From Deltaproteobacteria bacterium tcs-42 (lineage in GTDB: Bacteria; Desulfobacterota; Desulfuromonadia; Desulfuromonadales; Geopsychrobacteraceae): a stretch of 55,005 bases of DNA. The notes under the pieces are model-generated. The model was not told the origin of the DNA. It saw only the letters and a list, made by a program, of their open reading frames with translations, and ran no database searches. The position numbers and the translations under genes are program-made. Below, piece after piece: positions 1-55,005 of the stretch. Every line of letters starts with the position of its first letter. Position 1 is the first letter of the stretch. The stretch spans positions 1 through 55,005 of the forward strand of contig LLYT01000005.1 of NCBI GenBank assembly GCA_002049545.1, read 5' to 3'.

Positions 1-130
1 CTTCTCCCGCCCGCCTCACGACGTAGCGAGTTACTTACCTCCGGCAACCCCGTTCGATGGGTGCGACGGGGAGGTGCTACCCGGAGTGATAATCCTGATG
101 TTGGCCTCCTATGTCTCTCACGGTTACACA
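1..130 (-). mobile_element. Possible 5' part of a group II intron (truncated by window edge)
   Basis: Read on the minus strand, this stretch is G/C-rich, heavily structured and has no open frame. It carries a GTAAGTAACTCGCT block followed by a GTGAGGCGGGCGGGAGAAG block, which resembles domain I of bacterial group II introns. A GTG-type 5' splice boundary would fall near 125-130. A certain intron 3' end lies at the right edge of the window in the same orientation, so a second copy here is plausible. The 5' boundary and the class are not established; the call rests on resemblance only. Confidence 0.38.
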
Positions 131-178
131 GGGACGGACTGTCACCGTCACTGAGGGAAACGGGCTGCGAGTCGCCCA

Positions 179-628
179 TTACTGAAACAACACCGCCGAT
201 TCAAAATTGAAATGTTGGACTTCGTAAGAATCCCCCTTCTCAAGGAGACTGATGGTTACGGTTGTTTCTCCGCTCGAGTATTGAGCATCACCGATATAGG
301 TGATAACTAACTGCTGCCCAACCTCACTCGTTGATTTCTTTTTAAAGTCCATCTCTCCAATACTTTGAAGTTCCCCTATTTTAGACAGTTCCGCCAAAAT
401 ATTTTTAAGATCTTCCGCCGAAACAGTCTTTAAGACATCTGGAGCCAGGTATTGTTTGACAATTTCGGGATCCCATGTCGAGATTTCAGGTAAAACCTTT
501 TGAATATAAGGAATGGCTGTCCCATCATATTCAGCCGATTGAACCGCCCCGTAGTACAGATATGCTGAAATCCCTACCGTCAAAACAAAAATCACATAAG
601 CAATAAATTTTTTCGCATCTTTTCTCAC
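179..628 (-). CDS. Membrane-anchored hypothetical protein, 149 aa
   Basis: Family not recognised. Residues about 8-28 form one hydrophobic segment after a basic N-terminus (MRKDAKK), so the protein is probably anchored in the inner membrane with its domain outside. The remaining 120 residues look like a small alpha+beta domain: a helical part with acidic residues (DPEIVKQYLAPDVL), then beta-rich stretches (QQLVITYIG, TTVTISLLE, YEVQHFNFE). A small NTF2-like or DUF4864-like fold is possible but is not claimed. The start is GTG (626-628), with a poor ribosome site. The gene stands alone between the putative intron fragment and an AT-rich gap. Confidence 0.6.
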   Translation of the reverse strand: MRKDAKKFIAYVIFVLTVGISAYLYYGAVQSAEYDGTAIPYIQKVLPEISTWDPEIVKQYLAPDVLKTVSAEDLKNILAELSKIGELQSIGEMDFKKKSTSEVGQQLVITYIGDAQYSSGETTVTISLLEKGDSYEVQHFNFESAVLFQ

Positions 629-1131
629 TGGTGGCGCCTTTTCGAAAGGGTTTTACAAAACTAAATGACCGTCCGAAACTAACCGATTCGAATCATTATG
701 GCAAGGATTCCAAAGGTGTTAACTCTTGGTGAATTTACTTTCTGTACCCGACAGACAAGAAAACAAACTTTTACCTGGAGAATTTTCGTGTAGTTTTCTA
801 AGAGGGGTATTTTAGAATGTCTATTCGCTTAAATCATACCTTTTTCTTATTTTCCAGTCGAATATCGATTCAAAAACTGTCTTCCCCGGAGCCAGTTTTA
901 TCTGCCTGACTAGGGTGAGCTTCCCCGCAAATGTCGTTCCAGTGTTCTTCAATGACCGATTCTTGATGTTCAAATATTGGATCAACAAAATCTCTATTGA
1001 CCTGCTGTAAGCCCTGTCGTACATATAATAGTTTGCTTTATTTGCCATCCTCAACACGTGGATATACGGCAAATTGAATTTTATATTTTTTTTGGATCTG
1101 CAGTTCTCTGTTGTATAGAAAAGCCAGAACA
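629..1131. other. AT-rich intergenic region with no convincing gene
   Basis: About 500 bases separate the divergent genes on either side. A minus-strand open frame (821-1168) runs through it and would overlap the start of the ClC gene. Its internal ATG near 1048 has an SD-like GAGG with no spacing, and the product (rich in K, Y, I) matches nothing recognised. It is more likely a chance frame. Promoters for both flanking genes should lie here, but none stands out. Confidence 0.5.
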
Positions 1132-2943
1132 ATGAGTGAAAACCATATTTCATCTTCATTTTATACATCGACTCGTTGGTTGCGACGGCTGCCTCTCCAG
1201 CTTCTCAGCCATTTCAAGATCAGCGATAATACCTTTCTGATTATTCTTGCCGTGGTTGTTGGTCTGCTCGGTGGTTTAGGAAACTACCTGTTCCGCAAGA
1301 CGATTGAGTTGACCCACTGGGTGGTTGTTGAGCAGAACCTGGAGTTGTTCGATATCTCTCTGGAGCATTGGTCGCCCCAGCGAATTCTGGTGATGTTTCT
1401 TCCAGCCCTTGGTGGTTTGTTGATTGTCCCGTTGTGGATGTTGTTTGGCAAGGACCTGAAAGGAGGGTTCTCCGCTTTTCTGGTCAAAGTCAACTTAAAA
1501 GGTGCGAAGCTTCCTTTCCGACCACTCTTCACCAAAGGATTGGCCTCCGCCATTACCCTCGGAACTGGGGGGAGTGCTGGTCAGGAAGGACCGATTGCGG
1601 TCATTGGTGGAACGATCGGCAGTCAGTTTGGTAAAATGTTCAAAATGAGTGGCGAACGGATCAAAGTTCTGGTGGCATGTGGTGCCGCGGCCGGTGTCGC
1701 TGCAACTTTCAATGCTCCACTTGCGGGAGTCTTTTTTGCCACAGAAATTGTCCTGCTCTCCTCTTTCGAAGTCGCCAGCTTTACCTCTATTGTTATTGCC
1801 AGCGGCATGGCAACCGTTGTTTCCCGAGCCCTGCTGGGGAATGTTTCAGAGATTGTGACGACACCCTACTTCATGACCAGTTATTGGGAACTCGGGTTGT
1901 ATGTCCTGCTTGGATTGCTTATTGGTGCTCTGGCCGCCGGATTTATCGACCTCCATTTTAAAATCAAGGACTGGATCGCAGCGATCAAACTTCCCCGTCT
2001 GAGCAAGCCGATTCTTGGTGGGCTGCTGGTGGGGATGATTGGCATTGGCTTGCCGCAGGTCTTTGGTAATGGTTATGAGTTTGTCAGTCTGGTTCTGGTC
2101 GGCAACCATGCCTGGTATCTTCTGGCACTGCTGGTTTTTGCCAAGATGATTGCGACATCAATCACCCTCGGATCGGGGATGCCGGGAGGACTGTTTGCCC
2201 CTTGTCTGTTTCTAGGGGCCATGGCCGGTGGAGCCTACGGCCATGTTCTGGAGGCATTTTTTCCGGCCGCTGACATTTCAGCCGGAGCCTACGCACTGGT
2301 CGGAATGGGGGCTTTTCTGGCAGCGGCAACCCATGCTCCAATGACTGCTATTTTTCTGCTGTTTGAGGTCACCGATAGTTATCAGGTTATTGTTCCGATT
2401 ATGTTGACTTGTGTCATCGGCACCTCTGTCGCTCGCCATTTTAAAAAAGACAGTCTCGAAACAGTGGAATTGAGCCGTCTCGGAATCGATCTGGATGCAG
2501 GGAAAGAGCGCAATATCATGAAGGGATTAGCGGTTGGTGAGGTGATGTCCCACCGGGTTAAAACTGTCCCTGAAGATATGACACTGGGGAACTTTGCCAA
2601 GTTTATCGAACAGACCCACCACACCAATTTCCCACTGGTTAATGAATTGGGGGAACTGACCGGAATCATTTCGGTTCAGGATTTTATGGGGGTGGTGTTC
2701 GAGAAGGAATTGATGGACCTGGTGGTGATCAAAGAGTTGGCAACCAAAGATGTGATCACCGTGCATGCCGAAGAAGATCTGGATACGGCGATGCGTAAAA
2801 TCGGCTATCGAAATATTGAGCAACTTCCGGTGGTTGATCGCGAAACCCATCGCCAGCTGTATGGCATTATTTCCCGGCGAGATATGGTCTCTGCCTACAA
2901 CCGTGCGTTGATGACCCGCACCCTGGGGGAAGAGGATGTCTGA
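1132..2943 (+). CDS. ClC-family chloride channel/transporter with C-terminal CBS pair
   Basis: Membrane protein of the ClC family, which moves chloride (as a channel or H+/Cl- antiporter) across the inner membrane. From ATG 1132 it has 603 residues. Residues about 30-440 are a run of hydrophobic helices. The anion-path signatures are present: GSAGQEGP (about 147-154), equivalent to GREGP with the gating glutamate kept, and GGLFAP after GSGMP, equivalent to GxFxP. The last 130 residues hold two CBS domains (VGEVMSHRVKTV and LATKDVITV start them), which usually sense nucleotides. An in-frame TTG at 1111 would add seven residues; the ATG is preferred, though neither has a good ribosome site. The stop overlaps the helicase start by 8 bases, so translation is probably coupled. 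Confidence 0.93.
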   Translation: MSENHISSSFYTSTRWLRRLPLQLLSHFKISDNTFLIILAVVVGLLGGLGNYLFRKTIELTHWVVVEQNLELFDISLEHWSPQRILVMFLPALGGLLIVPLWMLFGKDLKGGFSAFLVKVNLKGAKLPFRPLFTKGLASAITLGTGGSAGQEGPIAVIGGTIGSQFGKMFKMSGERIKVLVACGAAAGVAATFNAPLAGVFFATEIVLLSSFEVASFTSIVIASGMATVVSRALLGNVSEIVTTPYFMTSYWELGLYVLLGLLIGALAAGFIDLHFKIKDWIAAIKLPRLSKPILGGLLVGMIGIGLPQVFGNGYEFVSLVLVGNHAWYLLALLVFAKMIATSITLGSGMPGGLFAPCLFLGAMAGGAYGHVLEAFFPAADISAGAYALVGMGAFLAAATHAPMTAIFLLFEVTDSYQVIVPIMLTCVIGTSVARHFKKDSLETVELSRLGIDLDAGKERNIMKGLAVGEVMSHRVKTVPEDMTLGNFAKFIEQTHHTNFPLVNELGELTGIISVQDFMGVVFEKELMDLVVIKELATKDVITVHAEEDLDTAMRKIGYRNIEQLPVVDRETHRQLYGIISRRDMVSAYNRALMTRTLGEEDV

Positions 2944-5182
2944 TTTGCTGAAAGGACTCAATGAGCCACAGCGGCAGGCAGTTCTTCACGAGGATGGCCC
3001 GTTGTTGCTGTTGGCTGGAGCCGGGTCAGGAAAAACCCGTGCTTTGACCCATCGGGTTGCCCATCTGATTTGTGAACGCGGTGTTCCTGCCTGGCAGATT
3101 ATGGCCGTCACTTTTACCAATAAGGCAGCGGCAGAGATGCGCGAGCGCCTTGAGGCATTGTTGGGACAAAGGGAACTTCCCTGGATGTCAACCTTCCATT
3201 CGGGGTGTGCCCGCATTTTGCGTCACGAAATTCACCATCTCGGGTACTCTAGAGATTTTACTATCTACGATGATCAGGATCAGTTACGCCTGCTGCGCGA
3301 TCTCCTCAAAGCGCAACAGATTTCTGAAAAGGTATTAAAACCCCGCGCAGCGGCATCCTTTATTGATCGAGCAAAAAATCGTGGTTTACTCCCTGACTCC
3401 CTCGATGAAGTGCGCACCGATGAGCAATTGCTGGCGGAATTATACGCCCAGTATCAGCAGAAACTGAAAGCTGCCAATGCCGTCGATTTTGGTGATTTGT
3501 TGTTGTTGACGGTACGTTTGTTTGAAAACCATGCAGAAGTTCGCCAACGCTGGCAGGAGCGGTTTTCCCATCTGTTGATTGATGAGTTTCAGGATACTAA
3601 CCGGGTTCAGTATCGGCTGGTACAATTACTCCTGGGGGGAGAAGCAAATCTTTGTGTCGTTGGTGATGATGATCAATCGATCTACCGCTGGCGGGGTGCC
3701 GAAGTTGACAATATCCTTGGTTTCGATCACGATTTTTCCAATGTGAAGATTATCCGCCTGGAGCAGAACTACCGTTCAACCCGGACCATTTTGCAGGCGG
3801 CTGGAGGAGTTGTTGGTCACAATCTGGAACGGCGGGACAAAGAGCTCTGGACCGATAACCCCACCGGGGACCCGATTCATATTGAAGCGTCCCCGGATGA
3901 TCTGGATGAGGCAAATTTTGTTGCCAGTGAGGTTACGCGGTTGCAGAATCGCGGCATCGGTTTACGTGATATTGCGGTATTCTATCGTACCAATGCCCAA
4001 TCGCGCGCTATTGAACAGGCCTTGACGAATAACAAAATCAAGTATGTGATGTTCGGTGGAGTAAAGTTCTACTCCCGCCTCGAAGTTAAAGATGCCCTTT
4101 CCTACCTGCGAGTGTTGGTCAACCCGAACGACTCTCTGGCGGCGCGACGGATTATCAATGTCCCGGCGCGGGGAATTGGCAACACAACGGTTGAGCGAAT
4201 TGCTGCATTTGAAACAGAATCGGTAGGATTTCTGGCTGCCTGCCGCTTAGCATTGGAACATCAGGCATTAAAGGGGGCTGCCGCGAAGAGGGTCGCAACC
4301 TTTCTGGCGATGATAGATGATTTTACGGCCCGATTGGAACGGCTTCCTCACCCGCAACTGATGGCAGAATTGATCGATGCCAGTGGTTACGGTCCATTGC
4401 TCAGAGAAGAGGCGGAAGGGGCTTTGACCAGTGATGGTCGCCAGGAAGCCAAAGGGCGATTGGAAAACCTGGAACAACTCCTCACCGGGATGGAAGAACA
4501 TGCCGCTGGTGGTGGATCGGTACACGATTATCTGGAACAGGTTGCTTTAATCACCGATCTGGATAACCACGATGCGACACAACAGCGCGTGACCTTGATG
4601 ACGTTGCACTCTGCTAAAGGGCTGGAATTCCCGGTGGTCTTTATGACCGGGATGGAAGAGGGGTTGTTTCCCCATTCCCGTTCTGGTGAGATGGGAGAAG
4701 ATCTTGCCGAGGAGCGGCGACTCTGCTATGTCGGCATGACGCGAGCGATGCAGAAGCTGTATCTGTCCCATGCACGGCGACGCAGGGTTTATGGAACCTA
4801 CCAGTTTAACCCGCCGAGCCGCTTTTTAGCCGAAATCCCTTTGGAACTGCTGGCCGATTTCAGACCCGCTGCAATAGTCGCAGAATCACCAGCAAGCGAA
4901 CATAATCTGGCGTCTTTGGCTGATCTGGTCGCTGAAACTGAACCGGTTCCTGCAGTGGAAGAGAGGGGCGCTACCGTACAACGCGATGATCCAGGTCGCG
5001 AGGATACGGCTCAGGATAGCGGTGGTTTGCGCTTGGGGACACAAGTTCGGCATGTCAAGTTTGGTATTGGAACGGTGCGACGGCTGGAAGGGAGTGGTGA
5101 TAAACAGAAAGTTATTGTTTATTTCAACTCGGTGGGATCAAAAAAACTCTTGTTGAAGTTTGCCGGTCTGATGCCGGTTTAA
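2936..5182 (+). CDS. pcrA: UvrD/PcrA-type SF1 DNA helicase
   Basis: ATP-dependent 3'-5' DNA helicase of the UvrD/PcrA/Rep group, used in excision repair, replication restart and clearing of stalled RNA polymerase. The 748 residues match the family length. Visible motifs are Walker A AGAGSGKT (27-34), LLIDEFQDTN (motif II), DDDQSIYRWRGA (motif III), TLHSAKGLEFPVVF (motif V) and EERRLCYVGMTRA (motif VI). After a polar linker the last 50 residues form the small Tudor-like tail of PcrA (VRHVKFGIGTVRRLEG), which in known family members binds RNA polymerase; that tail favours PcrA/UvrD over Rep. The start lies inside the ClC gene and is preceded by GGGGGAAGAGG. The next gene begins 7 bases after the stop. 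Confidence 0.95.
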   Translation: MSDLLKGLNEPQRQAVLHEDGPLLLLAGAGSGKTRALTHRVAHLICERGVPAWQIMAVTFTNKAAAEMRERLEALLGQRELPWMSTFHSGCARILRHEIHHLGYSRDFTIYDDQDQLRLLRDLLKAQQISEKVLKPRAAASFIDRAKNRGLLPDSLDEVRTDEQLLAELYAQYQQKLKAANAVDFGDLLLLTVRLFENHAEVRQRWQERFSHLLIDEFQDTNRVQYRLVQLLLGGEANLCVVGDDDQSIYRWRGAEVDNILGFDHDFSNVKIIRLEQNYRSTRTILQAAGGVVGHNLERRDKELWTDNPTGDPIHIEASPDDLDEANFVASEVTRLQNRGIGLRDIAVFYRTNAQSRAIEQALTNNKIKYVMFGGVKFYSRLEVKDALSYLRVLVNPNDSLAARRIINVPARGIGNTTVERIAAFETESVGFLAACRLALEHQALKGAAAKRVATFLAMIDDFTARLERLPHPQLMAELIDASGYGPLLREEAEGALTSDGRQEAKGRLENLEQLLTGMEEHAAGGGSVHDYLEQVALITDLDNHDATQQRVTLMTLHSAKGLEFPVVFMTGMEEGLFPHSRSGEMGEDLAEERRLCYVGMTRAMQKLYLSHARRRRVYGTYQFNPPSRFLAEIPLELLADFRPAAIVAESPASEHNLASLADLVAETEPVPAVEERGATVQRDDPGREDTAQDSGGLRLGTQVRHVKFGIGTVRRLEGSGDKQKVIVYFNSVGSKKLLLKFAGLMPV

Positions 5183-5189
5183 GAGAAAT

Positions 5190-8100
5190 ATGGTGGAAGC
5201 AGAGAGAAAATTTACCCTGTTGCTGGTGGATGACAATCCAACCAACTTACTGTTACTGGTCAAAATTATTGAACTTGACCTCCCCGAGGTCCGGGTATTG
5301 ACCGCCGCGTCAGCTATGGCGGGATTGAAGCTGGCTGAGCAGGAATCGATAGATGGCGCCTTTATCGACGTACAGATGCCGCACATGGATGGTCTTGAGA
5401 TGTGTCGTCAACTGCGCTCCAAGCCACCGACATCTGCGATTCCACTGGTTTTGATGACGGCCCATATCGCTGCACCGCAAATGCGTGCCGAGGGACTTGA
5501 AGTTGGCGCTTACGACTTTATCACCCAACCGATCAGTAATGTTGAGATGCTGGCGCGGATCAAGGTGATGCTGCGGTTGTGTGAGGGTGAGCAACGCTCA
5601 CAAGAGAATAACCAGCAACTGCAACAGCAGGTGACCGAACATGCGGATCGTTTGCGCTGGATCAGTGGACTGCTGATTTCTGGTAATGGTTCGTTGAATG
5701 AGCAGGATCAACAATTGCTGGGGCATTTGGTCGACCAGTTGCCAGATCCGGCAAAAATGGATGAGAAATTATTCTTTGAAAAACTGTTGACTGAGTTTCC
5801 CCTTGCCTGGCGTCGGACCTTGTTGAAGCTGTCATTACTCGACAGAATACCGATCCCTCTAGCGCAGAAGTTAAGTGAAATTACTGACGTTGCAGCGGTT
5901 TTTGATTATTTGAGTCGTCACCAGTTCTTTTTGACCGAAACTTTGGATGGAGAAAATTACCTGTATCTCAGTCTGCCGGTCAGAGATCTGTTACGTGATA
6001 AAGTCGAAGAACATCTTTCTGACAATGATCGACAGCAGACCTTATTGATCGCTGCCGATTGGTATCAACACAAAAAGTGCTTTTCGGCAGCTCTCAGTTG
6101 CCTGGTTTCAGCACAACAGTATCCGGCTGTTTCACAGTTGCTCAGTCAGGTTGGCTTGACTCTACTGGATAAAAATTATTGTACCCGGATATTGCCGCTG
6201 ATTGATCAGATTCCAGAAAACGTTGTCGAAGATTGTGGCTGGTTGTCCCTGTTCCGCGGGACTAACCGCCTACAGGAACAATTGGTTGAAACCGATCTCT
6301 GGTTGAAATCGGCTTCTCACCATTTTTGCACGGCTGGCGATATTCGTGGGGAGTTGCTGACATTGACGCAGCAGGCATCCCAGTCCATTTTTCTTGACGG
6401 CTCATTCGAGGGTTGGCCGGAGCGTTTGCCCCTTTTCAGAAAAAGAGCCCTTGAACAACTTAAGCTCCTTGAACCGGTAGAGCGCATAAAAGTTGCCTAT
6501 GCGCTTGGTTTGGTGGAACTGTTTTTTGGGGATGATTTCGCTGTTGTTGACTCGATTCTGAGCAAATCCTTGGCTGAAGCACAGCAATTGCAGTTGTTGG
6601 AGCAACAATTGGAATTGAACCTGTTACGCGCATTGTCTGCTTTGCAGCAGGGACGCTACCTGGTGGCAAAAACTGCTCTGGAAAAAGGTCTGGCTTTTGC
6701 TCAGACCACCGATACCATGCTGGAAACAGCCATGCTGCAACTAGTTGGATGTGAGCTGTTGCATGCGACGGGGGATTTGTCGGGATTTCAGAAACAACAG
6801 CAGATTTTGTCAACCTGTTGTCGTTATGGAACTCAACAGTACACGGTTTCTCATCCCCTTCTCAGCTACTATGCGGCTGGTTTATATTTGGCAAAAGGGG
6901 ATCGGCAGAGAGCTTTGGAAATACTGGAAATTGCCCTGTTAGACGGGCAGGCGGCAGCGAACTCACATCTACAGAGCCGCTTGTTGCAATTACGGGGCTG
7001 GGTTCACGCTTTGTCTGGGCGAAAAATGGAGGCCCTGGCAGATCGAGAGATGGGTCTGCAATTGCGGGATCGGGCCGGAGGCTTTTTCTGTCGTCTCGAA
7101 AACTGGTTATTCGCCGGAGCGACCAGCTTTGCACTACAACATTACGACCAGGCCGCCGGATATCTCGCCAAGGGCTTGTCCGAATCGATAAAGTGTAAAG
7201 AGGAACGTTTTCGAGCCGGCCTGCATGCCTGGATGGCTGTTATACAGCAAAGACTTGGCCATTTAGACGCTTCTTCTGAGCAAATCCGATGTTTTTGTGA
7301 AGTACTGAAGCGGCACAAAAATCCTTTCTTCTGGGGAATGGTCCCGGAGTTGATTGAAGAGTTGTTGCCACTGATAAAGCAAACACCCGACCGGATGCTG
7401 TTACAGCCCATCTTGGAAGAGCGTCTGGTTTCAGTTTTAGATCAGGATAATCGCCCGATTCCGTTGCTCCGGGTCAATTGCCTGGGAAAGTTCCAGCTGG
7501 AGCTGGAACAGCAGATTTTTGATTTCAGTCAGGTTGGCCCAGCACTCAGGCAAGTCTTTGCCTTGCTGGTTGTTGCTCCAAATCACAGCGTGAGTACCGA
7601 ATTGCTGATGGGAATATTGTGGCCGGAAAGCTCACCAAAAAAGGCAAGGAATAGTTTCGATACCGTCCACTCGCGTCTGCGCAAAGCATTGGAAGAATGT
7701 TTTGGCAAGCGAATCCGCCGCGATTATCTGGTTCTGGAAAAGGGTATTCTGTCGCTACGACATATGCAGATTGATAGTGTCCTGTTTACTGAAACCATGG
7801 GGGATGTTCGCTATCACATGCAACGTGAACACGTCTGGCAGGCCGAGCACGCATTGTGGAAAATGGAGAGTCTTTGGCGGGGAGAGTTTCTGTCGGGTTA
7901 CGATCTTGATGGCAAGCTGCCGGTTTTACGCGAACAGTTGATCCAGCTACGTCTGGAGCAACTCAGTATGCTTGCTCAATTATTACAGCGACGGCAACAA
8001 CAAGAGGAATCAATTGGATTATTAAAGCAGGGACTCTTGCTTGAGCCAACTTATGATCCGATAATCCGGCAATTATTATCACTTTATCGACAGCAGCACG

Positions 8101-8207
8101 ATTCTAATGCTGTTGCTTCAGTTCTGGAAAGTTATCGTATCGCTCTTCAAAATGAAGCCTACGAGGCCGAAGAGATTGAAGAGCTTATTGAGGTTTTGAA
8201 CACCTAA
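5190..8207 (+). CDS. Large response regulator with TPR-like middle and BTAD/SARP-type output
   Basis: A 1005-residue regulator. Residues about 8-125 are a receiver domain: acidic pair D14/D15, phosphoacceptor D60 (DGAFIDVQMPHMDG) and T90. The usually conserved lysine is replaced by Gln (FITQPIS, Q113), so phosphorylation signalling may be altered. Residues about 150-730 are helical and Leu/Gln-rich, like the MalT/TPR-type sensor arms of large ATP-free activators. From about 750 comes a SARP-like winged helix (LLMGILWPESSPKKARNSF) and then a BTAD helical repeat region to the end. It follows the helicase gene by 7 bases (weak AAGAG ribosome site), so it is co-transcribed with clc and pcrA. The signal and targets are unknown. 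Confidence 0.82.
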   Translation: MVEAERKFTLLLVDDNPTNLLLLVKIIELDLPEVRVLTAASAMAGLKLAEQESIDGAFIDVQMPHMDGLEMCRQLRSKPPTSAIPLVLMTAHIAAPQMRAEGLEVGAYDFITQPISNVEMLARIKVMLRLCEGEQRSQENNQQLQQQVTEHADRLRWISGLLISGNGSLNEQDQQLLGHLVDQLPDPAKMDEKLFFEKLLTEFPLAWRRTLLKLSLLDRIPIPLAQKLSEITDVAAVFDYLSRHQFFLTETLDGENYLYLSLPVRDLLRDKVEEHLSDNDRQQTLLIAADWYQHKKCFSAALSCLVSAQQYPAVSQLLSQVGLTLLDKNYCTRILPLIDQIPENVVEDCGWLSLFRGTNRLQEQLVETDLWLKSASHHFCTAGDIRGELLTLTQQASQSIFLDGSFEGWPERLPLFRKRALEQLKLLEPVERIKVAYALGLVELFFGDDFAVVDSILSKSLAEAQQLQLLEQQLELNLLRALSALQQGRYLVAKTALEKGLAFAQTTDTMLETAMLQLVGCELLHATGDLSGFQKQQQILSTCCRYGTQQYTVSHPLLSYYAAGLYLAKGDRQRALEILEIALLDGQAAANSHLQSRLLQLRGWVHALSGRKMEALADREMGLQLRDRAGGFFCRLENWLFAGATSFALQHYDQAAGYLAKGLSESIKCKEERFRAGLHAWMAVIQQRLGHLDASSEQIRCFCEVLKRHKNPFFWGMVPELIEELLPLIKQTPDRMLLQPILEERLVSVLDQDNRPIPLLRVNCLGKFQLELEQQIFDFSQVGPALRQVFALLVVAPNHSVSTELLMGILWPESSPKKARNSFDTVHSRLRKALEECFGKRIRRDYLVLEKGILSLRHMQIDSVLFTETMGDVRYHMQREHVWQAEHALWKMESLWRGEFLSGYDLDGKLPVLREQLIQLRLEQLSMLAQLLQRRQQQEESIGLLKQGLLLEPTYDPIIRQLLSLYRQQHDSNAVASVLESYRIALQNEAYEAEEIEELIEVLNT

Positions 8208-8295
8208 CGGTGGCCCGGCCATCCGCTGAACTTTTGCAGGTGCAGCCGCAAATAGCTCCACTTGCATAACAATAAACCAAGGAGAACAGATCGTC

Positions 8296-9159
8296 ATGTC
8301 GAGTTGCGAAGGTTGTAACGATAGTTCTTGCTCAATCAATCAGCAAGGAAATCCCCAGGATCAACAGTTCCAGATGCGTCAGGCACTGGACAAACGGATG
8401 TGTGAAGTCAAAAATAAAATTGTTGTCATGTCTGGTAAAGGTGGCGTTGGCAAGAGTACCACAGCAGTCAATCTTGCCCTGACCCTGGTGCAACAGGGAA
8501 ACAAGGTCGGTATTCTCGATATCGATATCCATGGACCAAGTATTCCGAAAATGCTCGGTTTGGAAGGACAACGTCCAGATGCAGATGATCAGGGGATTCA
8601 TCCACTCGAAGCGTTCGGGCTGAAGGTGATGTCGATCGGTTTTTTACTCGCATCGACCAGTGAAGCAACGATCATGCGGGGGCCGATGAAACATGGTGCT
8701 ATCCAGCAGTTGCTGGCTGATGTTGCCTGGGGTGAACTCGATTATCTACTGCTTGATTGCCCTCCGGGAACCGGGGATGAGCCTTTAAGTGCGGTGCAGT
8801 TACTTGGGTCCGGTGCGTCAGCGGTGGTTGTGACCACTCCACAGGACGTTGCTCTGACTGATGTTGAAAAATCTCTCAGTTTTTGTCGTGAATTAAAATT
8901 GCCGATTGTCGGCCTGATTGAAAACATGAGTGGCTTTATCTGCCCTCACTGCGGTGAAAGATCCGATATTTTCAAAAGTGGCGGAGCGGAAAAGCTGGCC
9001 GAGAAAACCAACATTGCATTATTGGCCCAAATTCCCTTCGAACCGTTGGTGGTGGCCGGCGGCGATGACGGTAAGCCGCATGTCATTGAGCACCCCGAAT
9101 CAGCTAACTGTCAAGCATTGCAGCAGGTGGCAACGGCGGTGTCTGAGTTCCAAATATAG
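8296..9159 (+). CDS. mrp: Mrp/NBP35-family iron-sulfur carrier ATPase
   Basis: P-loop ATPase of the Mrp/ApbC/NBP35 group that carries and transfers [4Fe-4S] clusters to apoproteins in the cytoplasm. The 287 residues contain a deviant Walker A GKGGVGKST (47-55), the switch region DIDIHGPSIPKMLG, the Walker B-like LLLDCPPGTGDE and the C-terminal cluster site CPHC (about 216-219). The N-terminus has an extra Cys-rich lead (CEGCNDSSC), like the N-terminal cluster site of NBP35-type proteins rather than plain ApbC. The ribosome site AAGGAGA precedes ATG 8296. It stands in its own unit, 88 bases after the regulator. Many cytochrome and Fe-S proteins nearby would need such a carrier, but no direct link is visible. 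Confidence 0.95.
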   Translation: MSSCEGCNDSSCSINQQGNPQDQQFQMRQALDKRMCEVKNKIVVMSGKGGVGKSTTAVNLALTLVQQGNKVGILDIDIHGPSIPKMLGLEGQRPDADDQGIHPLEAFGLKVMSIGFLLASTSEATIMRGPMKHGAIQQLLADVAWGELDYLLLDCPPGTGDEPLSAVQLLGSGASAVVVTTPQDVALTDVEKSLSFCRELKLPIVGLIENMSGFICPHCGERSDIFKSGGAEKLAEKTNIALLAQIPFEPLVVAGGDDGKPHVIEHPESANCQALQQVATAVSEFQI

Positions 9160-9278
9160 ATAGTGGTTGTCCGAGACTTGTCGGAGTGAAAAAATCGACT
9201 GGATCAGGGCAGTTTTTTCAGAATTGAAAGAATAGATGAAGGCAATCCATGAATTGCCCTTACAGGTAGGGATTGATC

Positions 9279-9566
9279 ATGAAAATCAGCCAAAAAGATG
9301 TCGAACACGTCGCCCGGTTAGCCCGATTGACGATTGCTGCGGAAGAATTAGAAACTCTGACCGGGCAGATGGATGCTATTCTTGGCTACGTTGATAAATT
9401 GAATGAGCTTGATACCGAGGCGATTGAGCCCATGGCACACGCAGTGCCGATGGCGAATGCCTTTCGTGCGGATGAAGTCAAGCCGGCCATGGGGATTGAG
9501 CGAGCACTACAGAATGCTCCTGTCTCTGGGGATGAATGTTTCACCGTCCCCAAAGTTATCGAATAA
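9279..9566 (+). CDS. gatC: Aspartyl/glutamyl-tRNA amidotransferase subunit C
   Basis: Small scaffold subunit of the GatCAB complex, which converts Asp-tRNA(Asn) and/or Glu-tRNA(Gln) to the amidated forms. The 95 residues (from ATG 9279) match GatC: opening KISQKDVEHVARLARL, middle GQMDAILGYVDKLNELDT, then the conserved EPMAHAVP and the tail FTVPKVIE. A TTG two codons upstream (9273) is in frame, but the ATG sits at good spacing from AGGTAGGG. gatA follows after 120 bases and gatB after it, giving the common C-A-B order. Confidence 0.95.
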   Translation: MKISQKDVEHVARLARLTIAAEELETLTGQMDAILGYVDKLNELDTEAIEPMAHAVPMANAFRADEVKPAMGIERALQNAPVSGDECFTVPKVIE

Positions 9567-9686
9567 TGATGGTATCGCAAAAAGTTCACCCTGCTGCGTG
9601 ACAGTCATTTTTCAGGGTCAAATTTTTGCTGAACCATCCAACTCAAGTCAACAATAAAACGTCCCACTGGTCGTTTTGGAGTATTT

Positions 9687-11144
9687 ATGAAGTTCCAAAA
9701 TTTAACAATTCAAGAGATGCGACAAAAATTAATTTCTGCTGAGCTCACCTCGGTTGAATTGACCCGAGCCTGCCTGGAGCGGATCAAGGCAACGGACGAT
9801 CGGTTGAATGCCTTTATCACCATTTGCGAAAAGGAAGCTCTCACTGCCGCAGCTGCGGCTGATCAACAGCTTGCAGCGGGAAACGGAGCACTGTTGACCG
9901 GAATTCCTGTTGCGGTTAAGGACATTTTCAATACTCTCGATGTTCGGACGACTTGTGGTTCAAAGATTCTCAATGATTATGTCTCCCCTTATGATGCCAC
10001 CACGATTACCAAATTGCGCGAACTGGGGGCGGTTATTGTCGGGAAGCTGAACATGGATGAGTTTGCCATGGGGAGCTCGGGTGAAAACAGCGCTGTCGGA
10101 GTGGCTTACAATCCCTGGGATCCACAACGGGTTCCGGGAGGATCGTCCAGCGGGAGTGCTGCTGCGGTCGCCGCCGGGCAAGTGGTGGCGACTCTGGGGA
10201 CCGACACCGGGGGCTCGGTACGACAACCGGCATCACACTGCGGAGTTGTTGGTCTCAAACCAACCTATGGTCGGGTTTCCCGTTATGGTGTCGTCGCATT
10301 TGCTTCGTCTCTGGATCAGGTTGGACCAGTTGCGGGGAATGTTGAGGATTGTGCATTAATGCTCAGCGCAGTCGCTGGCTATGACCCTGCCGATTCTACT
10401 TCGGTCGATTGTCCCGTCCCCGACTATCTGGAAAACTTGACGGCGGGGGTTGCCGGAAAAAAAATCGGGCTGCCAAAGGAATATTTTATTGATGGGCTCG
10501 ATCCCGATATCAAAACAGCGGTCAACGCCGCGATTGAAACCTATCGTCAGTTGGGTGCCGAAATTGTCGAGGTGAGCCTGCCCCATACCGACTATTCGGT
10601 TGCCAGTTATTACCTGATTGCAATGGCGGAAGCCTCAAGTAATCTGGCTCGCTACGATGGCGTTCGTTTCGGTCGCCGGCAAGATGGTAACAAAGGTTTG
10701 ATCGAAATGTATCAACAGACCCGCTCTGCCGGTTTTGGTGATGAAGTCAAGCGGCGCATTATGATGGGAACCTATGCCCTTTCCTCGGGTTATTATGACG
10801 CCTATTATTTGAAGGCGCAGAAGGTGCGAACCCTGATTCGTCAGGATTTTCACGCCGTGTTTGAACAAGTCGATCTGTTGTTGACCCCGGTTGCACCCAC
10901 GCCGGCATTCAAGATCGGTGCAATGACCGATGATCCCCTGCAGATGTATTTGTCCGATATTTTCACCATCCCGACAAACCTGGCCGGAACCTGTGCGATG
11001 AGCATCCCCTGTGGTTTCAGTGGGGAGGGGTTACCGATTGGTCTGCAACTGATTGGACAACCATTTGCCGAAGCCGAAATGCTTCAGGCCGCTTATGCAT
11101 TTGAACAGGCAACCGACTGGAACAAACGAGTTCCAGAGCTGTAA
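9687..11144 (+). CDS. gatA: Aspartyl/glutamyl-tRNA amidotransferase subunit A
   Basis: Amidase subunit of GatCAB; it hydrolyses glutamine and channels ammonia to GatB. The 485 residues match the family. The amidase-signature catalytic triad is visible as K78 (PVAVKDIF), S153 ([10 protein letters not shown]) and S177 ([12 protein letters not shown]), one residue off the well-known GatA numbering. The ATG follows GGAG with 5-base spacing. The gap to gatB contains a palindromic element (11159-11270), so gatB may be transcribed with gatA only by read-through or may have its own promoter. Confidence 0.97.
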
Positions 11145-11158
11145 CTAAGCAGCAAAAA

Positions 11159-11270
11159 CGGGACTGTCCCCGAACGGGGGCTGTCCCAGGCTTTTGCGGT
11201 GTGAACCATCACAGCGACTTAACCCGTAAATTTCTTGGGACAACCCCCGATGAATCTGGGGACAGTCCCG
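11159..11270. repeat. Nested palindrome of the GGGACNGTCCC family (copy 1)
   Basis: The element is bounded by exact 13-base inverted repeats, CGGGACTGTCCCC (11159-11171) and GGGGACAGTCCCG (11258-11270). Inside lies a second, imperfect pair: GGGGGCTGTCCC (11176-11187) against GGGACAACCCCC (11237-11248). The centre carries TTTGCGGTGTGAACC followed by a CACAG. The same centre and core recur at 53863-53957, so this is an interspersed family, REP- or MITE-like, placed between gatA and gatB. It has no open frame. RAYT-mobilised REP elements are one known type with such cores, but no transposase is in the window. Confidence 0.75.
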
Positions 11271-11338
11271 AATTTACCACGATCACGGGCACCCACTGGG
11301 GGGCGCCCTTACCAAATTGATTCAAACAGGATTTAAAA

Positions 11339-12772
11339 ATGAATTCCAGATATGAAGTTGTCATCGGCTTGGAAGTGCACGTTCAACTGACGACCAAAAC
11401 CAAAATTTTCTGTGGCTGTTCAACCGAATTCGGACAATCACCCAACAGTCAAACTTGTCCCGTTTGTCTGGGGCTGCCCGGTGCGCTGCCAGTGCTCAAT
11501 CAACAGGTTGTTGAGAATGCCATCAAGGCAGGGTTGGCGACCAATTGTCAGATTGCTCCCCACTCAATATTTGCCCGGAAAAATTATTTTTATCCCGATC
11601 TGCCAAAAGGTTATCAAATCTCCCAGTTTGAGCTGCCGATTTGTGAGCACGGCTGGATAGATATTGAAACCGCTGAGCTGGGTAAAAAGCGGGTTGGCAT
11701 TACTCGTATCCACATGGAAGAGGATGCCGGGAAGTTGCTGCACAATGAGGTTGACAGTTCTGCGGTTGACCTGAATCGGGCCTGTACTCCACTGCTGGAA
11801 GTGGTGTCTGAACCCGACATGCGCAGCTCAGATGAAGCGATCGCTTATCTCAGGCAGCTCCATCAAATTGTGGTCTATCTGGGAATCTGTAACGGAAATC
11901 TGGATGAAGGGTCTTTCCGTTGTGATGCCAATGTTTCGATTCGCCCCTGGGGGCAGACAGAACTGGGGACCCGGGCCGAATTAAAAAACCTCAACTCTTT
12001 CCGTTTTATCAAGCAGGCCATTGAATATGAAGTGGAGCGCCAGATCGATGTAATTGAGGATGGTGACGAGGTGGTTCAGGAAACCCGGTTATTTGATCCA
12101 GACCGGGGTGTCAGTCGCTCCATGCGCAGTAAGGAGGAGGCTCACGATTATCGCTACTTCCCCGATCCTGACCTGTTGCCGTTACAGGTCTCTGCAGACT
12201 GGGTCACGCGGGTTCGTGACTCCCTGCCTGAGCTGCCACTGGTCAAATTACAACGTTATCAGGATGAGATGGGTCTGCCGGCTTACGATGCCGGTGTTCT
12301 TTCTGCAGAGCGCCCCGTTGCCGAATATTTTGAGGGGTTGGTGGCGTTGTATAACAACCCGAAGGTGTGTTCCAACTGGGTGATGGGTGAAATCCTTGGA
12401 GCGCTCAAGGACAAAAATCTCGGGATTGAAGATTGCCCGGTATCACCGGAATTGCTCGCCGGTATTCTACAGCGAATCGACGACAAGACGATTTCGGGAA
12501 AAATTGCCAAGACCGTTTTTGAAGAGGTCTGGCAAAGTGGCAAAAGTGCGGATCAAGTGATAGAGGATAAAGGCTTGAAGCAGGTCAGCGACAGTGGAGC
12601 GATAGAAGCGATTGTTGACGAAGTGATTGCTGCTAATCCGGGACCGGTTGCTGAATATCGGGGGGGGAAAGAGAAACTGATGGGCTTTTTTGTTGGTCAG
12701 GTGATGAAGGCCAGCAAGGGAAAAGCAAACCCGGGCATGGCGAATCAGTTGCTGAAACAGAAACTGTCCTGA
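11339..12772 (+). CDS. gatB: Aspartyl/glutamyl-tRNA amidotransferase subunit B
   Basis: Kinase/transamidase subunit of GatCAB; it binds the misacylated tRNA, activates the side-chain carboxyl with ATP and amidates it. The 477 residues match GatB. Signatures are [13 protein letters not shown] at the start, [11 protein letters not shown] and [15 protein letters not shown] (zinc cysteines), [14 protein letters not shown] and the GGxxRxDANVSI-like box [15 protein letters not shown]. The helical tail ends with a YqeY-like domain ([17 protein letters not shown]). The ATG is preceded by AGGA at 8 bases. Confidence 0.97.
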
Positions 12773-12779
12773 ATGCAGC

Positions 12780-12837
12780 GGCGCCGCTTGCTGCGCCCAT
12801 CTGTGGATATTACGAACAGGGCGCAGCAAGCGGCGCC
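12780..12837. repeat. Perfect 19-bp inverted repeat between gatB and mtnA
   Basis: GGCGCCGCTTGCTGCGCCC (12780-12798) is exactly complementary to 12819-12837, with a 20-base loop. The hairpin begins 8 bases after the gatB stop and would be very stable. There is no T-run on either side, so it is not a standard intrinsic terminator. It could end gatB transcription by another route, protect the mRNA 3' end, or be a mobile palindrome. Confidence 0.8.
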
Positions 12838-12871
12838 CCTGAAATAAATTCTGTCGCCGTTGGAGTTCATA

Positions 12872-13939
12872 ATGTCAACCTGTCCTATCGATAATCGAGT
12901 GATCCGGCCGATCCGTTTTGTTGCCGGACAATGCCAGATGCTTGACCAACGCCTGCTCCCTGCCGAGGAGGTGTGGCACTCTTATACAACTTGCCAGGAG
13001 GTGGCCGAAGCCATTCGTACTATGGTGGTGCGCGGCGCGCCGGCTATTGGTGTTGCTGCTGCTATCGGGGTCTGGTTTGGGGTGCGGGATATTGACACTG
13101 AATCGAGCTGGGAATTTTATCAGGAGCTTGAAAAAATCTGCGCGATTCTCCTCGCAACCAGGCCGACGGCAGTCAATCTTTCCTGGGCTCTGGAGCGGAT
13201 GAAACATTTTGCCGAATCCAATCTTGATCGTAGCGTTCCGGAGTTGAAAATCGGTCTTGAGTACGAAGCTCTGGCGATTACCCAGGAAGATGAAAAGATC
13301 AATCGGCAGATGGGAAAACATGGTGAACCTTTGCTTGCTGATGGTGCCCGCATCTTGACCCACTGTAATGCAGGAGCTTTGGCAACCGCGGCTTATGGAA
13401 CCGCTCTCGGGGTGATTCGGGCGGCAGTAGAAGCGGGGAAGAAAATTTCGGTGATCGCTGACGAAACCCGTCCGTTTTTGCAGGGGGGACGATTGACTGC
13501 CTGGGAATTGCAGAAAGACAAGATTCCCGTAACCTTGATCTGTGACAATATGGCCGGAGCCCTGATGAGCAAAGGGGAAATCGATTGCGTTATCGTTGGT
13601 GCTGACCGGATTGCTGCTAATGGGGATGTCGCCAACAAAATCGGCACCTATACACTAGCCGTTCTGGCCAAAGAACATAATATCCCCTTTTACGTTGCTG
13701 CTCCGATTTCGACCATTGATCTGAGTTTGAACGATGGCTCGCTGATTCCGATTGAACAACGGGATGAGCGGGAAATCACCCATATCAAAAATATCCAGCT
13801 TGCTCCCGAAGGGATCAGCGTACGCAACCCCGCTTTTGATATCACCCCCCATCGTCTGGTTACCGCCATTATTACCGAAAATGGCGTCGTCGAAGACGAT
13901 TACCTGACCGGCCTGAGCCAAATTATCAAACCAACCTGA
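12872..13939 (+). CDS. mtnA: S-methyl-5-thioribose-1-phosphate isomerase
   Basis: Aldose-ketose isomerase that turns 5-methylthioribose-1-phosphate into the ribulose form in methylthioadenosine salvage. From ATG 12872 (GGAG 6 bases upstream) it has 355 residues; a TTG at 12860 is in frame but unlikely. Family motifs are [27 protein letters not shown] with the catalytic Cys, [17 protein letters not shown], and [19 protein letters not shown] with the catalytic Asp. Together these separate MtnA from the related eIF2B-alpha proteins. No other mtn gene is next to it; glnE follows after 11 bases. In anaerobes the enzyme can also serve alternative MTA or 5-deoxyribose routes. Confidence 0.94.
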
Positions 13940-13950
13940 GAAGGATTCGC

Positions 13951-16900
13951 ATGATCCCTGACAAGCAAGAGATTGAAGAGAAGCTGGCGTTACTGGCCAA
14001 TGACGATGAAGATCTGCTCGTCTGGCTCGACAGCTTTACTTTGCTTGAGGGAGACAAAGCACAAACCAATCTACAGTTGATCGATGAACGGTTGCAGAAC
14101 CCAAACCTGCTGATCGAGATTCTGGCGCAAGCTTTGACAACGGCCGATCCCGACTGTGCATTGAATGTTCTGGAACGATTGTTTGATGTTGTTGAACTCG
14201 AACAATTAGCCACCATTCTGATTGATGCCACCCGCCGGCAACAATTATTGACAGTTCTTGGCGGGTCCCCTTTTCTCGGCGGGATTCTCTGTCGCAATCA
14301 AGTTTATTTTAAATGGTTATTTATCGACGGCGGAATTGATCATTCCAGCAGTGAAGTGCAGATGTTGGCTGATTTGCGCAGATCAGTTCCCGAAAGTGCC
14401 GATTTTCCGGAATTGGAAACTGGTTTACGCCGCTATAAAGCGATGCAGATTCTGCGAATTGGCAGTCGTGATCTGTGTGGTTTCGCTTCGCTGATTACGG
14501 TGATGGAGGAGCTTTCTGCCCTCGCAGCTGCCTGTTTGCAGCGTGCTTATGAGATCTGTAGTTTGCAATTGCAGGAAGAATATGGTCAACCGCTGCAGGA
14601 GGATGAAAAAGGGGGAACCCAAATTGCGACCATGACGATTCTGGGGATGGGGAAGTTTGGTGGTCATGAACTTAATTTTTCTTCCGATATCGATCTGATC
14701 TATTGTTATTCGTCGACATGTGGTGAAACATCCGGTGGCCGCCGTGGAGAAAAAATCAGCTTGCATCGTTATTTTGTCAAGTTGGCAGAGCTGATCACCA
14801 GGGCTCTCCACCAAGTGACCGATGAGGGTTTTGTTTTTCGGGTCGATACCGGATTGCGTCCCGACGGCAACAATGGTGATCTGGCTATCTCTATCAATGG
14901 TGCCGAGGCCTATTATGAATCGTGGGGGCAGAGCTGGGAACGGGCAGCATTGATCAAAGCCCGACCGGTCGCCGGGGATATCGCCTTGGGTGAAGAATTG
15001 TTACAACGACTCAAACCATTTATTTATCGGCGTTACCTTGATTTTGGCATGATCGAAGATATCAAGCTGATGAAGCAAAAAATTAACACCAACCTCAGCC
15101 GCAAGCAGGAGGGGGAGCGTAATCTCAAGTTGGGGCGAGGGGGCATCCGTGAGATCGAATTTTTCATCCAGACGCAACAATTGGTAAATGGCGGCACTCG
15201 ACCACAGTTGCAATATCGAAATTCGTTAGAGACGTTGCAGTTGCTGCAACAGGATGAATTAATTACGCTGGAAGATCAGCACTCCCTCAGTGCGGCGTAT
15301 CAATTTTTAAGGATGGTTGAACACCGGATTCAGGTTGTGCAGGAGCAGCAAACCCATTCGTTGCCGCAGAACCAGCGCGACCTTGATGTTCTGGCGCGAC
15401 GTTGTGGTTTTTTCACTTACGATAATTTTTTCTCCGAACTGGAACAGCATCGTGGGAAAGTCGGGCATATTTTTAAAGATCTGTTCTATTCAGCCGAAGA
15501 AGAGGAGCTGGAGAGTCGTCCAGAGGCCAATTTTATTTTTGATCCCGAGTCTGATCCCGACCTGGTCAAGGATCTCCTTGAAGAAAATGGCTTTACTAAC
15601 CCGGATGCCGCCTATGACAGTTTGTTGCTGTTGCGGGGGGGCGATCCCAATCAACGTTTGACCCGCCGGGGGCGACGGTGTCTGGAAAAGCTGGCCCCAC
15701 TGCTAATCGAGGAGTTACTGGCTTCACCAAACCCGGATCAGGCGCTGCATAATCTGCAATCCTTTTTGCGGAGTATTCGCGCCAGCAGCTCCTTTTTTTC
15801 TTTGTTGGTTGAAAATCCAGCTATCGTCAGATTATTGATTGCTCTGTTTGCTTCCAGTCAATTACTCTCACGGATTTTTATTCAGAGACCAGAGCTTCTG
15901 GATACCATGGTTTCTCCTTCCTATGCTGTCGCCAACAAAGATCGTCAGCAGCTGAAAGAGGATTTGTCTGAGCAAATGGCTCAAGCCGAAGATTATGAGT
16001 TGCAGCTCGATGCCTTGCGACGTTTTCGTAACGAGGAATTACTCCGTATTGCCCTGATCGATTTGCGCGGTCAGATGAAGCAGGGTGAGGGGACAAAACA
16101 GCTCTCCTGGCTTGCTGAAGTTTGTCTGGAACAGGCTTGCAAAATAGCCCGCCACGAACTGGCGGGTCGATTTGGAGCCCCTTTTTCGGCAGAAATGGAC
16201 GGTCAGGAGGATGAAACCGCCTTTGCGATTATTGGGATGGGGAAATTAGGCGGACTTGAGTTGAACTATCACTCAGACTTGGACATTATTTTTATTTATG
16301 CGCACAAAGGTGCAACTCAGCCGATTGCCGAAACCGATATGGAACGATTCAGGAAAATCAGCAATAGCGAATATTTTGCCAAGTTGGCACAGCGGATCAT
16401 TACTGCCCTGACTCTGGTCACTCGTGAAGGGGACGTTTATGAGATTGATACCAGGTTGCGCCCATCGGGGAATCAGGGGCCATTAGTGACCAGCCTGGCA
16501 GCATTTCAACGCTATCATCACGAATCGGCACAGCCCTGGGAACGGCAGGCAATGACCAAAGCACGGGTGGTGTGTGGACCCACCACTTTTACTACCCAGC
16601 TTCAGCGGGTCATTTCCCGATTGACTTTTGAGCGGCCATTGCCAGAGAATTTACAGATGGAGATCTATCGTTTGCGGCAACGGATGGAGCAGGAAAACGC
16701 CCGGGAAGGTGACGAGCGGTTTAATATCAAGACGGGTCGCGGCGGAATGGTTGATGTTGAATTCATCGTCCAGTACCTGCAGCTGCTGCATGGGGGGACG
16801 ATTAAATCTTTGCGAAAAAAAAATACGGTTAATTTGCTTAAATGTATGGTAGAAAACCATATTCTACCGCAGCTTGACGCTCAGTTACTGATTGATGGTT

Positions 16901-17142
16901 ATAAATTTCTGCGCCGGCTCGAAAATAAACTGCGACTTTTGCATGATCAATCAATTAATGAACTTTCTGCTCACAACAACGGCTTTAAAAAGGCGGCAAG
17001 TAGTCTTGGCTATACTGGCTCAGGATCACTGCCACAACAGAAGTTTCTCCAGGAATACCAACTTGTAACGGGAGGGATTCGTGAACTTCTGGACAAATAT
17101 CTTAAGCCTCAGACAGTTCTTGATGGAGGGGACTTGCTATGA
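13951..17142 (+). CDS. glnE: Bifunctional glutamine synthetase adenylyltransferase/deadenylase
   Basis: Cytoplasmic enzyme that attaches AMP to, and removes it from, glutamine synthetase in response to nitrogen status. The 1063 residues are somewhat longer than E. coli GlnE (about 950) but keep its plan. The N-terminal deadenylase nucleotidyltransferase has GMGKFGGHELNFSSDIDL. The C-terminal adenylyltransferase has GMGKLGGLELNYHSDLDI. Each copy is followed by a helical PII-uridylyltransferase-like domain (for example RGGIREIEFFIQTQQL and RGGMVDVEFIVQYLQL). The start is 11 bases after mtnA with GAAGGA upstream. The stop overlaps the next start as ATGA, pointing to coupled translation with the REC-PATAN-DnaJ protein. 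Confidence 0.96.
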   Translation: MIPDKQEIEEKLALLANDDEDLLVWLDSFTLLEGDKAQTNLQLIDERLQNPNLLIEILAQALTTADPDCALNVLERLFDVVELEQLATILIDATRRQQLLTVLGGSPFLGGILCRNQVYFKWLFIDGGIDHSSSEVQMLADLRRSVPESADFPELETGLRRYKAMQILRIGSRDLCGFASLITVMEELSALAAACLQRAYEICSLQLQEEYGQPLQEDEKGGTQIATMTILGMGKFGGHELNFSSDIDLIYCYSSTCGETSGGRRGEKISLHRYFVKLAELITRALHQVTDEGFVFRVDTGLRPDGNNGDLAISINGAEAYYESWGQSWERAALIKARPVAGDIALGEELLQRLKPFIYRRYLDFGMIEDIKLMKQKINTNLSRKQEGERNLKLGRGGIREIEFFIQTQQLVNGGTRPQLQYRNSLETLQLLQQDELITLEDQHSLSAAYQFLRMVEHRIQVVQEQQTHSLPQNQRDLDVLARRCGFFTYDNFFSELEQHRGKVGHIFKDLFYSAEEEELESRPEANFIFDPESDPDLVKDLLEENGFTNPDAAYDSLLLLRGGDPNQRLTRRGRRCLEKLAPLLIEELLASPNPDQALHNLQSFLRSIRASSSFFSLLVENPAIVRLLIALFASSQLLSRIFIQRPELLDTMVSPSYAVANKDRQQLKEDLSEQMAQAEDYELQLDALRRFRNEELLRIALIDLRGQMKQGEGTKQLSWLAEVCLEQACKIARHELAGRFGAPFSAEMDGQEDETAFAIIGMGKLGGLELNYHSDLDIIFIYAHKGATQPIAETDMERFRKISNSEYFAKLAQRIITALTLVTREGDVYEIDTRLRPSGNQGPLVTSLAAFQRYHHESAQPWERQAMTKARVVCGPTTFTTQLQRVISRLTFERPLPENLQMEIYRLRQRMEQENAREGDERFNIKTGRGGMVDVEFIVQYLQLLHGGTIKSLRKKNTVNLLKCMVENHILPQLDAQLLIDGYKFLRRLENKLRLLHDQSINELSAHNNGFKKAASSLGYTGSGSLPQQKFLQEYQLVTGGIRELLDKYLKPQTVLDGGDLL

Positions 17143-19031
17143 ATAAAAATATTTTGATTATCGATGATGATCGCGAATTGCGTGATTTTCTCCAACAGGC
17201 CCTCTCTGCTGCCGGTTTTCAGGTCGAAACGACGGATCGCGGTGCTATTGGCTTACGCAAGCTTCTGACCGAAGATTTCAAGTTGGCTTTGATCGATATC
17301 AACATGCCCGAAATTTCGGGGCCAAATATCTGCAGGGCGTTGCGTAAGCATGATAAAACACGCGACCTGGCAGTGGTCATGGTGACTGCCACATTCCACA
17401 GTCCGGAACAGATTGACGCCGCGAAACAAGATTACGGTGCTGATGATTTTCTCCTTAAACCGTTTAATGGCACAGATTTACAGAATTTGTTGGAGAAGGT
17501 GTTTTCTCAGGACGAACCGGTCAAAGAGACGACGCCTAAAGTTCAGCATCTGTCCGATTACACAATCCCTTTACAGTTACAGCAGCTTTATCGAGAAAAA
17601 GCGACCGGATTGCTCCACCTTCAGCGGGGAGAGGCCAAAAAGGTTATCTATATTATGGATGGTTACCCCATTTTCACCCGTTCCAATGTCCTCAATGAGT
17701 GCCTGGGGCGGATGCTGGTTAAAGAAGGGGTTATTACGCAGGTTGATTGCGATCAATCGGTTGAGAAAAGCAAAGAGTCGGGGCGATTACAAGGGACCGT
17801 TCTGATTGAAATGGGGTTGCTGACGCCCCAGGAAGTGCAAGCCGCCTTGATCCGTCAGGTGACCGACAAACTTCTCTCAACGTTTGCCTGGAGAACCGGC
17901 ACCTATCAATTTGTACCGGGGAAGAACTTTAAAAAAAGTCTCACCACAATTAAATTAACACCTGCCGCTTTGATTATGCAGGGGATCGAGCGTCATTGGA
18001 CCCCCAAGCAGTTGGATGATTTTCTCTATCCTTTCGGTGAAGATTATTTAAAGCGGGCCAGCAATCCTCAATATCGGTTTCAGGATATAGAATTAAGTAA
18101 ACGGGGAGCGGCAATTTTAAAAAGCTGCCTTGGTCGCAAAACCCTTAATGATCTTTTGCAACAGCACCCATTGGCTCGGCGAGAAGTGCAGAAGGTTTTG
18201 GCTGCCTTGATGATCTCTGAAATGTTGGAACGTAGTACCGTCCCGGAAGAGGGTGTTACTGATGATGGATCGGGCGATAACGGAACCGAAATCATTGATG
18301 AAAAGCTGCGGCATAAAATTCTTGATGATTATAAACGTATCATGGATGCCGACTACTTTGAGGCATTAGGGATAGGACGGCAGTGTGGCCCTGGAGAAGC
18401 TCGGAGATCCTACTACCGACTCGCCAAGGAGTATCACCCGGACCGTTTCCTTGGTAGCGGCCTTTCCAGTGAGATGAGTAGTAAAATCAGGGAAATGTTT
18501 CAATATATTACCCAGGCATATTCGGTTCTCAGTGATCCTGATACGTGTTCCACATATCTTGACGAGCTGGTCAGCGGACCCAAAAAATCGATCGATATCA
18601 ATCAGGTGATTGAGGCAGAAACGTCCTATCAGGAAGGGCGGGCACTGTTGAAAGTTCGACGTTATAGTGCTGCTGCCAAAGTTTTGCAGCGGGCTATTGA
18701 GCTGAGCCCGCAAGAATCGGAGTATATGACCTACTTTGCCTGGGCACTGTTTAAATCGGCTCCAGAGCAGCAGGCCATCCAGAATCAGGCAATGGAAGTT
18801 CTGCTGGCATCCCGTGAAATCAATCCAGGTTTTGATTTGACCCATCTCTACCTTGGGTATGTCTACCTGTCCCTGAATAAAGAACGACAGGGGGAGAAGT
18901 CTTTCGAAATGGCGGTTCAGGCTAATCCGAATTGTACCGAGGCGCTACGCGAATTGCGCTTGATTAATTTACGCCGTGAACAGGTCCCGGAGTCGAAGGG
19001 GATATTCAAGAAATTTATGAAGAAGGATTAA
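17139..19031 (+). CDS. REC-PATAN-DnaJ-TPR multidomain protein
   Basis: A 630-residue cytoplasmic protein joining four modules. Residues about 3-118 are a receiver domain with D9/D10, phosphoacceptor D53 (LIDINMPEISG) and K107 (LLKPF), so it should accept phosphate. Residues about 130-250 resemble a PATAN (DUF4388) domain, seen in gliding and motility regulators. Residues about 405-475 form a J-domain with the HPD motif (KEYHPDRF, about 433-435), which would stimulate an Hsp70. Residues about 500-605 are TPR-like helices. No DNA-binding domain is visible, so the output is likely protein-protein contact. It is translationally coupled to glnE (ATGA overlap). The 3' end overlaps the convergent bax-like gene by 17 bases. 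Confidence 0.82.
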   Translation: MNKNILIIDDDRELRDFLQQALSAAGFQVETTDRGAIGLRKLLTEDFKLALIDINMPEISGPNICRALRKHDKTRDLAVVMVTATFHSPEQIDAAKQDYGADDFLLKPFNGTDLQNLLEKVFSQDEPVKETTPKVQHLSDYTIPLQLQQLYREKATGLLHLQRGEAKKVIYIMDGYPIFTRSNVLNECLGRMLVKEGVITQVDCDQSVEKSKESGRLQGTVLIEMGLLTPQEVQAALIRQVTDKLLSTFAWRTGTYQFVPGKNFKKSLTTIKLTPAALIMQGIERHWTPKQLDDFLYPFGEDYLKRASNPQYRFQDIELSKRGAAILKSCLGRKTLNDLLQQHPLARREVQKVLAALMISEMLERSTVPEEGVTDDGSGDNGTEIIDEKLRHKILDDYKRIMDADYFEALGIGRQCGPGEARRSYYRLAKEYHPDRFLGSGLSSEMSSKIREMFQYITQAYSVLSDPDTCSTYLDELVSGPKKSIDINQVIEAETSYQEGRALLKVRRYSAAAKVLQRAIELSPQESEYMTYFAWALFKSAPEQQAIQNQAMEVLLASREINPGFDLTHLYLGYVYLSLNKERQGEKSFEMAVQANPNCTEALRELRLINLRREQVPESKGIFKKFMKKD

Positions 19032-19932
19032 GTTGTATAGCCCTGGCTGATTCTGGTTCCGACTCCAGTTCCGACTCCAGTTCCGACTTTTGTTCTGGTT
19101 CCTGTTCTGGTTCCTGTTCTGGTTCTGATTCTGCTTCTGGTTCTGATTCTGCTTCTGGTTCTGGCTCCAGTTCTGGTGGGTCGTTGGCATCAAACTTGTT
19201 AAAGCGAATAATGGCGGCGAGCTCTTTGCCGTATTCAGCCCCTTTTTCCGAATACCGATCCAACTTTTTAACCAGTGCATAAGGATCGTTTGTTTCCATT
19301 TTTAGAGCCCTGAACTCTTTGTAGGCTGATCCCCTGGCCAGGGTTCGATAGTAGTCGCGGATAGATGCCTCAACCGAGTTATATTTCTTCACCCAGATAG
19401 TTTTTTTGCCGCGCTTTTCACCAGCAGCCAGGCGTGGTTCATTTTCGTTGAATGACCAGACCCCATAGACATTATTTGCTTCTCGGAAAAACCGGGACGT
19501 TGCCCAGGAACTTTCCATTGCCGCTTGCGCTATGGCAATGCTCTGAGGGTGAGGTTTGAGAGCCATCAGTAACTCTTCATTGCTGGTGGCCTTGTACTTT
19601 TTTTTCAGCTCGGGATATTGATCATTACTGTCATCGCTCTGGAGTGAATCAGCGACTTTTTGATATTGCTTCATCAGCTCAGTATGAACTTGATTGACCG
19701 CAGGGATAATGGTCGCTTTAAACCTGGCTTTCTTCTCTTGTACGCTGATTTTTGTTTCCGGGATGACTTCTTTTATTTGATCTTCTTTTTTCTCTTGTCC
19801 TTTTTCAGAGCGTAGCCAGAGGCTTGTTATGATCAGAAGAACAAAGAAGATGACAATGAGTGTCATGGATAGGAAAGGGTATTTTTTCAAGTTTTTTAGC
19901 CTCTTCTCGAATGCAGTGATGTTGTGCGTCAT
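19015..19932 (-). CDS. Bax-like peptidoglycan glucosaminidase with acidic repeat tail
   Basis: Probable N-acetylglucosaminidase of the Bax/FlgJ-like glucosaminidase family acting on peptidoglycan. The 305 residues start with a basic stretch and one transmembrane helix (about 20-37), placing the enzyme in the periplasm. The catalytic domain spans about 85-245. Typical motifs are SIAIAQAAMESSWATSRF, with the family's catalytic Glu in MESSW, then NNVYGVWSF and YNSVEASIRDYYRTLA. The last 50 residues are a low-complexity acidic tail of Glu-Pro/Glu-Ser repeats (EPEPEAESEPEAE and similar), unusual for the family. It may reach through or bind the wall. The 3' end overlaps the convergent gene. The SD before the ATG is weak. 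Confidence 0.82.
   Translation of the reverse strand: MTHNITAFEKRLKNLKKYPFLSMTLIVIFFVLLIITSLWLRSEKGQEKKEDQIKEVIPETKISVQEKKARFKATIIPAVNQVHTELMKQYQKVADSLQSDDSNDQYPELKKKYKATSNEELLMALKPHPQSIAIAQAAMESSWATSRFFREANNVYGVWSFNENEPRLAAGEKRGKKTIWVKKYNSVEASIRDYYRTLARGSAYKEFRALKMETNDPYALVKKLDRYSEKGAEYGKELAAIIRFNKFDANDPPELEPEPEAESEPEAESEPEQEPEQEPEQKSELESELESEPESARAIQLNPSS
19041..19178. repeat. Coding microsatellite-like hexamer repeats
   Basis: Within the 3' part of the glucosaminidase gene the plus strand cycles through short variants such as GGTTCC, GGTTCT and GATTCT, including an 18-base unit repeated in tandem (TTCTGATTCTGCTTCTGG type). All units are multiples of three, so copy changes would lengthen or shorten the Glu/Pro/Ser tail without breaking the frame. 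Slippage-driven length variation is therefore likely. Confidence 0.75.
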
Positions 19933-19936
19933 CGCA

Positions 19937-19971
19937 TTCCGGGAAGACGTTGCACGGAGGTGTTCCCGGAA
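19937..19971. repeat. 9-bp inverted repeat between ttcA and the glucosaminidase gene
   Basis: TTCCGGGAA (19937-19945) is complementary to TTCCCGGAA (19963-19971), with a 17-base loop. It lies just after the ttcA stop and just before the next minus-strand start. No T-run follows. It may be a weak terminator or a leader structure. Confidence 0.45.
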
Positions 19972-19984
19972 AATTCACTTTAAG

Positions 19985-20767
19985 TTAACTTCTGACCTTA
20001 CCTTCCCCACCCTTTTTTGTCAAATTCTGATCGAGTAAATGGCGAGGATGAATGTTGCCGATAGCGCTGATCATGCTGTTGCGGATATCCGGGATCTCTT
20101 CGGCAAGTTTGTTAATCAGTTGTTTCATCTCCTGGCGTTTTTGATCTTCGGCCCCGACAACCGGACAGGAACAGTGGACAATCGGAAACTTGTTGAGGTC
20201 GCTGTATGCCTGAATTTCTGCTTCTTCGACATAGACCAATGGCCGGATAATGGTATGTTTGCCGTTGTCCGCTTCGAGTTTGGCACTCATTGCCGCCAGG
20301 GTGCCAGCATAAAACTGATTAAGCAGGAGAGTTTCGATGAAGTCATCCAGGTGGTGTCCCAGGGCAATTTTATTGCAATCGAGTGTTTCGGCCTGAGTGT
20401 AAAGGGAACCACGGCGTAAACGGGCACAGAAGGCACAATAGGAGGTGCCGGGGCGAAGTTTATCCTCAATGATCCGGTAGCTGTCAGTCGCTGCCATCAG
20501 GTATTTGAAATGATGCTGTTGCAGGTGTTGTTCGATTAATTCTTTGTGGTAGCCGGGAAAGCCCGAATCGATATTGATCGCAAACAGTTCAAAGTTGACC
20601 GGGGCCTTTTTACGTAATGCTTCCAGCATATGCAGCAGAGTGTAGGAGTCTTTCCCTCCAGATATTCCGACCGCAATTCGATCCCCTTCTTCAATTAACC
20701 CAAAATCACCGATTGCTTTTCCGGTTTGGCGTTTGATCCGGTTGAATAATTTTTCAGTTGTCGTCAC
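19985..20767 (-). CDS. ttcA: tRNA 2-thiocytidine(32) synthetase TtcA
   Basis: Fe-S dependent PP-loop enzyme that thiolates cytidine 32 of some tRNAs. Motifs are the PP-loop SGGKDSYTLLHML, the cluster cysteines CAFCARLRRG, and CSCPVVG near the end, with GHHLDDFIETLLLN between; all are family hallmarks. The preferred start is GTG (20765-20767), with GAGG 9 bases upstream, giving 261 residues. An ATG at 20801-20803 would add 12 residues but lacks a clear SD, and longer in-frame extensions would run through the divergent gene's leader. It is transcribed away from the lytic transglycosylase gene. Confidence 0.92.
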   Translation of the reverse strand: MTTTEKLFNRIKRQTGKAIGDFGLIEEGDRIAVGISGGKDSYTLLHMLEALRKKAPVNFELFAINIDSGFPGYHKELIEQHLQQHHFKYLMAATDSYRIIEDKLRPGTSYCAFCARLRRGSLYTQAETLDCNKIALGHHLDDFIETLLLNQFYAGTLAAMSAKLEADNGKHTIIRPLVYVEEAEIQAYSDLNKFPIVHCSCPVVGAEDQKRQEMKQLINKLAEEIPDIRNSMISAIGNIHPRHLLDQNLTKKGGEGKVRS

Positions 20768-20864
20768 GGTAGAATTCCTCAATAAAGTGATAAATCGGTT
20801 CATTTCTTGCTTAGATAAAAAAACAGGGTATTTTTTTCCTGTTCTGCTTTCCGACGAGGTTATG

Positions 20865-21605
20865 ATGAGCATCGATCCAATCAAACTATCTGCTCTATTT
20901 GACGTTCCAGCCGCGCAGAAAACGAAGCTGGACAATCAGAAACATCACCAGCGACTCTTTGAGCAAATTCTGGATAACACTGTTAATCGATTGAAAAGTC
21001 CTGAAAATACTCAAAAATATATGGTTGAGCAAATGCAACTGGCGCAATTCCAATTATTACAGGGACTATTCTCTGTCGAGGGCGAAGGAGATACTGACGA
21101 CTTTTTCTCCGGGTTCAACACGATTGAAAGTTTGCGACAATCAACCCTGCAGCCGAGTCAAGTTATTGACAAGTATTCTTCAGCTCAGCAGCCAGCACTA
21201 TCAAAACCTGTGCCACAGAAAGAAAATCAGATCACAGCGATGATTGATGAAGTCGCGGGTAAAGTCAGCGTGGCTCCCGAACTGATCCATTCAGTGGTCT
21301 CTGCCGAAAGTGCCTATAACCCTGCGGCCGTATCGCATGCTGGAGCGCAGGGGTTGATGCAGCTCATGCCGGAAACGGCTCAGGAGCTAGGGGTCCAGGA
21401 CAGTTTTGATCCAATGGAGAATTTACTTGGTGGCAGCAAATATCTCAAGCAATTGCTGGAAAAATATGATGGCAACCTGGATCACGCTTTAGCGGCATAT
21501 AACTGGGGACAGGGAAATGTCGATCGTAAAGGATTGGAACAGATGCCCCAGGAAACCCGTGACTATCTGGCAAGGGTGAAGACTAATTTGGCTGGGGCTG
21601 TTTAA
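20865..21605 (+). CDS. Lytic transglycosylase (SLT domain)
   Basis: Goose-lysozyme-like enzyme that cleaves peptidoglycan glycan strands, forming 1,6-anhydro ends. The product has 246 residues from ATG 20865; the adjacent ATG 20862 is the alternative, and GACGAGG lies just upstream. Residues about 1-125 are a helical, Gln-rich lead without a clear signal peptide, so the export route is uncertain. The catalytic domain (about 130-245) has the SLT signatures VVSAESAYNPAAVS (catalytic Glu), GAQGLMQLMPETA and ALAAYNWGQGNV. The length and the N-terminal helical part resemble SLT proteins of flagellar or spore systems, but no flagellar gene is nearby. A terminator follows the stop. Confidence 0.88.
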   Translation: MSIDPIKLSALFDVPAAQKTKLDNQKHHQRLFEQILDNTVNRLKSPENTQKYMVEQMQLAQFQLLQGLFSVEGEGDTDDFFSGFNTIESLRQSTLQPSQVIDKYSSAQQPALSKPVPQKENQITAMIDEVAGKVSVAPELIHSVVSAESAYNPAAVSHAGAQGLMQLMPETAQELGVQDSFDPMENLLGGSKYLKQLLEKYDGNLDHALAAYNWGQGNVDRKGLEQMPQETRDYLARVKTNLAGAV

Positions 21606-21656
21606 AAGGGAGAAAAGTTGCGATGATGAAAACCTTGAGGATTGACATAACTCTTC

Positions 21657-21693
21657 CATGCTACGGTTGCTAACCGCTTTAGCATGCTTTTTT
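21657..21693 (+). terminator. Intrinsic terminator after the lytic transglycosylase gene
   Basis: CATGCTA (21657-21663) pairs with TAGCATG (21680-21686), and GGTT pairs with AACC inside it. A run of six T follows at 21688-21693. Confidence 0.85.
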
Positions 21694-21710
21694 GTAACTG
21701 TTCAGCAATG

Positions 21711-21838
21711 CCTTGAGGCACCCATTCCAAGGGCCACTTTGCGCCGTCCATGGCCGTTCGACTGTCGCCGTCCGTGGCGACAGATGCCCTTTCCATGGGT
21801 ACCACAAGCCCCTATCAGTAGTGGTGGTGAATAGTTAC
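21711..21838 (+). repeat. Interspersed palindromic repeat, family P (copy A, intact)
   Basis: An imperfect palindrome with outer arms CCCATTCCAAGGGC (21721-21734) and GCCCTTTCCATGGG (21786-21799). The central hairpin has arms CTGTCGCC (21762-21769) and GGCGACAG (21776-21783) around GTCCGT. Close copies lie at 33676-33820 (intact) and at the right edge, 54780-54856, where the family member is cut by a group II intron. It is noncoding; conserved chance frames through it translate to similar peptides in each copy. It fills the gap between two convergent genes. Confidence 0.85.
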
Positions 21839-21880
21839 GCTTTTTTTTGATATCCATTGCGTTGTGATTCATCCTGGTAT

Positions 21881-22291
21881 CTATTTTTTCATTTCTTCGG
21901 CAAAATTGTTGAGCTGTTCAATTGAGCAAACCCAGGGAAGTTTATTGTCAAAAAATACATTAGTTGAAGGTTCGATGTTGTGTGGAAGGTTCAAAGAACC
22001 ATAGTGAACCATGTAAAATCCTGGGTACTTATTATTTTTATTGAAGATTGGAGAACCGCAGGTCCCACAAAAGTTTTTCTCGCCTTTTTCGCCCAAGGCA
22101 TAAGTCTGGATGCTGTCAGCCCCGCTGACAATAGAAAATCCTGATTCCAGAACTGCGGCATAGGTTGAAAATGCGCTGCCATTGCCTTTGCGGCAAATCG
22201 TACAGTGACAATTAACTATTAATCGCGATCTTTTAGATATCTCATATTGGATTGCACCGCACATACAAGAACCAGTCAGATTCGTAGCCAT
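21881..22291 (-). CDS. GFA-family (DUF636) zinc protein
   Basis: Small zinc protein of the GFA family, named for glutathione-dependent formaldehyde-activating enzyme; most members have no proven reaction. The 136 residues keep the zinc ligands: C9 and C11 (SCMCGAIQY), C28/C30/C33 (CHCTICRKGNG) and the CGTC pair (NFCGTCGSPIF). The ATG at 22291 follows GAAAGG. No glutathione or formaldehyde gene adjoins it, so a formaldehyde role is not supported by context. The EamA transporter gene lies 29 bases upstream in the same direction and may share its transcript. Confidence 0.85.
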   Translation of the reverse strand: MATNLTGSCMCGAIQYEISKRSRLIVNCHCTICRKGNGSAFSTYAAVLESGFSIVSGADSIQTYALGEKGEKNFCGTCGSPIFNKNNKYPGFYMVHYGSLNLPHNIEPSTNVFFDNKLPWVCSIEQLNNFAEEMKK

Positions 22292-22320
22292 GGTTTTAAC
22301 CTTTCATTTTTGCAGATTCT

Positions 22321-23223
22321 TTAACTGTCTGCTTTCTGCTTGCCGAAAAAGCCCGACAGCTCTGAAAAGAACATCCCTGTGAGCATCATAGCACAGCCGA
22401 GCATACCACGAAGTGAAAGCACTTCGCCCAACAGTATCCAACCGCCAATTGCGGCAAAGAGCCCTTCGAGACTCAGAATAATTGCCGAATGGGCGGGATG
22501 GGCATCCCGTTGCGCAATGACCTGTAAGGTATAAGCGATGCCGACTGAGCCAATTCCACCGTAAAAAATTGGTAAGGCAGCTTGCCAGATCGAAGCAAAA
22601 CTCATCGTTTCAATCGCCAGGGCGGTCAGAAAGCTGAGCAAAGAACAGACGGCAAACTGAGCCGCTGCCAGTTTCAATGAATCAGTTCGTGGTGCCAACC
22701 AGCCGATCAACAGGACGTGTCCGGCCCAGAAAAAAGCACCCAGCAGCACCAGGAAATCACCCAGTGAGATTGTAAACTCTTCATTGATGCTGAGAAAATA
22801 GAGACCGATCGCAGCAAGTATGGCTCCCAGCCAGGTTGCGCTGCGAGGTCGTTGTCGCCAGAATAGTCCGAGCAGGGGGACAATGACCACGTAGAGTCCG
22901 GTGATAAAGCCAGCTTTTCCAGCAGTCGTGTAAACCAGTCCCGCTTGTTGCAGCGAAGCTCCGACAAACAGGGCACCACCAGCCAGGAGGCCACCAAACC
23001 AGACCGATTTGCTGTTATCCGATTTACGCTCGATATCTGTTTGTCGTTTTTGCAGCAGCAGAATCAACGGCAGAAGCGAAACGCTGCCGAGGGCAAAACG
23101 GACAGCATTAAAGGTGAATGGACCGACATAATCCATCCCGACCCGCTGGGCAACAAAGGAAAATCCCCAGATAGATGCCGTTAATAACAACAGGATATCG
23201 GCTTTAAGCGTTCCGTCTTTCAT
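22321..23223 (-). CDS. EamA/DMT-family membrane transporter
   Basis: Inner-membrane exporter of the drug/metabolite superfamily. The 300 residues form ten hydrophobic helices in two EamA repeats: about 5-145, starting DILLLLTASIWGFSFVAQR, and about 155-290, with VLLGAFFWAGHVLLIGW and the closing EGLFAAIGGWILLGE. The substrate cannot be told from sequence; relatives export amino acids, metabolites or drugs. It sits between metF and the GFA gene on the same strand. Confidence 0.9.
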   Translation of the reverse strand: MKDGTLKADILLLLTASIWGFSFVAQRVGMDYVGPFTFNAVRFALGSVSLLPLILLLQKRQTDIERKSDNSKSVWFGGLLAGGALFVGASLQQAGLVYTTAGKAGFITGLYVVIVPLLGLFWRQRPRSATWLGAILAAIGLYFLSINEEFTISLGDFLVLLGAFFWAGHVLLIGWLAPRTDSLKLAAAQFAVCSLLSFLTALAIETMSFASIWQAALPIFYGGIGSVGIAYTLQVIAQRDAHPAHSAIILSLEGLFAAIGGWILLGEVLSLRGMLGCAMMLTGMFFSELSGFFGKQKADS

Positions 23224-23286
23224 TTTATTTCAGTATTATCGGGTATGGTTTTATATCGTAGCAGTTTTACTATCCACCCAGCATTT

Positions 23287-23337
23287 AAGCTTGATGCTTT
23301 CGCAAAAAACTCATGGGATGGCGACGCCATCAAGCTT
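23287..23337. repeat. Inverted repeat between metF and the EamA gene
   Basis: AAGCTTGATG (23287-23296) and CATCAAGCTT (23328-23337) are exact complements. The interval contains a second palindrome, GATGGCGACGCCATC (23317-23331), which overlaps the right arm, so two folds compete. It lies just after the metF stop on the minus strand and may end that transcript. It could also be a mobile palindrome; no second copy was found in the window. Confidence 0.6.
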
Positions 23338-23346
23338 GAAAGCAGA

Positions 23347-24300
23347 TTAAAAAACGGCCTTAACGATTTTTCGCGTATTGTCGGAAACGCCGAAGGTATA
23401 GATATGCAGGCTGGGGACATTATGTGCAACCAGTTCTTTTGACTGGTGGATAGCCCACTCTGTTCCGACCACTTTTGCATCGTCATTATCTTTGCACTTG
23501 GCCAGCTCTGTCGCCAGTTCCTGTGGCAGGTTGATACTGAAGATTTTGGGGAGGACCGTCAGTTGGTTTTTGAGATTGATCGGTTTGATGCCGGGGATAA
23601 TTGGCACATTAATCCCTGCAGCACGACATTTATCGACAAAATCGTAATAAACCTGATTGTCAAAAAACATCTGTGTAACAATATAGTCTGCCCCGGTATC
23701 GACTTTCTGTTTCAGGTAATTCAGATCCGTTTCAAAGTTTGGGGCCTCAAAATGTTTTTCCGGATACCCGGCAACACCGATGCAAAAATCCATGGGGGCA
23801 CTATTTTTCAGATCCGCTTCCAGGTATTTACCATTACGCAAGTTGACGACCTGCTCAACAAGCTCGTTGGCATGGGCATGTCCATCGGAGTTGGGGCGAA
23901 AAACATGATCCGTTTTCGTTCCATCGCCACGTAATGCCAGAACATTGCTGATCCCCATAAAATTGAGATCGATCAGGACATGTTCGGTCTCACTTTTGGA
24001 AAAGCCACCACACAGGATATGTGGTACGACCGGGATATTGTATTTATGCTGTATGGCTGCCGCAATAGCCACAGTCCCCGGACGTTTTCGGACAGTCCTT
24101 TTTTCAATCGTACCATCTGGTGACTCGACGAAAACCACCTCATCCCGATGGGTGGTGATGTTGATGTATTGAGGATCAAAATCGACAAGACTTTCGATAG
24201 TACGATAAATCTTACCAGCGTCATTCCCTTTGAGTGGGGGAAGCAATTCAAATGAAAAAACCGTCTTGTCGCTCTTATTGATGATGTCGATCACGTTCAT
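23347..24300 (-). CDS. metF: Methylenetetrahydrofolate reductase
   Basis: Flavoprotein that reduces 5,10-methylene-THF to 5-methyl-THF, for methionine synthesis or, in acetogenic and some sulfur-reducing anaerobes, the methyl branch of one-carbon metabolism. The 317 residues match MetF. Motifs are VFSFELLPPLKGND at the start with the catalytic Glu, YINITTHRDE, VVPHILCGGFSKSE, LALRGDGTK (folate/FAD region), and the TIM-barrel stretch GADYIVTQMFFDNQVYYDF. An SD-like stretch is weak. The adjacent long leader (24301-24757) shows no recognised riboswitch. Confidence 0.93.
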   Translation of the reverse strand: MNVIDIINKSDKTVFSFELLPPLKGNDAGKIYRTIESLVDFDPQYINITTHRDEVVFVESPDGTIEKRTVRKRPGTVAIAAAIQHKYNIPVVPHILCGGFSKSETEHVLIDLNFMGISNVLALRGDGTKTDHVFRPNSDGHAHANELVEQVVNLRNGKYLEADLKNSAPMDFCIGVAGYPEKHFEAPNFETDLNYLKQKVDTGADYIVTQMFFDNQVYYDFVDKCRAAGINVPIIPGIKPINLKNQLTVLPKIFSINLPQELATELAKCKDNDDAKVVGTEWAIHQSKELVAHNVPSLHIYTFGVSDNTRKIVKAVF

Positions 24301-24757
24301 ATTGAAATCCTAAAGTAGTGAGAATTTATGCTGACCTGCTGATCTGCGGAATAGATCAACAAACAGTAGCGCCATTTTTAACCCATTATTGGTCAATCGA
24401 CAATCATCTTTTTCAATCAACTCTGTTTTGGAAACAATCATTGAGTGACCCGGGGTTTATTCGGGCGCTTTGAACCGGGTAAAGAGTTGTTTGTCTGCCA
24501 ATGAGATCGATTCTATGCGTCGTAAGTGACGAGTTGCCGCTTCGGGAGGATCTATTCACATTTAATCAAAGTTGGATCAAATTCCACGTTGCTTGCCGCG
24601 AAGTCGTTCATTTGGCCCGACAGTTTGATCGTCTGCATGACGGCAAGAAGGTTCACATGCAATCGTTGGGGGATTGCCGATGGAGGCGATTGAACAGCAG
24701 TTTCAAAGGATGATCACGTAAATCACCCGATTTTCACCACACCACCAATGATCGAAA
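24301..24757. other. 457-base intergenic region without a supported gene
   Basis: It lies upstream of metF, which is read leftward, and downstream of the nucleoside-recognition gene. A plus-strand frame of 70 codons (24501-24713) is open but has no ribosome site and no recognised product. ACCCGG at 24451 pairs with CCGGGT near 24479, giving a bulged hairpin on the metF leader side. No SAM, cobalamin or THF riboswitch consensus was seen. Confidence 0.5.
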
Positions 24758-25780
24758 TCAACAACAATGTACCTCAGTGGCAGGAGGATCGCTTTTCAGG
24801 CGACGCACCAGATAGCGATCAAAAACTGATTGGGGTAGTACCTTGATCAAACGTGCCAGCAAAAACACCGCCAGCAAGGAAAAGAGCAAGCGTCCCCAGA
24901 AGATTCCTGAAACATGGGCGCCGAGTACCATCAACAATACGGTGTCTTCAAAGATACTGTGACAAAGCCCCATCAGCGCAACCGAAGAAAAGACATCCTG
25001 CTTGCTCAACCGCCCCGATTGCGCCTCCTGAATGATCAAACCGCCACCATAACTTAAGCCGAGGGTCATCCCGATGATGGTGATGGGTGCTGCTTCGCGT
25101 CCCATGCCAAGGAGTGCCAGAATCGGCTCAAGCAGGCGGGTCATCAAATCACTGATTCCGAGTTTTTTCAGGACCCGCAGGAAGATCATCAAACCGAGGA
25201 TAATAAAAAAAATCATCACCATGGTTCGTACTTCTGCTATCACCCAGGCGCTCCAGGTCGGCTCAATCGCATCAGGTTTCCAGAGGGCGTGATTTGTCTG
25301 CTGCAATGTACCACTGAACTGGTATCCGAGATGCAGAATCCAGCCGAGCAACAGCGCACCGCCAATTCTGATGACAGCCATCGCTCTGAATCGAGTCCCC
25401 GCCTTTTGAGCAATCCGCAGTTCAACCGGGAGCCCATGTGCGACCAGAATCATCGCACCAAGCACCGTCACTTGTGCAACGGTCAAATCCAGGCCGGGTG
25501 CCACCGAAGCAAACACCACCATACCGCCATAGATACTGGTCACCATCGCCGTGGCCCAAACCAACCCAAGTTGTCCCGGCAGTCCTACCAGCTCCATCAC
25601 CGGTTCAAGCAACACACCGATCTGATCAACCACCCCCCACTGCTGCAAAAATCGCGTCGCAATACTGATCGGAATAATGATCTTGAACAATTCTCCACTG
25701 GCACGCAAGGCATCAAGAAAGAGTTCACGGATGGTTTTTTTGCAGCGAGATAAATAACTGCTGGACGGTTTTTCGGCCAT
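24758..25780 (-). CDS. Nucleoside-recognition (Gate) domain membrane protein
   Basis: Integral membrane protein of the nucleoside-recognition/SpoIIM-like Gate family; substrate and role are not established. The 340 residues show two similar halves of hydrophobic helices. The first is about 20-165 (LFKIIIPISIATRFLQQWG, then SIYGGMVVFASV). The second is about 185-330 (MIFFIILGLMIFLRVLKKLG, then SYGGGLIIQEAQSG and CHSIFEDTVLLMVLGAH). The repeated Tyr-Gly-Gly turns are typical of Gate domains. It is read in the same direction as the RND operon, 126 bases after it, and could be the last gene of that transcript. Confidence 0.8.
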   Translation of the reverse strand: MAEKPSSSYLSRCKKTIRELFLDALRASGELFKIIIPISIATRFLQQWGVVDQIGVLLEPVMELVGLPGQLGLVWATAMVTSIYGGMVVFASVAPGLDLTVAQVTVLGAMILVAHGLPVELRIAQKAGTRFRAMAVIRIGGALLLGWILHLGYQFSGTLQQTNHALWKPDAIEPTWSAWVIAEVRTMVMIFFIILGLMIFLRVLKKLGISDLMTRLLEPILALLGMGREAAPITIIGMTLGLSYGGGLIIQEAQSGRLSKQDVFSSVALMGLCHSIFEDTVLLMVLGAHVSGIFWGRLLFSLLAVFLLARLIKVLPQSVFDRYLVRRLKSDPPATEVHCC

Positions 25781-25906
25781 TCTTCAACCCTTGATGGTTT
25801 CACCGTCATTTGACTGATGAGTAGCAACAGTGAGAAACTCCCCAACTATTTAATTTGATTGCGCCATCCTCAATATCTTCAGCACAGAACGGCCATTTTT
25901 TGATCC

Positions 25907-28900
25907 TCAATCGGTGATCTCAGTATACTGCCTGGCATGCTCTTCCTTGAAACCCAATATTCGCCGGATATCTTCCAGAATCATATAGAGCGCCGGAACC
26001 AGCAGCAGAATAATTCCGGTGCCGAAAAGGATCCCGAAGCCCAGCGAAATAGCCATCGGTACCAGAAATTGTGCTTGAACGCTGGTTTCAAGGATCATCG
26101 GGAACAGACCGAAAAAGGTGGTCAGCGAAGTCAGAATGATGGGCCGAAAGCGCCGGGTTCCGGCAGAGAGTATTGCTTCATACAGAGTCATTCCTTCACG
26201 ACGGTTACGATTGGCTTTGTCAATCAACAACAGTGAATCATTGATAACCACCCCGGACAAAGCGACCAGACCGAAGATACTTAACAGGCTCAGGTTAAAG
26301 CCCATAATAATGTGACCAAGAACCGCACCGATCATTCCGAACGGAATCGCTGCCATGATCAACAGCGGTTGAGAGTAGCTACGGAATGGAATCGCCAACA
26401 GGGTGAAGATGGCGACCAGAGCCAGTTTAAAACCACCCAGCATACTTCCCAGCGACTCCCTGCGCTCTTTTTCTTCCCCTTCCATATCCCAGCTCAGCCC
26501 GGGATAGTCTACAGTCAATTGGGGGAGGAGATTCTGTTTCAGGTCAGATATGATTTCCTGGGCGTTGGCCTGCTGGTTGTTGACAGTTGCCGAAACATTG
26601 ATCACCCGTTTCCGGTCGGTTCGGTTAATCTCCGAAAAACCTTGCCCCTCGATAATTTCTGCCGCCTGTAATAATGGAATCTCCTGTCCACCGGGGGTGC
26701 GAATCCGCATCGTCTCAAAATTCCATAGCTCGCGCCGATTGGCATCAGGGTAGCGAACCATGACCTTGATTTCGTTGCGACCACGTTGCAGCCTCAGCGC
26801 TTCTGCCCCGTGAAAGGCTGCCCGCACCTGACGACCCAGATCGGTTTCGGTGATTCCCAGGGTTCGGGCCGCTGGTTTGAGCTTGAGTTTAATTTCCCGT
26901 TTGCCTCGCGCATAGGTATCCTCAATATCTTTGATCCCCTGGTACTCGGCCAGAACCTCGCGAATACGTTGCGAGGATTGTTCCAGCACCGCAAAATCCT
27001 GATGGGCGAGCAAGACGTCGATATTGGCTCCCATACGAACCAGATTGGAGCGGAAGGTCATGGAATCAACCCCTGGAATTTCTCCCACTTTTTTACGCCA
27101 GGCGGCCGATATTTCGGTTGCCGGGATATTGCGAATTTCACTCTTGGTCAGAAACATCGCAATATTGCTCATATGGGTTGCAATGACGCTGGATCCACCG
27201 CCCGGACCACCCCCGGAAACATTACCTCCGACCACGGTATATACATTGCGTAGAATACTGTCTCCATCCGGACGTTTTTCATCATATGCGGCGACCGTCT
27301 CCATCCCTTTTTGCAAAATCAGGTCACTGACCCGGCTGGTCTCTTCAATAGGCACCCCGCGGTTCATCTGGAGGGCAACGGTGATCCGATCGCCATCAAC
27401 TTCGGGCATAAAGGTGAATTTAATCAAACCGTTTTTAACCACCCCAATGGTCATGAGCAAAGCAACCAGCCCCACTGCCAGGGAGAGGTAACGGTAATTG
27501 ATGTTCAGCTTCAATAACCACAGATAGGGGCCGTTGACAAAACGCTGTAAGCCGTCACCGAACCCGCGTCGCACCCGGTCAATATAACCAAGGACCCCGC
27601 CGTTGACCGGTCGGACTTTGCCCGCACTCAAGTGAGCCGGCAGAACCAGCAGTGATTCGATCAATGACATCAGCAACAGGGTGATGACGATAATCGGGAG
27701 AACCCGGATAAACTTGCCCATCATCCCACTGACGAAAATCAACGGCAGAAAAGCGGCAACGGTGGTCAAAATTGAGAATGTAACCGGGACTGCTACTTCG
27801 AGAACCCCGTCAATGGCGGCTTTACCATAAGGTTTACCGCGCTGGCGGTGTTCGTAGATATTTTCACCAACAACAATGGCATCGTCGACCACAATGCCCA
27901 GTGCGAGGATGAAAGCAAACAACGAGATCATATTGATCGAGACGCCAAGCCACGGCATCAGGAACAGGGTACCGAAAAACGAAATGGGAATACCGAGCAT
28001 CACCCAGCCGGCCAAACGTATTTCGAGAAACAAGCCGAGGATGATAACGACCAGCCCCAAACCGATCAGGGCATTTTTTTGCAGCAAATTCATCCGGCTG
28101 GTAAAAATTTCACTGGTGTCGTTCCAGATTGCCAGTTCCAGGCTGGCGGGAAGTTTGCTGCGATTTAGTTCAACATAGTTGATAATACTGGCAGAAATTT
28201 CGGTCGGTTTCTGTTCGCCAATACGAAAAACTTGAACCATGGCTGCGGGTTTGCCATCAAAACGACCATAGGTTTCAGTATCGGCAAATCCGTCAATGAC
28301 AGTGGCAATCTCTCCCAGCTTAACCTGGCTTCCATCCGGATTGGCCAGAATGGTGATATCGGCATATTCAGGCCCCCAGTAACGGCGCTCTTTGGTTCTT
28401 AACAAAATTTCGCCACCAGAGGTTTTAATTGTTCCGCCAGGCAGGTCAAGCGAAGCGAAACGGATTGCTGCCGCGACCTGATCAAGGGTCAGATTGTAAC
28501 GTTGCAGGGTCTGTTCGGTAATTTCGATAGTGATCTCGAAAGGACGGACTCCACTCAGGTCAACCTGGGTAATATTCTGCAATTCCAGCAACTCATCCCG
28601 AACCCGTTCAGCCTGTTCGCGCAGAGTTTTTTCACTGGCTTCGCCATAAACAACAACAGAGATCACTTCACGACGGTTGGATAGTTTACTGATAACCGGT
28701 CTTTCAGAATCTTCAGGGAAGGTGGTGATACGGTCAACTTCACTTTTGATATCCTGCAGGATATCATCGACATCTTCATCGGAAAAAATTTCAGCGATAA
28801 CTGTCCCGAAGCCTTCGTTGGCGGTCGACTTGAGTTGTTTAATCCCATCAACAGCCGTCAGGCTTTCCTCGACCTTGATAACAATCCCTTCCTCAACCTC

Positions 28901-29074
28901 TGCGGGGCCGGCACCCGGGTAGGCGACTGAGACTGAAACACGATCGAGAGAAACTTCCGGAAAAATTTCCTGTTTGATACTGGGGGCCATAATCACGCCG
29001 CCGATGACCAGAATCAACATCAGCAGGTTGGCTGCCACGTGGTTCATGGCCATCCATTTGACTGCTCCGTTCAT
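25907..29074 (-). CDS. RND-family efflux permease (HAE1/AcrB-type)
   Basis: Proton-driven inner-membrane pump of a tripartite efflux system. The 1055 residues match AcrB-type RND proteins with 12 transmembrane helices. The first helix starts near residue 12 and two large periplasmic loops are present. The proton-relay aspartates are in ALGIVVDDAIVVGENIYEH on TM4. The second-half counterpart is LVALSGVVINDSLLLIDKANR. The charge and helix layout fit the HAE1 (hydrophobe/amphiphile) branch rather than the metal-ion HME branch, but substrates cannot be predicted. The start overlaps the adaptor stop by 4 bases. Confidence 0.95.
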   Translation of the reverse strand: MNGAVKWMAMNHVAANLLMLILVIGGVIMAPSIKQEIFPEVSLDRVSVSVAYPGAGPAEVEEGIVIKVEESLTAVDGIKQLKSTANEGFGTVIAEIFSDEDVDDILQDIKSEVDRITTFPEDSERPVISKLSNRREVISVVVYGEASEKTLREQAERVRDELLELQNITQVDLSGVRPFEITIEITEQTLQRYNLTLDQVAAAIRFASLDLPGGTIKTSGGEILLRTKERRYWGPEYADITILANPDGSQVKLGEIATVIDGFADTETYGRFDGKPAAMVQVFRIGEQKPTEISASIINYVELNRSKLPASLELAIWNDTSEIFTSRMNLLQKNALIGLGLVVIILGLFLEIRLAGWVMLGIPISFFGTLFLMPWLGVSINMISLFAFILALGIVVDDAIVVGENIYEHRQRGKPYGKAAIDGVLEVAVPVTFSILTTVAAFLPLIFVSGMMGKFIRVLPIIVITLLLMSLIESLLVLPAHLSAGKVRPVNGGVLGYIDRVRRGFGDGLQRFVNGPYLWLLKLNINYRYLSLAVGLVALLMTIGVVKNGLIKFTFMPEVDGDRITVALQMNRGVPIEETSRVSDLILQKGMETVAAYDEKRPDGDSILRNVYTVVGGNVSGGGPGGGSSVIATHMSNIAMFLTKSEIRNIPATEISAAWRKKVGEIPGVDSMTFRSNLVRMGANIDVLLAHQDFAVLEQSSQRIREVLAEYQGIKDIEDTYARGKREIKLKLKPAARTLGITETDLGRQVRAAFHGAEALRLQRGRNEIKVMVRYPDANRRELWNFETMRIRTPGGQEIPLLQAAEIIEGQGFSEINRTDRKRVINVSATVNNQQANAQEIISDLKQNLLPQLTVDYPGLSWDMEGEEKERRESLGSMLGGFKLALVAIFTLLAIPFRSYSQPLLIMAAIPFGMIGAVLGHIIMGFNLSLLSIFGLVALSGVVINDSLLLIDKANRNRREGMTLYEAILSAGTRRFRPIILTSLTTFFGLFPMILETSVQAQFLVPMAISLGFGILFGTGIILLLVPALYMILEDIRRILGFKEEHARQYTEITD

Positions 29075-30264
29075 TTCGGGCTCTCCTGCAGGATCGGTCT
29101 GAGCAATGTTCCTTCCGCAGCTCCCGAGAGGGCGGTTAAAATCAGTTTTTCACCGCTTTGGATGCCACCCTGGATCAATATCTGCTGTTGTTCGCGGCGG
29201 AAAACTTCAACCTGGCGTAAACTCAAGCGATTCTCACTATCGGCAATCCAGACCAGATCGCCAGAATGGAGTGCTTTGCGCGGGATGCTGATAATATCCG
29301 CAAAGACCTCTCCATTCAGTTCGACATTGACAAACAGACCGTTGGGCAACGGGGTCTGGTTTGAGTTTTTCTGTAACAGGTAAGGGTCTTCAACCATAAC
29401 AACGACGGTTGTCATACGGCTGTTGGGGTCGACTTCCCCAACCTGGCGAACCAGCTTTCCTTGTCGGCCGGTGCTGTGATCCGGCTGATAGATGGTGGCC
29501 GTGGAACCTTGTTGTTGGGTTGCTGATGGAATGATCAACCAGGCCAATTCTCGAGCCGGAAGCGGGATGTGAATTTCAGCTCGATCAGTTCCGGCAAAAG
29601 TGCCGATACTGGTTCCCGCTCGCAAATATTGCCCCAAATCAACCTGCTCCTTGCGGATACGACCATTAAACGGGGCTTTTATCTCGGTGCGCTGCAGGTT
29701 GAGTTGAGCCTGTTGCAGATTGGCCTTTGCTGCTGCCAGGTTGGCCTGCTGCTGACGTAACTGGATTTCCCGCGTTACCAGTGGACCCGGCTCCCCCTTA
29801 TCGACAATATCAATCCGCTCCCATTCAGCCAGTGCGACCTTGGCGCGCTCCTGTTCCGTTGCCATCGCAACCTGAACCCGGGCGATCTCGGCACGGGCTT
29901 TTTCTGTCGCGAGCTCGAAATCAATAGTATCAATCCTGAGTAAGGTCTCCCCTTTTTTAAACAGCCCACCACTGACCAAACGTGGTGATACCCATGTGAC
30001 TTTGCCACTGATTTCGGGGACCAGGGCAATTTCCTGTTCGGCCTGAACTGTTCCGGTCGCGTGGACTTTGACCTGGTGGGTGATCGCTTTGAGTTCGACA
30101 ACATCGACCAGAACCCCCTGCCGGGTTGGCTGCTGCCGTTGGGGAATTTTTTTCAGCGTTCCCATCATTTTGAAGCCGAAAAAACCAATGAACAGGATCA
30201 GCAAAGGGAGGATGATTTTTAATGCCAGCCTTGATTTATTTTTTTGTTCAGTCATTTGTTCCAT
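29071..30264 (-). CDS. RND efflux periplasmic adaptor (membrane fusion protein)
   Basis: Adaptor linking the RND pump to the outer-membrane channel. The 397 residues start with a basic stretch and one transmembrane anchor (about 13-34, LKIILPLLILFIGFFGF). The lipoyl-like domain (about 55-100, VHATGTVQAEQEIALVPEISG) and its partner half (EIKAPFNGRIRKEQVDLGQYL) bracket a coiled-coil hairpin rich in Ala/Gln/Arg (about 120-200). A beta-barrel domain follows. The gene overlaps the channel gene by 17 bases and the pump gene by 4 bases. Confidence 0.94.
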   Translation of the reverse strand: MEQMTEQKNKSRLALKIILPLLILFIGFFGFKMMGTLKKIPQRQQPTRQGVLVDVVELKAITHQVKVHATGTVQAEQEIALVPEISGKVTWVSPRLVSGGLFKKGETLLRIDTIDFELATEKARAEIARVQVAMATEQERAKVALAEWERIDIVDKGEPGPLVTREIQLRQQQANLAAAKANLQQAQLNLQRTEIKAPFNGRIRKEQVDLGQYLRAGTSIGTFAGTDRAEIHIPLPARELAWLIIPSATQQQGSTATIYQPDHSTGRQGKLVRQVGEVDPNSRMTTVVVMVEDPYLLQKNSNQTPLPNGLFVNVELNGEVFADIISIPRKALHSGDLVWIADSENRLSLRQVEVFRREQQQILIQGGIQSGEKLILTALSGAAEGTLLRPILQESPK

Positions 30265-31660
30265 CCTGTTTTTGCTTAAGGGTTTGCCTTTGTTGTTCCA
30301 TCTCGTCTGTCATCCAGCTGCCACCCAAAGCTCGTGCCAAGGTGATCCGGTTGTTGAGTTGTTGACGGTGGTTATTAAGCTGCTGGCTGAGAATATCTAA
30401 TTGGTTGATCTGATTGAGTAACAGATCCCTGCTGTCGGTGAGGCCGTAAAGATAATTATCCTCAGTCAGTTGTAGATTTTTATGGTTAATCTGGCGTTGC
30501 TGTTCCAATCTGGTTGCTTTGATAGTGCCATTGTTTTCGGCCATTAATGCCGTTTCCACCTCTTGTAAAGCGCTCAGCAGCGCTTGTTGGTAGTTTGCCA
30601 GGTTTTCTGCACGAATAGCCTGCTGTCGTTCTGTTTCAGCCTGTCGGCGACCACCATCAACCAATGGTTGCGTCAGTCCCAGAGCCAGATTCCATAATGT
30701 TCCTTCAATATTTCCAGCCGCCAGATGGGTTGCCGAGCGTCCCAGAGTTGCCGAAAGATTGATGGCTGGAAGTTGATCAGCCAAGGCTGCGGCCAGTTCC
30801 CGATCCGCTGCTTGAAGTTGCAGGTGTGCTGCGGCGAGATCGGGGCGGCGCAGCAACAGGTCTGCCGGCAGCCCGATATCAACAAGGTTGTGCAGTTGGG
30901 GTAACTCATCTCCCTCAATTAAAATCGTTCCGGGCAACTGACCGAGGAGTAATGCGATATTGTTTTGAGCCCGGATTAAGGTGGTTTGATGCTCGGGAGT
31001 CAGGGTTTTGACCATGGCCAGATTCTGTTGCGCCTTATAAACCTCGCTGGCAGTTGATAATCCGGCACGGTAGCGTTCTGTCACCGTCTGGAGAAGATCA
31101 CTCTTTCGATCCGTCTGCTGCTCAAGGAGTTTCAGGTGGGCACGTTGTCCCACGGCGAGAAAATATTGCTCGGTCAATTGTGCGCTCAAACTGAGGAACA
31201 ACGCCTGAACGTCCCTCTCCCCCGCCCGCTGCCGTAATTCGGCGGCCTTACTTTTATCTCTGAGTTTATCCCACAGATCGACTTCGTATCCCGCAGCGAC
31301 TGAGAGGCGCGAACTGGTCGAAGTTGTATCGTTGACAAGTCCGGGAGAACGATCGCGACTGACCGACCCATTTAAATTGAGCTGTGGCCAGAGAGAGGCA
31401 CCGCTCATTTTCTGCAGTGCTTCCAGTTGCTGGAGTCGATACAGGGCCTGGCGCAGATCGAGGTTGCTGGAAAACAATTGTTGTTGCAATTGGTTCAACT
31501 GCGGATCATGGAAGTCTGTCCACCAGCGTTCCGACAATCGAACCACTGCTCCAGCTTGTTCGGCTGCATAGTGTCCGGGGACCTCCGGCAGCTCAAGCTG
31601 TGCAGGTCGCACTGGGTTGCAGGCTGTGAGCAGCAACAGGGAAAGTAATAGCAGTCTCAT
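30248..31660 (-). CDS. TolC/NodT-type outer-membrane efflux lipoprotein
   Basis: Outer-membrane channel of the efflux system. The 470 residues begin with a lipoprotein signal peptide whose lipobox is LLTAC (Cys14). The mature part has the two OEP repeats of NodT-like factors: long Gln/Leu-rich helices, for example LDLRQALYRLQQLEALQKM and ADRELAAALADQLPAINLSA, with short beta strands between. Overlaps with the tetR gene (4 bases) and the adaptor gene (17 bases) show one translation-coupled operon. Confidence 0.93.
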   Translation of the reverse strand: MRLLLLSLLLLTACNPVRPAQLELPEVPGHYAAEQAGAVVRLSERWWTDFHDPQLNQLQQQLFSSNLDLRQALYRLQQLEALQKMSGASLWPQLNLNGSVSRDRSPGLVNDTTSTSSRLSVAAGYEVDLWDKLRDKSKAAELRQRAGERDVQALFLSLSAQLTEQYFLAVGQRAHLKLLEQQTDRKSDLLQTVTERYRAGLSTASEVYKAQQNLAMVKTLTPEHQTTLIRAQNNIALLLGQLPGTILIEGDELPQLHNLVDIGLPADLLLRRPDLAAAHLQLQAADRELAAALADQLPAINLSATLGRSATHLAAGNIEGTLWNLALGLTQPLVDGGRRQAETERQQAIRAENLANYQQALLSALQEVETALMAENNGTIKATRLEQQRQINHKNLQLTEDNYLYGLTDSRDLLLNQINQLDILSQQLNNHRQQLNNRITLARALGGSWMTDEMEQQRQTLKQKQDGTND

Positions 31661-32292
31661 TCTGGAGTCTCCAGTCCGGCGTGAACAAATTTCAGTAATT
31701 GTTGGATCAGGGTGTTTTGGTCCAGAGGGGTCGGTAGTTCCGGATGGTTAAACACAGAAAGGCTCCCCATGCACATAACGTGACTCATGGTTCCTATGGC
31801 GAATTGCAATCGGGTTAGCAGTATTGCCGGGGATAATTGTGGTAGTGCCTCGCACAGACCTTTAAACAGCAACTGAAAAATTGGCAAAACGAGAGCCAGA
31901 AAACAGTTGCGAACCGTTTCGTCAGGTTCACTCAGGGAACGTCCGATCAAAGAGATAAAGTCATGAGCTCCCGGACTGGAGTTGCGAAATTCGAGAGTTG
32001 GTTCAATAAAGGCGCGTAGCAGATCAGCAGCTGTGGGAGGGATGCCCTCCTCTTTCGCTTGCGCCAGAACCCCCCTGATTTGGGTTTCCCGGATTTGATT
32101 CAAGGGGAGCAGTCGACGCTCTATCACCGCCTGGAGCAAGGCATCTTTGGAGCCAAAGTGGTAGTTGACCGATGCCAGATTGACGTCCGCCAGACTGGTT
32201 ATGGCACGAAGTGAAGTATTATGAAATCCTTCGCGGGCAAACAACTGTTCAGCACTATCCAGGATCCGGGTTTTGGTATCGCATTGCGTCAT
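31657..32292 (-). CDS. TetR-family regulator of the efflux operon
   Basis: DNA-binding repressor. Residues about 8-55 are the TetR helix-turn-helix (ILDSAEQLFAREGF, then TSLADVNLASVNYHFGSKD). The remainder (211 residues in all) is the ligand-binding helical domain, here like the CerR/YbiH (DUF1956) group. As first gene of the operon tetR-channel-adaptor-pump, it most likely represses its own promoter (32331-32359) and is released by a pump substrate. Confidence 0.92.
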   Translation of the reverse strand: MTQCDTKTRILDSAEQLFAREGFHNTSLRAITSLADVNLASVNYHFGSKDALLQAVIERRLLPLNQIRETQIRGVLAQAKEEGIPPTAADLLRAFIEPTLEFRNSSPGAHDFISLIGRSLSEPDETVRNCFLALVLPIFQLLFKGLCEALPQLSPAILLTRLQFAIGTMSHVMCMGSLSVFNHPELPTPLDQNTLIQQLLKFVHAGLETPE

Positions 32293-32330
32293 AGTGGCTC
32301 TTTCAATCGTTAAACGGAACAGATTCTTGA

Positions 32331-32359
32331 TTTAAACACTTATTTGAAACGCCTGTCAA
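32331..32359 (-). promoter_or_regulatory. Sigma70 promoter of the tetR-RND operon
   Basis: On the minus strand TTGACA (32359-32354) is followed after 17 bases by TTTAAA (32336-32331). This is a full -35 and a 4/6 -10 at ideal spacing, about 35 bases before the tetR start. The spacer TTTCAAATAAGTGTTTAA is AT-rich and could hold the TetR operator, but no strong dyad is visible. Confidence 0.7.
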
Positions 32360-32425
32360 CGAGGAAAGTTGTTTTGTTGATACCCAAATGTTTGATTTGA
32401 AAAATACTTGGGAATGTGGGGGGGG

Positions 32426-32779
32426 ATGAGCACATTGAGCCCTTCAGACTCATTTCATTTTGGAAGAGAGGCACCGGTATTTGATATTGTAACGACGACG
32501 GCATGTTTGCACCACGATGTTACTGCCCTGTCTCTGGCTGGAACTAAAAAATGGTGGCTGCGTAAGATGCTCGAACGTTTTACCATGGCTCATCTTCCGT
32601 TGCCGATTGGTGAAATCAAACGAACCATCGAACAGCTTGCCGACGCTGTTATGGCGACTCATCGACTGATCCCTGACAATATTTCTGATCATCCTGAATT
32701 TCGTGAAGTTGGTAAAAATATGATGGGAATTTGGGAAGAGGGGGTCGGTGCTTGTAGTTTTTCAGGGGAGTGTCCCTAG
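32426..32779 (+). CDS. Hypothetical protein of about 117 aa with a 3' end inside a repeat
   Basis: Not recognised. The frame opens at ATG 32426 after a GGGGGG run; an ATG at 32408 is the alternative. The middle is a plausible soluble helical region (GTKKWWLRKMLERF, then IGEIKRTIEQLADAVMATHRL). The last seven residues (SFSGECP) come from the tandem repeat at 32754, so the original 3' end was probably replaced when that repeat arose. It is divergent from the efflux operon. It may be a truncated gene or may not be expressed. Confidence 0.35.
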   Translation: MSTLSPSDSFHFGREAPVFDIVTTTACLHHDVTALSLAGTKKWWLRKMLERFTMAHLPLPIGEIKRTIEQLADAVMATHRLIPDNISDHPEFREVGKNMMGIWEEGVGACSFSGECP

Positions 32780-32835
32780 TTTTCCGTAGTTTTTCAGGGG
32801 AGTGTCCCTAGTTTTCCTAGTTTTCCTAGTTTTCC
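32754..32835 (+). repeat. Tandem repeats: 2 x 32 bp, then 9-bp units
   Basis: Two identical 32-base units (32754-32785 and 32786-32817) contain CAGGGGAGTGTCCCTAG. They are followed by further copies of TAGTTTTCC (32818-32826 and 32827-32835), the same nine bases that end each 32-base unit. The GGGGA...TCCC core resembles the GGGACNGTCCC family. The array forms the 3' ends of two convergent frames. Confidence 0.85.
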
Positions 32836-32936
32836 TCAAATATCTTGTCGATGTCTTTGTGTCGCGGATTGGCGGTCAACTGGCAGACATGAAAATCGCA
32901 ATGTTCTTCCGGGTTGTCACAGCTCCATTCGGTCAT
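32826..32936 (-). CDS. Small cysteine-containing protein, 36 aa
   Basis: A short gene with a strong ribosome site (AAAGGAGAAAA before ATG 32936). The product begins MTEWSCDNPEEHCDFHVCQL and has three cysteines (C6, C13, C18) and two histidines in its first 20 residues, suggesting a metal or redox site. The remainder is polar and charged, ending DKIFEEN. The TAG stop lies in the 9-base tandem repeat, so the original C-terminus may have been longer. It is on the same strand as the candidate selenoprotein gene, 113 bases downstream of it. The function is not known. Confidence 0.6.
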   Translation of the reverse strand: MTEWSCDNPEEHCDFHVCQLTANPRHKDIDKIFEEN

Positions 32937-33049
32937 TTTTCTCTCCTTTGCAAGTATACTCTCACAGATGCACGACGATTATAGCGACATGGCAGCTTGA
33001 GACCAATCGATTTTTCATTTCTGCTGTTTCTCGAAAGCGCTTCCCGGCA

Positions 33050-33478
33050 TTATTTGTCTTCCAGGGGCAGGCCAGCATTTTTCCAGGCATGGTAGCCGCC
33101 GCGCAGGGCGCGGACGTCGGTATAGCCATGTTCATAGAGTTTGAGCGCCAAACTGGCGCTGGTCGCTTCATTCGGTCAGGTACAGTAGGTGACGACCGTT
33201 TGGTTCAGGGGAACGACAGCTTTCAGGGTTTCGATGTTGTCAGTGAAGCTGAAGCGGATCGCTCCTTCGACTTTCTGTTGGTCCCGGTGCCACTGACCCG
33301 GTGTGCGGGCGTCGATGACGGTTACCGCCTGGTTGCTGCGAAGTTGTTGCAGCTCTGCGGGTGTGGTCCGCGGCACTTCGCTGATCCGGGTGGGCAGAGA
33401 TATGGTGGCGGCAGAGGTGGCAAATAACAGTACAGAGAGGATTATCAACAGGGTGCTGATGGATTTTGGATTCCGCAT
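33050..33478 (-). CDS. Exported rhodanese-domain protein with in-frame TGA (candidate selenoprotein)
   Basis: Reading through the TGA at 33176-33178 gives a single 142-residue rhodanese protein. Residues 1-27 are a signal peptide or anchor (LLIILSVLLFATSAA). The rhodanese domain then runs from TPAELQQLRSNQAVTVIDAR to HAWKNAGLPLEDK and the stop TAA. The TGA falls two residues after the expected active-site Cys: YCT-U-PNEATSA, C99-T-U101. Homologues commonly read Cys at this point (YCxCPNEAT). Coding on both sides is in one frame and the family's C-terminal half (YTDVRALRGGYHAW) is intact, so decay is unlikely. A SECIS-like hairpin follows the TGA. AAGGAGG lies 6 bases before ATG 33478. The role is probably periplasmic sulfur or selenium transfer, or thiol redox chemistry. 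Confidence 0.85.
33144..33160 (-). promoter_or_regulatory. SECIS-like hairpin for selenocysteine insertion
   Basis: On the minus strand AGCGCC pairs with GGCGCT around the loop AGTTT. The loop begins 22 bases after the TGA (21 bases between) and has a G in its second position. Stem length, distance and loop G fit the general bacterial SECIS model; SelB binding itself is inferred. Confidence 0.65.
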
Positions 33479-33675
33479 AGCTGACCTCCTTGGTTATGTT
33501 GAAACTGATCATAACACAGCAGCGTCACAAAGTGTGAGGGGGGTGGCGTTTTTTAACGATAGTCCGTAGCAGATCAGCCTAACTTGATGGCGTAACAAAA
33601 ATTCCGGTTGAGATGCGTCCTGATCTCATGAATACTGGCCTGTGAATGGAATTTTTTTCAAAAAACTTATGTAAC

Positions 33676-33820
33676 GGGCGACTCGCAAGGGCTTGAGGCT
33701 CCCATTCCAAGGGCCACTGTACGCCATCCATGGCCGTTCGACTGTCGCCGTCCTGGCGCCAGACGCCCTTTCCATGGGAACCACAAGCCCTCGCCAGATA
33801 TTGGCTGCTGAATAGTTGCA
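33676..33820 (+). repeat. Interspersed palindromic repeat, family P (copy B, intact)
   Basis: This copy matches the one at 21711-21838, with outer arms CCCATTCCAAGGGC and GCCCTTTCCATGGG and the central hairpin CTGTCGCC / GGCGCCAG. It extends further left, where GGGCTTG (33690) and CAAGCCC (33784) add another pairing arm, and it begins GGGCGACTCGCA. It is noncoding. Confidence 0.85.
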
Positions 33821-33870
33821 AACTTATAATGAACGCGTGGGAGGCACGGCTGAAAACGATCGGACTACTG

Positions 33871-33900
33871 ATAAATAGGGACATTTATGTCCCTATTTAT
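33871..33900. repeat. Perfect 30-base palindrome
   Basis: ATAAATAGGGACAT and ATGTCCCTATTTAT are exact complements separated by TT. The GGGACA/TGTCCC core relates it to the elements at 11159 and 53863. It sits directly before a gene remnant. Confidence 0.85.
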
Positions 33901-34215
33901 CCTATTTATCATCGGGGCTACAGCCTGATCCAGTATCCCCACAGCCGGCAGGGCTGGATCGGCAAACACCAGGACACCGGGAAGCTCTGCCTGACCATCG
34001 CCGTCTGCGAGCAGCACGAAGAGGCAATGATGGGCAATACGGCGACCCTGCTGACCGACTTCGCCATCGATATCGGCCTGGGAGTGACCGACTGCTTCAA
34101 GGCTCTGGGGTTTTTCGACACGGGCAGTGTCCGTGAAGACACCGGGGTTCCGGAGGAAGCGGTCGGCGAGAAGTTGCTGCAGGCGCTGCAACAACCCGCC
34201 CCCGAAGCCAGATAA
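33901..34215 (+). pseudogene. Remnant of an unrecognised gene (5' end lost)
   Basis: The last 100 codons of an open frame look coding: GC-rich third positions and an ordinary protein composition (GWIGKHQDTGKLCLTIAVCE, LLTDFAIDIGLGVTDCFKAL), with several conserved-looking Cys/His. Upstream the frame runs back through two palindromic elements that are not coding, so the natural start is missing. No family was recognised. It is convergent with the methyltransferase gene; the two stops are adjacent. Confidence 0.35.
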
Positions 34216-34216
34216 A

Positions 34217-34840
34217 TCAGACCTTGCGGTAAATGCTGATTTTACAGCTGGACCCTTCCTGCTGCAGATAGTCGGTGGTCATCTCGGCCATATTGGTCCA
34301 CAGCCCCTGTCGAACCAATTGATCCATGGCCAACTGGTAATCATCCTCGTCCCAGGCCTGATCACGCACCGTAAAACAGAGGATCCCCCCGGATCTGGTC
34401 ACCCGAATCAGTTCGCCAAAGGCCTCCGGTCCGACATGCCCGCAAGTGAAGGTGCCGACGCTGATCACGGCATCGAAACATGCCTCCGGCAGTTCCAGGG
34501 ACGCATTCAGATCCGCCTGATGCAGTTGCCGGTAGACCCCCTTCTCCCGCGCCTTGTCGAGCATATGCCGGGAATAATCGAGCCCTTCCAGGTTGTGATA
34601 GCCTTGCTGGTGCAGCAACTTACCGACGATCCCGGTGCCGCAGCCCGCATCCAGGGTCCGGGCCTGGGGATCGGTCAGGTAGGGCATCAGCTGTTCACAA
34701 GCCAGGGCCGGGGCGACATAGCCGAGTTCGTCGAGCAAGTCCTGGTCATAGCTCTCGGCCCATTCGGCATAAGCCGATGCCAGCTCATCCTTGTCGGTGG
34801 CATTGAGCACCCGCTCGTGGATTTCCTTGCGTTTTACCAT
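34217..34840 (-). CDS. Class I SAM-dependent methyltransferase
   Basis: Cytoplasmic methyltransferase of unknown substrate. The 207 residues show a helical lead (about 1-60), then the Rossmann fold: motif I LDAGCGTGIVG (about 65-75), motif II LEGLDYS, motif IV FDAVISVGTF and the post-I strand GGILCFTVRD. The Williams-Beuren/UbiE-like pattern of small-molecule methyltransferases fits best. Its codons are visibly more GC-rich than the flanking housekeeping genes, and it sits among gene remnants, which suggests acquisition from a GC-richer relative. Confidence 0.85.
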   Translation of the reverse strand: MVKRKEIHERVLNATDKDELASAYAEWAESYDQDLLDELGYVAPALACEQLMPYLTDPQARTLDAGCGTGIVGKLLHQQGYHNLEGLDYSRHMLDKAREKGVYRQLHQADLNASLELPEACFDAVISVGTFTCGHVGPEAFGELIRVTRSGGILCFTVRDQAWDEDDYQLAMDQLVRQGLWTNMAEMTTDYLQQEGSSCKISIYRKV

Positions 34841-34862
34841 TCAATTCCCCCTGTGAAGATGG

Positions 34863-34892
34863 GTGGGCCGACGGGGAACCCGTCCGGCCCAC
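34863..34892. terminator. Strong hairpin after the ProX-like remnant
   Basis: GTGGGCCGACGGG pairs over 13 bp, with one bulge, with the complementary strand around loop GAA. There is no T-run. It probably marks the 3' end of the former proX transcript on the minus strand. Confidence 0.55.
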
Positions 34893-34919
34893 GAAAACTT
34901 GTCACTTTTCGATCAACTT

Positions 34920-35204
34920 TCAGGCGGCCTTGCGTGCCTCGGCCAGCCAGCCCTCCCAGGTCGCCCGGTTAGCTTCGATCCACTCCCGAGCGTGACGTTC
35001 GATATCCTCCTGCGATTTTTCCCCGTCTTTCATCCGGGTGTTTTGCGCGCTGACATCGGCCAGTTCGATCCGGAAGAGTTCGAAGAACTTTTTCGCCGCC
35101 GGATTCGCCGTCAGGAACTCCTTGTTGGCCACAATCCGCACGTCCGCAACAACAAAACCGGCCTTCAGCGGGTCATGGCGGAACGTCCAGGCAGACGTTG
35201 CCAA
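34920..35204 (-). pseudogene. C-terminal remnant of a ProX-like glycine betaine binding protein
   Basis: About 94 codons survive. From DPLKAGFVVADVRIVANKEF to IEANRATWEGWLAEAR the frame reads as the tail of the substrate-binding protein of a ProU-type osmoprotectant ABC transporter. The signal peptide and roughly the first two thirds (over 200 residues) are missing. No permease or ATPase gene adjoins it, and upstream sequence is AT-rich and unrelated. A deletion or transfer joint therefore lies near 35205. It is GC-rich like the methyltransferase next to it. Confidence 0.65.
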
Positions 35205-35420
35205 TTAGCCTATACGATAGATGGGGTGCGATGTCAAATCAGATGACCTTTCGCTTCTGTCGGCTACCGGCGGAAATCAGGTCGGTAGAAATCGTTTTTC
35301 TCCGCTGCGGCTGATTAATAGTTGTCCACTTTTGCACTGATATTGTCTGGCTCAAGTCCAGTAGTTTTAGACATTTCACGACAATATTCCGTTTGCTTAC
35401 CACGAGGGAATTTTTCAGCT

Positions 35421-35900
35421 TCAAGTTTTCTCTTTCCAGATTTTCCTGTTCGTCAATTTATTGAAAAGTAATAATCCGAAAGCGCTAAAAGCAAAAAGGT
35501 TGATACCAAAAGCAGCGATTTCAGCCGGAAGCCCGGTCTGTATCTGGCTGTATCCCCCCAACATGAAATTAAAGTTATAGCTTTTTGCCCCTTCTAAAAA
35601 ACTGATTCTAACGCCGAGCAATAATCCAGACATGAAGGAATAGTATAGTCCGCTTAGTGTAAAATAAGGGATTTGTAATAGTTGTACGACCAGAGACAGA
35701 TTTAACCCTGCAACTTTATTCTTCAACAGCAAAGTTCCGGCTAGAATACTCAGAGCAAAGGGGATCAGGTAGAGCAATAGAAATATGACGAACTTAAGAT
35801 TATCCAGAACATGAGCGATTCGGTAGAGCATGACGACAAGACCCCAGGCACCACCTATTATTTCAAAAGTTGCAATTAATTTTATCAGGAGTAAATTCAA
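35421..35900 (-). CDS. Hypothetical four-helix membrane protein, 159 aa
   Basis: Not recognised. The product has about four hydrophobic segments: near 5-25 (IKLIATFEIIGGAWGLVVML), 36-58, 64-95 and 125-148, with a loop of polar residues before the last. The C-terminus is basic. Base composition is AT-rich, unlike the GC-rich genes on its other side. It follows the strong terminator of the cytochrome operon, so it has its own transcript. Confidence 0.6.
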   Translation of the reverse strand: MNLLLIKLIATFEIIGGAWGLVVMLYRIAHVLDNLKFVIFLLLYLIPFALSILAGTLLLKNKVAGLNLSLVVQLLQIPYFTLSGLYYSFMSGLLLGVRISFLEGAKSYNFNFMLGGYSQIQTGLPAEIAAFGINLFAFSAFGLLLFNKLTNRKIWKEKT

Positions 35901-35930
35901 AATTAATGACTTTCTTGATTATGGCAGAGT

Positions 35931-35966
35931 AAAAAAATCCCCGGCAGCGCAAACTGCCTGCCGGGG
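35931..35966 (-). terminator. Intrinsic terminator of the cytochrome operon
   Basis: On the minus strand CCCCGGCAG (35966-35958) pairs with CTGCCGGGG (35947-35939), then A and seven T (35937-35931). It lies 43 bases after the stop of the 12-heme cytochrome gene. Confidence 0.93.
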
Positions 35967-36008
35967 GATATGAGAGGAGAGAGTCTTCTCAGTAAATGAA
36001 TAAATTTG

Positions 36009-38378
36009 TTACTTGGTTACTGGCGCATGTTTCGCCATATTTTTCAGCATTTCATTCATTTTGTCCTGGTGCTCTTTCGGGTTCAGCATCCCTTCTTTGC
36101 TGACTTTCTGCCAGAGTTCAACTTCGCTCATATTCTGGTGGCAGCCCATACAGGTGTTCGGACGCAAGAACGTATCGAGCTCCTTCTTGTTGAAAGCTCG
36201 GCTTAGTGGCCAGTGACTACCCACTGTTGCTAGCTGTTCTCCTTCCCTTGTGACAATCTGTGACCAGTCAAAGTCCAGCTTCGGAATTGCCTGGATTTGA
36301 ACGCTGTGCTTGCCGGGAATAATCTCCCCGGTTTGTGCGTCAAGCAAATCGGCAACGTAGTTTTCGTGCTGTTTGGTACCGAACGTTCCATTGCCCAGGC
36401 CAAGACCTGCGACCTTGGCATTGCTATGACAACTTTCACAGGTTCTGGCTTTACGCTGGGCAGTATGTGGCTGTACTGGTGCCATGTCAATTGCCAGTGG
36501 AACATGCTCCTGTCCTACGTATTTGGCTTCATCGGGAGCATCAGCAATCATGTTATTGACAATAACTTCGCCAGTGTCGTCAACGACTGTGTATGTAACC
36601 TGACAGCCTGGCATGAGTGGACTGACCTTGCCTTCACCGCCGATACCAAGAACCGGATCTTCCCAGCGCAGGTAGGAGCGACTTTCCATTGATTTTCCGG
36701 CCACAAATGTACCACCGGAGCCAAGTTTTGATTCTGAGGTCTGACCTTGGGCATCACGAGTATTGCCCGAAGCGATCCAGTCTGTTGCCCCTTTTTGCTT
36801 ACCATCTTTACTGCTGTAGTCAACCTTGACGTGACAACCGTAACACTGCGGTGCCCAGGAAGCATGACAGGTATAGCATTCCATTTTTTCGAGGTGGCCA
36901 CTGATGGCATTCATGGCAACTTCACCAGACGGATCTTTCCAGGCATCGGCTTCATCGATCGCTTTAAGCCCGGCGACCTCAAAATCGTTTCCGGTGGCAG
37001 AGTGGACGATAACCTTGTTTCCGCGCCGGACGACATTGCCCAGGGGGTTACCGCGGGTAGAAAGGATGAAGCCGTCTTCTGCATCGTAGGGGTATCCGAA
37101 TTGCTGACCAGTATTCATCAGTTTATCTGCAACACCACGCGGTTTAGTCATCTCTTTACGGCCGAACTCATCGCCGTAACCGAGCGGCAGTTCCCAAGGG
37201 TATTTCTTAGGGGTACCATGGCAATCGGTACACTCTATTTCAACCTGTCCCATAGTGGTTCCATGGATATTTCCATCGCCATGCATATCGATACTGGTAT
37301 GGCAATCCTGACAGAGCAATCCCCCTTCCGGGTTGCCTTTACGGCTTTGCTGCTGATGATGCAGATCATCTGAAATAAACATGTACTTTTTGGTATGAAG
37401 TTTAGGTTGTTTTCCCCCATCTTCGTTATACGGAGACCCGTAGGGGAACTCCATCAGTCCCTGATAAGAGACGCCGATCCGCTTACCGCGGTTGTGGCAG
37501 GAATTACAGGTTTCTACCGGGATTCCGTCGGTCTTGCGATTACCGACAATTTGGTGCTTAAGCATATGTCCCGGCTCGTCTTTTTTGATACTCTTATCAT
37601 TACCTTCATAGAAACCATCATTGCTGTAAAGAATATGACAGGCTGAACAGCCCATGCCTCGGTAATCACCGCGTTTTTCCCGACCACGAACACCAATGTG
37701 ACAGCGGTTACAGTCGGTACGCTGATAAGTCATGGCAGCTAATTTGGGATCAGCCTTGACCTCATCAACGGTTGGATTCGGCATTTGTTGCAAACTTTTC
37801 GGATACTGCTTTGGATACATGGCGATCTGATCCTTCATGTAAGCCCTGTATTCCTCGGTTCCCACAATTGGCACTTGGGAATCTATATCTTCTGCATCAT
37901 AGTTCCCGTAGGGGTTGTTAAAGTCCGCGGCCTCTTTAATTCCCCAAGTATGCAAGTTTCCAGAGATTTTTCCCGTTTCTGTATTCATCAGTGAAAGTTC
38001 TGCACGATAGCCATAGCCAACGTGACAGGCGCCACAGGTGTTCTCCGCAATCCAGATCGAACCAGGATCGGGATAATATTCCTTGGGGCCGGGTGCCATC
38101 CGCAATGTTGCCGGAATCCCCTTATGGGCTTCTTCTTTTTTTGTTGCTTTTGGATTTCCGCCGTGGCACATGACACAGCCATCGGGGTCGCCATGCATTT
38201 GACCGTTCATCTTGAGCTGCTTAGCCATCTGCAGGTCTGGTGGCACAATCTCTTCTATTCCGGCGTGGCAGTCGGCGGTTGTACATCCACCGGTCCAATC
38301 TGCGGCGTATGCCGTTGAACCGAAGAAGAGTGTGGCCACACTGGCCATTGTTAACAACGTCAACATTTTTTTAAGCAC
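36009..38378 (-). CDS. 12-heme periplasmic c-type cytochrome
   Basis: Exported electron-transfer or reductase protein. The 789 residues begin with a signal peptide ending ...STAYAAD. Eleven CxxCH motifs are visible: CVMCH, CGACH, CNRCH, CSACH, CNSCH, CQDCH, CTDCH, CYTCH, CYGCH, CESCH and CMGCH. In addition there is one CX4CH, the first site, CTTADCH near residue 31, for 12 hemes in all. The long heme-free stretch between CYGCH and CESCH could be a substrate or partner domain. The N-terminal part recalls octaheme tetrathionate-reductase-like cytochromes. Its operon partners (NrfD, NrfC-like and tetraheme subunits) suggest that it receives electrons from menaquinol. The acceptor is unknown: sulfur oxyanion, metal or another cytochrome. 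A terminator follows. Confidence 0.9.
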   Translation of the reverse strand: MLKKMLTLLTMASVATLFFGSTAYAADWTGGCTTADCHAGIEEIVPPDLQMAKQLKMNGQMHGDPDGCVMCHGGNPKATKKEEAHKGIPATLRMAPGPKEYYPDPGSIWIAENTCGACHVGYGYRAELSLMNTETGKISGNLHTWGIKEAADFNNPYGNYDAEDIDSQVPIVGTEEYRAYMKDQIAMYPKQYPKSLQQMPNPTVDEVKADPKLAAMTYQRTDCNRCHIGVRGREKRGDYRGMGCSACHILYSNDGFYEGNDKSIKKDEPGHMLKHQIVGNRKTDGIPVETCNSCHNRGKRIGVSYQGLMEFPYGSPYNEDGGKQPKLHTKKYMFISDDLHHQQQSRKGNPEGGLLCQDCHTSIDMHGDGNIHGTTMGQVEIECTDCHGTPKKYPWELPLGYGDEFGRKEMTKPRGVADKLMNTGQQFGYPYDAEDGFILSTRGNPLGNVVRRGNKVIVHSATGNDFEVAGLKAIDEADAWKDPSGEVAMNAISGHLEKMECYTCHASWAPQCYGCHVKVDYSSKDGKQKGATDWIASGNTRDAQGQTSESKLGSGGTFVAGKSMESRSYLRWEDPVLGIGGEGKVSPLMPGCQVTYTVVDDTGEVIVNNMIADAPDEAKYVGQEHVPLAIDMAPVQPHTAQRKARTCESCHSNAKVAGLGLGNGTFGTKQHENYVADLLDAQTGEIIPGKHSVQIQAIPKLDFDWSQIVTREGEQLATVGSHWPLSRAFNKKELDTFLRPNTCMGCHQNMSEVELWQKVSKEGMLNPKEHQDKMNEMLKNMAKHAPVTK

Positions 38379-38474
38379 GATTACCTCCCTTTCACTGGTG
38401 CAAGTATTGACTTGTTCTCATCTGAGATCATCCAGCCTGATTCAGAGGAGAACACCTCTTATTCAGGGCAACAA

Positions 38475-39689
38475 TTAATTACTATTCTTTCTGTGGCAGA
38501 GTTGCCCATTGATAATCGGGACCGCAATTTTCAGCAGCGCCGTATAAATCAATAATCCGAAAGCCAGGATACCGAAACAGACCGTTAATTCATTAAATGT
38601 GGGTTGATACTGAACAAAGTCACCAAGGGGGGTTGGAATAAAACCGGAGATAACAAAGCCCAGCCCCTTTTCAACCCAGATACCGACAACAATCATCACA
38701 CAAGCGACATTTAAAAGCCGCGGGTTCTCTCTGGCCGGCAAGAGTAAAATAGCCGCAGCAATGATATTCAGAGCAACGGCTGACCAGATCCAGGGTGCCA
38801 GAACACTTTTCCCGTGGAATCCAAGTAAAAAGCTCAAGTGGATAGAATGTTCTGAACCGGAGTAAAGTTCAGTAAAAAGCTCTGATCCAAACAATAGCAA
38901 GTTGATCAATAAGCTTACGGTAACAATAATCCGAATCTTGGCAATAACATCCTTGTGAATTGTGCAACACTTGAAATATTCCATAAGTTTAAAGACCAGA
39001 ATGATAAATGCCGGGCCGGCCGCAAAAGCTGACGCAAGGAAGCGGGGGGCTATCAAACCGCTGTGCCAGAAAGGTCTGGCGGCCAACCCCTGAAACAGAA
39101 ATGCGGTGATAGTATGAATCAGAGGGGCCCAGGCAATAGCAAGAAAAACTATCGGAACATAATGGCGCGTTACCAGTTTTTGTCCCTTATATTTTTTGTA
39201 GAGCACATAACCACAAACGTAGAGATTGAGGAAAAGGTATCCGTTTAATACCAGGGCATCCCAGGTCAGCATTGACATTGGCCAGTTGAAGACACCGATC
39301 ACAGGAAGCATATGCCAGAGACGGTCAGGACGACCCATGTCTGCAGTAATAAAGAGGAGACACATGATCAGGGCGGCAATGGCCCAAAGCTCGGTGAAAA
39401 TAACGACTTTGTGGATTTCCTCATCTTTGAAAATATAAGCCGGTATCACCATCATGACTGCTGCTGCAGCCATACCGACCAGAAAAGCGAAATTGGAAAT
39501 ATAGAGTCCCCAGGAAATTTCATCTCCCATTCCGGTTGTGTACAAGCCATGAGCCAACTGACGGCTGAAAGCATTGAGTCCAATCAAGCTGATGGCAATC
39601 AGAGCAAACATCCAGAGGGCGTAAGTCCGATTGCCAATCAGAATTGTTTTTGCCAGATCACTAATAATTCCTGAGGAATCTTTATTCAT
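38475..39689 (-). CDS. NrfD/PsrC-family quinol-binding membrane subunit
   Basis: Integral membrane subunit of a menaquinone-linked oxidoreductase. The 404 residues have nine or ten transmembrane helices (first about 22-42, WMFALIAISLIGLNAFSRQL), the pattern of NrfD/PolysulfideC proteins. Such subunits bind quinol near the periplasmic side and pass electrons to the Fe-S partner; some translocate protons. The gene lies 50 bases after the Fe-S subunit and 96 before the large cytochrome, all co-directional. Confidence 0.9.
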   Translation of the reverse strand: MNKDSSGIISDLAKTILIGNRTYALWMFALIAISLIGLNAFSRQLAHGLYTTGMGDEISWGLYISNFAFLVGMAAAAVMMVIPAYIFKDEEIHKVVIFTELWAIAALIMCLLFITADMGRPDRLWHMLPVIGVFNWPMSMLTWDALVLNGYLFLNLYVCGYVLYKKYKGQKLVTRHYVPIVFLAIAWAPLIHTITAFLFQGLAARPFWHSGLIAPRFLASAFAAGPAFIILVFKLMEYFKCCTIHKDVIAKIRIIVTVSLLINLLLFGSELFTELYSGSEHSIHLSFLLGFHGKSVLAPWIWSAVALNIIAAAILLLPARENPRLLNVACVMIVVGIWVEKGLGFVISGFIPTPLGDFVQYQPTFNELTVCFGILAFGLLIYTALLKIAVPIINGQLCHRKNSN

Positions 39690-39739
39690 TGCTTGGCCCT
39701 TTTGACGGTTGTTGACAGACTCAAACTGCTTTCAGCCAA

Positions 39740-40690
39740 CTATTTAGCAAAAGTGTAATAAAATTTGGGTAAAGTACCGGCCTCTTGTTTGAGGACAAAG
39801 ACCCTTTCCTGTTCAATGATTTTACGAACTTCACTCTCAGGGTCTCTCAGGTTTCCAAACTTCCGGGAACCAGTCGGGCAGACTTCCATACAGGCTGGAT
39901 ATTCTCCTCGACGGGTTTTGTGCAGGCAGAAAGTACATTTTTCCATAACCCCCATGTAGCGGGGTCGGTTGGAAAGATAACCCATATCGGGATTCAGTTC
40001 CTGTGCGGAAATTTGAGGTTTTGCAAAATTGAAACGTCTGGCGTGGTAAGGGCAGGCTGCTTCACAATAACGACAACCGATACACCAGTTGTAATCCACA
40101 ACAACAATCCCATCCTTCTCTTTCCAGGTGGCTTTGACCGGACAAACTTCAATACATTTTGGTTCACGACATTGCTGACAGGCGACCGGCATATAAAAGA
40201 AGTCTTCGCTGGATGCTTCTTTTTCGGGATAGTCATGATTTGATGTTTCCAGATTGACTGTTCCCTGTTTCATCTTCAGAACCCTGATGTACTGTTTCTG
40301 CGGGCTTCGAGATTGATTGTTCTCATTCATGCAGGCGTAAACACATTTTCGGCAACCGATACAGCGCCCGAGATTAAGAACATAAGCAAACTCAACCCCC
40401 TCAATGGGTTGAGTATCAGAAATTGTTGCCGCCACACCATATTGTTTGTCTATTCCGGCTTCGAGCTTGGCAAAGATTTCTTTTTTGTCCTCATCACTTA
40501 GCTGCTTGTAATGTTTCTGGATAAATTCATCCGTGGAGGGAACTTCCTCAGCATTGAGAAGAGGTGAAAGCGAAACCACCGTAGCAGCAGACAAGCAGGC
40601 TGCTCCCGCAAGAAAATATCGACGGCTGATGGTTGGTTGCTGCTGGTCCTCGTTCTCCATCTCATTGTTTCTTTTCTCTTCCGTACTCAT
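39740..40690 (-). CDS. NrfC-like four-cluster ferredoxin subunit with Tat signal
   Basis: Periplasmic electron-transfer subunit with 316 residues. A Tat-type signal is visible near residues 20-50 (ISRRYFLAGAA, twin Arg, then a hydrophobic core). Four [4Fe-4S] sites follow: CIGCRKCVYAC, CQQCREPKCIEVCP, CIGCRYCEAACP and CTFCLHKTRRGEYPACMEVCP. Those 16 cysteines are typical of NrfC/PsrB/HybA proteins. It would bridge the NrfD quinol site and the c-type hemes. Its ATG overlaps the tetraheme gene's TGA (TGATG). Confidence 0.93.
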   Translation of the reverse strand: MSTEEKRNNEMENEDQQQPTISRRYFLAGAACLSAATVVSLSPLLNAEEVPSTDEFIQKHYKQLSDEDKKEIFAKLEAGIDKQYGVAATISDTQPIEGVEFAYVLNLGRCIGCRKCVYACMNENNQSRSPQKQYIRVLKMKQGTVNLETSNHDYPEKEASSEDFFYMPVACQQCREPKCIEVCPVKATWKEKDGIVVVDYNWCIGCRYCEAACPYHARRFNFAKPQISAQELNPDMGYLSNRPRYMGVMEKCTFCLHKTRRGEYPACMEVCPTGSRKFGNLRDPESEVRKIIEQERVFVLKQEAGTLPKFYYTFAK

Positions 40691-41349
40691 CAGAATCTCT
40701 CCTGGATAGATTCAGTCAAATATGCCGATTTCGGGTCATCATTCGGATGTCTGACCTTGCGGAGTGTTTTGTCTGGCCAGGTTGGTGCCGGTGCGGCAAT
40801 CTTGTACTTGAATTTCGGAGAATGTGGGTCGTGACATTCGGTGCAGGTGAAATTGACGGGCTCTTCGCCGGCTTTGATCATCCAGCGTCCCTGCCTCAGG
40901 CCATGAGTTCCAGCCAGCCAGTCACGAACAATAATGCCGTGACAACGGGCACAGAGTTTCTCAGGAGTTGCAAATGGAATCGTTGTTTCTCCGTCACCGG
41001 CAAGGCTATCGCGATTATAAATGTGATGGCAGTTGTAACAACGATCATTGACACCGTGGTCTAACTTGACAGTTGGATGGGCAAATTGTGGCCGTATCAG
41101 CTCTGGATCGGGAATTTGAACACTGTGACAGATGAAGCAATTTCCCGGCATAACGGTATTGACCAGAATCTCTCCACGTGCAGTTTCCGGGGTATACCAT
41201 TCTGCATTCAGAGGTGCGGCCTCCGGAATTTCTGGTTTATTATCGCCCCACAGAAAGAAAATAAGGATAAGGATACCAGTTCCGGGCAGGATAATTTTCT
41301 TCCAGAACTCACCCTGGTTAAAATGAGATTTTTTCTTGTTTTTTCCCAT
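40690..41349 (-). CDS. Membrane-anchored tetraheme cytochrome c
   Basis: First gene of the operon; 219 residues. A basic N-terminus and one hydrophobic segment (about 18-37, ILPGTGILILIFFLW) anchor it with the heme domain outside. Four CxxCH motifs are visible: CFICH, CYNCH, CARCH and CTECH, with extra His before or after them (HSVQ, HHI) as likely distal ligands. The small NapC-adjacent/NrfB-like cytochromes of Cbc-type quinol oxidoreductases are comparable. It probably takes electrons from the NrfCD pair and hands them to the 12-heme protein. Confidence 0.9.
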   Translation of the reverse strand: MGKNKKKSHFNQGEFWKKIILPGTGILILIFFLWGDNKPEIPEAAPLNAEWYTPETARGEILVNTVMPGNCFICHSVQIPDPELIRPQFAHPTVKLDHGVNDRCYNCHHIYNRDSLAGDGETTIPFATPEKLCARCHGIIVRDWLAGTHGLRQGRWMIKAGEEPVNFTCTECHDPHSPKFKYKIAAPAPTWPDKTLRKVRHPNDDPKSAYLTESIQERF

Positions 41350-41478
41350 TTGGATGTCACTCCCGAGTCGAAGTTTTACTCGTTAGGTTCGATAATCTGA
41401 AGGTTTTGAGTGCTGCTGCGGTAAACTTTTATTGCTTCTTGGTTCTCCAATTGCAGTTAAGCACTTAATGAAAGACGA

Positions 41479-41494
41479 AGCAGAAAACGTGCCA
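41479..41494 (-). promoter_or_regulatory. Sigma54 (-24/-12) promoter of the cytochrome operon
   Basis: On the minus strand the sequence is TGGCACGTTTTCTGCT. It keeps the full TGGCAC -24 element, and GG and GC are exactly 10 bases apart, as RpoN requires. Transcription would start near 41467 and leave a leader of about 118 bases before the tetraheme ATG. The divergent neighbour is a sigma54 activator. Confidence 0.82.
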
Positions 41495-41543
41495 TATGTT
41501 AAACCCTCTGAAAGCAGTAGTTAAGCGGTTGGAGCTATCCTTT

Positions 41544-41587
41544 GATGGTAAAAATAATACCATCTGAATGGTTCAATAATAACCAGC
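41544..41587. promoter_or_regulatory. Paired dyad sites, probable enhancer for the sigma54 activator
   Basis: GATGGTA-N7-TACCATC (41544-41564) is a perfect dyad. A weaker copy, AATGGTT-N7-AACCAGC (41567-41587), has the same geometry; the centres are 23 bases apart. They lie about 75-120 bases upstream of the predicted sigma54 start and about 80 bases before the kinase gene, so they could serve both directions. A CCATATGG palindrome overlaps the end of the second site. Confidence 0.6.
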
Positions 41588-41668
41588 CATATGGTACTTT
41601 TATGATCAGTTAAACGATCAAACTATAAATCTGATTGTTGGTTTTATTCTCTGCAACAGGAAATATGT

Positions 41669-43639
41669 ATGAAGAATCCGCAAATATCTCTCCCTATCAG
41701 AAGTAAAATGTTGATCGCATTTTTGGGATTGGCGTTGGGGCCAATTCTGCTTCTGGGGAATCTATCTTTACAGCGGATGGAAAATGCCCTGCGAACAGAG
41801 ATCACCCAAGGTTTACGGGTAGAAACTGTAACAGCAGCTAATGCTATTGAAGATTATCTGGATGGAGTGAAAAGGGACGTTCGCTTTCTGGCCCGTTTTT
41901 TACAGCGTCGTCTCCAGAAAGATATGGAGGCTGATCAGTGGAGATTAGTGCAGAATGAATTTTTGGCGGCCATTATGGTCGAAAAAGACTATTACCAGAT
42001 ACGCTTTATTGCTGCCGACGGGTTTGAGCAACTCCGTATCAATAATATTGATGGTGTTCCGATCCTGGTTCCTGAATCGGAATTGCAATATAAAGGAAAC
42101 CGTTACTATGTGCAGGAAGCTTTACGCGGGAGTGCTGGAGAAACATATGTTTCCCATCTTGACCTTAATGTTGAATTTGGCCAGATTGAAGTTCCGAACC
42201 GCCTTGTTGTCCGTATTGCAGCTCCAATCATTGACCAATCGGGGGCGACTTCGGGCTTGGTTGTTATAAATGTTTTTGGTGAAGAAGTACTTTCAGTGCT
42301 GGAATATATGTTATCGGTGGATGGAACCCGAGTTCTTTTGTTAAATCAGGGGCGTCAGTTTATTAAGATGGAGGGCGAAAGCAGTGTCGTTCGATTTACC
42401 AGTGCCGGCCCATCTGAACTTCAGGAACTTGATGCGATACTCCCATTACTTCCCAAGCCCGATGAAGGCCCCAATATCGACATAGGAGAGTCCGATGTGT
42501 TGGCCATAACACCAGTTACCGCCAGTCGCGATCGGCTCTGGTATCTGGCTGTTGCATACTCTAAAGAACGCCTTTGTGCAGAGACAGAGCGCTTAAGAAG
42601 AACTTTCATCCTCTCATTCATCCTTCTATCATTTCTAGCGACGATTTTGGCGGTTATTGCTGCGCGCAGATTCAGTCGACCAATACGTCAGTTGTCGAAA
42701 TTTGCGAATTCTGTTGCTGAAGGTGATTTTACTAAACGATCAAATATTACCAGCCACGATGAATTCGGACAGCTGTCAATTACTTTGAATGAAATGGCTC
42801 AAGCCCAAAAAGAGGCTCAGGAAGAATTGATTAACTGGAATACGCATTTGCACCAGGAAGTCGAAAAGAAGGTGACAGCTCTTAATGCATCGCAGATGGA
42901 GGCAGATGCAGCAAGGCAGTTGATGCTTAAACTTGACCGACAACTGTTACAGGCGAACAGATTGTCATCCCTAGGGATGCTGTCTGCAACTGTGGCCCAC
43001 GAGATAGGCAACCCATTAGCCGGATTACAGGTAAAACTGCAGATGTTACAACGGCGTGAGGATCTTGATTCACAGCTGCAGCAGGATCTGACCAAGATGA
43101 AGAATCTGGTTGATCGTCTGGGAAGTTTCCTGGGGCACTTAAGAGGTTTTCTGGCACCGCAGCAAAGCCATGAGCGGGAACCGACTGATATCAACCGGGT
43201 ACTGAGCGACCTCGAATTTATCCTTAGCGAAGAAGCTGATAGAAACAAAATCAAGTTGCAGTTGCATCTATCAACACTGCCATTGTTGATTTGCTCGCCA
43301 GCCCAGCATCTTCACCAGATCTTCATGAACCTGATTCTGAACGCTCTGCAAGCATGTGATCAGGGGGGACAGGTTGATGTTTACACCAGCGGCTCAGAGG
43401 GGCAAGTCGAGGTCCGAGTGTGTGATAATGGCTGTGGATTACCGCAGGAAATCATTGATCAACTTTTTGAGCCACTGGTGACCAGCAAGCCGGAGGGGAC
43501 TGGTCTGGGGTTGGCTATTATAAAACAATTAGTGATCGAGTTGAAAGGTGATATCAGCCTCAAAAACAGGCCTCAAGGTGGAGTCAAGGCAACTATCCAC
43601 TTTCCAGAAGGAGGTGGCAAATGCGCGGACGAATTTTAA
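41669..43639 (+). CDS. Sensor histidine kinase with periplasmic Cache-like domain
   Basis: Membrane sensor kinase, 656 residues. One transmembrane helix lies near 12-32 (MLIAFLGLALGPILLLGNL) and a second near 310-332, enclosing a periplasmic sensor of about 275 residues that resembles a double Cache domain. HAMP follows (about 333-385), then a coiled coil, then the NtrB-like core. The phospho-acceptor is near H444 (ATVAHEIGNPLAG). The ATPase boxes are N (LILNALQACD), G1 (VCDNGCGLP), F (LFEPLVTSK) and G2 (GTGLGLAI). It overlaps its response regulator gene by 19 bases. Being divergent from the cytochrome operon, it is the likely sensor for it; the ligand is unknown. Confidence 0.92.
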   Translation: MKNPQISLPIRSKMLIAFLGLALGPILLLGNLSLQRMENALRTEITQGLRVETVTAANAIEDYLDGVKRDVRFLARFLQRRLQKDMEADQWRLVQNEFLAAIMVEKDYYQIRFIAADGFEQLRINNIDGVPILVPESELQYKGNRYYVQEALRGSAGETYVSHLDLNVEFGQIEVPNRLVVRIAAPIIDQSGATSGLVVINVFGEEVLSVLEYMLSVDGTRVLLLNQGRQFIKMEGESSVVRFTSAGPSELQELDAILPLLPKPDEGPNIDIGESDVLAITPVTASRDRLWYLAVAYSKERLCAETERLRRTFILSFILLSFLATILAVIAARRFSRPIRQLSKFANSVAEGDFTKRSNITSHDEFGQLSITLNEMAQAQKEAQEELINWNTHLHQEVEKKVTALNASQMEADAARQLMLKLDRQLLQANRLSSLGMLSATVAHEIGNPLAGLQVKLQMLQRREDLDSQLQQDLTKMKNLVDRLGSFLGHLRGFLAPQQSHEREPTDINRVLSDLEFILSEEADRNKIKLQLHLSTLPLLICSPAQHLHQIFMNLILNALQACDQGGQVDVYTSGSEGQVEVRVCDNGCGLPQEIIDQLFEPLVTSKPEGTGLGLAIIKQLVIELKGDISLKNRPQGGVKATIHFPEGGGKCADEF

Positions 43640-44967
43640 TTGTTGAAGATGAAGAGATTTTACGCGAAAGTCTGGTCGATTTTTTTCGTCAGGAAAATTA
43701 TACAGTCTTCTGTGTAGACAGCCTGAGCAGTGCTCGAAAAGAGTTATATCAACACGATTTTGATCTGATGATTCTGGATATGAAACTACCGGATGGTTCT
43801 GGAATTGATCTCCTTTCTGAAATTTCTGACTCTCAATCACCGCTGGTTATTGCCGCAACAGCATTCCCGGAAGTACAAACTGCGGTTAAAGCTTTAAAAC
43901 TGGGAGCTTTTGATTACATCAACAAGCCCTTTGACCTGGATGAGTTGCAAATGATTGTTGAAAGGGCGATGGATACAAGGCAATTACGGGGAGAGGTCAA
44001 CTCTTTCCGGCAACGTGAAAAGCAGCGCAGTAAACGTTCCTGGACCCGTCTTGAGGGTGATTCCAATGTTTTAAGGAAAATTCGCCGGGAAATTCTGCTG
44101 GTTGCCAAAGCAGATGCAACCACCACTTTAATTCTGGGCGAGAGCGGAGTCGGAAAAGAATTGGTTGTAGAGGCTATTCATTATCAGAGTGCTCGACGCG
44201 AAGGGCCTCTGCTCAAGATCAATTGTGCAGCCTTGCCGACAACTTTGCTGGAAAATGAACTTTTTGGTCACGAAAAAGGGGCATATACCGATGCCAAAGA
44301 TCGCCAGAAAGGGCTCTTTGAAATTGCTGATCACGGTACGTTGTTTTTGGATGAAATAGCAGAGATGGAGCCGGGGTTGCAGGCTAAATTGCTACGTGTT
44401 CTTGAGGATATGAAAGTAACACGGATTGGAGGGCAGCAGCCCATTGATGTTGATGTTCGAATTGTTGCTGCAACAAATAGAAATTTGCGTGAAAGGATTA
44501 ATGCCGGATCATTTCGGGAAGACCTTTTTTACCGCTTGAATGTTTTCCCGATAATGGTGCCCCCTTTACGCGAACATCCAGAAGATATTCCCTTATTGGC
44601 TAACCTTTTTCTTAAAGAATTTCTCTTGTATAGCCCGGATAAAACTTGTGTTTTTTCCACTGCGGCCATGGATTGTTTAAGAAAATATCATTGGCCCGGC
44701 AATGTCAGAGAGTTAAAAAATGTCATTGAGAGGGCTACTCTTCTTCATTCAGGAGGAACAATTACCTCTGAGAATTTAGCTGTATTTGGGTGCTGCACAG
44801 AGATAAAACCAGCAACAGAAGAAATGATGCCGCTCTCTGAGGTAGAAAAAACACACATACTTTCGGTGTATAAAAAAACCGGAAACAACAAAACCCAAAC
44901 GGCAGATACCCTGGGGATCAATCGACTAACTCTCAGGCGTAAATTGAAAGAGTATGGGATAGAATAG
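43621..44967 (+). CDS. NtrC-family sigma54-dependent response regulator
   Basis: Transcription activator of RpoN promoters; 448 residues. The receiver (about 3-120) has phosphoacceptor D53 (LILDMKLPDGSG) and K102 (INKPFD). The AAA+ domain has Walker A GESGVGKE (173-180) and Walker B LFLDEI (241-246). The sigma54-contact loop reads GAYTDA (220-225) where GAFTGA is usual, so F-to-Y and G-to-D changes are present. A Fis-type helix-turn-helix ends the protein (NNKTQTADTLGINRLTLRRKL). With the kinase and the sigma54 promoter at 41479, this makes a closed regulatory circuit. Confidence 0.95.
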   Translation: MRGRILIVEDEEILRESLVDFFRQENYTVFCVDSLSSARKELYQHDFDLMILDMKLPDGSGIDLLSEISDSQSPLVIAATAFPEVQTAVKALKLGAFDYINKPFDLDELQMIVERAMDTRQLRGEVNSFRQREKQRSKRSWTRLEGDSNVLRKIRREILLVAKADATTTLILGESGVGKELVVEAIHYQSARREGPLLKINCAALPTTLLENELFGHEKGAYTDAKDRQKGLFEIADHGTLFLDEIAEMEPGLQAKLLRVLEDMKVTRIGGQQPIDVDVRIVAATNRNLRERINAGSFREDLFYRLNVFPIMVPPLREHPEDIPLLANLFLKEFLLYSPDKTCVFSTAAMDCLRKYHWPGNVRELKNVIERATLLHSGGTITSENLAVFGCCTEIKPATEEMMPLSEVEKTHILSVYKKTGNNKTQTADTLGINRLTLRRKLKEYGIE

Positions 44968-45061
44968 GTTCTTTAGTGGAGATATGTGACCACTTCTAAA
45001 CAATGATGGCAGCGTAAATTGCTTACTTTTCAAGACCTGACCCGCCCCTTCTCCAGAAATT

Positions 45062-45892
45062 CTACTGTCTCGCCAGGCGCAAATTGGCAATATGGGTTTC
45101 AAAATTGGATCGAAATGGATTGATATCCAACCCACCCCGGCGGGTATAACGGGCGTAGACAGTCAGTTTTTCGGGTTGGCAATAACGCATCAGGTCAACA
45201 AAAATCCGCTCGACACATTGTTCGTGAAATTCATTGTGTTGGCGAAATGAAACCAGGTAGCGCAACAATGCTTCCGGGTTAATTTTGCTGCCATGATAGC
45301 GGATCAGCACACTCCCCCAATCGGGTTGATTGGTCACCAGACAATTACTTTTCAGCAGGTGACTGAACAACTCTTCTTCAACCTGTTGCTGCGGATCGGT
45401 AGATTTTTCCAACAAAGACGGGTCGAGGGAATACTCATCAATAGTGATATCCAGATCGTCAATACACTGGCCGGGAAAACTCTGGAGCTGCTCGGTCACA
45501 AACTGATCACTGTCGAGCAAACGTACTCGAACTTTACCTCCGGCGATCCGGGATAGATCCTCGATGATTTGCTGCTCAACCTGTTCAAAGTCAGAAAAAC
45601 GGGTCTGGTTGAATGAATTCAGATAAAGCTTGAATGATTTTGATTCAATCAGATTGGGGGATTCACAGGGGATATGAAATTCTCCCATGGCAATAATCGG
45701 CTTCCCTTTCAGATTGAGCCAGGAGAGTTCAAAGGCGTTCCAGATATCGTAACCGCTAAAAGGTAACGTGCCGGTCACGCCTATGACATCCCGCTTGACT
45801 TGTCGTGGAAAGGGGCAGAGCAGTTGTGGATTGTACTCAGAATTGTAGATGGTCGCTTTCCCCAACGGCAAAAGTGATTCAGAATTTGACAT
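45062..45892 (-). CDS. queF: NADPH-dependent 7-cyano-7-deazaguanine reductase
   Basis: Reduces preQ0 to preQ1 in queuosine synthesis. The 276 residues from ATG 45892 (AAGGA upstream) match the long, E. coli-type QueF with two T-fold halves. Motifs are the QueF box ESKSFKLY (83-90) and the catalytic pair C184 (KSNCLVTNQP) and D191 (PDWGS). An ATG six codons upstream (45910) is possible but has no SD. No other queuosine gene is adjacent and no preQ1 riboswitch was seen before the gene. Confidence 0.95.
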   Translation of the reverse strand: MSNSESLLPLGKATIYNSEYNPQLLCPFPRQVKRDVIGVTGTLPFSGYDIWNAFELSWLNLKGKPIIAMGEFHIPCESPNLIESKSFKLYLNSFNQTRFSDFEQVEQQIIEDLSRIAGGKVRVRLLDSDQFVTEQLQSFPGQCIDDLDITIDEYSLDPSLLEKSTDPQQQVEEELFSHLLKSNCLVTNQPDWGSVLIRYHGSKINPEALLRYLVSFRQHNEFHEQCVERIFVDLMRYCQPEKLTVYARYTRRGGLDINPFRSNFETHIANLRLARQ

Positions 45893-46023
45893 AAACTTCC
45901 TTCGGGGCATTGACTGAACAAAAAAACCTGAGCATTCTCATATGATTATTGATATGCTTGGCAGCCATGTAAAATCGAAGCATAGTTTTTTTTCAATCAA
46001 CCGTCAACACGGAGGATATCAAT

Positions 46024-47334
46024 ATGGATACAGTTAAAGTTGGCTTGCTCGGATTCGGCACGGTTGGGACCGGTGTCGTCAGAAATCTGCAGATAAATCG
46101 TGAGTTGCTTCAGCAGCGTCTGCATCGCGATCTGGTATTGACCAGAATAGCAACGCGTGATGTTAATCGGGATCGTGGCGTAGAGTTGGAACCGGGAGTT
46201 TTGACCTCTGACATTGATGAAGTTATCGCCAACCCGGAGATCGATATTGTCATTGAGTTGATCGGCGGCGATGAGCCGGCCAAAAGTTACATCCTGAAGG
46301 CGATTGCAAATGGGAAGCATATTGTCACCGCCAACAAAGCTTTAATGGCGGTCCATGGTCAGGAAATCATTGCCGCTGCAGACCAGCAAGGTGTTTCGGT
46401 CATGTTTGAAGCTGCGGTAGCCGGTGGAATTCCCATTATCTCGGCCATCAAGGAAAATCTCTGTAGCAACAAGTTCAGTTCGGTTCTGGGAATATTGAAC
46501 GGAACGTGCAACTTTATTCTGACCAAAATGAGTCAAGAAGGAAGTGACTTTGCTCCGGTCCTGCAAGAAGCCCAGGACCTGGGATACGCTGAAGCGGATC
46601 CGACCTTTGATATTGAGGGTGTCGATACTGCCCACAAAATTGCCCTGTTGGCCGCCCTCTGTTTTGGGACCAGCGTTGACTTTGATAAAATCTATACCGA
46701 AGGGATCAGCAAAGTCTCGGCAATAGATATTCAGTTTGCTGAGCAGATGGGTTACACGGTCAAACTTCTGGCAATCGGCAAAAACCATGATGACCAGATT
46801 GAAGTGCGGGTCCATCCCACCATGATCCCCAAAACTTACCAGCTTGCCCAGATTAATGGTGTATTTAATGCGGTCCGGCTCATCGGTGATTTTGCCGGAC
46901 CGACACTTCTCTACGGCAGCGGAGCCGGGATGGACGCAACTGCCAGCGCCGTCATGGGAGATGTGATGGCAGTCAGTCGTGATTTGACAACCGGAGGAAA
47001 ACCACGCGTACCGATTCTTGGCTACAATGCTGACGCCATCAGGAACCTGCCGATCATGGAAATGGGCGAGGTGGTCAGTCACTACTACCTGCGCTTTACC
47101 ACGGCGGACCAAACCAGCGTCCTGGCAAAGATTTCCGGCTGCCTGGGGAATCACGATATCAGCATCCAGTCGATGCTGCAGCCGGAAGTACGCGAAATCA
47201 ATTCGGTTTCTATCGTCATAATGACCCATGAAGCGAAAGAAGCTGATATTAACGCAGCTCTGGCGGAAATTGAACAACTTGATGTGGTATTGCAGCCGAC
47301 CTGCCTGATTCGAGTTGAAAATGCACCGCTCTGA
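46024..47334 (+). CDS. hom: Homoserine dehydrogenase
   Basis: NAD(P)H-dependent reduction of aspartate semialdehyde to homoserine, on the way to threonine and methionine. The 436 residues comprise the Rossmann part (VGLLGFGTVGTGVV, residues 7-20), the catalytic domain with IVTANKALMA, GGIPIISAIKENLCSN, ILNGTCNFILTKM and the EADPTFDIEGVDTAHK signature, and a C-terminal ACT domain (about 350-430, LRFTTADQTSVLAKISG), which normally gives threonine feedback. The SD GGAGG stands 8 bases before the ATG. asd, the preceding pathway step, lies just downstream behind its own promoter. Confidence 0.96.
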   Translation: MDTVKVGLLGFGTVGTGVVRNLQINRELLQQRLHRDLVLTRIATRDVNRDRGVELEPGVLTSDIDEVIANPEIDIVIELIGGDEPAKSYILKAIANGKHIVTANKALMAVHGQEIIAAADQQGVSVMFEAAVAGGIPIISAIKENLCSNKFSSVLGILNGTCNFILTKMSQEGSDFAPVLQEAQDLGYAEADPTFDIEGVDTAHKIALLAALCFGTSVDFDKIYTEGISKVSAIDIQFAEQMGYTVKLLAIGKNHDDQIEVRVHPTMIPKTYQLAQINGVFNAVRLIGDFAGPTLLYGSGAGMDATASAVMGDVMAVSRDLTTGGKPRVPILGYNADAIRNLPIMEMGEVVSHYYLRFTTADQTSVLAKISGCLGNHDISIQSMLQPEVREINSVSIVIMTHEAKEADINAALAEIEQLDVVLQPTCLIRVENAPL

Positions 47335-47340
47335 CTTCAA

Positions 47341-47370
47341 TTCAGGGGTACGGGACACCGTGCCCCTGAA
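47341..47370 (+). terminator. Hairpin after hom
   Basis: TTCAGGGGTACGG pairs with CCGTGCCCCTGAA around loop GACA (13 bp with one G-T pair), starting 7 bases after the hom stop. No T-run follows, so termination would be inefficient or factor-aided. Confidence 0.6.
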
Positions 47371-47539
47371 CCAACAAAGCCAGAAATATAAAACCAGTTG
47401 CGCTGACAATTCCCATTCTGGAAACATTCTCAAAAACACCACGTATCACTGTACGCCCACCTTTCACAGGCGCAGTCGTCTCTCTTTGACTCATAATATG
47501 GTTCAATTCGGCATAGAACCGTCAAAATCCCTCCCCACA

Positions 47540-47582
47540 TTACAATAGTAAAATTATCGTTCACTTTCCGTTACATTAGTAA
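47540..47582. promoter_or_regulatory. Twin palindromic operator upstream of asd
   Basis: TTACAATAGTAA (47540-47551) and TTACATTAGTAA (47571-47582) each have perfect TTAC...GTAA arms. Both are followed by AA. The centres are 31 bases apart, close to three helical turns, and the second site ends 8 bases before the -35. No cognate regulator is identified in the window. Confidence 0.6.
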
Positions 47583-47590
47583 AAACGCGA

Positions 47591-47619
47591 TTGACAGTTT
47601 AGTTTCTCAGTGATAGGTA
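47591..47619 (+). promoter_or_regulatory. Probable sigma70 promoter of asd
   Basis: TTGACA (47591-47596) stands 17 bases before TAGGTA (47614-47619). The -35 is perfect and the -10 is poor (3/6), which fits a promoter needing an activator at the adjacent palindromes. Confidence 0.5.
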
Positions 47620-47690
47620 TGCTGACCCCTTGGAAAAATGCGTATTTTAACCGGGCTAAGGCCCACAACCTTAATGTGAGGTGTACAATC

Positions 47691-48755
47691 ATGAATGTGA
47701 ACCATTTGAGGCAAAAGGAAGCGTATAATGTAGCCATCGTCGGGGCGACAGGCGCCGTCGGTGAGACTTTTTTGAATATTCTTGAGCAGAGAGATTTTCC
47801 GATCGATACGCTCAAGCTTTACGCATCCAAACGCTCTAAGGGGAAACAGGTCACATTCAAAGGTACGACGTACACCATCGAGGAATTGACGGAAGACTCT
47901 TTTGCAGGAATCGACATTGCCCTTTTCTCTGCCGGCGGGTCGCAGAGCAAACAGTATGCACCCCACGCTGTAAAAGCTGGAGCCATTGTCGTCGACAACA
48001 GTTCCGCATTTCGGCTCGACCCCTCCGTTCCGTTGGTCGTACCAGAGGCCAACCCGGAGGATATTGCCTGGCACAACGGGATCATAGCCAACCCGAACTG
48101 TACGACTATCATCATGCTGGTCGCGCTCAAGCCGCTGTATGACTACAGCCGTATCCGGCAGGTCTTCGTTTCAACCTACCAGTCCGCCTCCGGAGCGGGG
48201 GCACAGGCGATGGAAGAACTGAAGCAGCAAGTTCGTTCCTGGGTTGCCGGTGAAGACATTTCGGTCGAAAAATTTCAACATCAACTGCTGTTTAACGTCA
48301 TTCCCCATATCGACAAATTTCAGGACAATGGTTACACCGGGGAAGAGATGAAAATGTTCAATGAAACCCGCAAGATCATGCATGATGATGAAATCAGGGT
48401 ATCGGCGACCTGTGTCCGGATTCCGGTGTTGTATTCACACTCCGAATCTATTTCCGTTGTCACCGAAAACGAAATCACACCGGAAAAGGCGAGAGAGCTG
48501 TTTGCTGGGGCTCCCGGCTTGGAATTAGTTGATAATTCTGATGAATTTCAATACCCTATGCCGCTTGAGACACAATTCCAGGACGATTGTCAGGTTGGAC
48601 GTATCCGTAAGAACATCGCTGGAGACAATACGCTCAACTTCTGGGTTTCGGGTGACCAGATCCGCAAAGGTGCGGCACTGAACGCTATTCAGATTGCCGA
48701 ACTGCTGATCGATGATACAGATAAAATCCGGAACCGGTTCAAAACTGCAAGCTGA
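47691..48755 (+). CDS. asd: Aspartate-semialdehyde dehydrogenase
   Basis: NADPH-dependent reduction of aspartyl phosphate to the semialdehyde, feeding lysine/diaminopimelate, threonine and methionine synthesis. The 355 residues from ATG 47691 (GAGGT 8 bases upstream) have the nucleotide loop VAIVGATGAVGETFL, SSAFRLDPSVPLVVPEAN, and the catalytic C137 in IIANPNCTTI. HQLLFNVIPHIDKF and ATCVRIPVLYSHSES are also family blocks. A longer in-frame extension to 47610 passes through the promoter and is rejected. Confidence 0.96.
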   Translation: MNVNHLRQKEAYNVAIVGATGAVGETFLNILEQRDFPIDTLKLYASKRSKGKQVTFKGTTYTIEELTEDSFAGIDIALFSAGGSQSKQYAPHAVKAGAIVVDNSSAFRLDPSVPLVVPEANPEDIAWHNGIIANPNCTTIIMLVALKPLYDYSRIRQVFVSTYQSASGAGAQAMEELKQQVRSWVAGEDISVEKFQHQLLFNVIPHIDKFQDNGYTGEEMKMFNETRKIMHDDEIRVSATCVRIPVLYSHSESISVVTENEITPEKARELFAGAPGLELVDNSDEFQYPMPLETQFQDDCQVGRIRKNIAGDNTLNFWVSGDQIRKGAALNAIQIAELLIDDTDKIRNRFKTAS

Positions 48756-48836
48756 TTGCCTGCCGGTCAAGGTTGGCAGAGAAAACAGGGAGCAAGTCAA
48801 TAATTTCTGCAGGGGAAAATAGCTGTGGGATATGTG

Positions 48837-48892
48837 AGCGCCCCTGAAATGTCCAAACCCTCCAAGGAGGCTACAGACGTTTCAGGGGCGCT
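48837..48892. terminator. Shared hairpin between convergent asd and aldo/keto reductase genes
   Basis: AGCGCCCCTGAAA (48837-48849) pairs exactly with TTTCAGGGGCGCT (48880-48892). A smaller CCTCC-AA-GGAGG hairpin (48859-48870) fills the loop. T content after the stem is low on both strands. Its place between two convergent stops supports a two-way terminator. Confidence 0.75.
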
Positions 48893-48906
48893 TGTCTATC
48901 TGTCTG

Positions 48907-49980
48907 TCAAGGCAGCTCTGCCAGTCTCTGAATGATCGGCAGGTGCTGGGTGCAGCGTTCTTCGCAGTCACCGCAGCGGGTACATTGTTTGGCTTGTTGC
49001 GGAGTGATCCCCCAGTGAAAGCGGTAACGGTCCAGCACAGCTTGCTGATCGCCATCTGTCAGAATCAACTGATTGTAACTGTCCAGATATTTTGGAATCG
49101 GGATGCCGACGGGACACGGGAGGCAATAGCCGCACCCGGTGCAGAGCCCGTCAAAGGCTGTTTCTATATTGACCAGCAGTTTTTGTTGTTGCTCCGGGCT
49201 GTAGGGGACAAAAGTTTCTGCTGCCCGCACGGCTTGATCGACTTCATCCGTGTCCGAAAATCCGACCAGAGCTGTCGTTATATCGGGATGGGACAGGTTG
49301 AATTGTAATGCTGCACTGACAACATCGTTGGCTGTCTCGGTTTTGAGAAAAGCAAAGCGTTCCGGATTCTGTGGAATCAGGCCACCACCGAGTGGATTCA
49401 TGGTGACAACCCCGATCCCTTGTTGACCTGCCTGTTCCACAGCGGATCGGCGGTAGGGAAAGTTGAGGGCATTGTAGCCAAGCAGAACTCCTTCAAAAAT
49501 TCCTTCATTGAGGACCTCGGCCAGCCCCTCTCCTTCCATGTGCGAAGAGCAGAACAAATGACCGATCAGCCCCTCTTCTTTGGCTTGCAACGCTGCTTCT
49601 ATAACTCCGCCTTGCTTGCGTTTCTCCCAATCGGCCTGATTCATCAGATGCCAGATATAGAAGAAGTCAATCTGTTCAACGCCTAAGCGTTGCAGGCTGC
49701 GCTCAATACCTTTACGCAGATCATCTCCATTGGCCCGACTGCTTTTCGTTGAAACATAAAAACTCTCCCGTGGCAACTGACGCAAGGCATGCCCGAAGAT
49801 ATCCTCACTTCGATCACCGCAATAAACCGGAGCGGTATCAAGGTAGTTGATCCCTTTATGATGCGCGTAGAGGAGGAGATCCGAACTTTTTTCCAAATTT
49901 TTCGGGTCGGAAAAACGCATCCCGCCAAAACTGATTACAGAAACATTTTTGTCGGTTTTACCAAAAGGTCTGTAGAGCAA
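48907..49980 (-). CDS. Aldo/keto reductase with C-terminal double [4Fe-4S] domain
   Basis: NAD(P)H-type aldo/keto reductase fused to a ferredoxin-like tail; a common anaerobe protein of unknown substrate. Residues about 1-270 are the TIM barrel: ISFGGMRF, then LDTAPVYCGDRSED with the catalytic Asp and Tyr, and STKSS with the catalytic Lys. The tail has two cluster sites, CTGCGYCLPCP and CTRCGDCEERC. The best start is TTG 49978-49980, with GGAGG five bases upstream, giving 357 residues. A TTG four codons earlier overlaps that SD and has none of its own. It is convergent with asd. Confidence 0.88.
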   Translation of the reverse strand: MLYRPFGKTDKNVSVISFGGMRFSDPKNLEKSSDLLLYAHHKGINYLDTAPVYCGDRSEDIFGHALRQLPRESFYVSTKSSRANGDDLRKGIERSLQRLGVEQIDFFYIWHLMNQADWEKRKQGGVIEAALQAKEEGLIGHLFCSSHMEGEGLAEVLNEGIFEGVLLGYNALNFPYRRSAVEQAGQQGIGVVTMNPLGGGLIPQNPERFAFLKTETANDVVSAALQFNLSHPDITTALVGFSDTDEVDQAVRAAETFVPYSPEQQQKLLVNIETAFDGLCTGCGYCLPCPVGIPIPKYLDSYNQLILTDGDQQAVLDRYRFHWGITPQQAKQCTRCGDCEERCTQHLPIIQRLAELP

Positions 49981-50034
49981 GAGATCCTCCAAAAATGATC
50001 AGGAGTGGAATCTGAATCGATGGTGGTTAAGCGA

Positions 50035-51087
50035 TCAATCTTCAGAAATTGCTTTGGCCGCGGCATCAGAGCTGAGCATGATAGCCATCCAGCGAGTTGA
50101 GTCATTCACTTCCAGGGCAATTTTAACAACCATTGTCAACGGAACTGAAAGGAGCATACCGACCGGACCGAGAACCCATCCCCAGAAGACCAGGGAAATG
50201 AAAATGACCAAGGTTGAGAGGCCAAGTTTCTGTCCCATTAAGCGGGGTTCAACGGCATTCCCCATAATGACGTTGGTCGCCAGATAGAGGGCGGCGACAA
50301 GTAAAGAATAGATCGGCCCCAATTGTACTACTGCCAGCAAGATTGCCGGTACTGCCGCAATGATTGAACCGATGTTCGGAACATAGTTGAGCAAAAATGC
50401 GATCATACCCCACAGTGGGGCATAATCCAGACCGAGTAGCAGCAGTCCGACGGTGACGACCAGTCCGGTACCGAGGCTGACCAGGGTTTTAATCGCAAGA
50501 TATTGACGGACACCGGAGGTAAATTTTTCAATAGAAGTCAGGGAAGATTCTGCATCCGGAAGAGCAGCCCGTAATTTATTCGGCATGCCGGCGGCTTCAA
50601 ACAGGATGAAAATCACTGTGAGCAGAATCATGAATGAGTTGGTCAGGACTCCCCCAGCTGTTGCCAGCATGCTGGCCGCCGATTGCATGATTTTGCCCGG
50701 ATTGAAGTGCTCCAGCAGGACTTCTTTCGAGAGCTTGACCCCGATTTTTTCCAGCCAGTCAAACAACGTCAGGGTTTGGGCGCGCAACTTTTCCTGATAA
50801 ATGGGTAGTTCATTGGTGAAATCGTTAACCGAAGTGCCGATCAGAGTTAAGACGCCCACTCCGCCGAGCATGACAACAACAATGACCAGCAGCAACGCAA
50901 CAGGAGCAGGAACTTTCTTTTGTTGTAGCCAGTGAAAAGGGACAGCACAGATGATGGAGATAAAAAAAGCGAGGAGAAATGGAACCAGCAGCGCCTGAGC
51001 CGTTTTAATGCCAGCGATGATGATGACCAATGCAGCCAGAGTCAGAATAAATCCAGCACTTTTATGTTCCGATCTAGACATGGCCAT
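50035..51087 (-). CDS. AI-2E/PerM-family membrane exporter
   Basis: Inner-membrane protein of the AI-2E (UPF0118, PerM/TqsA) family, whose members export autoinducer-2 or act as Na+/H+ antiporters. The 350 residues have about eight helices: a first pair near 12-55, then a periplasmic helical segment (about 85-150), then five or six more. Family blocks are ALLGLDYAPLWGMIAFLLNYVPNIGSIIAAVPA and the closing LVFWGWVLGPVGMLLSVPL. The function here cannot be assigned further. The aldo/keto reductase gene follows on the same strand after about 50 bases. Confidence 0.9.
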   Translation of the reverse strand: MAMSRSEHKSAGFILTLAALVIIIAGIKTAQALLVPFLLAFFISIICAVPFHWLQQKKVPAPVALLLVIVVVMLGGVGVLTLIGTSVNDFTNELPIYQEKLRAQTLTLFDWLEKIGVKLSKEVLLEHFNPGKIMQSAASMLATAGGVLTNSFMILLTVIFILFEAAGMPNKLRAALPDAESSLTSIEKFTSGVRQYLAIKTLVSLGTGLVVTVGLLLLGLDYAPLWGMIAFLLNYVPNIGSIIAAVPAILLAVVQLGPIYSLLVAALYLATNVIMGNAVEPRLMGQKLGLSTLVIFISLVFWGWVLGPVGMLLSVPLTMVVKIALEVNDSTRWMAIMLSSDAAAKAISED

Positions 51088-51167
51088 CGATTCCTGGTGA
51101 ACGTCTGAGAGGCTCTGATAACAATAAACAGGAAGCGCGCGGGCTTGTCAATTGTTTCGCGAAAAAA

Positions 51168-51593
51168 CTACTCTACGCAGCAGCGCAACAGTTTGGTCCC
51201 ATCGCGGAAAACCACTTCCATTTTGTCTGGTTTGATGGTGTCGATGACGCGCCCCAGGCCAAAGTTTGGGTGTTGAATCAAATCCCCAACTTTGATCGAC
51301 ATTTTTATGTTGTAAGGGGTAGCAGCATCTGGATCTGCCTCATTGATCTGATTTTCCCATGCGGCTTCGGTTCGACTGTTTTTTGCCGGCTTGACGCTGC
51401 CGGTTTTGCTTTTGCTTTTGCTTGTCCTTTTTTTTGTGGCCCCATCGCGGTAATTGTGGATTCCACCACAGGTGTTACATTCGACCCGTGCAACGATATC
51501 GCCAACCATAGCAACAATAGTGTGATTCGTCGTGTCTTTGCATTTTGTACATTTTGAGGTGACATGATCACCTGCAGAAAGCTGCTTATTCAA
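51168..51593 (-). CDS. Zinc-ribbon protein with PcrA-tail-like domain
   Basis: 141 residues from TTG 51593, chosen because GGAGG lies 7 bases upstream; longer in-frame starts lack an SD. The N-terminus holds a treble-clef-like ribbon (CTKCKDTTNH ... VECNTCGGIHNY). The middle is a basic, Ser/Lys-rich linker. The C-terminus (VGDLIQHPNFGLGRVIDTI...VVFRDGTKLLRC) is close in pattern to the Tudor-like tail of the PcrA protein encoded at 2936-5182 (VRHVKFGIGTVRRLEG...VYFNSVGSKKLL). Known PcrA tails bind RNA polymerase, so contact with transcription machinery is an inference worth testing. No gene name is assigned. Confidence 0.75.
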   Translation of the reverse strand: MNKQLSAGDHVTSKCTKCKDTTNHTIVAMVGDIVARVECNTCGGIHNYRDGATKKRTSKSKSKTGSVKPAKNSRTEAAWENQINEADPDAATPYNIKMSIKVGDLIQHPNFGLGRVIDTIKPDKMEVVFRDGTKLLRCCVE

Positions 51594-51671
51594 TGTCTGG
51601 CCTCCTTGAGAAAAGGTACTGGTTGTACCCTGCCACAAAGAGCCTGTCAATTAACTTCGTCTGCAATTGGT

Positions 51672-52067
51672 TTATTCTTGGGTAAAATCAAGAGCGACTG
51701 AGTTGATGCAGTAGCGCAGCCCGGTTGGTTGCGGTCCGTCGGGGAATATGTGCCCCAAGTGGGCATCACAGCATGCACAAAGAGCTTCTGTACGAATACG
51801 GAAGAGACTGCGATCTTCCTGCTCGGTAATATTTTCTGCTACGATTGGCTGATAAAAACTTGGCCAACCTGTTCCAGAATCAAATTTATGGTCGGTATGG
51901 AACAATTTCAGTCCACAGCAGACACAAGTATAGATTCCTTTTTCATGATGATCCAAATACCGACCGGTAAAGGGAGGCTCAGTTCCTGCTTTGCGAGTGA
52001 CCGAATAGGCCTCCCGGGTGAGCTGCTGCTGCCATTCTTGATCTGAACGATAGATTTTTTCGGTCAT
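51672..52067 (-). CDS. msrB: Peptide-methionine (R)-S-oxide reductase
   Basis: Repairs methionine-R-sulfoxide in proteins. The 131 residues from ATG 52067 (GGAGA upstream) have the MsrB fold: GTEPPFTGRY, the zinc cysteines C48/C51 (CVCC) and C97/C100 (CACC), SGTGWPSFYQP, DAHLGHIFPDGP and the catalytic C120 in GLRYCINSVALDF. Catalysis uses Cys, not Sec. A longer in-frame extension runs into the preceding gene and is rejected; the true start lies just after the EAL-HDOD stop. Confidence 0.95.
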   Translation of the reverse strand: MTEKIYRSDQEWQQQLTREAYSVTRKAGTEPPFTGRYLDHHEKGIYTCVCCGLKLFHTDHKFDSGTGWPSFYQPIVAENITEQEDRSLFRIRTEALCACCDAHLGHIFPDGPQPTGLRYCINSVALDFTQE

Positions 52068-52089
52068 ATTTCTCCATCCCGGAATCGGG

Positions 52090-53301
52090 TTACATAGAAT
52101 AAACATCCTGTGCCCATTTGACAGCATCAAGGTATGTTGTAGAAAGGGATTGTTCTTCAAGTTGGAGTTCAGCAGCCAACCTTGATACTTGTTCCCATTC
52201 CCCTTTTTCCAGAGAAACAGCCAGATCTAAAATAGATCGAAGTGTTCCCGCCCCCCTGGTCAGGGCTTCGAGAATATCTTCTTCGACCGTGATCTCTTGC
52301 AGGATCTCATCAATTGGGCGTGACATGATAACATCCAGCAAAGAAAACAACCCCATCAGGAACATATCAGACTGACGATCATCCATCTGACAGGGTTGCG
52401 CCAACTGCTCGCATAGCCGTGCCCGGATGAGGGAGCTGACAACCAGTTCGGCTGGCTTGTCATCCGCCATCGATGCAATCGACAGGAGTGAAACCCAATT
52501 GCGGATTTCTCGCAAACCGAGTAACGACAGTGCCTGTAAAATTGAAGTCACTTTGTGGCGCAGGGAGAAAGCGGCAGAGTTGATCAGTTTCAACAATTTA
52601 TAGGAGAGTGAAACTTCGCTTTGAATCGTTAACGCAAGTTTTTTAAAATCAACTTCTTGAGCATGGATATCTTTGAGAATTCGTAAGAACTGAACTTTGT
52701 TGGTCGGAATATCTTTACGTGAGATAATGACTGGTTTGGCAAAAAAGTACCCCTGGAAGAGTTGATAGCCCATTTGTTTTGCCTGCTCATAGACTTCGTG
52801 GGTTTCAACTTTTTCAGCTAACATTTTGATCCCGCGGGGGATCATTTGTTTTGCCAGACGCTCCTGCTCATCGACATCGCTGAGGAGAAAATCAACCTTG
52901 ATAATATCGGCCAGTTCCAGAAGTGGTTCGAAATTTTCGTGGTAGACAAAGTCATCCAGAGCCAGGGTATAGCCCTGTTTTTTGAGTCTCTGACAGGCAG
53001 CAATGATAGAGTCATCAGGCTTGACATCTTCCAGAACTTCAACGACCGCTTGCTGGCGCGGCAAGGTGGTCATTAAATCTTTCCGCAGGACCGTGCTGGT
53101 GCAGTTGATGAAAGCTTTGGTGCCCCCCGTCATTTCATCCAGATCAAAGAGCAGATTGCTGTTCGCTATGACGCTGGCTGCAGCAAGGTCATGATCATCA
53201 CAATCAAAATAGTTATCAAGTCCAGAACGAAACAGGAGTTCGTAGGCAAAGACTCGCCCTTTGGTGTCAAAAATTGGTTGTCGAGCGATGAAATGTTCCA
53301 A
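52090..53301 (-). CDS. EAL-HDOD (YuxH-type) signalling protein
   Basis: 403-residue cytoplasmic regulator. The EAL domain (about 1-200) keeps much of the fold but has FAYELLFRS in place of the EAL motif. LALDDF, IIKVDFLL, LAEKVET and QGYFFAKP are present. The short first half suggests weak or lost c-di-GMP hydrolysis. The HDOD domain (about 205-390, KLLKLINSAAFSLRHKV) is the usual partner and acts in signalling or motility. No GGDEF gene is adjacent. msrB follows on the same strand after 22 bases. Confidence 0.9.
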   Translation of the reverse strand: MEHFIARQPIFDTKGRVFAYELLFRSGLDNYFDCDDHDLAAASVIANSNLLFDLDEMTGGTKAFINCTSTVLRKDLMTTLPRQQAVVEVLEDVKPDDSIIAACQRLKKQGYTLALDDFVYHENFEPLLELADIIKVDFLLSDVDEQERLAKQMIPRGIKMLAEKVETHEVYEQAKQMGYQLFQGYFFAKPVIISRKDIPTNKVQFLRILKDIHAQEVDFKKLALTIQSEVSLSYKLLKLINSAAFSLRHKVTSILQALSLLGLREIRNWVSLLSIASMADDKPAELVVSSLIRARLCEQLAQPCQMDDRQSDMFLMGLFSLLDVIMSRPIDEILQEITVEEDILEALTRGAGTLRSILDLAVSLEKGEWEQVSRLAAELQLEEQSLSTTYLDAVKWAQDVYSM

Positions 53302-53495
53302 GGCTTCCCCTCAAATCCGGTTTGATTTAATAAAAATTTATGATAGCCTATTTCATATTATTTTCACAATCTTTCTAATCTTTTAATTTTTATTCTTCCA
53401 TCCTGTATTGACGACAATAATCGATTCCGCTTATGCTCATCAGGTTCTCTAAAAACCACCATCAAGAAACCTTCTAACAAAAAAGGGGAAATGAG

Positions 53496-53810
53496 ATGAA
53501 TAAAATCTTGCTGCTTCTGTCGATATTAATTTTCTGTACCACGACTGCGGTCATTGCCGTCCCACCTAACAAAACCCTGACTTTTGATCAGTCCTCGATG
53601 GGAACAGTGACCTTCTCTGGAAAGGTTCACAGCGATGCTGGCTTTGGTTGTAAAGAGTGTCATAACAAGGAGATGTTTCCCAAAATGAAGCAGGGAACTG
53701 TCGCAATTACCATGGAAAAGATTTATGCCGGTAAACTCTGTGGGGAGTGTCATGATGGCACCCGCGCATTCGCTGCGAAAAAGAGCTGTAGTCGCTGTCA
53801 CGTCAGGTAG
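53496..53810 (+). CDS. Periplasmic triheme c7-like cytochrome
   Basis: Small electron carrier, 104 residues with a signal peptide (about 1-21, ending AVIAVPP). Three CxxCH sites are visible: CKECH, CGECH and CSRCH. The pattern VTFSGKVHSDAGFGCKECH, then KLCGECHDGTRAFAAKKSCSRCH, fits the cytochrome c7/nanowire-type triheme group of Geobacter relatives (c7 length is about 70 after the signal). The GxxCGxCHxG-AF stretch is typical. AAAAAGGGGAAATG supplies the SD region. It stands alone and is a possible soluble shuttle for the quinol oxidoreductase complex. Confidence 0.88.
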   Translation: MNKILLLLSILIFCTTTAVIAVPPNKTLTFDQSSMGTVTFSGKVHSDAGFGCKECHNKEMFPKMKQGTVAITMEKIYAGKLCGECHDGTRAFAAKKSCSRCHVR

Positions 53811-53862
53811 AGCTACAAAGCCATTCTGGCACGACACGACACTGGTTTAAGAGTCAATGTAA

Positions 53863-53957
53863 GCAAATCCGGGACCGTCCCCGTATGGGGACGGTCCCGG
53901 ATTTGCGGTGCAAACCGCCACAGTTTCATGGTTGACAAACTATTGGGACAGTCCCGA
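53863..53957. repeat. GGGACNGTCCC-family palindrome (copy 2)
   Basis: A perfect 20-bp hairpin: the 20-base left arm (53863-53882) is complementary to 53887-53906 around loop GTAT, with core GGGACCGTCCCC. The following TTTGCGGTGCAAACC, a CACAG and a final GGGACAGTCCC (53945-53955) match the layout of copy 1 at 11159-11270. It lies between the triheme cytochrome and PP2C genes (convergent), where it may also end transcription. Confidence 0.85.
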
Positions 53958-54027
53958 GACAACTGCAAAATGACTTTGGCCGGCACCATGTATGACCCCA
54001 TCCTTTTCATTTATTCACCGCTTTAAG

Positions 54028-54744
54028 TCAATCGACCTGTAACACGATAGCGGTAACATTATCTTTTCCTCCTGCAGTTATGGCTTTTTCTATAAGGGTC
54101 TCACAAAGTGGACTCGGTGAGCCCGATTGTTTGAGGGTCTTTTCTATTTCAGGATCGGAAACCATATTGGTCAATCCGTCACTGCACAGAAGAAATCGAT
54201 CTCCTGCGCTCAGGGGAATGCTTTTCTGACAGATATCCAGCTGCGGGGTGATGCCAATCGCCTGCAAAAGGATATTCCCCAATAATGATGACTCGGCTTG
54301 CTTTGGCGTCAGGATTCCCCGAGCGATTTGTTCGCCGGCCAGAGAATGGTCATCGCTCAATTGTTCGAAATATGAATTGTGTAAACGATAAATACGGCTG
54401 TCACCAATATGGGCTAAATATCCATGTTGTTGCTGCAGCAGGAATATTGTCAGCGTTGTCCCCATCCCCCGCCACGCCCGGTTGCCAGCGGCTGCCTGTT
54501 GAACTGCCCGGTTGGCACTTTCTATCGCTTGCTTGAGCCGTTTTTCAGGGGAGCCCCCGGTTGCTGCCTGCAACGATTCACAGGCGGTTTCTACTGCTAT
54601 CTGGCTGGCGATTTCACCAGCGGCATGCCCTCCCATCCCGTCTGCAACAATAAACAGCCCCTGGTTTTCATCAACAAAGAACAGATCTTCATTGATTTTG
54701 CGTCTCAGGCCAATATCTGTTTTGGCACAAGTTTGTAGTTTCAT
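54028..54744 (-). CDS. PP2C-family Ser/Thr protein phosphatase
   Basis: Metal-dependent phosphatase (PPM/PP2C, Stp1-like), 238 residues from ATG 54744. Signature motifs are NEDLFFVDENQGLFIVADGMGGHAAGE (split here across the metal-binding Asp residues), AHIGDSRIYRL, SDDHSL, LLCSDGLTNMV and the closing GGKDNVTAIVL. It probably reverses a Hanks-type kinase elsewhere in the genome; none is in the window. An open extension upstream runs into the repeat and intron and is rejected; the SD is weak. Confidence 0.92.
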   Translation of the reverse strand: MKLQTCAKTDIGLRRKINEDLFFVDENQGLFIVADGMGGHAAGEIASQIAVETACESLQAATGGSPEKRLKQAIESANRAVQQAAAGNRAWRGMGTTLTIFLLQQQHGYLAHIGDSRIYRLHNSYFEQLSDDHSLAGEQIARGILTPKQAESSLLGNILLQAIGITPQLDICQKSIPLSAGDRFLLCSDGLTNMVSDPEIEKTLKQSGSPSPLCETLIEKAITAGGKDNVTAIVLQVD

Positions 54745-54779
54745 ATTTTTCAACACTTTTTTTAGAATTGCGGGCGACT

Positions 54780-54856
54780 TAAAACACCGTATGTAACTAT
54801 TCACCACCACTACTGATAGGGGCTTGTGGTACCCATGGAAAGGACGTCTGTCGCCA
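54780..54856 (-). repeat. Interspersed palindromic repeat, family P (copy C, right half only)
   Basis: On the minus strand, from TGGCGACAG through CCTTTCCATGGG to GTGAATAGTTAC, it matches copy A (21776-21838) almost base for base. The left half is separated by the intron that enters at 54857. Confidence 0.85.
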
Positions 54857-55005
54857 GTAGAGTAGAGAGCAACCCAGCCACATTTCACTGAATTGCTCCC
54901 CCTCGTCAAACCGGACATGCGGTTTTCTCGCATCCGGCTTTCCTATTGTCTTCTCATCATTACTATCAGGGAAGCCTGCTATAATCGCACCAGCCCTAAG
55001 TTTCC
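54857..55005 (-). mobile_element. 3' end of a group II intron (domains V and VI), truncated by window edge
   Basis: On the minus strand 54940-54908 folds as domain V. AAGCCGGA pairs with TCCGGTTT and contains the catalytic AGC with its G-U pair; a two-base bulge and a GCG/CGC stem capped by an A-rich loop follow. Next comes GAGGGGGAGCAA...GTTGCTC (domain VI), then the end CTCTACTCTAC. The 3' splice junction is at 54857/54856, inside the central hairpin of repeat copy C. The reverse-transcriptase reading frame would lie beyond the window. Confidence 0.8.

Follow-up and report, generated by a model that had tools for sequence, protein, structure and literature searches.

An in-frame TGA almost certainly read as selenocysteine in a rhodanese gene with a C-x-U site

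The locus described here raises the question of whether a TGA codon lying inside a rhodanese frame ends a short protein or is read as selenocysteine (Sec, U). The gene belongs to a 55,005-nucleotide stretch of DNA, hereafter the window, and runs along the minus strand from 33478 to 33050, from an ATG to a TAA, over 142 residues. The sole break in this frame is the TGA at 33178-33176, corresponding to residue 101. A preliminary description of the DNA had placed the interruption at the same three bases without stating the strand, and had foreseen that an automatic caller would truncate the gene; a mechanical ORF call does stop at the TGA, leaving 100 residues. The features of the locus are the following.

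33050 to 33478, minus strand: whole gene, a single-domain rhodanese, probably exported, with putative selenocysteine at residue 101 and a TAA stop (sequence, Pfam).
33176 to 33178, minus strand: in-frame TGA, residue 101, taken as selenocysteine (sequence and conservation in relatives).
33182 to 33184, minus strand: TGT codon of Cys99, at the position of the rhodanese catalytic cysteine (alignment to 3tp9, sequence).
33144 to 33160, minus strand: SECIS-type hairpin shortly 3' of the TGA, with GU in the loop (covariation and folding).
33074 to 33364, minus strand: rhodanese domain, residues 39-135 (Pfam match, predicted fold).
33407 to 33478, minus strand: probable signal peptide, about residues 1-24 (composition and a predicted helix at residues 7-21).
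33485 to 33491, minus strand: AAGGAGG, a ribosome-binding-like motif 5' of the ATG (sequence).

The N-terminus is hydrophobic and resembles a signal peptide, which suggests that the rhodanese is probably exported. Upstream on the same strand, some 740 bases separate the rhodanese gene from the preceding one, which ends at 34217. The strand of the rhodanese gene shows neither a promoter-like nor a terminator-like site; a single promoter-like site was detected, on the plus strand.

Translated through the TGA, with C put for U, the product matches the rhodanese family PF00581 over residues 39-135 with 56.6 bits, well above the gathering cut-off of 22.2, so that the complete domain announced in the preliminary description is indeed present. 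PF02662 (FlpD) was also considered as a family, and the profile search gave no match. A structure was predicted from an alignment of 25 read-through sequences including that of the window, with U passed as C; the model has a mean pLDDT of 91.4 and a rhodanese fold. Among solved rhodaneses, GlpE came first (Z 16.3, rmsd 1.9, 106 aligned residues), tied with 3tp9 at 16.1. A profile alignment matches Y98-C99 to the Y-C that opens the active-site loop of 3tp9. The protein thus shares the fold of GlpE and of other single-domain rhodaneses but differs from them in this loop, which holds Sec101 and, counted up to a following S-A, exceeds that of the solved relative 3tp9 by two residues. To our knowledge, GlpE itself contains no selenocysteine.

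The TGA might be a true stop, in which case the gene would be decaying or would encode a truncated rhodanese of 100 residues. The end of the mechanical ORF at this codon agrees with such a reading, as does the use of TGA as a normal stop by the host, where it terminates 16 of the 36 larger ORFs picked in the window. However, the sequence beyond the TGA holds residues that are invariant in 20 aligned sequences from the relatives search described next (E104, S107, A108, G118, L125, G127, G128 and W132), and the codon itself is widely conserved. The read-through protein was searched against 147 genomes, its own included, of which 83 contained a match with an E value no higher than 1e-8. The best 56 matches listed, down to E 5.6e-16 and counting that of the window, all carry a TGA, one of them together with a TAA; stop-free matches begin at rank 57. 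The DNA was read at 29 loci besides that of the window, and in each of these 30 the TGA occupies the same Y-C-x-TGA place, with an intact domain downstream. A TGA is therefore present throughout the best 56 matches listed, and at the 30 loci read it is confirmed as the conserved UGA expected of a bacterial selenoprotein.

The pattern T-Y-C-T-TGA-x-x-E was scanned separately over named genomes, with the first two bases of codon +7 fixed as GC, and with the choice between AGY and TCN at codon +6 and the third base of codon +7 left free. It was found at no fewer than 120 places on at least 119 stretches, in several phyla. Each of the 120 places listed is a rhodanese according to a profile of the first 30 loci (E at most 1.4e-19), and the 80 record titles listed are dominated by Chloroflexi (Anaerolineae and others), Acidobacteria and Deltaproteobacteria, a few naming other groups. 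The two samples overlap, since certain genomes contribute both to the 120 places and to the 30 loci. Because the same TGA recurs in many separately assembled genomes, chance is excluded, as is a read error at 33176-33178, the objection raised in the preliminary description. We regard the true stop as ruled out for practical purposes by the same conservation, with a very small residual probability.

Alternatively, the UGA might be read through as another amino acid, by a reassigned code or by a near-cognate suppressor. The frame stays open whichever way the TGA is read, as this explanation demands. A reassigned code is rejected because TGA ends the 16 window ORFs counted above in the normal way, and the genome offers a complete selenocysteine machinery instead. 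This genome (2.55 Mb in 121 contigs, listed as 100% complete) was searched for the four genes that the preliminary description had proposed as a check, and all of them score above curated cut-offs: tRNA-Sec (selC) at 71.2 bits against a gathering score of 47, selB at 356.9 against 242.25, selA at 586.4 against 267.9, and selD at 361.1 against 125. When 14 control genomes were searched, tRNA-Sec was above cut-off in five, selB in two, selA in one and selD in two; the tRNA-Sec model is thus the least strict of the four. Of 18 genomes with the pattern, chosen from the 119 or more stretches, 15 gave SelB above cut-off and three did not. The selA, selB and selD genes of the window's genome adjoin each other on one contig (C66, 3550-7861), and one in-frame TGA lies inside selD.

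As a rule, bacterial SECIS elements are located just downstream of the UGA and carry a G in the loop. The window has a hairpin at exactly 33160-33144, its first base 18 nucleotides past the first base of the UGA, where the preliminary description had noticed a SECIS-like hairpin at the right distance. Folded alone, it reaches -10.9 kcal/mol, and 19 of 200 shuffled sequences fold as well; with an unremarkable z of -1.37, the energy by itself was not accepted as evidence. The hairpin is considered real because it is conserved across relatives, not because of its energy. Conservation was assessed on 176 sequences, comprising 30 from the relatives search, 120 from the pattern and 26 of the 30 loci obtained with the NCBIfam model NF041203 (see below), the remaining four, which have two TGAs, being left out; 172 of the 176 are distinct over 54 bases. 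Of these 172, 171 have AGY at codon +6 and 168 have GCC at codon +7. Each of five stem pairs forms in 164-172 sequences, all five form together in 159, and the loop reads GU in 155. A sixth pair, formed in the window, is possible in just 62.

The facing third bases of codons +6 and +10 are silent, and in the 172 sequences they read C-G in 122, T-A in 36, T-G in eight, C-A in three, C-C in two and C-T in one. The 30 loci that were not chosen by the pattern give 16 C-G, ten T-A, four T-G and no mismatch. The third base of codon +6 is associated with that of codon +10 with an odds ratio of 139 (p 8e-25). Its association with 12 other codons (+7 to +9 left out) is weak or absent, the lowest p being 0.0055 at codon +12, and codon +14 gives p 0.042 in the opposite sense; general base composition is therefore not the cause. 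Relatedness is the weak point of this evidence, as a tree-based count on starred branches is under-powered: it yields eight independent pairs, of which on average 4.5 change the same way and 0.0 the opposite way, with a median p of 0.0625. Homologues with Cys are of little use as a control, since most of them differ in the amino acids at the hairpin codons. A SECIS element, a further mark of a bacterial selenoprotein, is thus supported by compensating silent changes, and the hairpin of the preliminary description stands in both position and conservation. The pairing at silent sites speaks against a true stop, and a conserved hairpin with a GU loop against the insertion of another amino acid.

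The residue found at the Sec site in homologues bears on the same point. Among 25 stop-free homologues, 12 carry Cys there, as C-x-C (7 of the 20 from a homologue search and all five from plasmids), and 13 carry Ser, Ala or another residue. The 13 would be consistent with another amino acid at the UGA; the 12 argue against it, and the replacement of Sec by Cys is itself expected for a bacterial selenoprotein. Taken with the machinery and the hairpin, this makes decoding as another amino acid the least probable reading that we considered. Eight stop-free matches stand above the NF041203 cut-off among the matches listed, two with Cys (L200 and L201) and six with Ser (L202-L207). The first Cys of the motif is kept in five of these six (L202-L206), and L207 has Ser there too. 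The statement of the preliminary description that homologues carry Cys at this place is therefore true for part of the close relatives only. Four of the Ser copies (L202, L205, L206 and L207) occur in genomes that also hold a TGA copy (G332, G354 and G434). On the evidence of the conserved TGA, the hairpin and the presence of selA, selB, selD and tRNA-Sec, we conclude from comparative sequence data that the UGA is almost certainly read as selenocysteine, in agreement with the candidate C-x-U selenoprotein first proposed.

Some relatives go further. Among the matches listed in the NF041203 search, all 12 that have two TGAs and no other stop read Y-U-x-U (L059, L065, L069, L080 and L225-L232), so that the codon of the catalytic Cys is also TGA. 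These loci are distributed over six bacterial families according to the assignment of the search code, and the starred branches of the 119-row tree (see below) force at least four changes of the U-x-U state.

NF041203, named 'rhodanese_LYCAU' and described as a rhodanese-related (seleno)protein, is the NCBIfam model closest to the window protein (E 1.1e-30). The score of 105.9 bits remains below the equivalog cut-off of 115. Of 20 relatives scanned with the same model, 17 are below the cut-off and three above it (L033, L040 and L126), L126 being the single one of these with T-Y-C-T-U. A search of 395 genomes of the phylum with NF041203 returned 60 with a match above the cut-off. A tree was computed from 119 chosen rows, namely 30 from the relatives search, 41 from the pattern, 30 from the NF041203 search, ten C-x-C proteins and eight further two-TGA proteins; it was obtained by a quick method from 127 columns, which are few, and has many open forks. 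A starred clade of 48 rows gathers 26 of the 26 rows labelled NF041203, 11 of 12 U-x-U, nine of 11 x-Y-C-x-U and two of ten C-x-C. All 60 T-Y-C-T-U rows, that of the window protein included, are outside this clade, a placement to be read with the caveat that L126 is above the cut-off and yet outside, and with that of the U-x-U rows. The end branch of the window protein is long (0.67).

The window protein has the same C-x-U site as NF041203 members, and of the 26 members with a single TGA that were read, 24 show the hairpin codons AGY GCC; the window protein differs from them by having T-Y-C-T-U where the name of the model has L-Y-C-A-U. C-x-C rhodaneses share a CPNE-like loop with it, with Cys replacing Sec at the same site. 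The one annotated case among them, a 'DedA family protein/thiosulfate sulfurtransferase GlpE' of Xanthomonas, has its C-x-C rhodanese joined to a membrane domain.

Rhodaneses with a C-x-U site are already on record. In the available portions of two reviews, they are entered under NF041203 as 'Rhodanese-like domain-containing protein form 3, CxU' (PMC13188914) and as 'COG0607 form 2' (PMC9312934), both with TKB26178.1 as the example, and neither set of rhodanese entries includes a U-x-U motif. Excerpts of other papers count rhodanese-type selenoproteins in the Sargasso Sea (PMC1088965), in ocean sampling (PMC2398784) and in later surveys (PMC5029168), and name 'a rhodanese-like domain' among the Sec proteins of a marine deltaproteobacterium (PMC8318568). 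Desulfuromonas acetoxidans is credited with six selenoproteins, with no rhodanese among them in the accessible text (PMC1794560). ExtH of Geobacter sulfurreducens, a rhodanese-like protein from a related lineage, adjoins the predicted selenoprotein ExtKL (PMC5877670, in extract); unlike the window protein, it is a 49 kDa protein within a cytochrome cluster, and Sec is predicted in its neighbour ExtKL, not in ExtH. The extracts consulted of PMC5877670, PMC13188914, PMC1088965, PMC9312934, PMC1794560, PMC5029168, PMC3543383, PMC2398784, PMC8318568 and PMC5322559 make no mention of a T-Y-C-T-U group or of a U-x-U rhodanese, which is no proof of absence, and the parts of the selenoprotein literature covered show no function for a C-x-U rhodanese. 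The Cys-Sec pair had been called uncommon in an exported rhodanese; this was half right, given the reviews and the many C-x-U rhodaneses found here. Because these reviews and NF041203 cover C-x-U rhodaneses, and because the window protein is below the cut-off and outside the clade, we place it as a selenoprotein that is an outlying member of an already known group, as judged from its sequence.

The overall reading that we favor, with a probability of about 0.88, is that hairpin-driven, SelB-dependent readthrough of the UGA yields a full rhodanese selenoprotein that is exported and most likely carries a Cys99-Sec101 pair. The hairpin would recruit SelB carrying Sec-tRNA-Sec, the UGA would be read as Sec, and the full rhodanese domain would then be made, a step for which the comparison with relatives gives good support. 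The protein would be exported, to judge from its N-terminus. Cys99 holds the position of the persulfide-forming Cys of rhodaneses, with Sec101 two residues further on in the lengthened loop, and the two would most likely form a selenylsulfide pair. Cys99 might take sulfane sulfur or become oxidised, Sec101 would attack and resolve the product, and a thiol partner would reset the pair. Whether such a pair acts on sulfane sulfur or disulfides, as opposed to plain sulfur transfer or other chemistry, we put at about even odds.

Another possibility is that the selenoprotein simply transfers sulfur (or selenium), with Sec doing no more than tune the catalytic Cys and without any redox pair. The rhodanese fold, the Cys at its canonical place and the retention of the first Cys in L202-L206 would fit this alternative. 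Against it, the loop has two residues more than that of 3tp9, and the U-x-U relatives and the C-x-C forms resemble paired redox sites; the occurrence of U-x-U at all 12 loci is easier to reconcile with a two-centre pair than with a single Cys and a bystander. The neighbourhood of the gene in six relatives provides another hint, towards oxidative repair. In six of the 30 loci (L020, L021, L022, L023, L026 and L027), an MsrA gene with a TGA at its G-U-F-W site (ALG-U-FWG) is convergent with the rhodanese gene; its end abuts that of the rhodanese in L022, L026 and L027 and is about 0.8-0.9 kb away in L020, L021 and L023. L146 and L174 have the same MsrA genes as L027 and L022. The MsrA proteins of L022, L026 and L027, whose N-terminus lies within the stretch, look exported or membrane-bound by sequence. 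The convergent Sec-type MsrA hints at a repair or redox role shared with the rhodanese. This link is limited to relatives, since the window has no MsrA (no G-C/stop-F-W motif in an MsrA context was found in it) and both MsrA genes present in its genome are free of in-frame stops. We consider the plain transferase a tenable reading with less than even chances.

Under the favored reading of a Cys99-Sec101 selenoprotein, what a mechanical caller truncates is the gene of a whole selenoenzyme open to experimental test, and the surrounding lineage extends beyond what the NF041203 cut-off lets in. A bolder proposal, tentative and on the whole rather unlikely, is that T-Y-C-T-U rhodaneses constitute a large selenoprotein lineage, spanning at least Desulfuromonadales, Acidobacteriota and Chloroflexota and mostly missed by NF041203, and that C-x-U proteins and their U-x-U relatives, instead of acting as sulfurtransferases, reduce sulfane sulfur or disulfides by forming a selenylsulfide or a diselenide. 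Three points deserve to be followed, namely how broad the lineage is, its scores below the curated cut-off, and the U-x-U forms, and C-x-C, C-x-U and U-x-U on one scaffold offer a natural series for testing the contribution of selenium to rhodanese chemistry.

Other features were observed in the window. At 32755-32835, TAGTTTTTCAGGGGAGTGTCCCTAGTTTTCC occurs twice and is followed by more TAGTTTTCC units, at the end of a plus-strand ORF of 123 aa without a Pfam match. On the minus strand, 34920-35204 encodes what remains of the C-terminus of a glycine-betaine-type binding protein (positions 193-256 of the 257 in the OpuAC profile), with in-frame stops upstream, and 54857-54942 matches an Rfam group II intron with 45.9 bits against a gathering score of 40. 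Finally, four minus-strand genes at 36009-41349 encode a multihaem cytochrome, an NrfD-like membrane protein, a 4Fe-4S protein and a small multihaem-type protein, a cluster that looks like a respiratory reductase.
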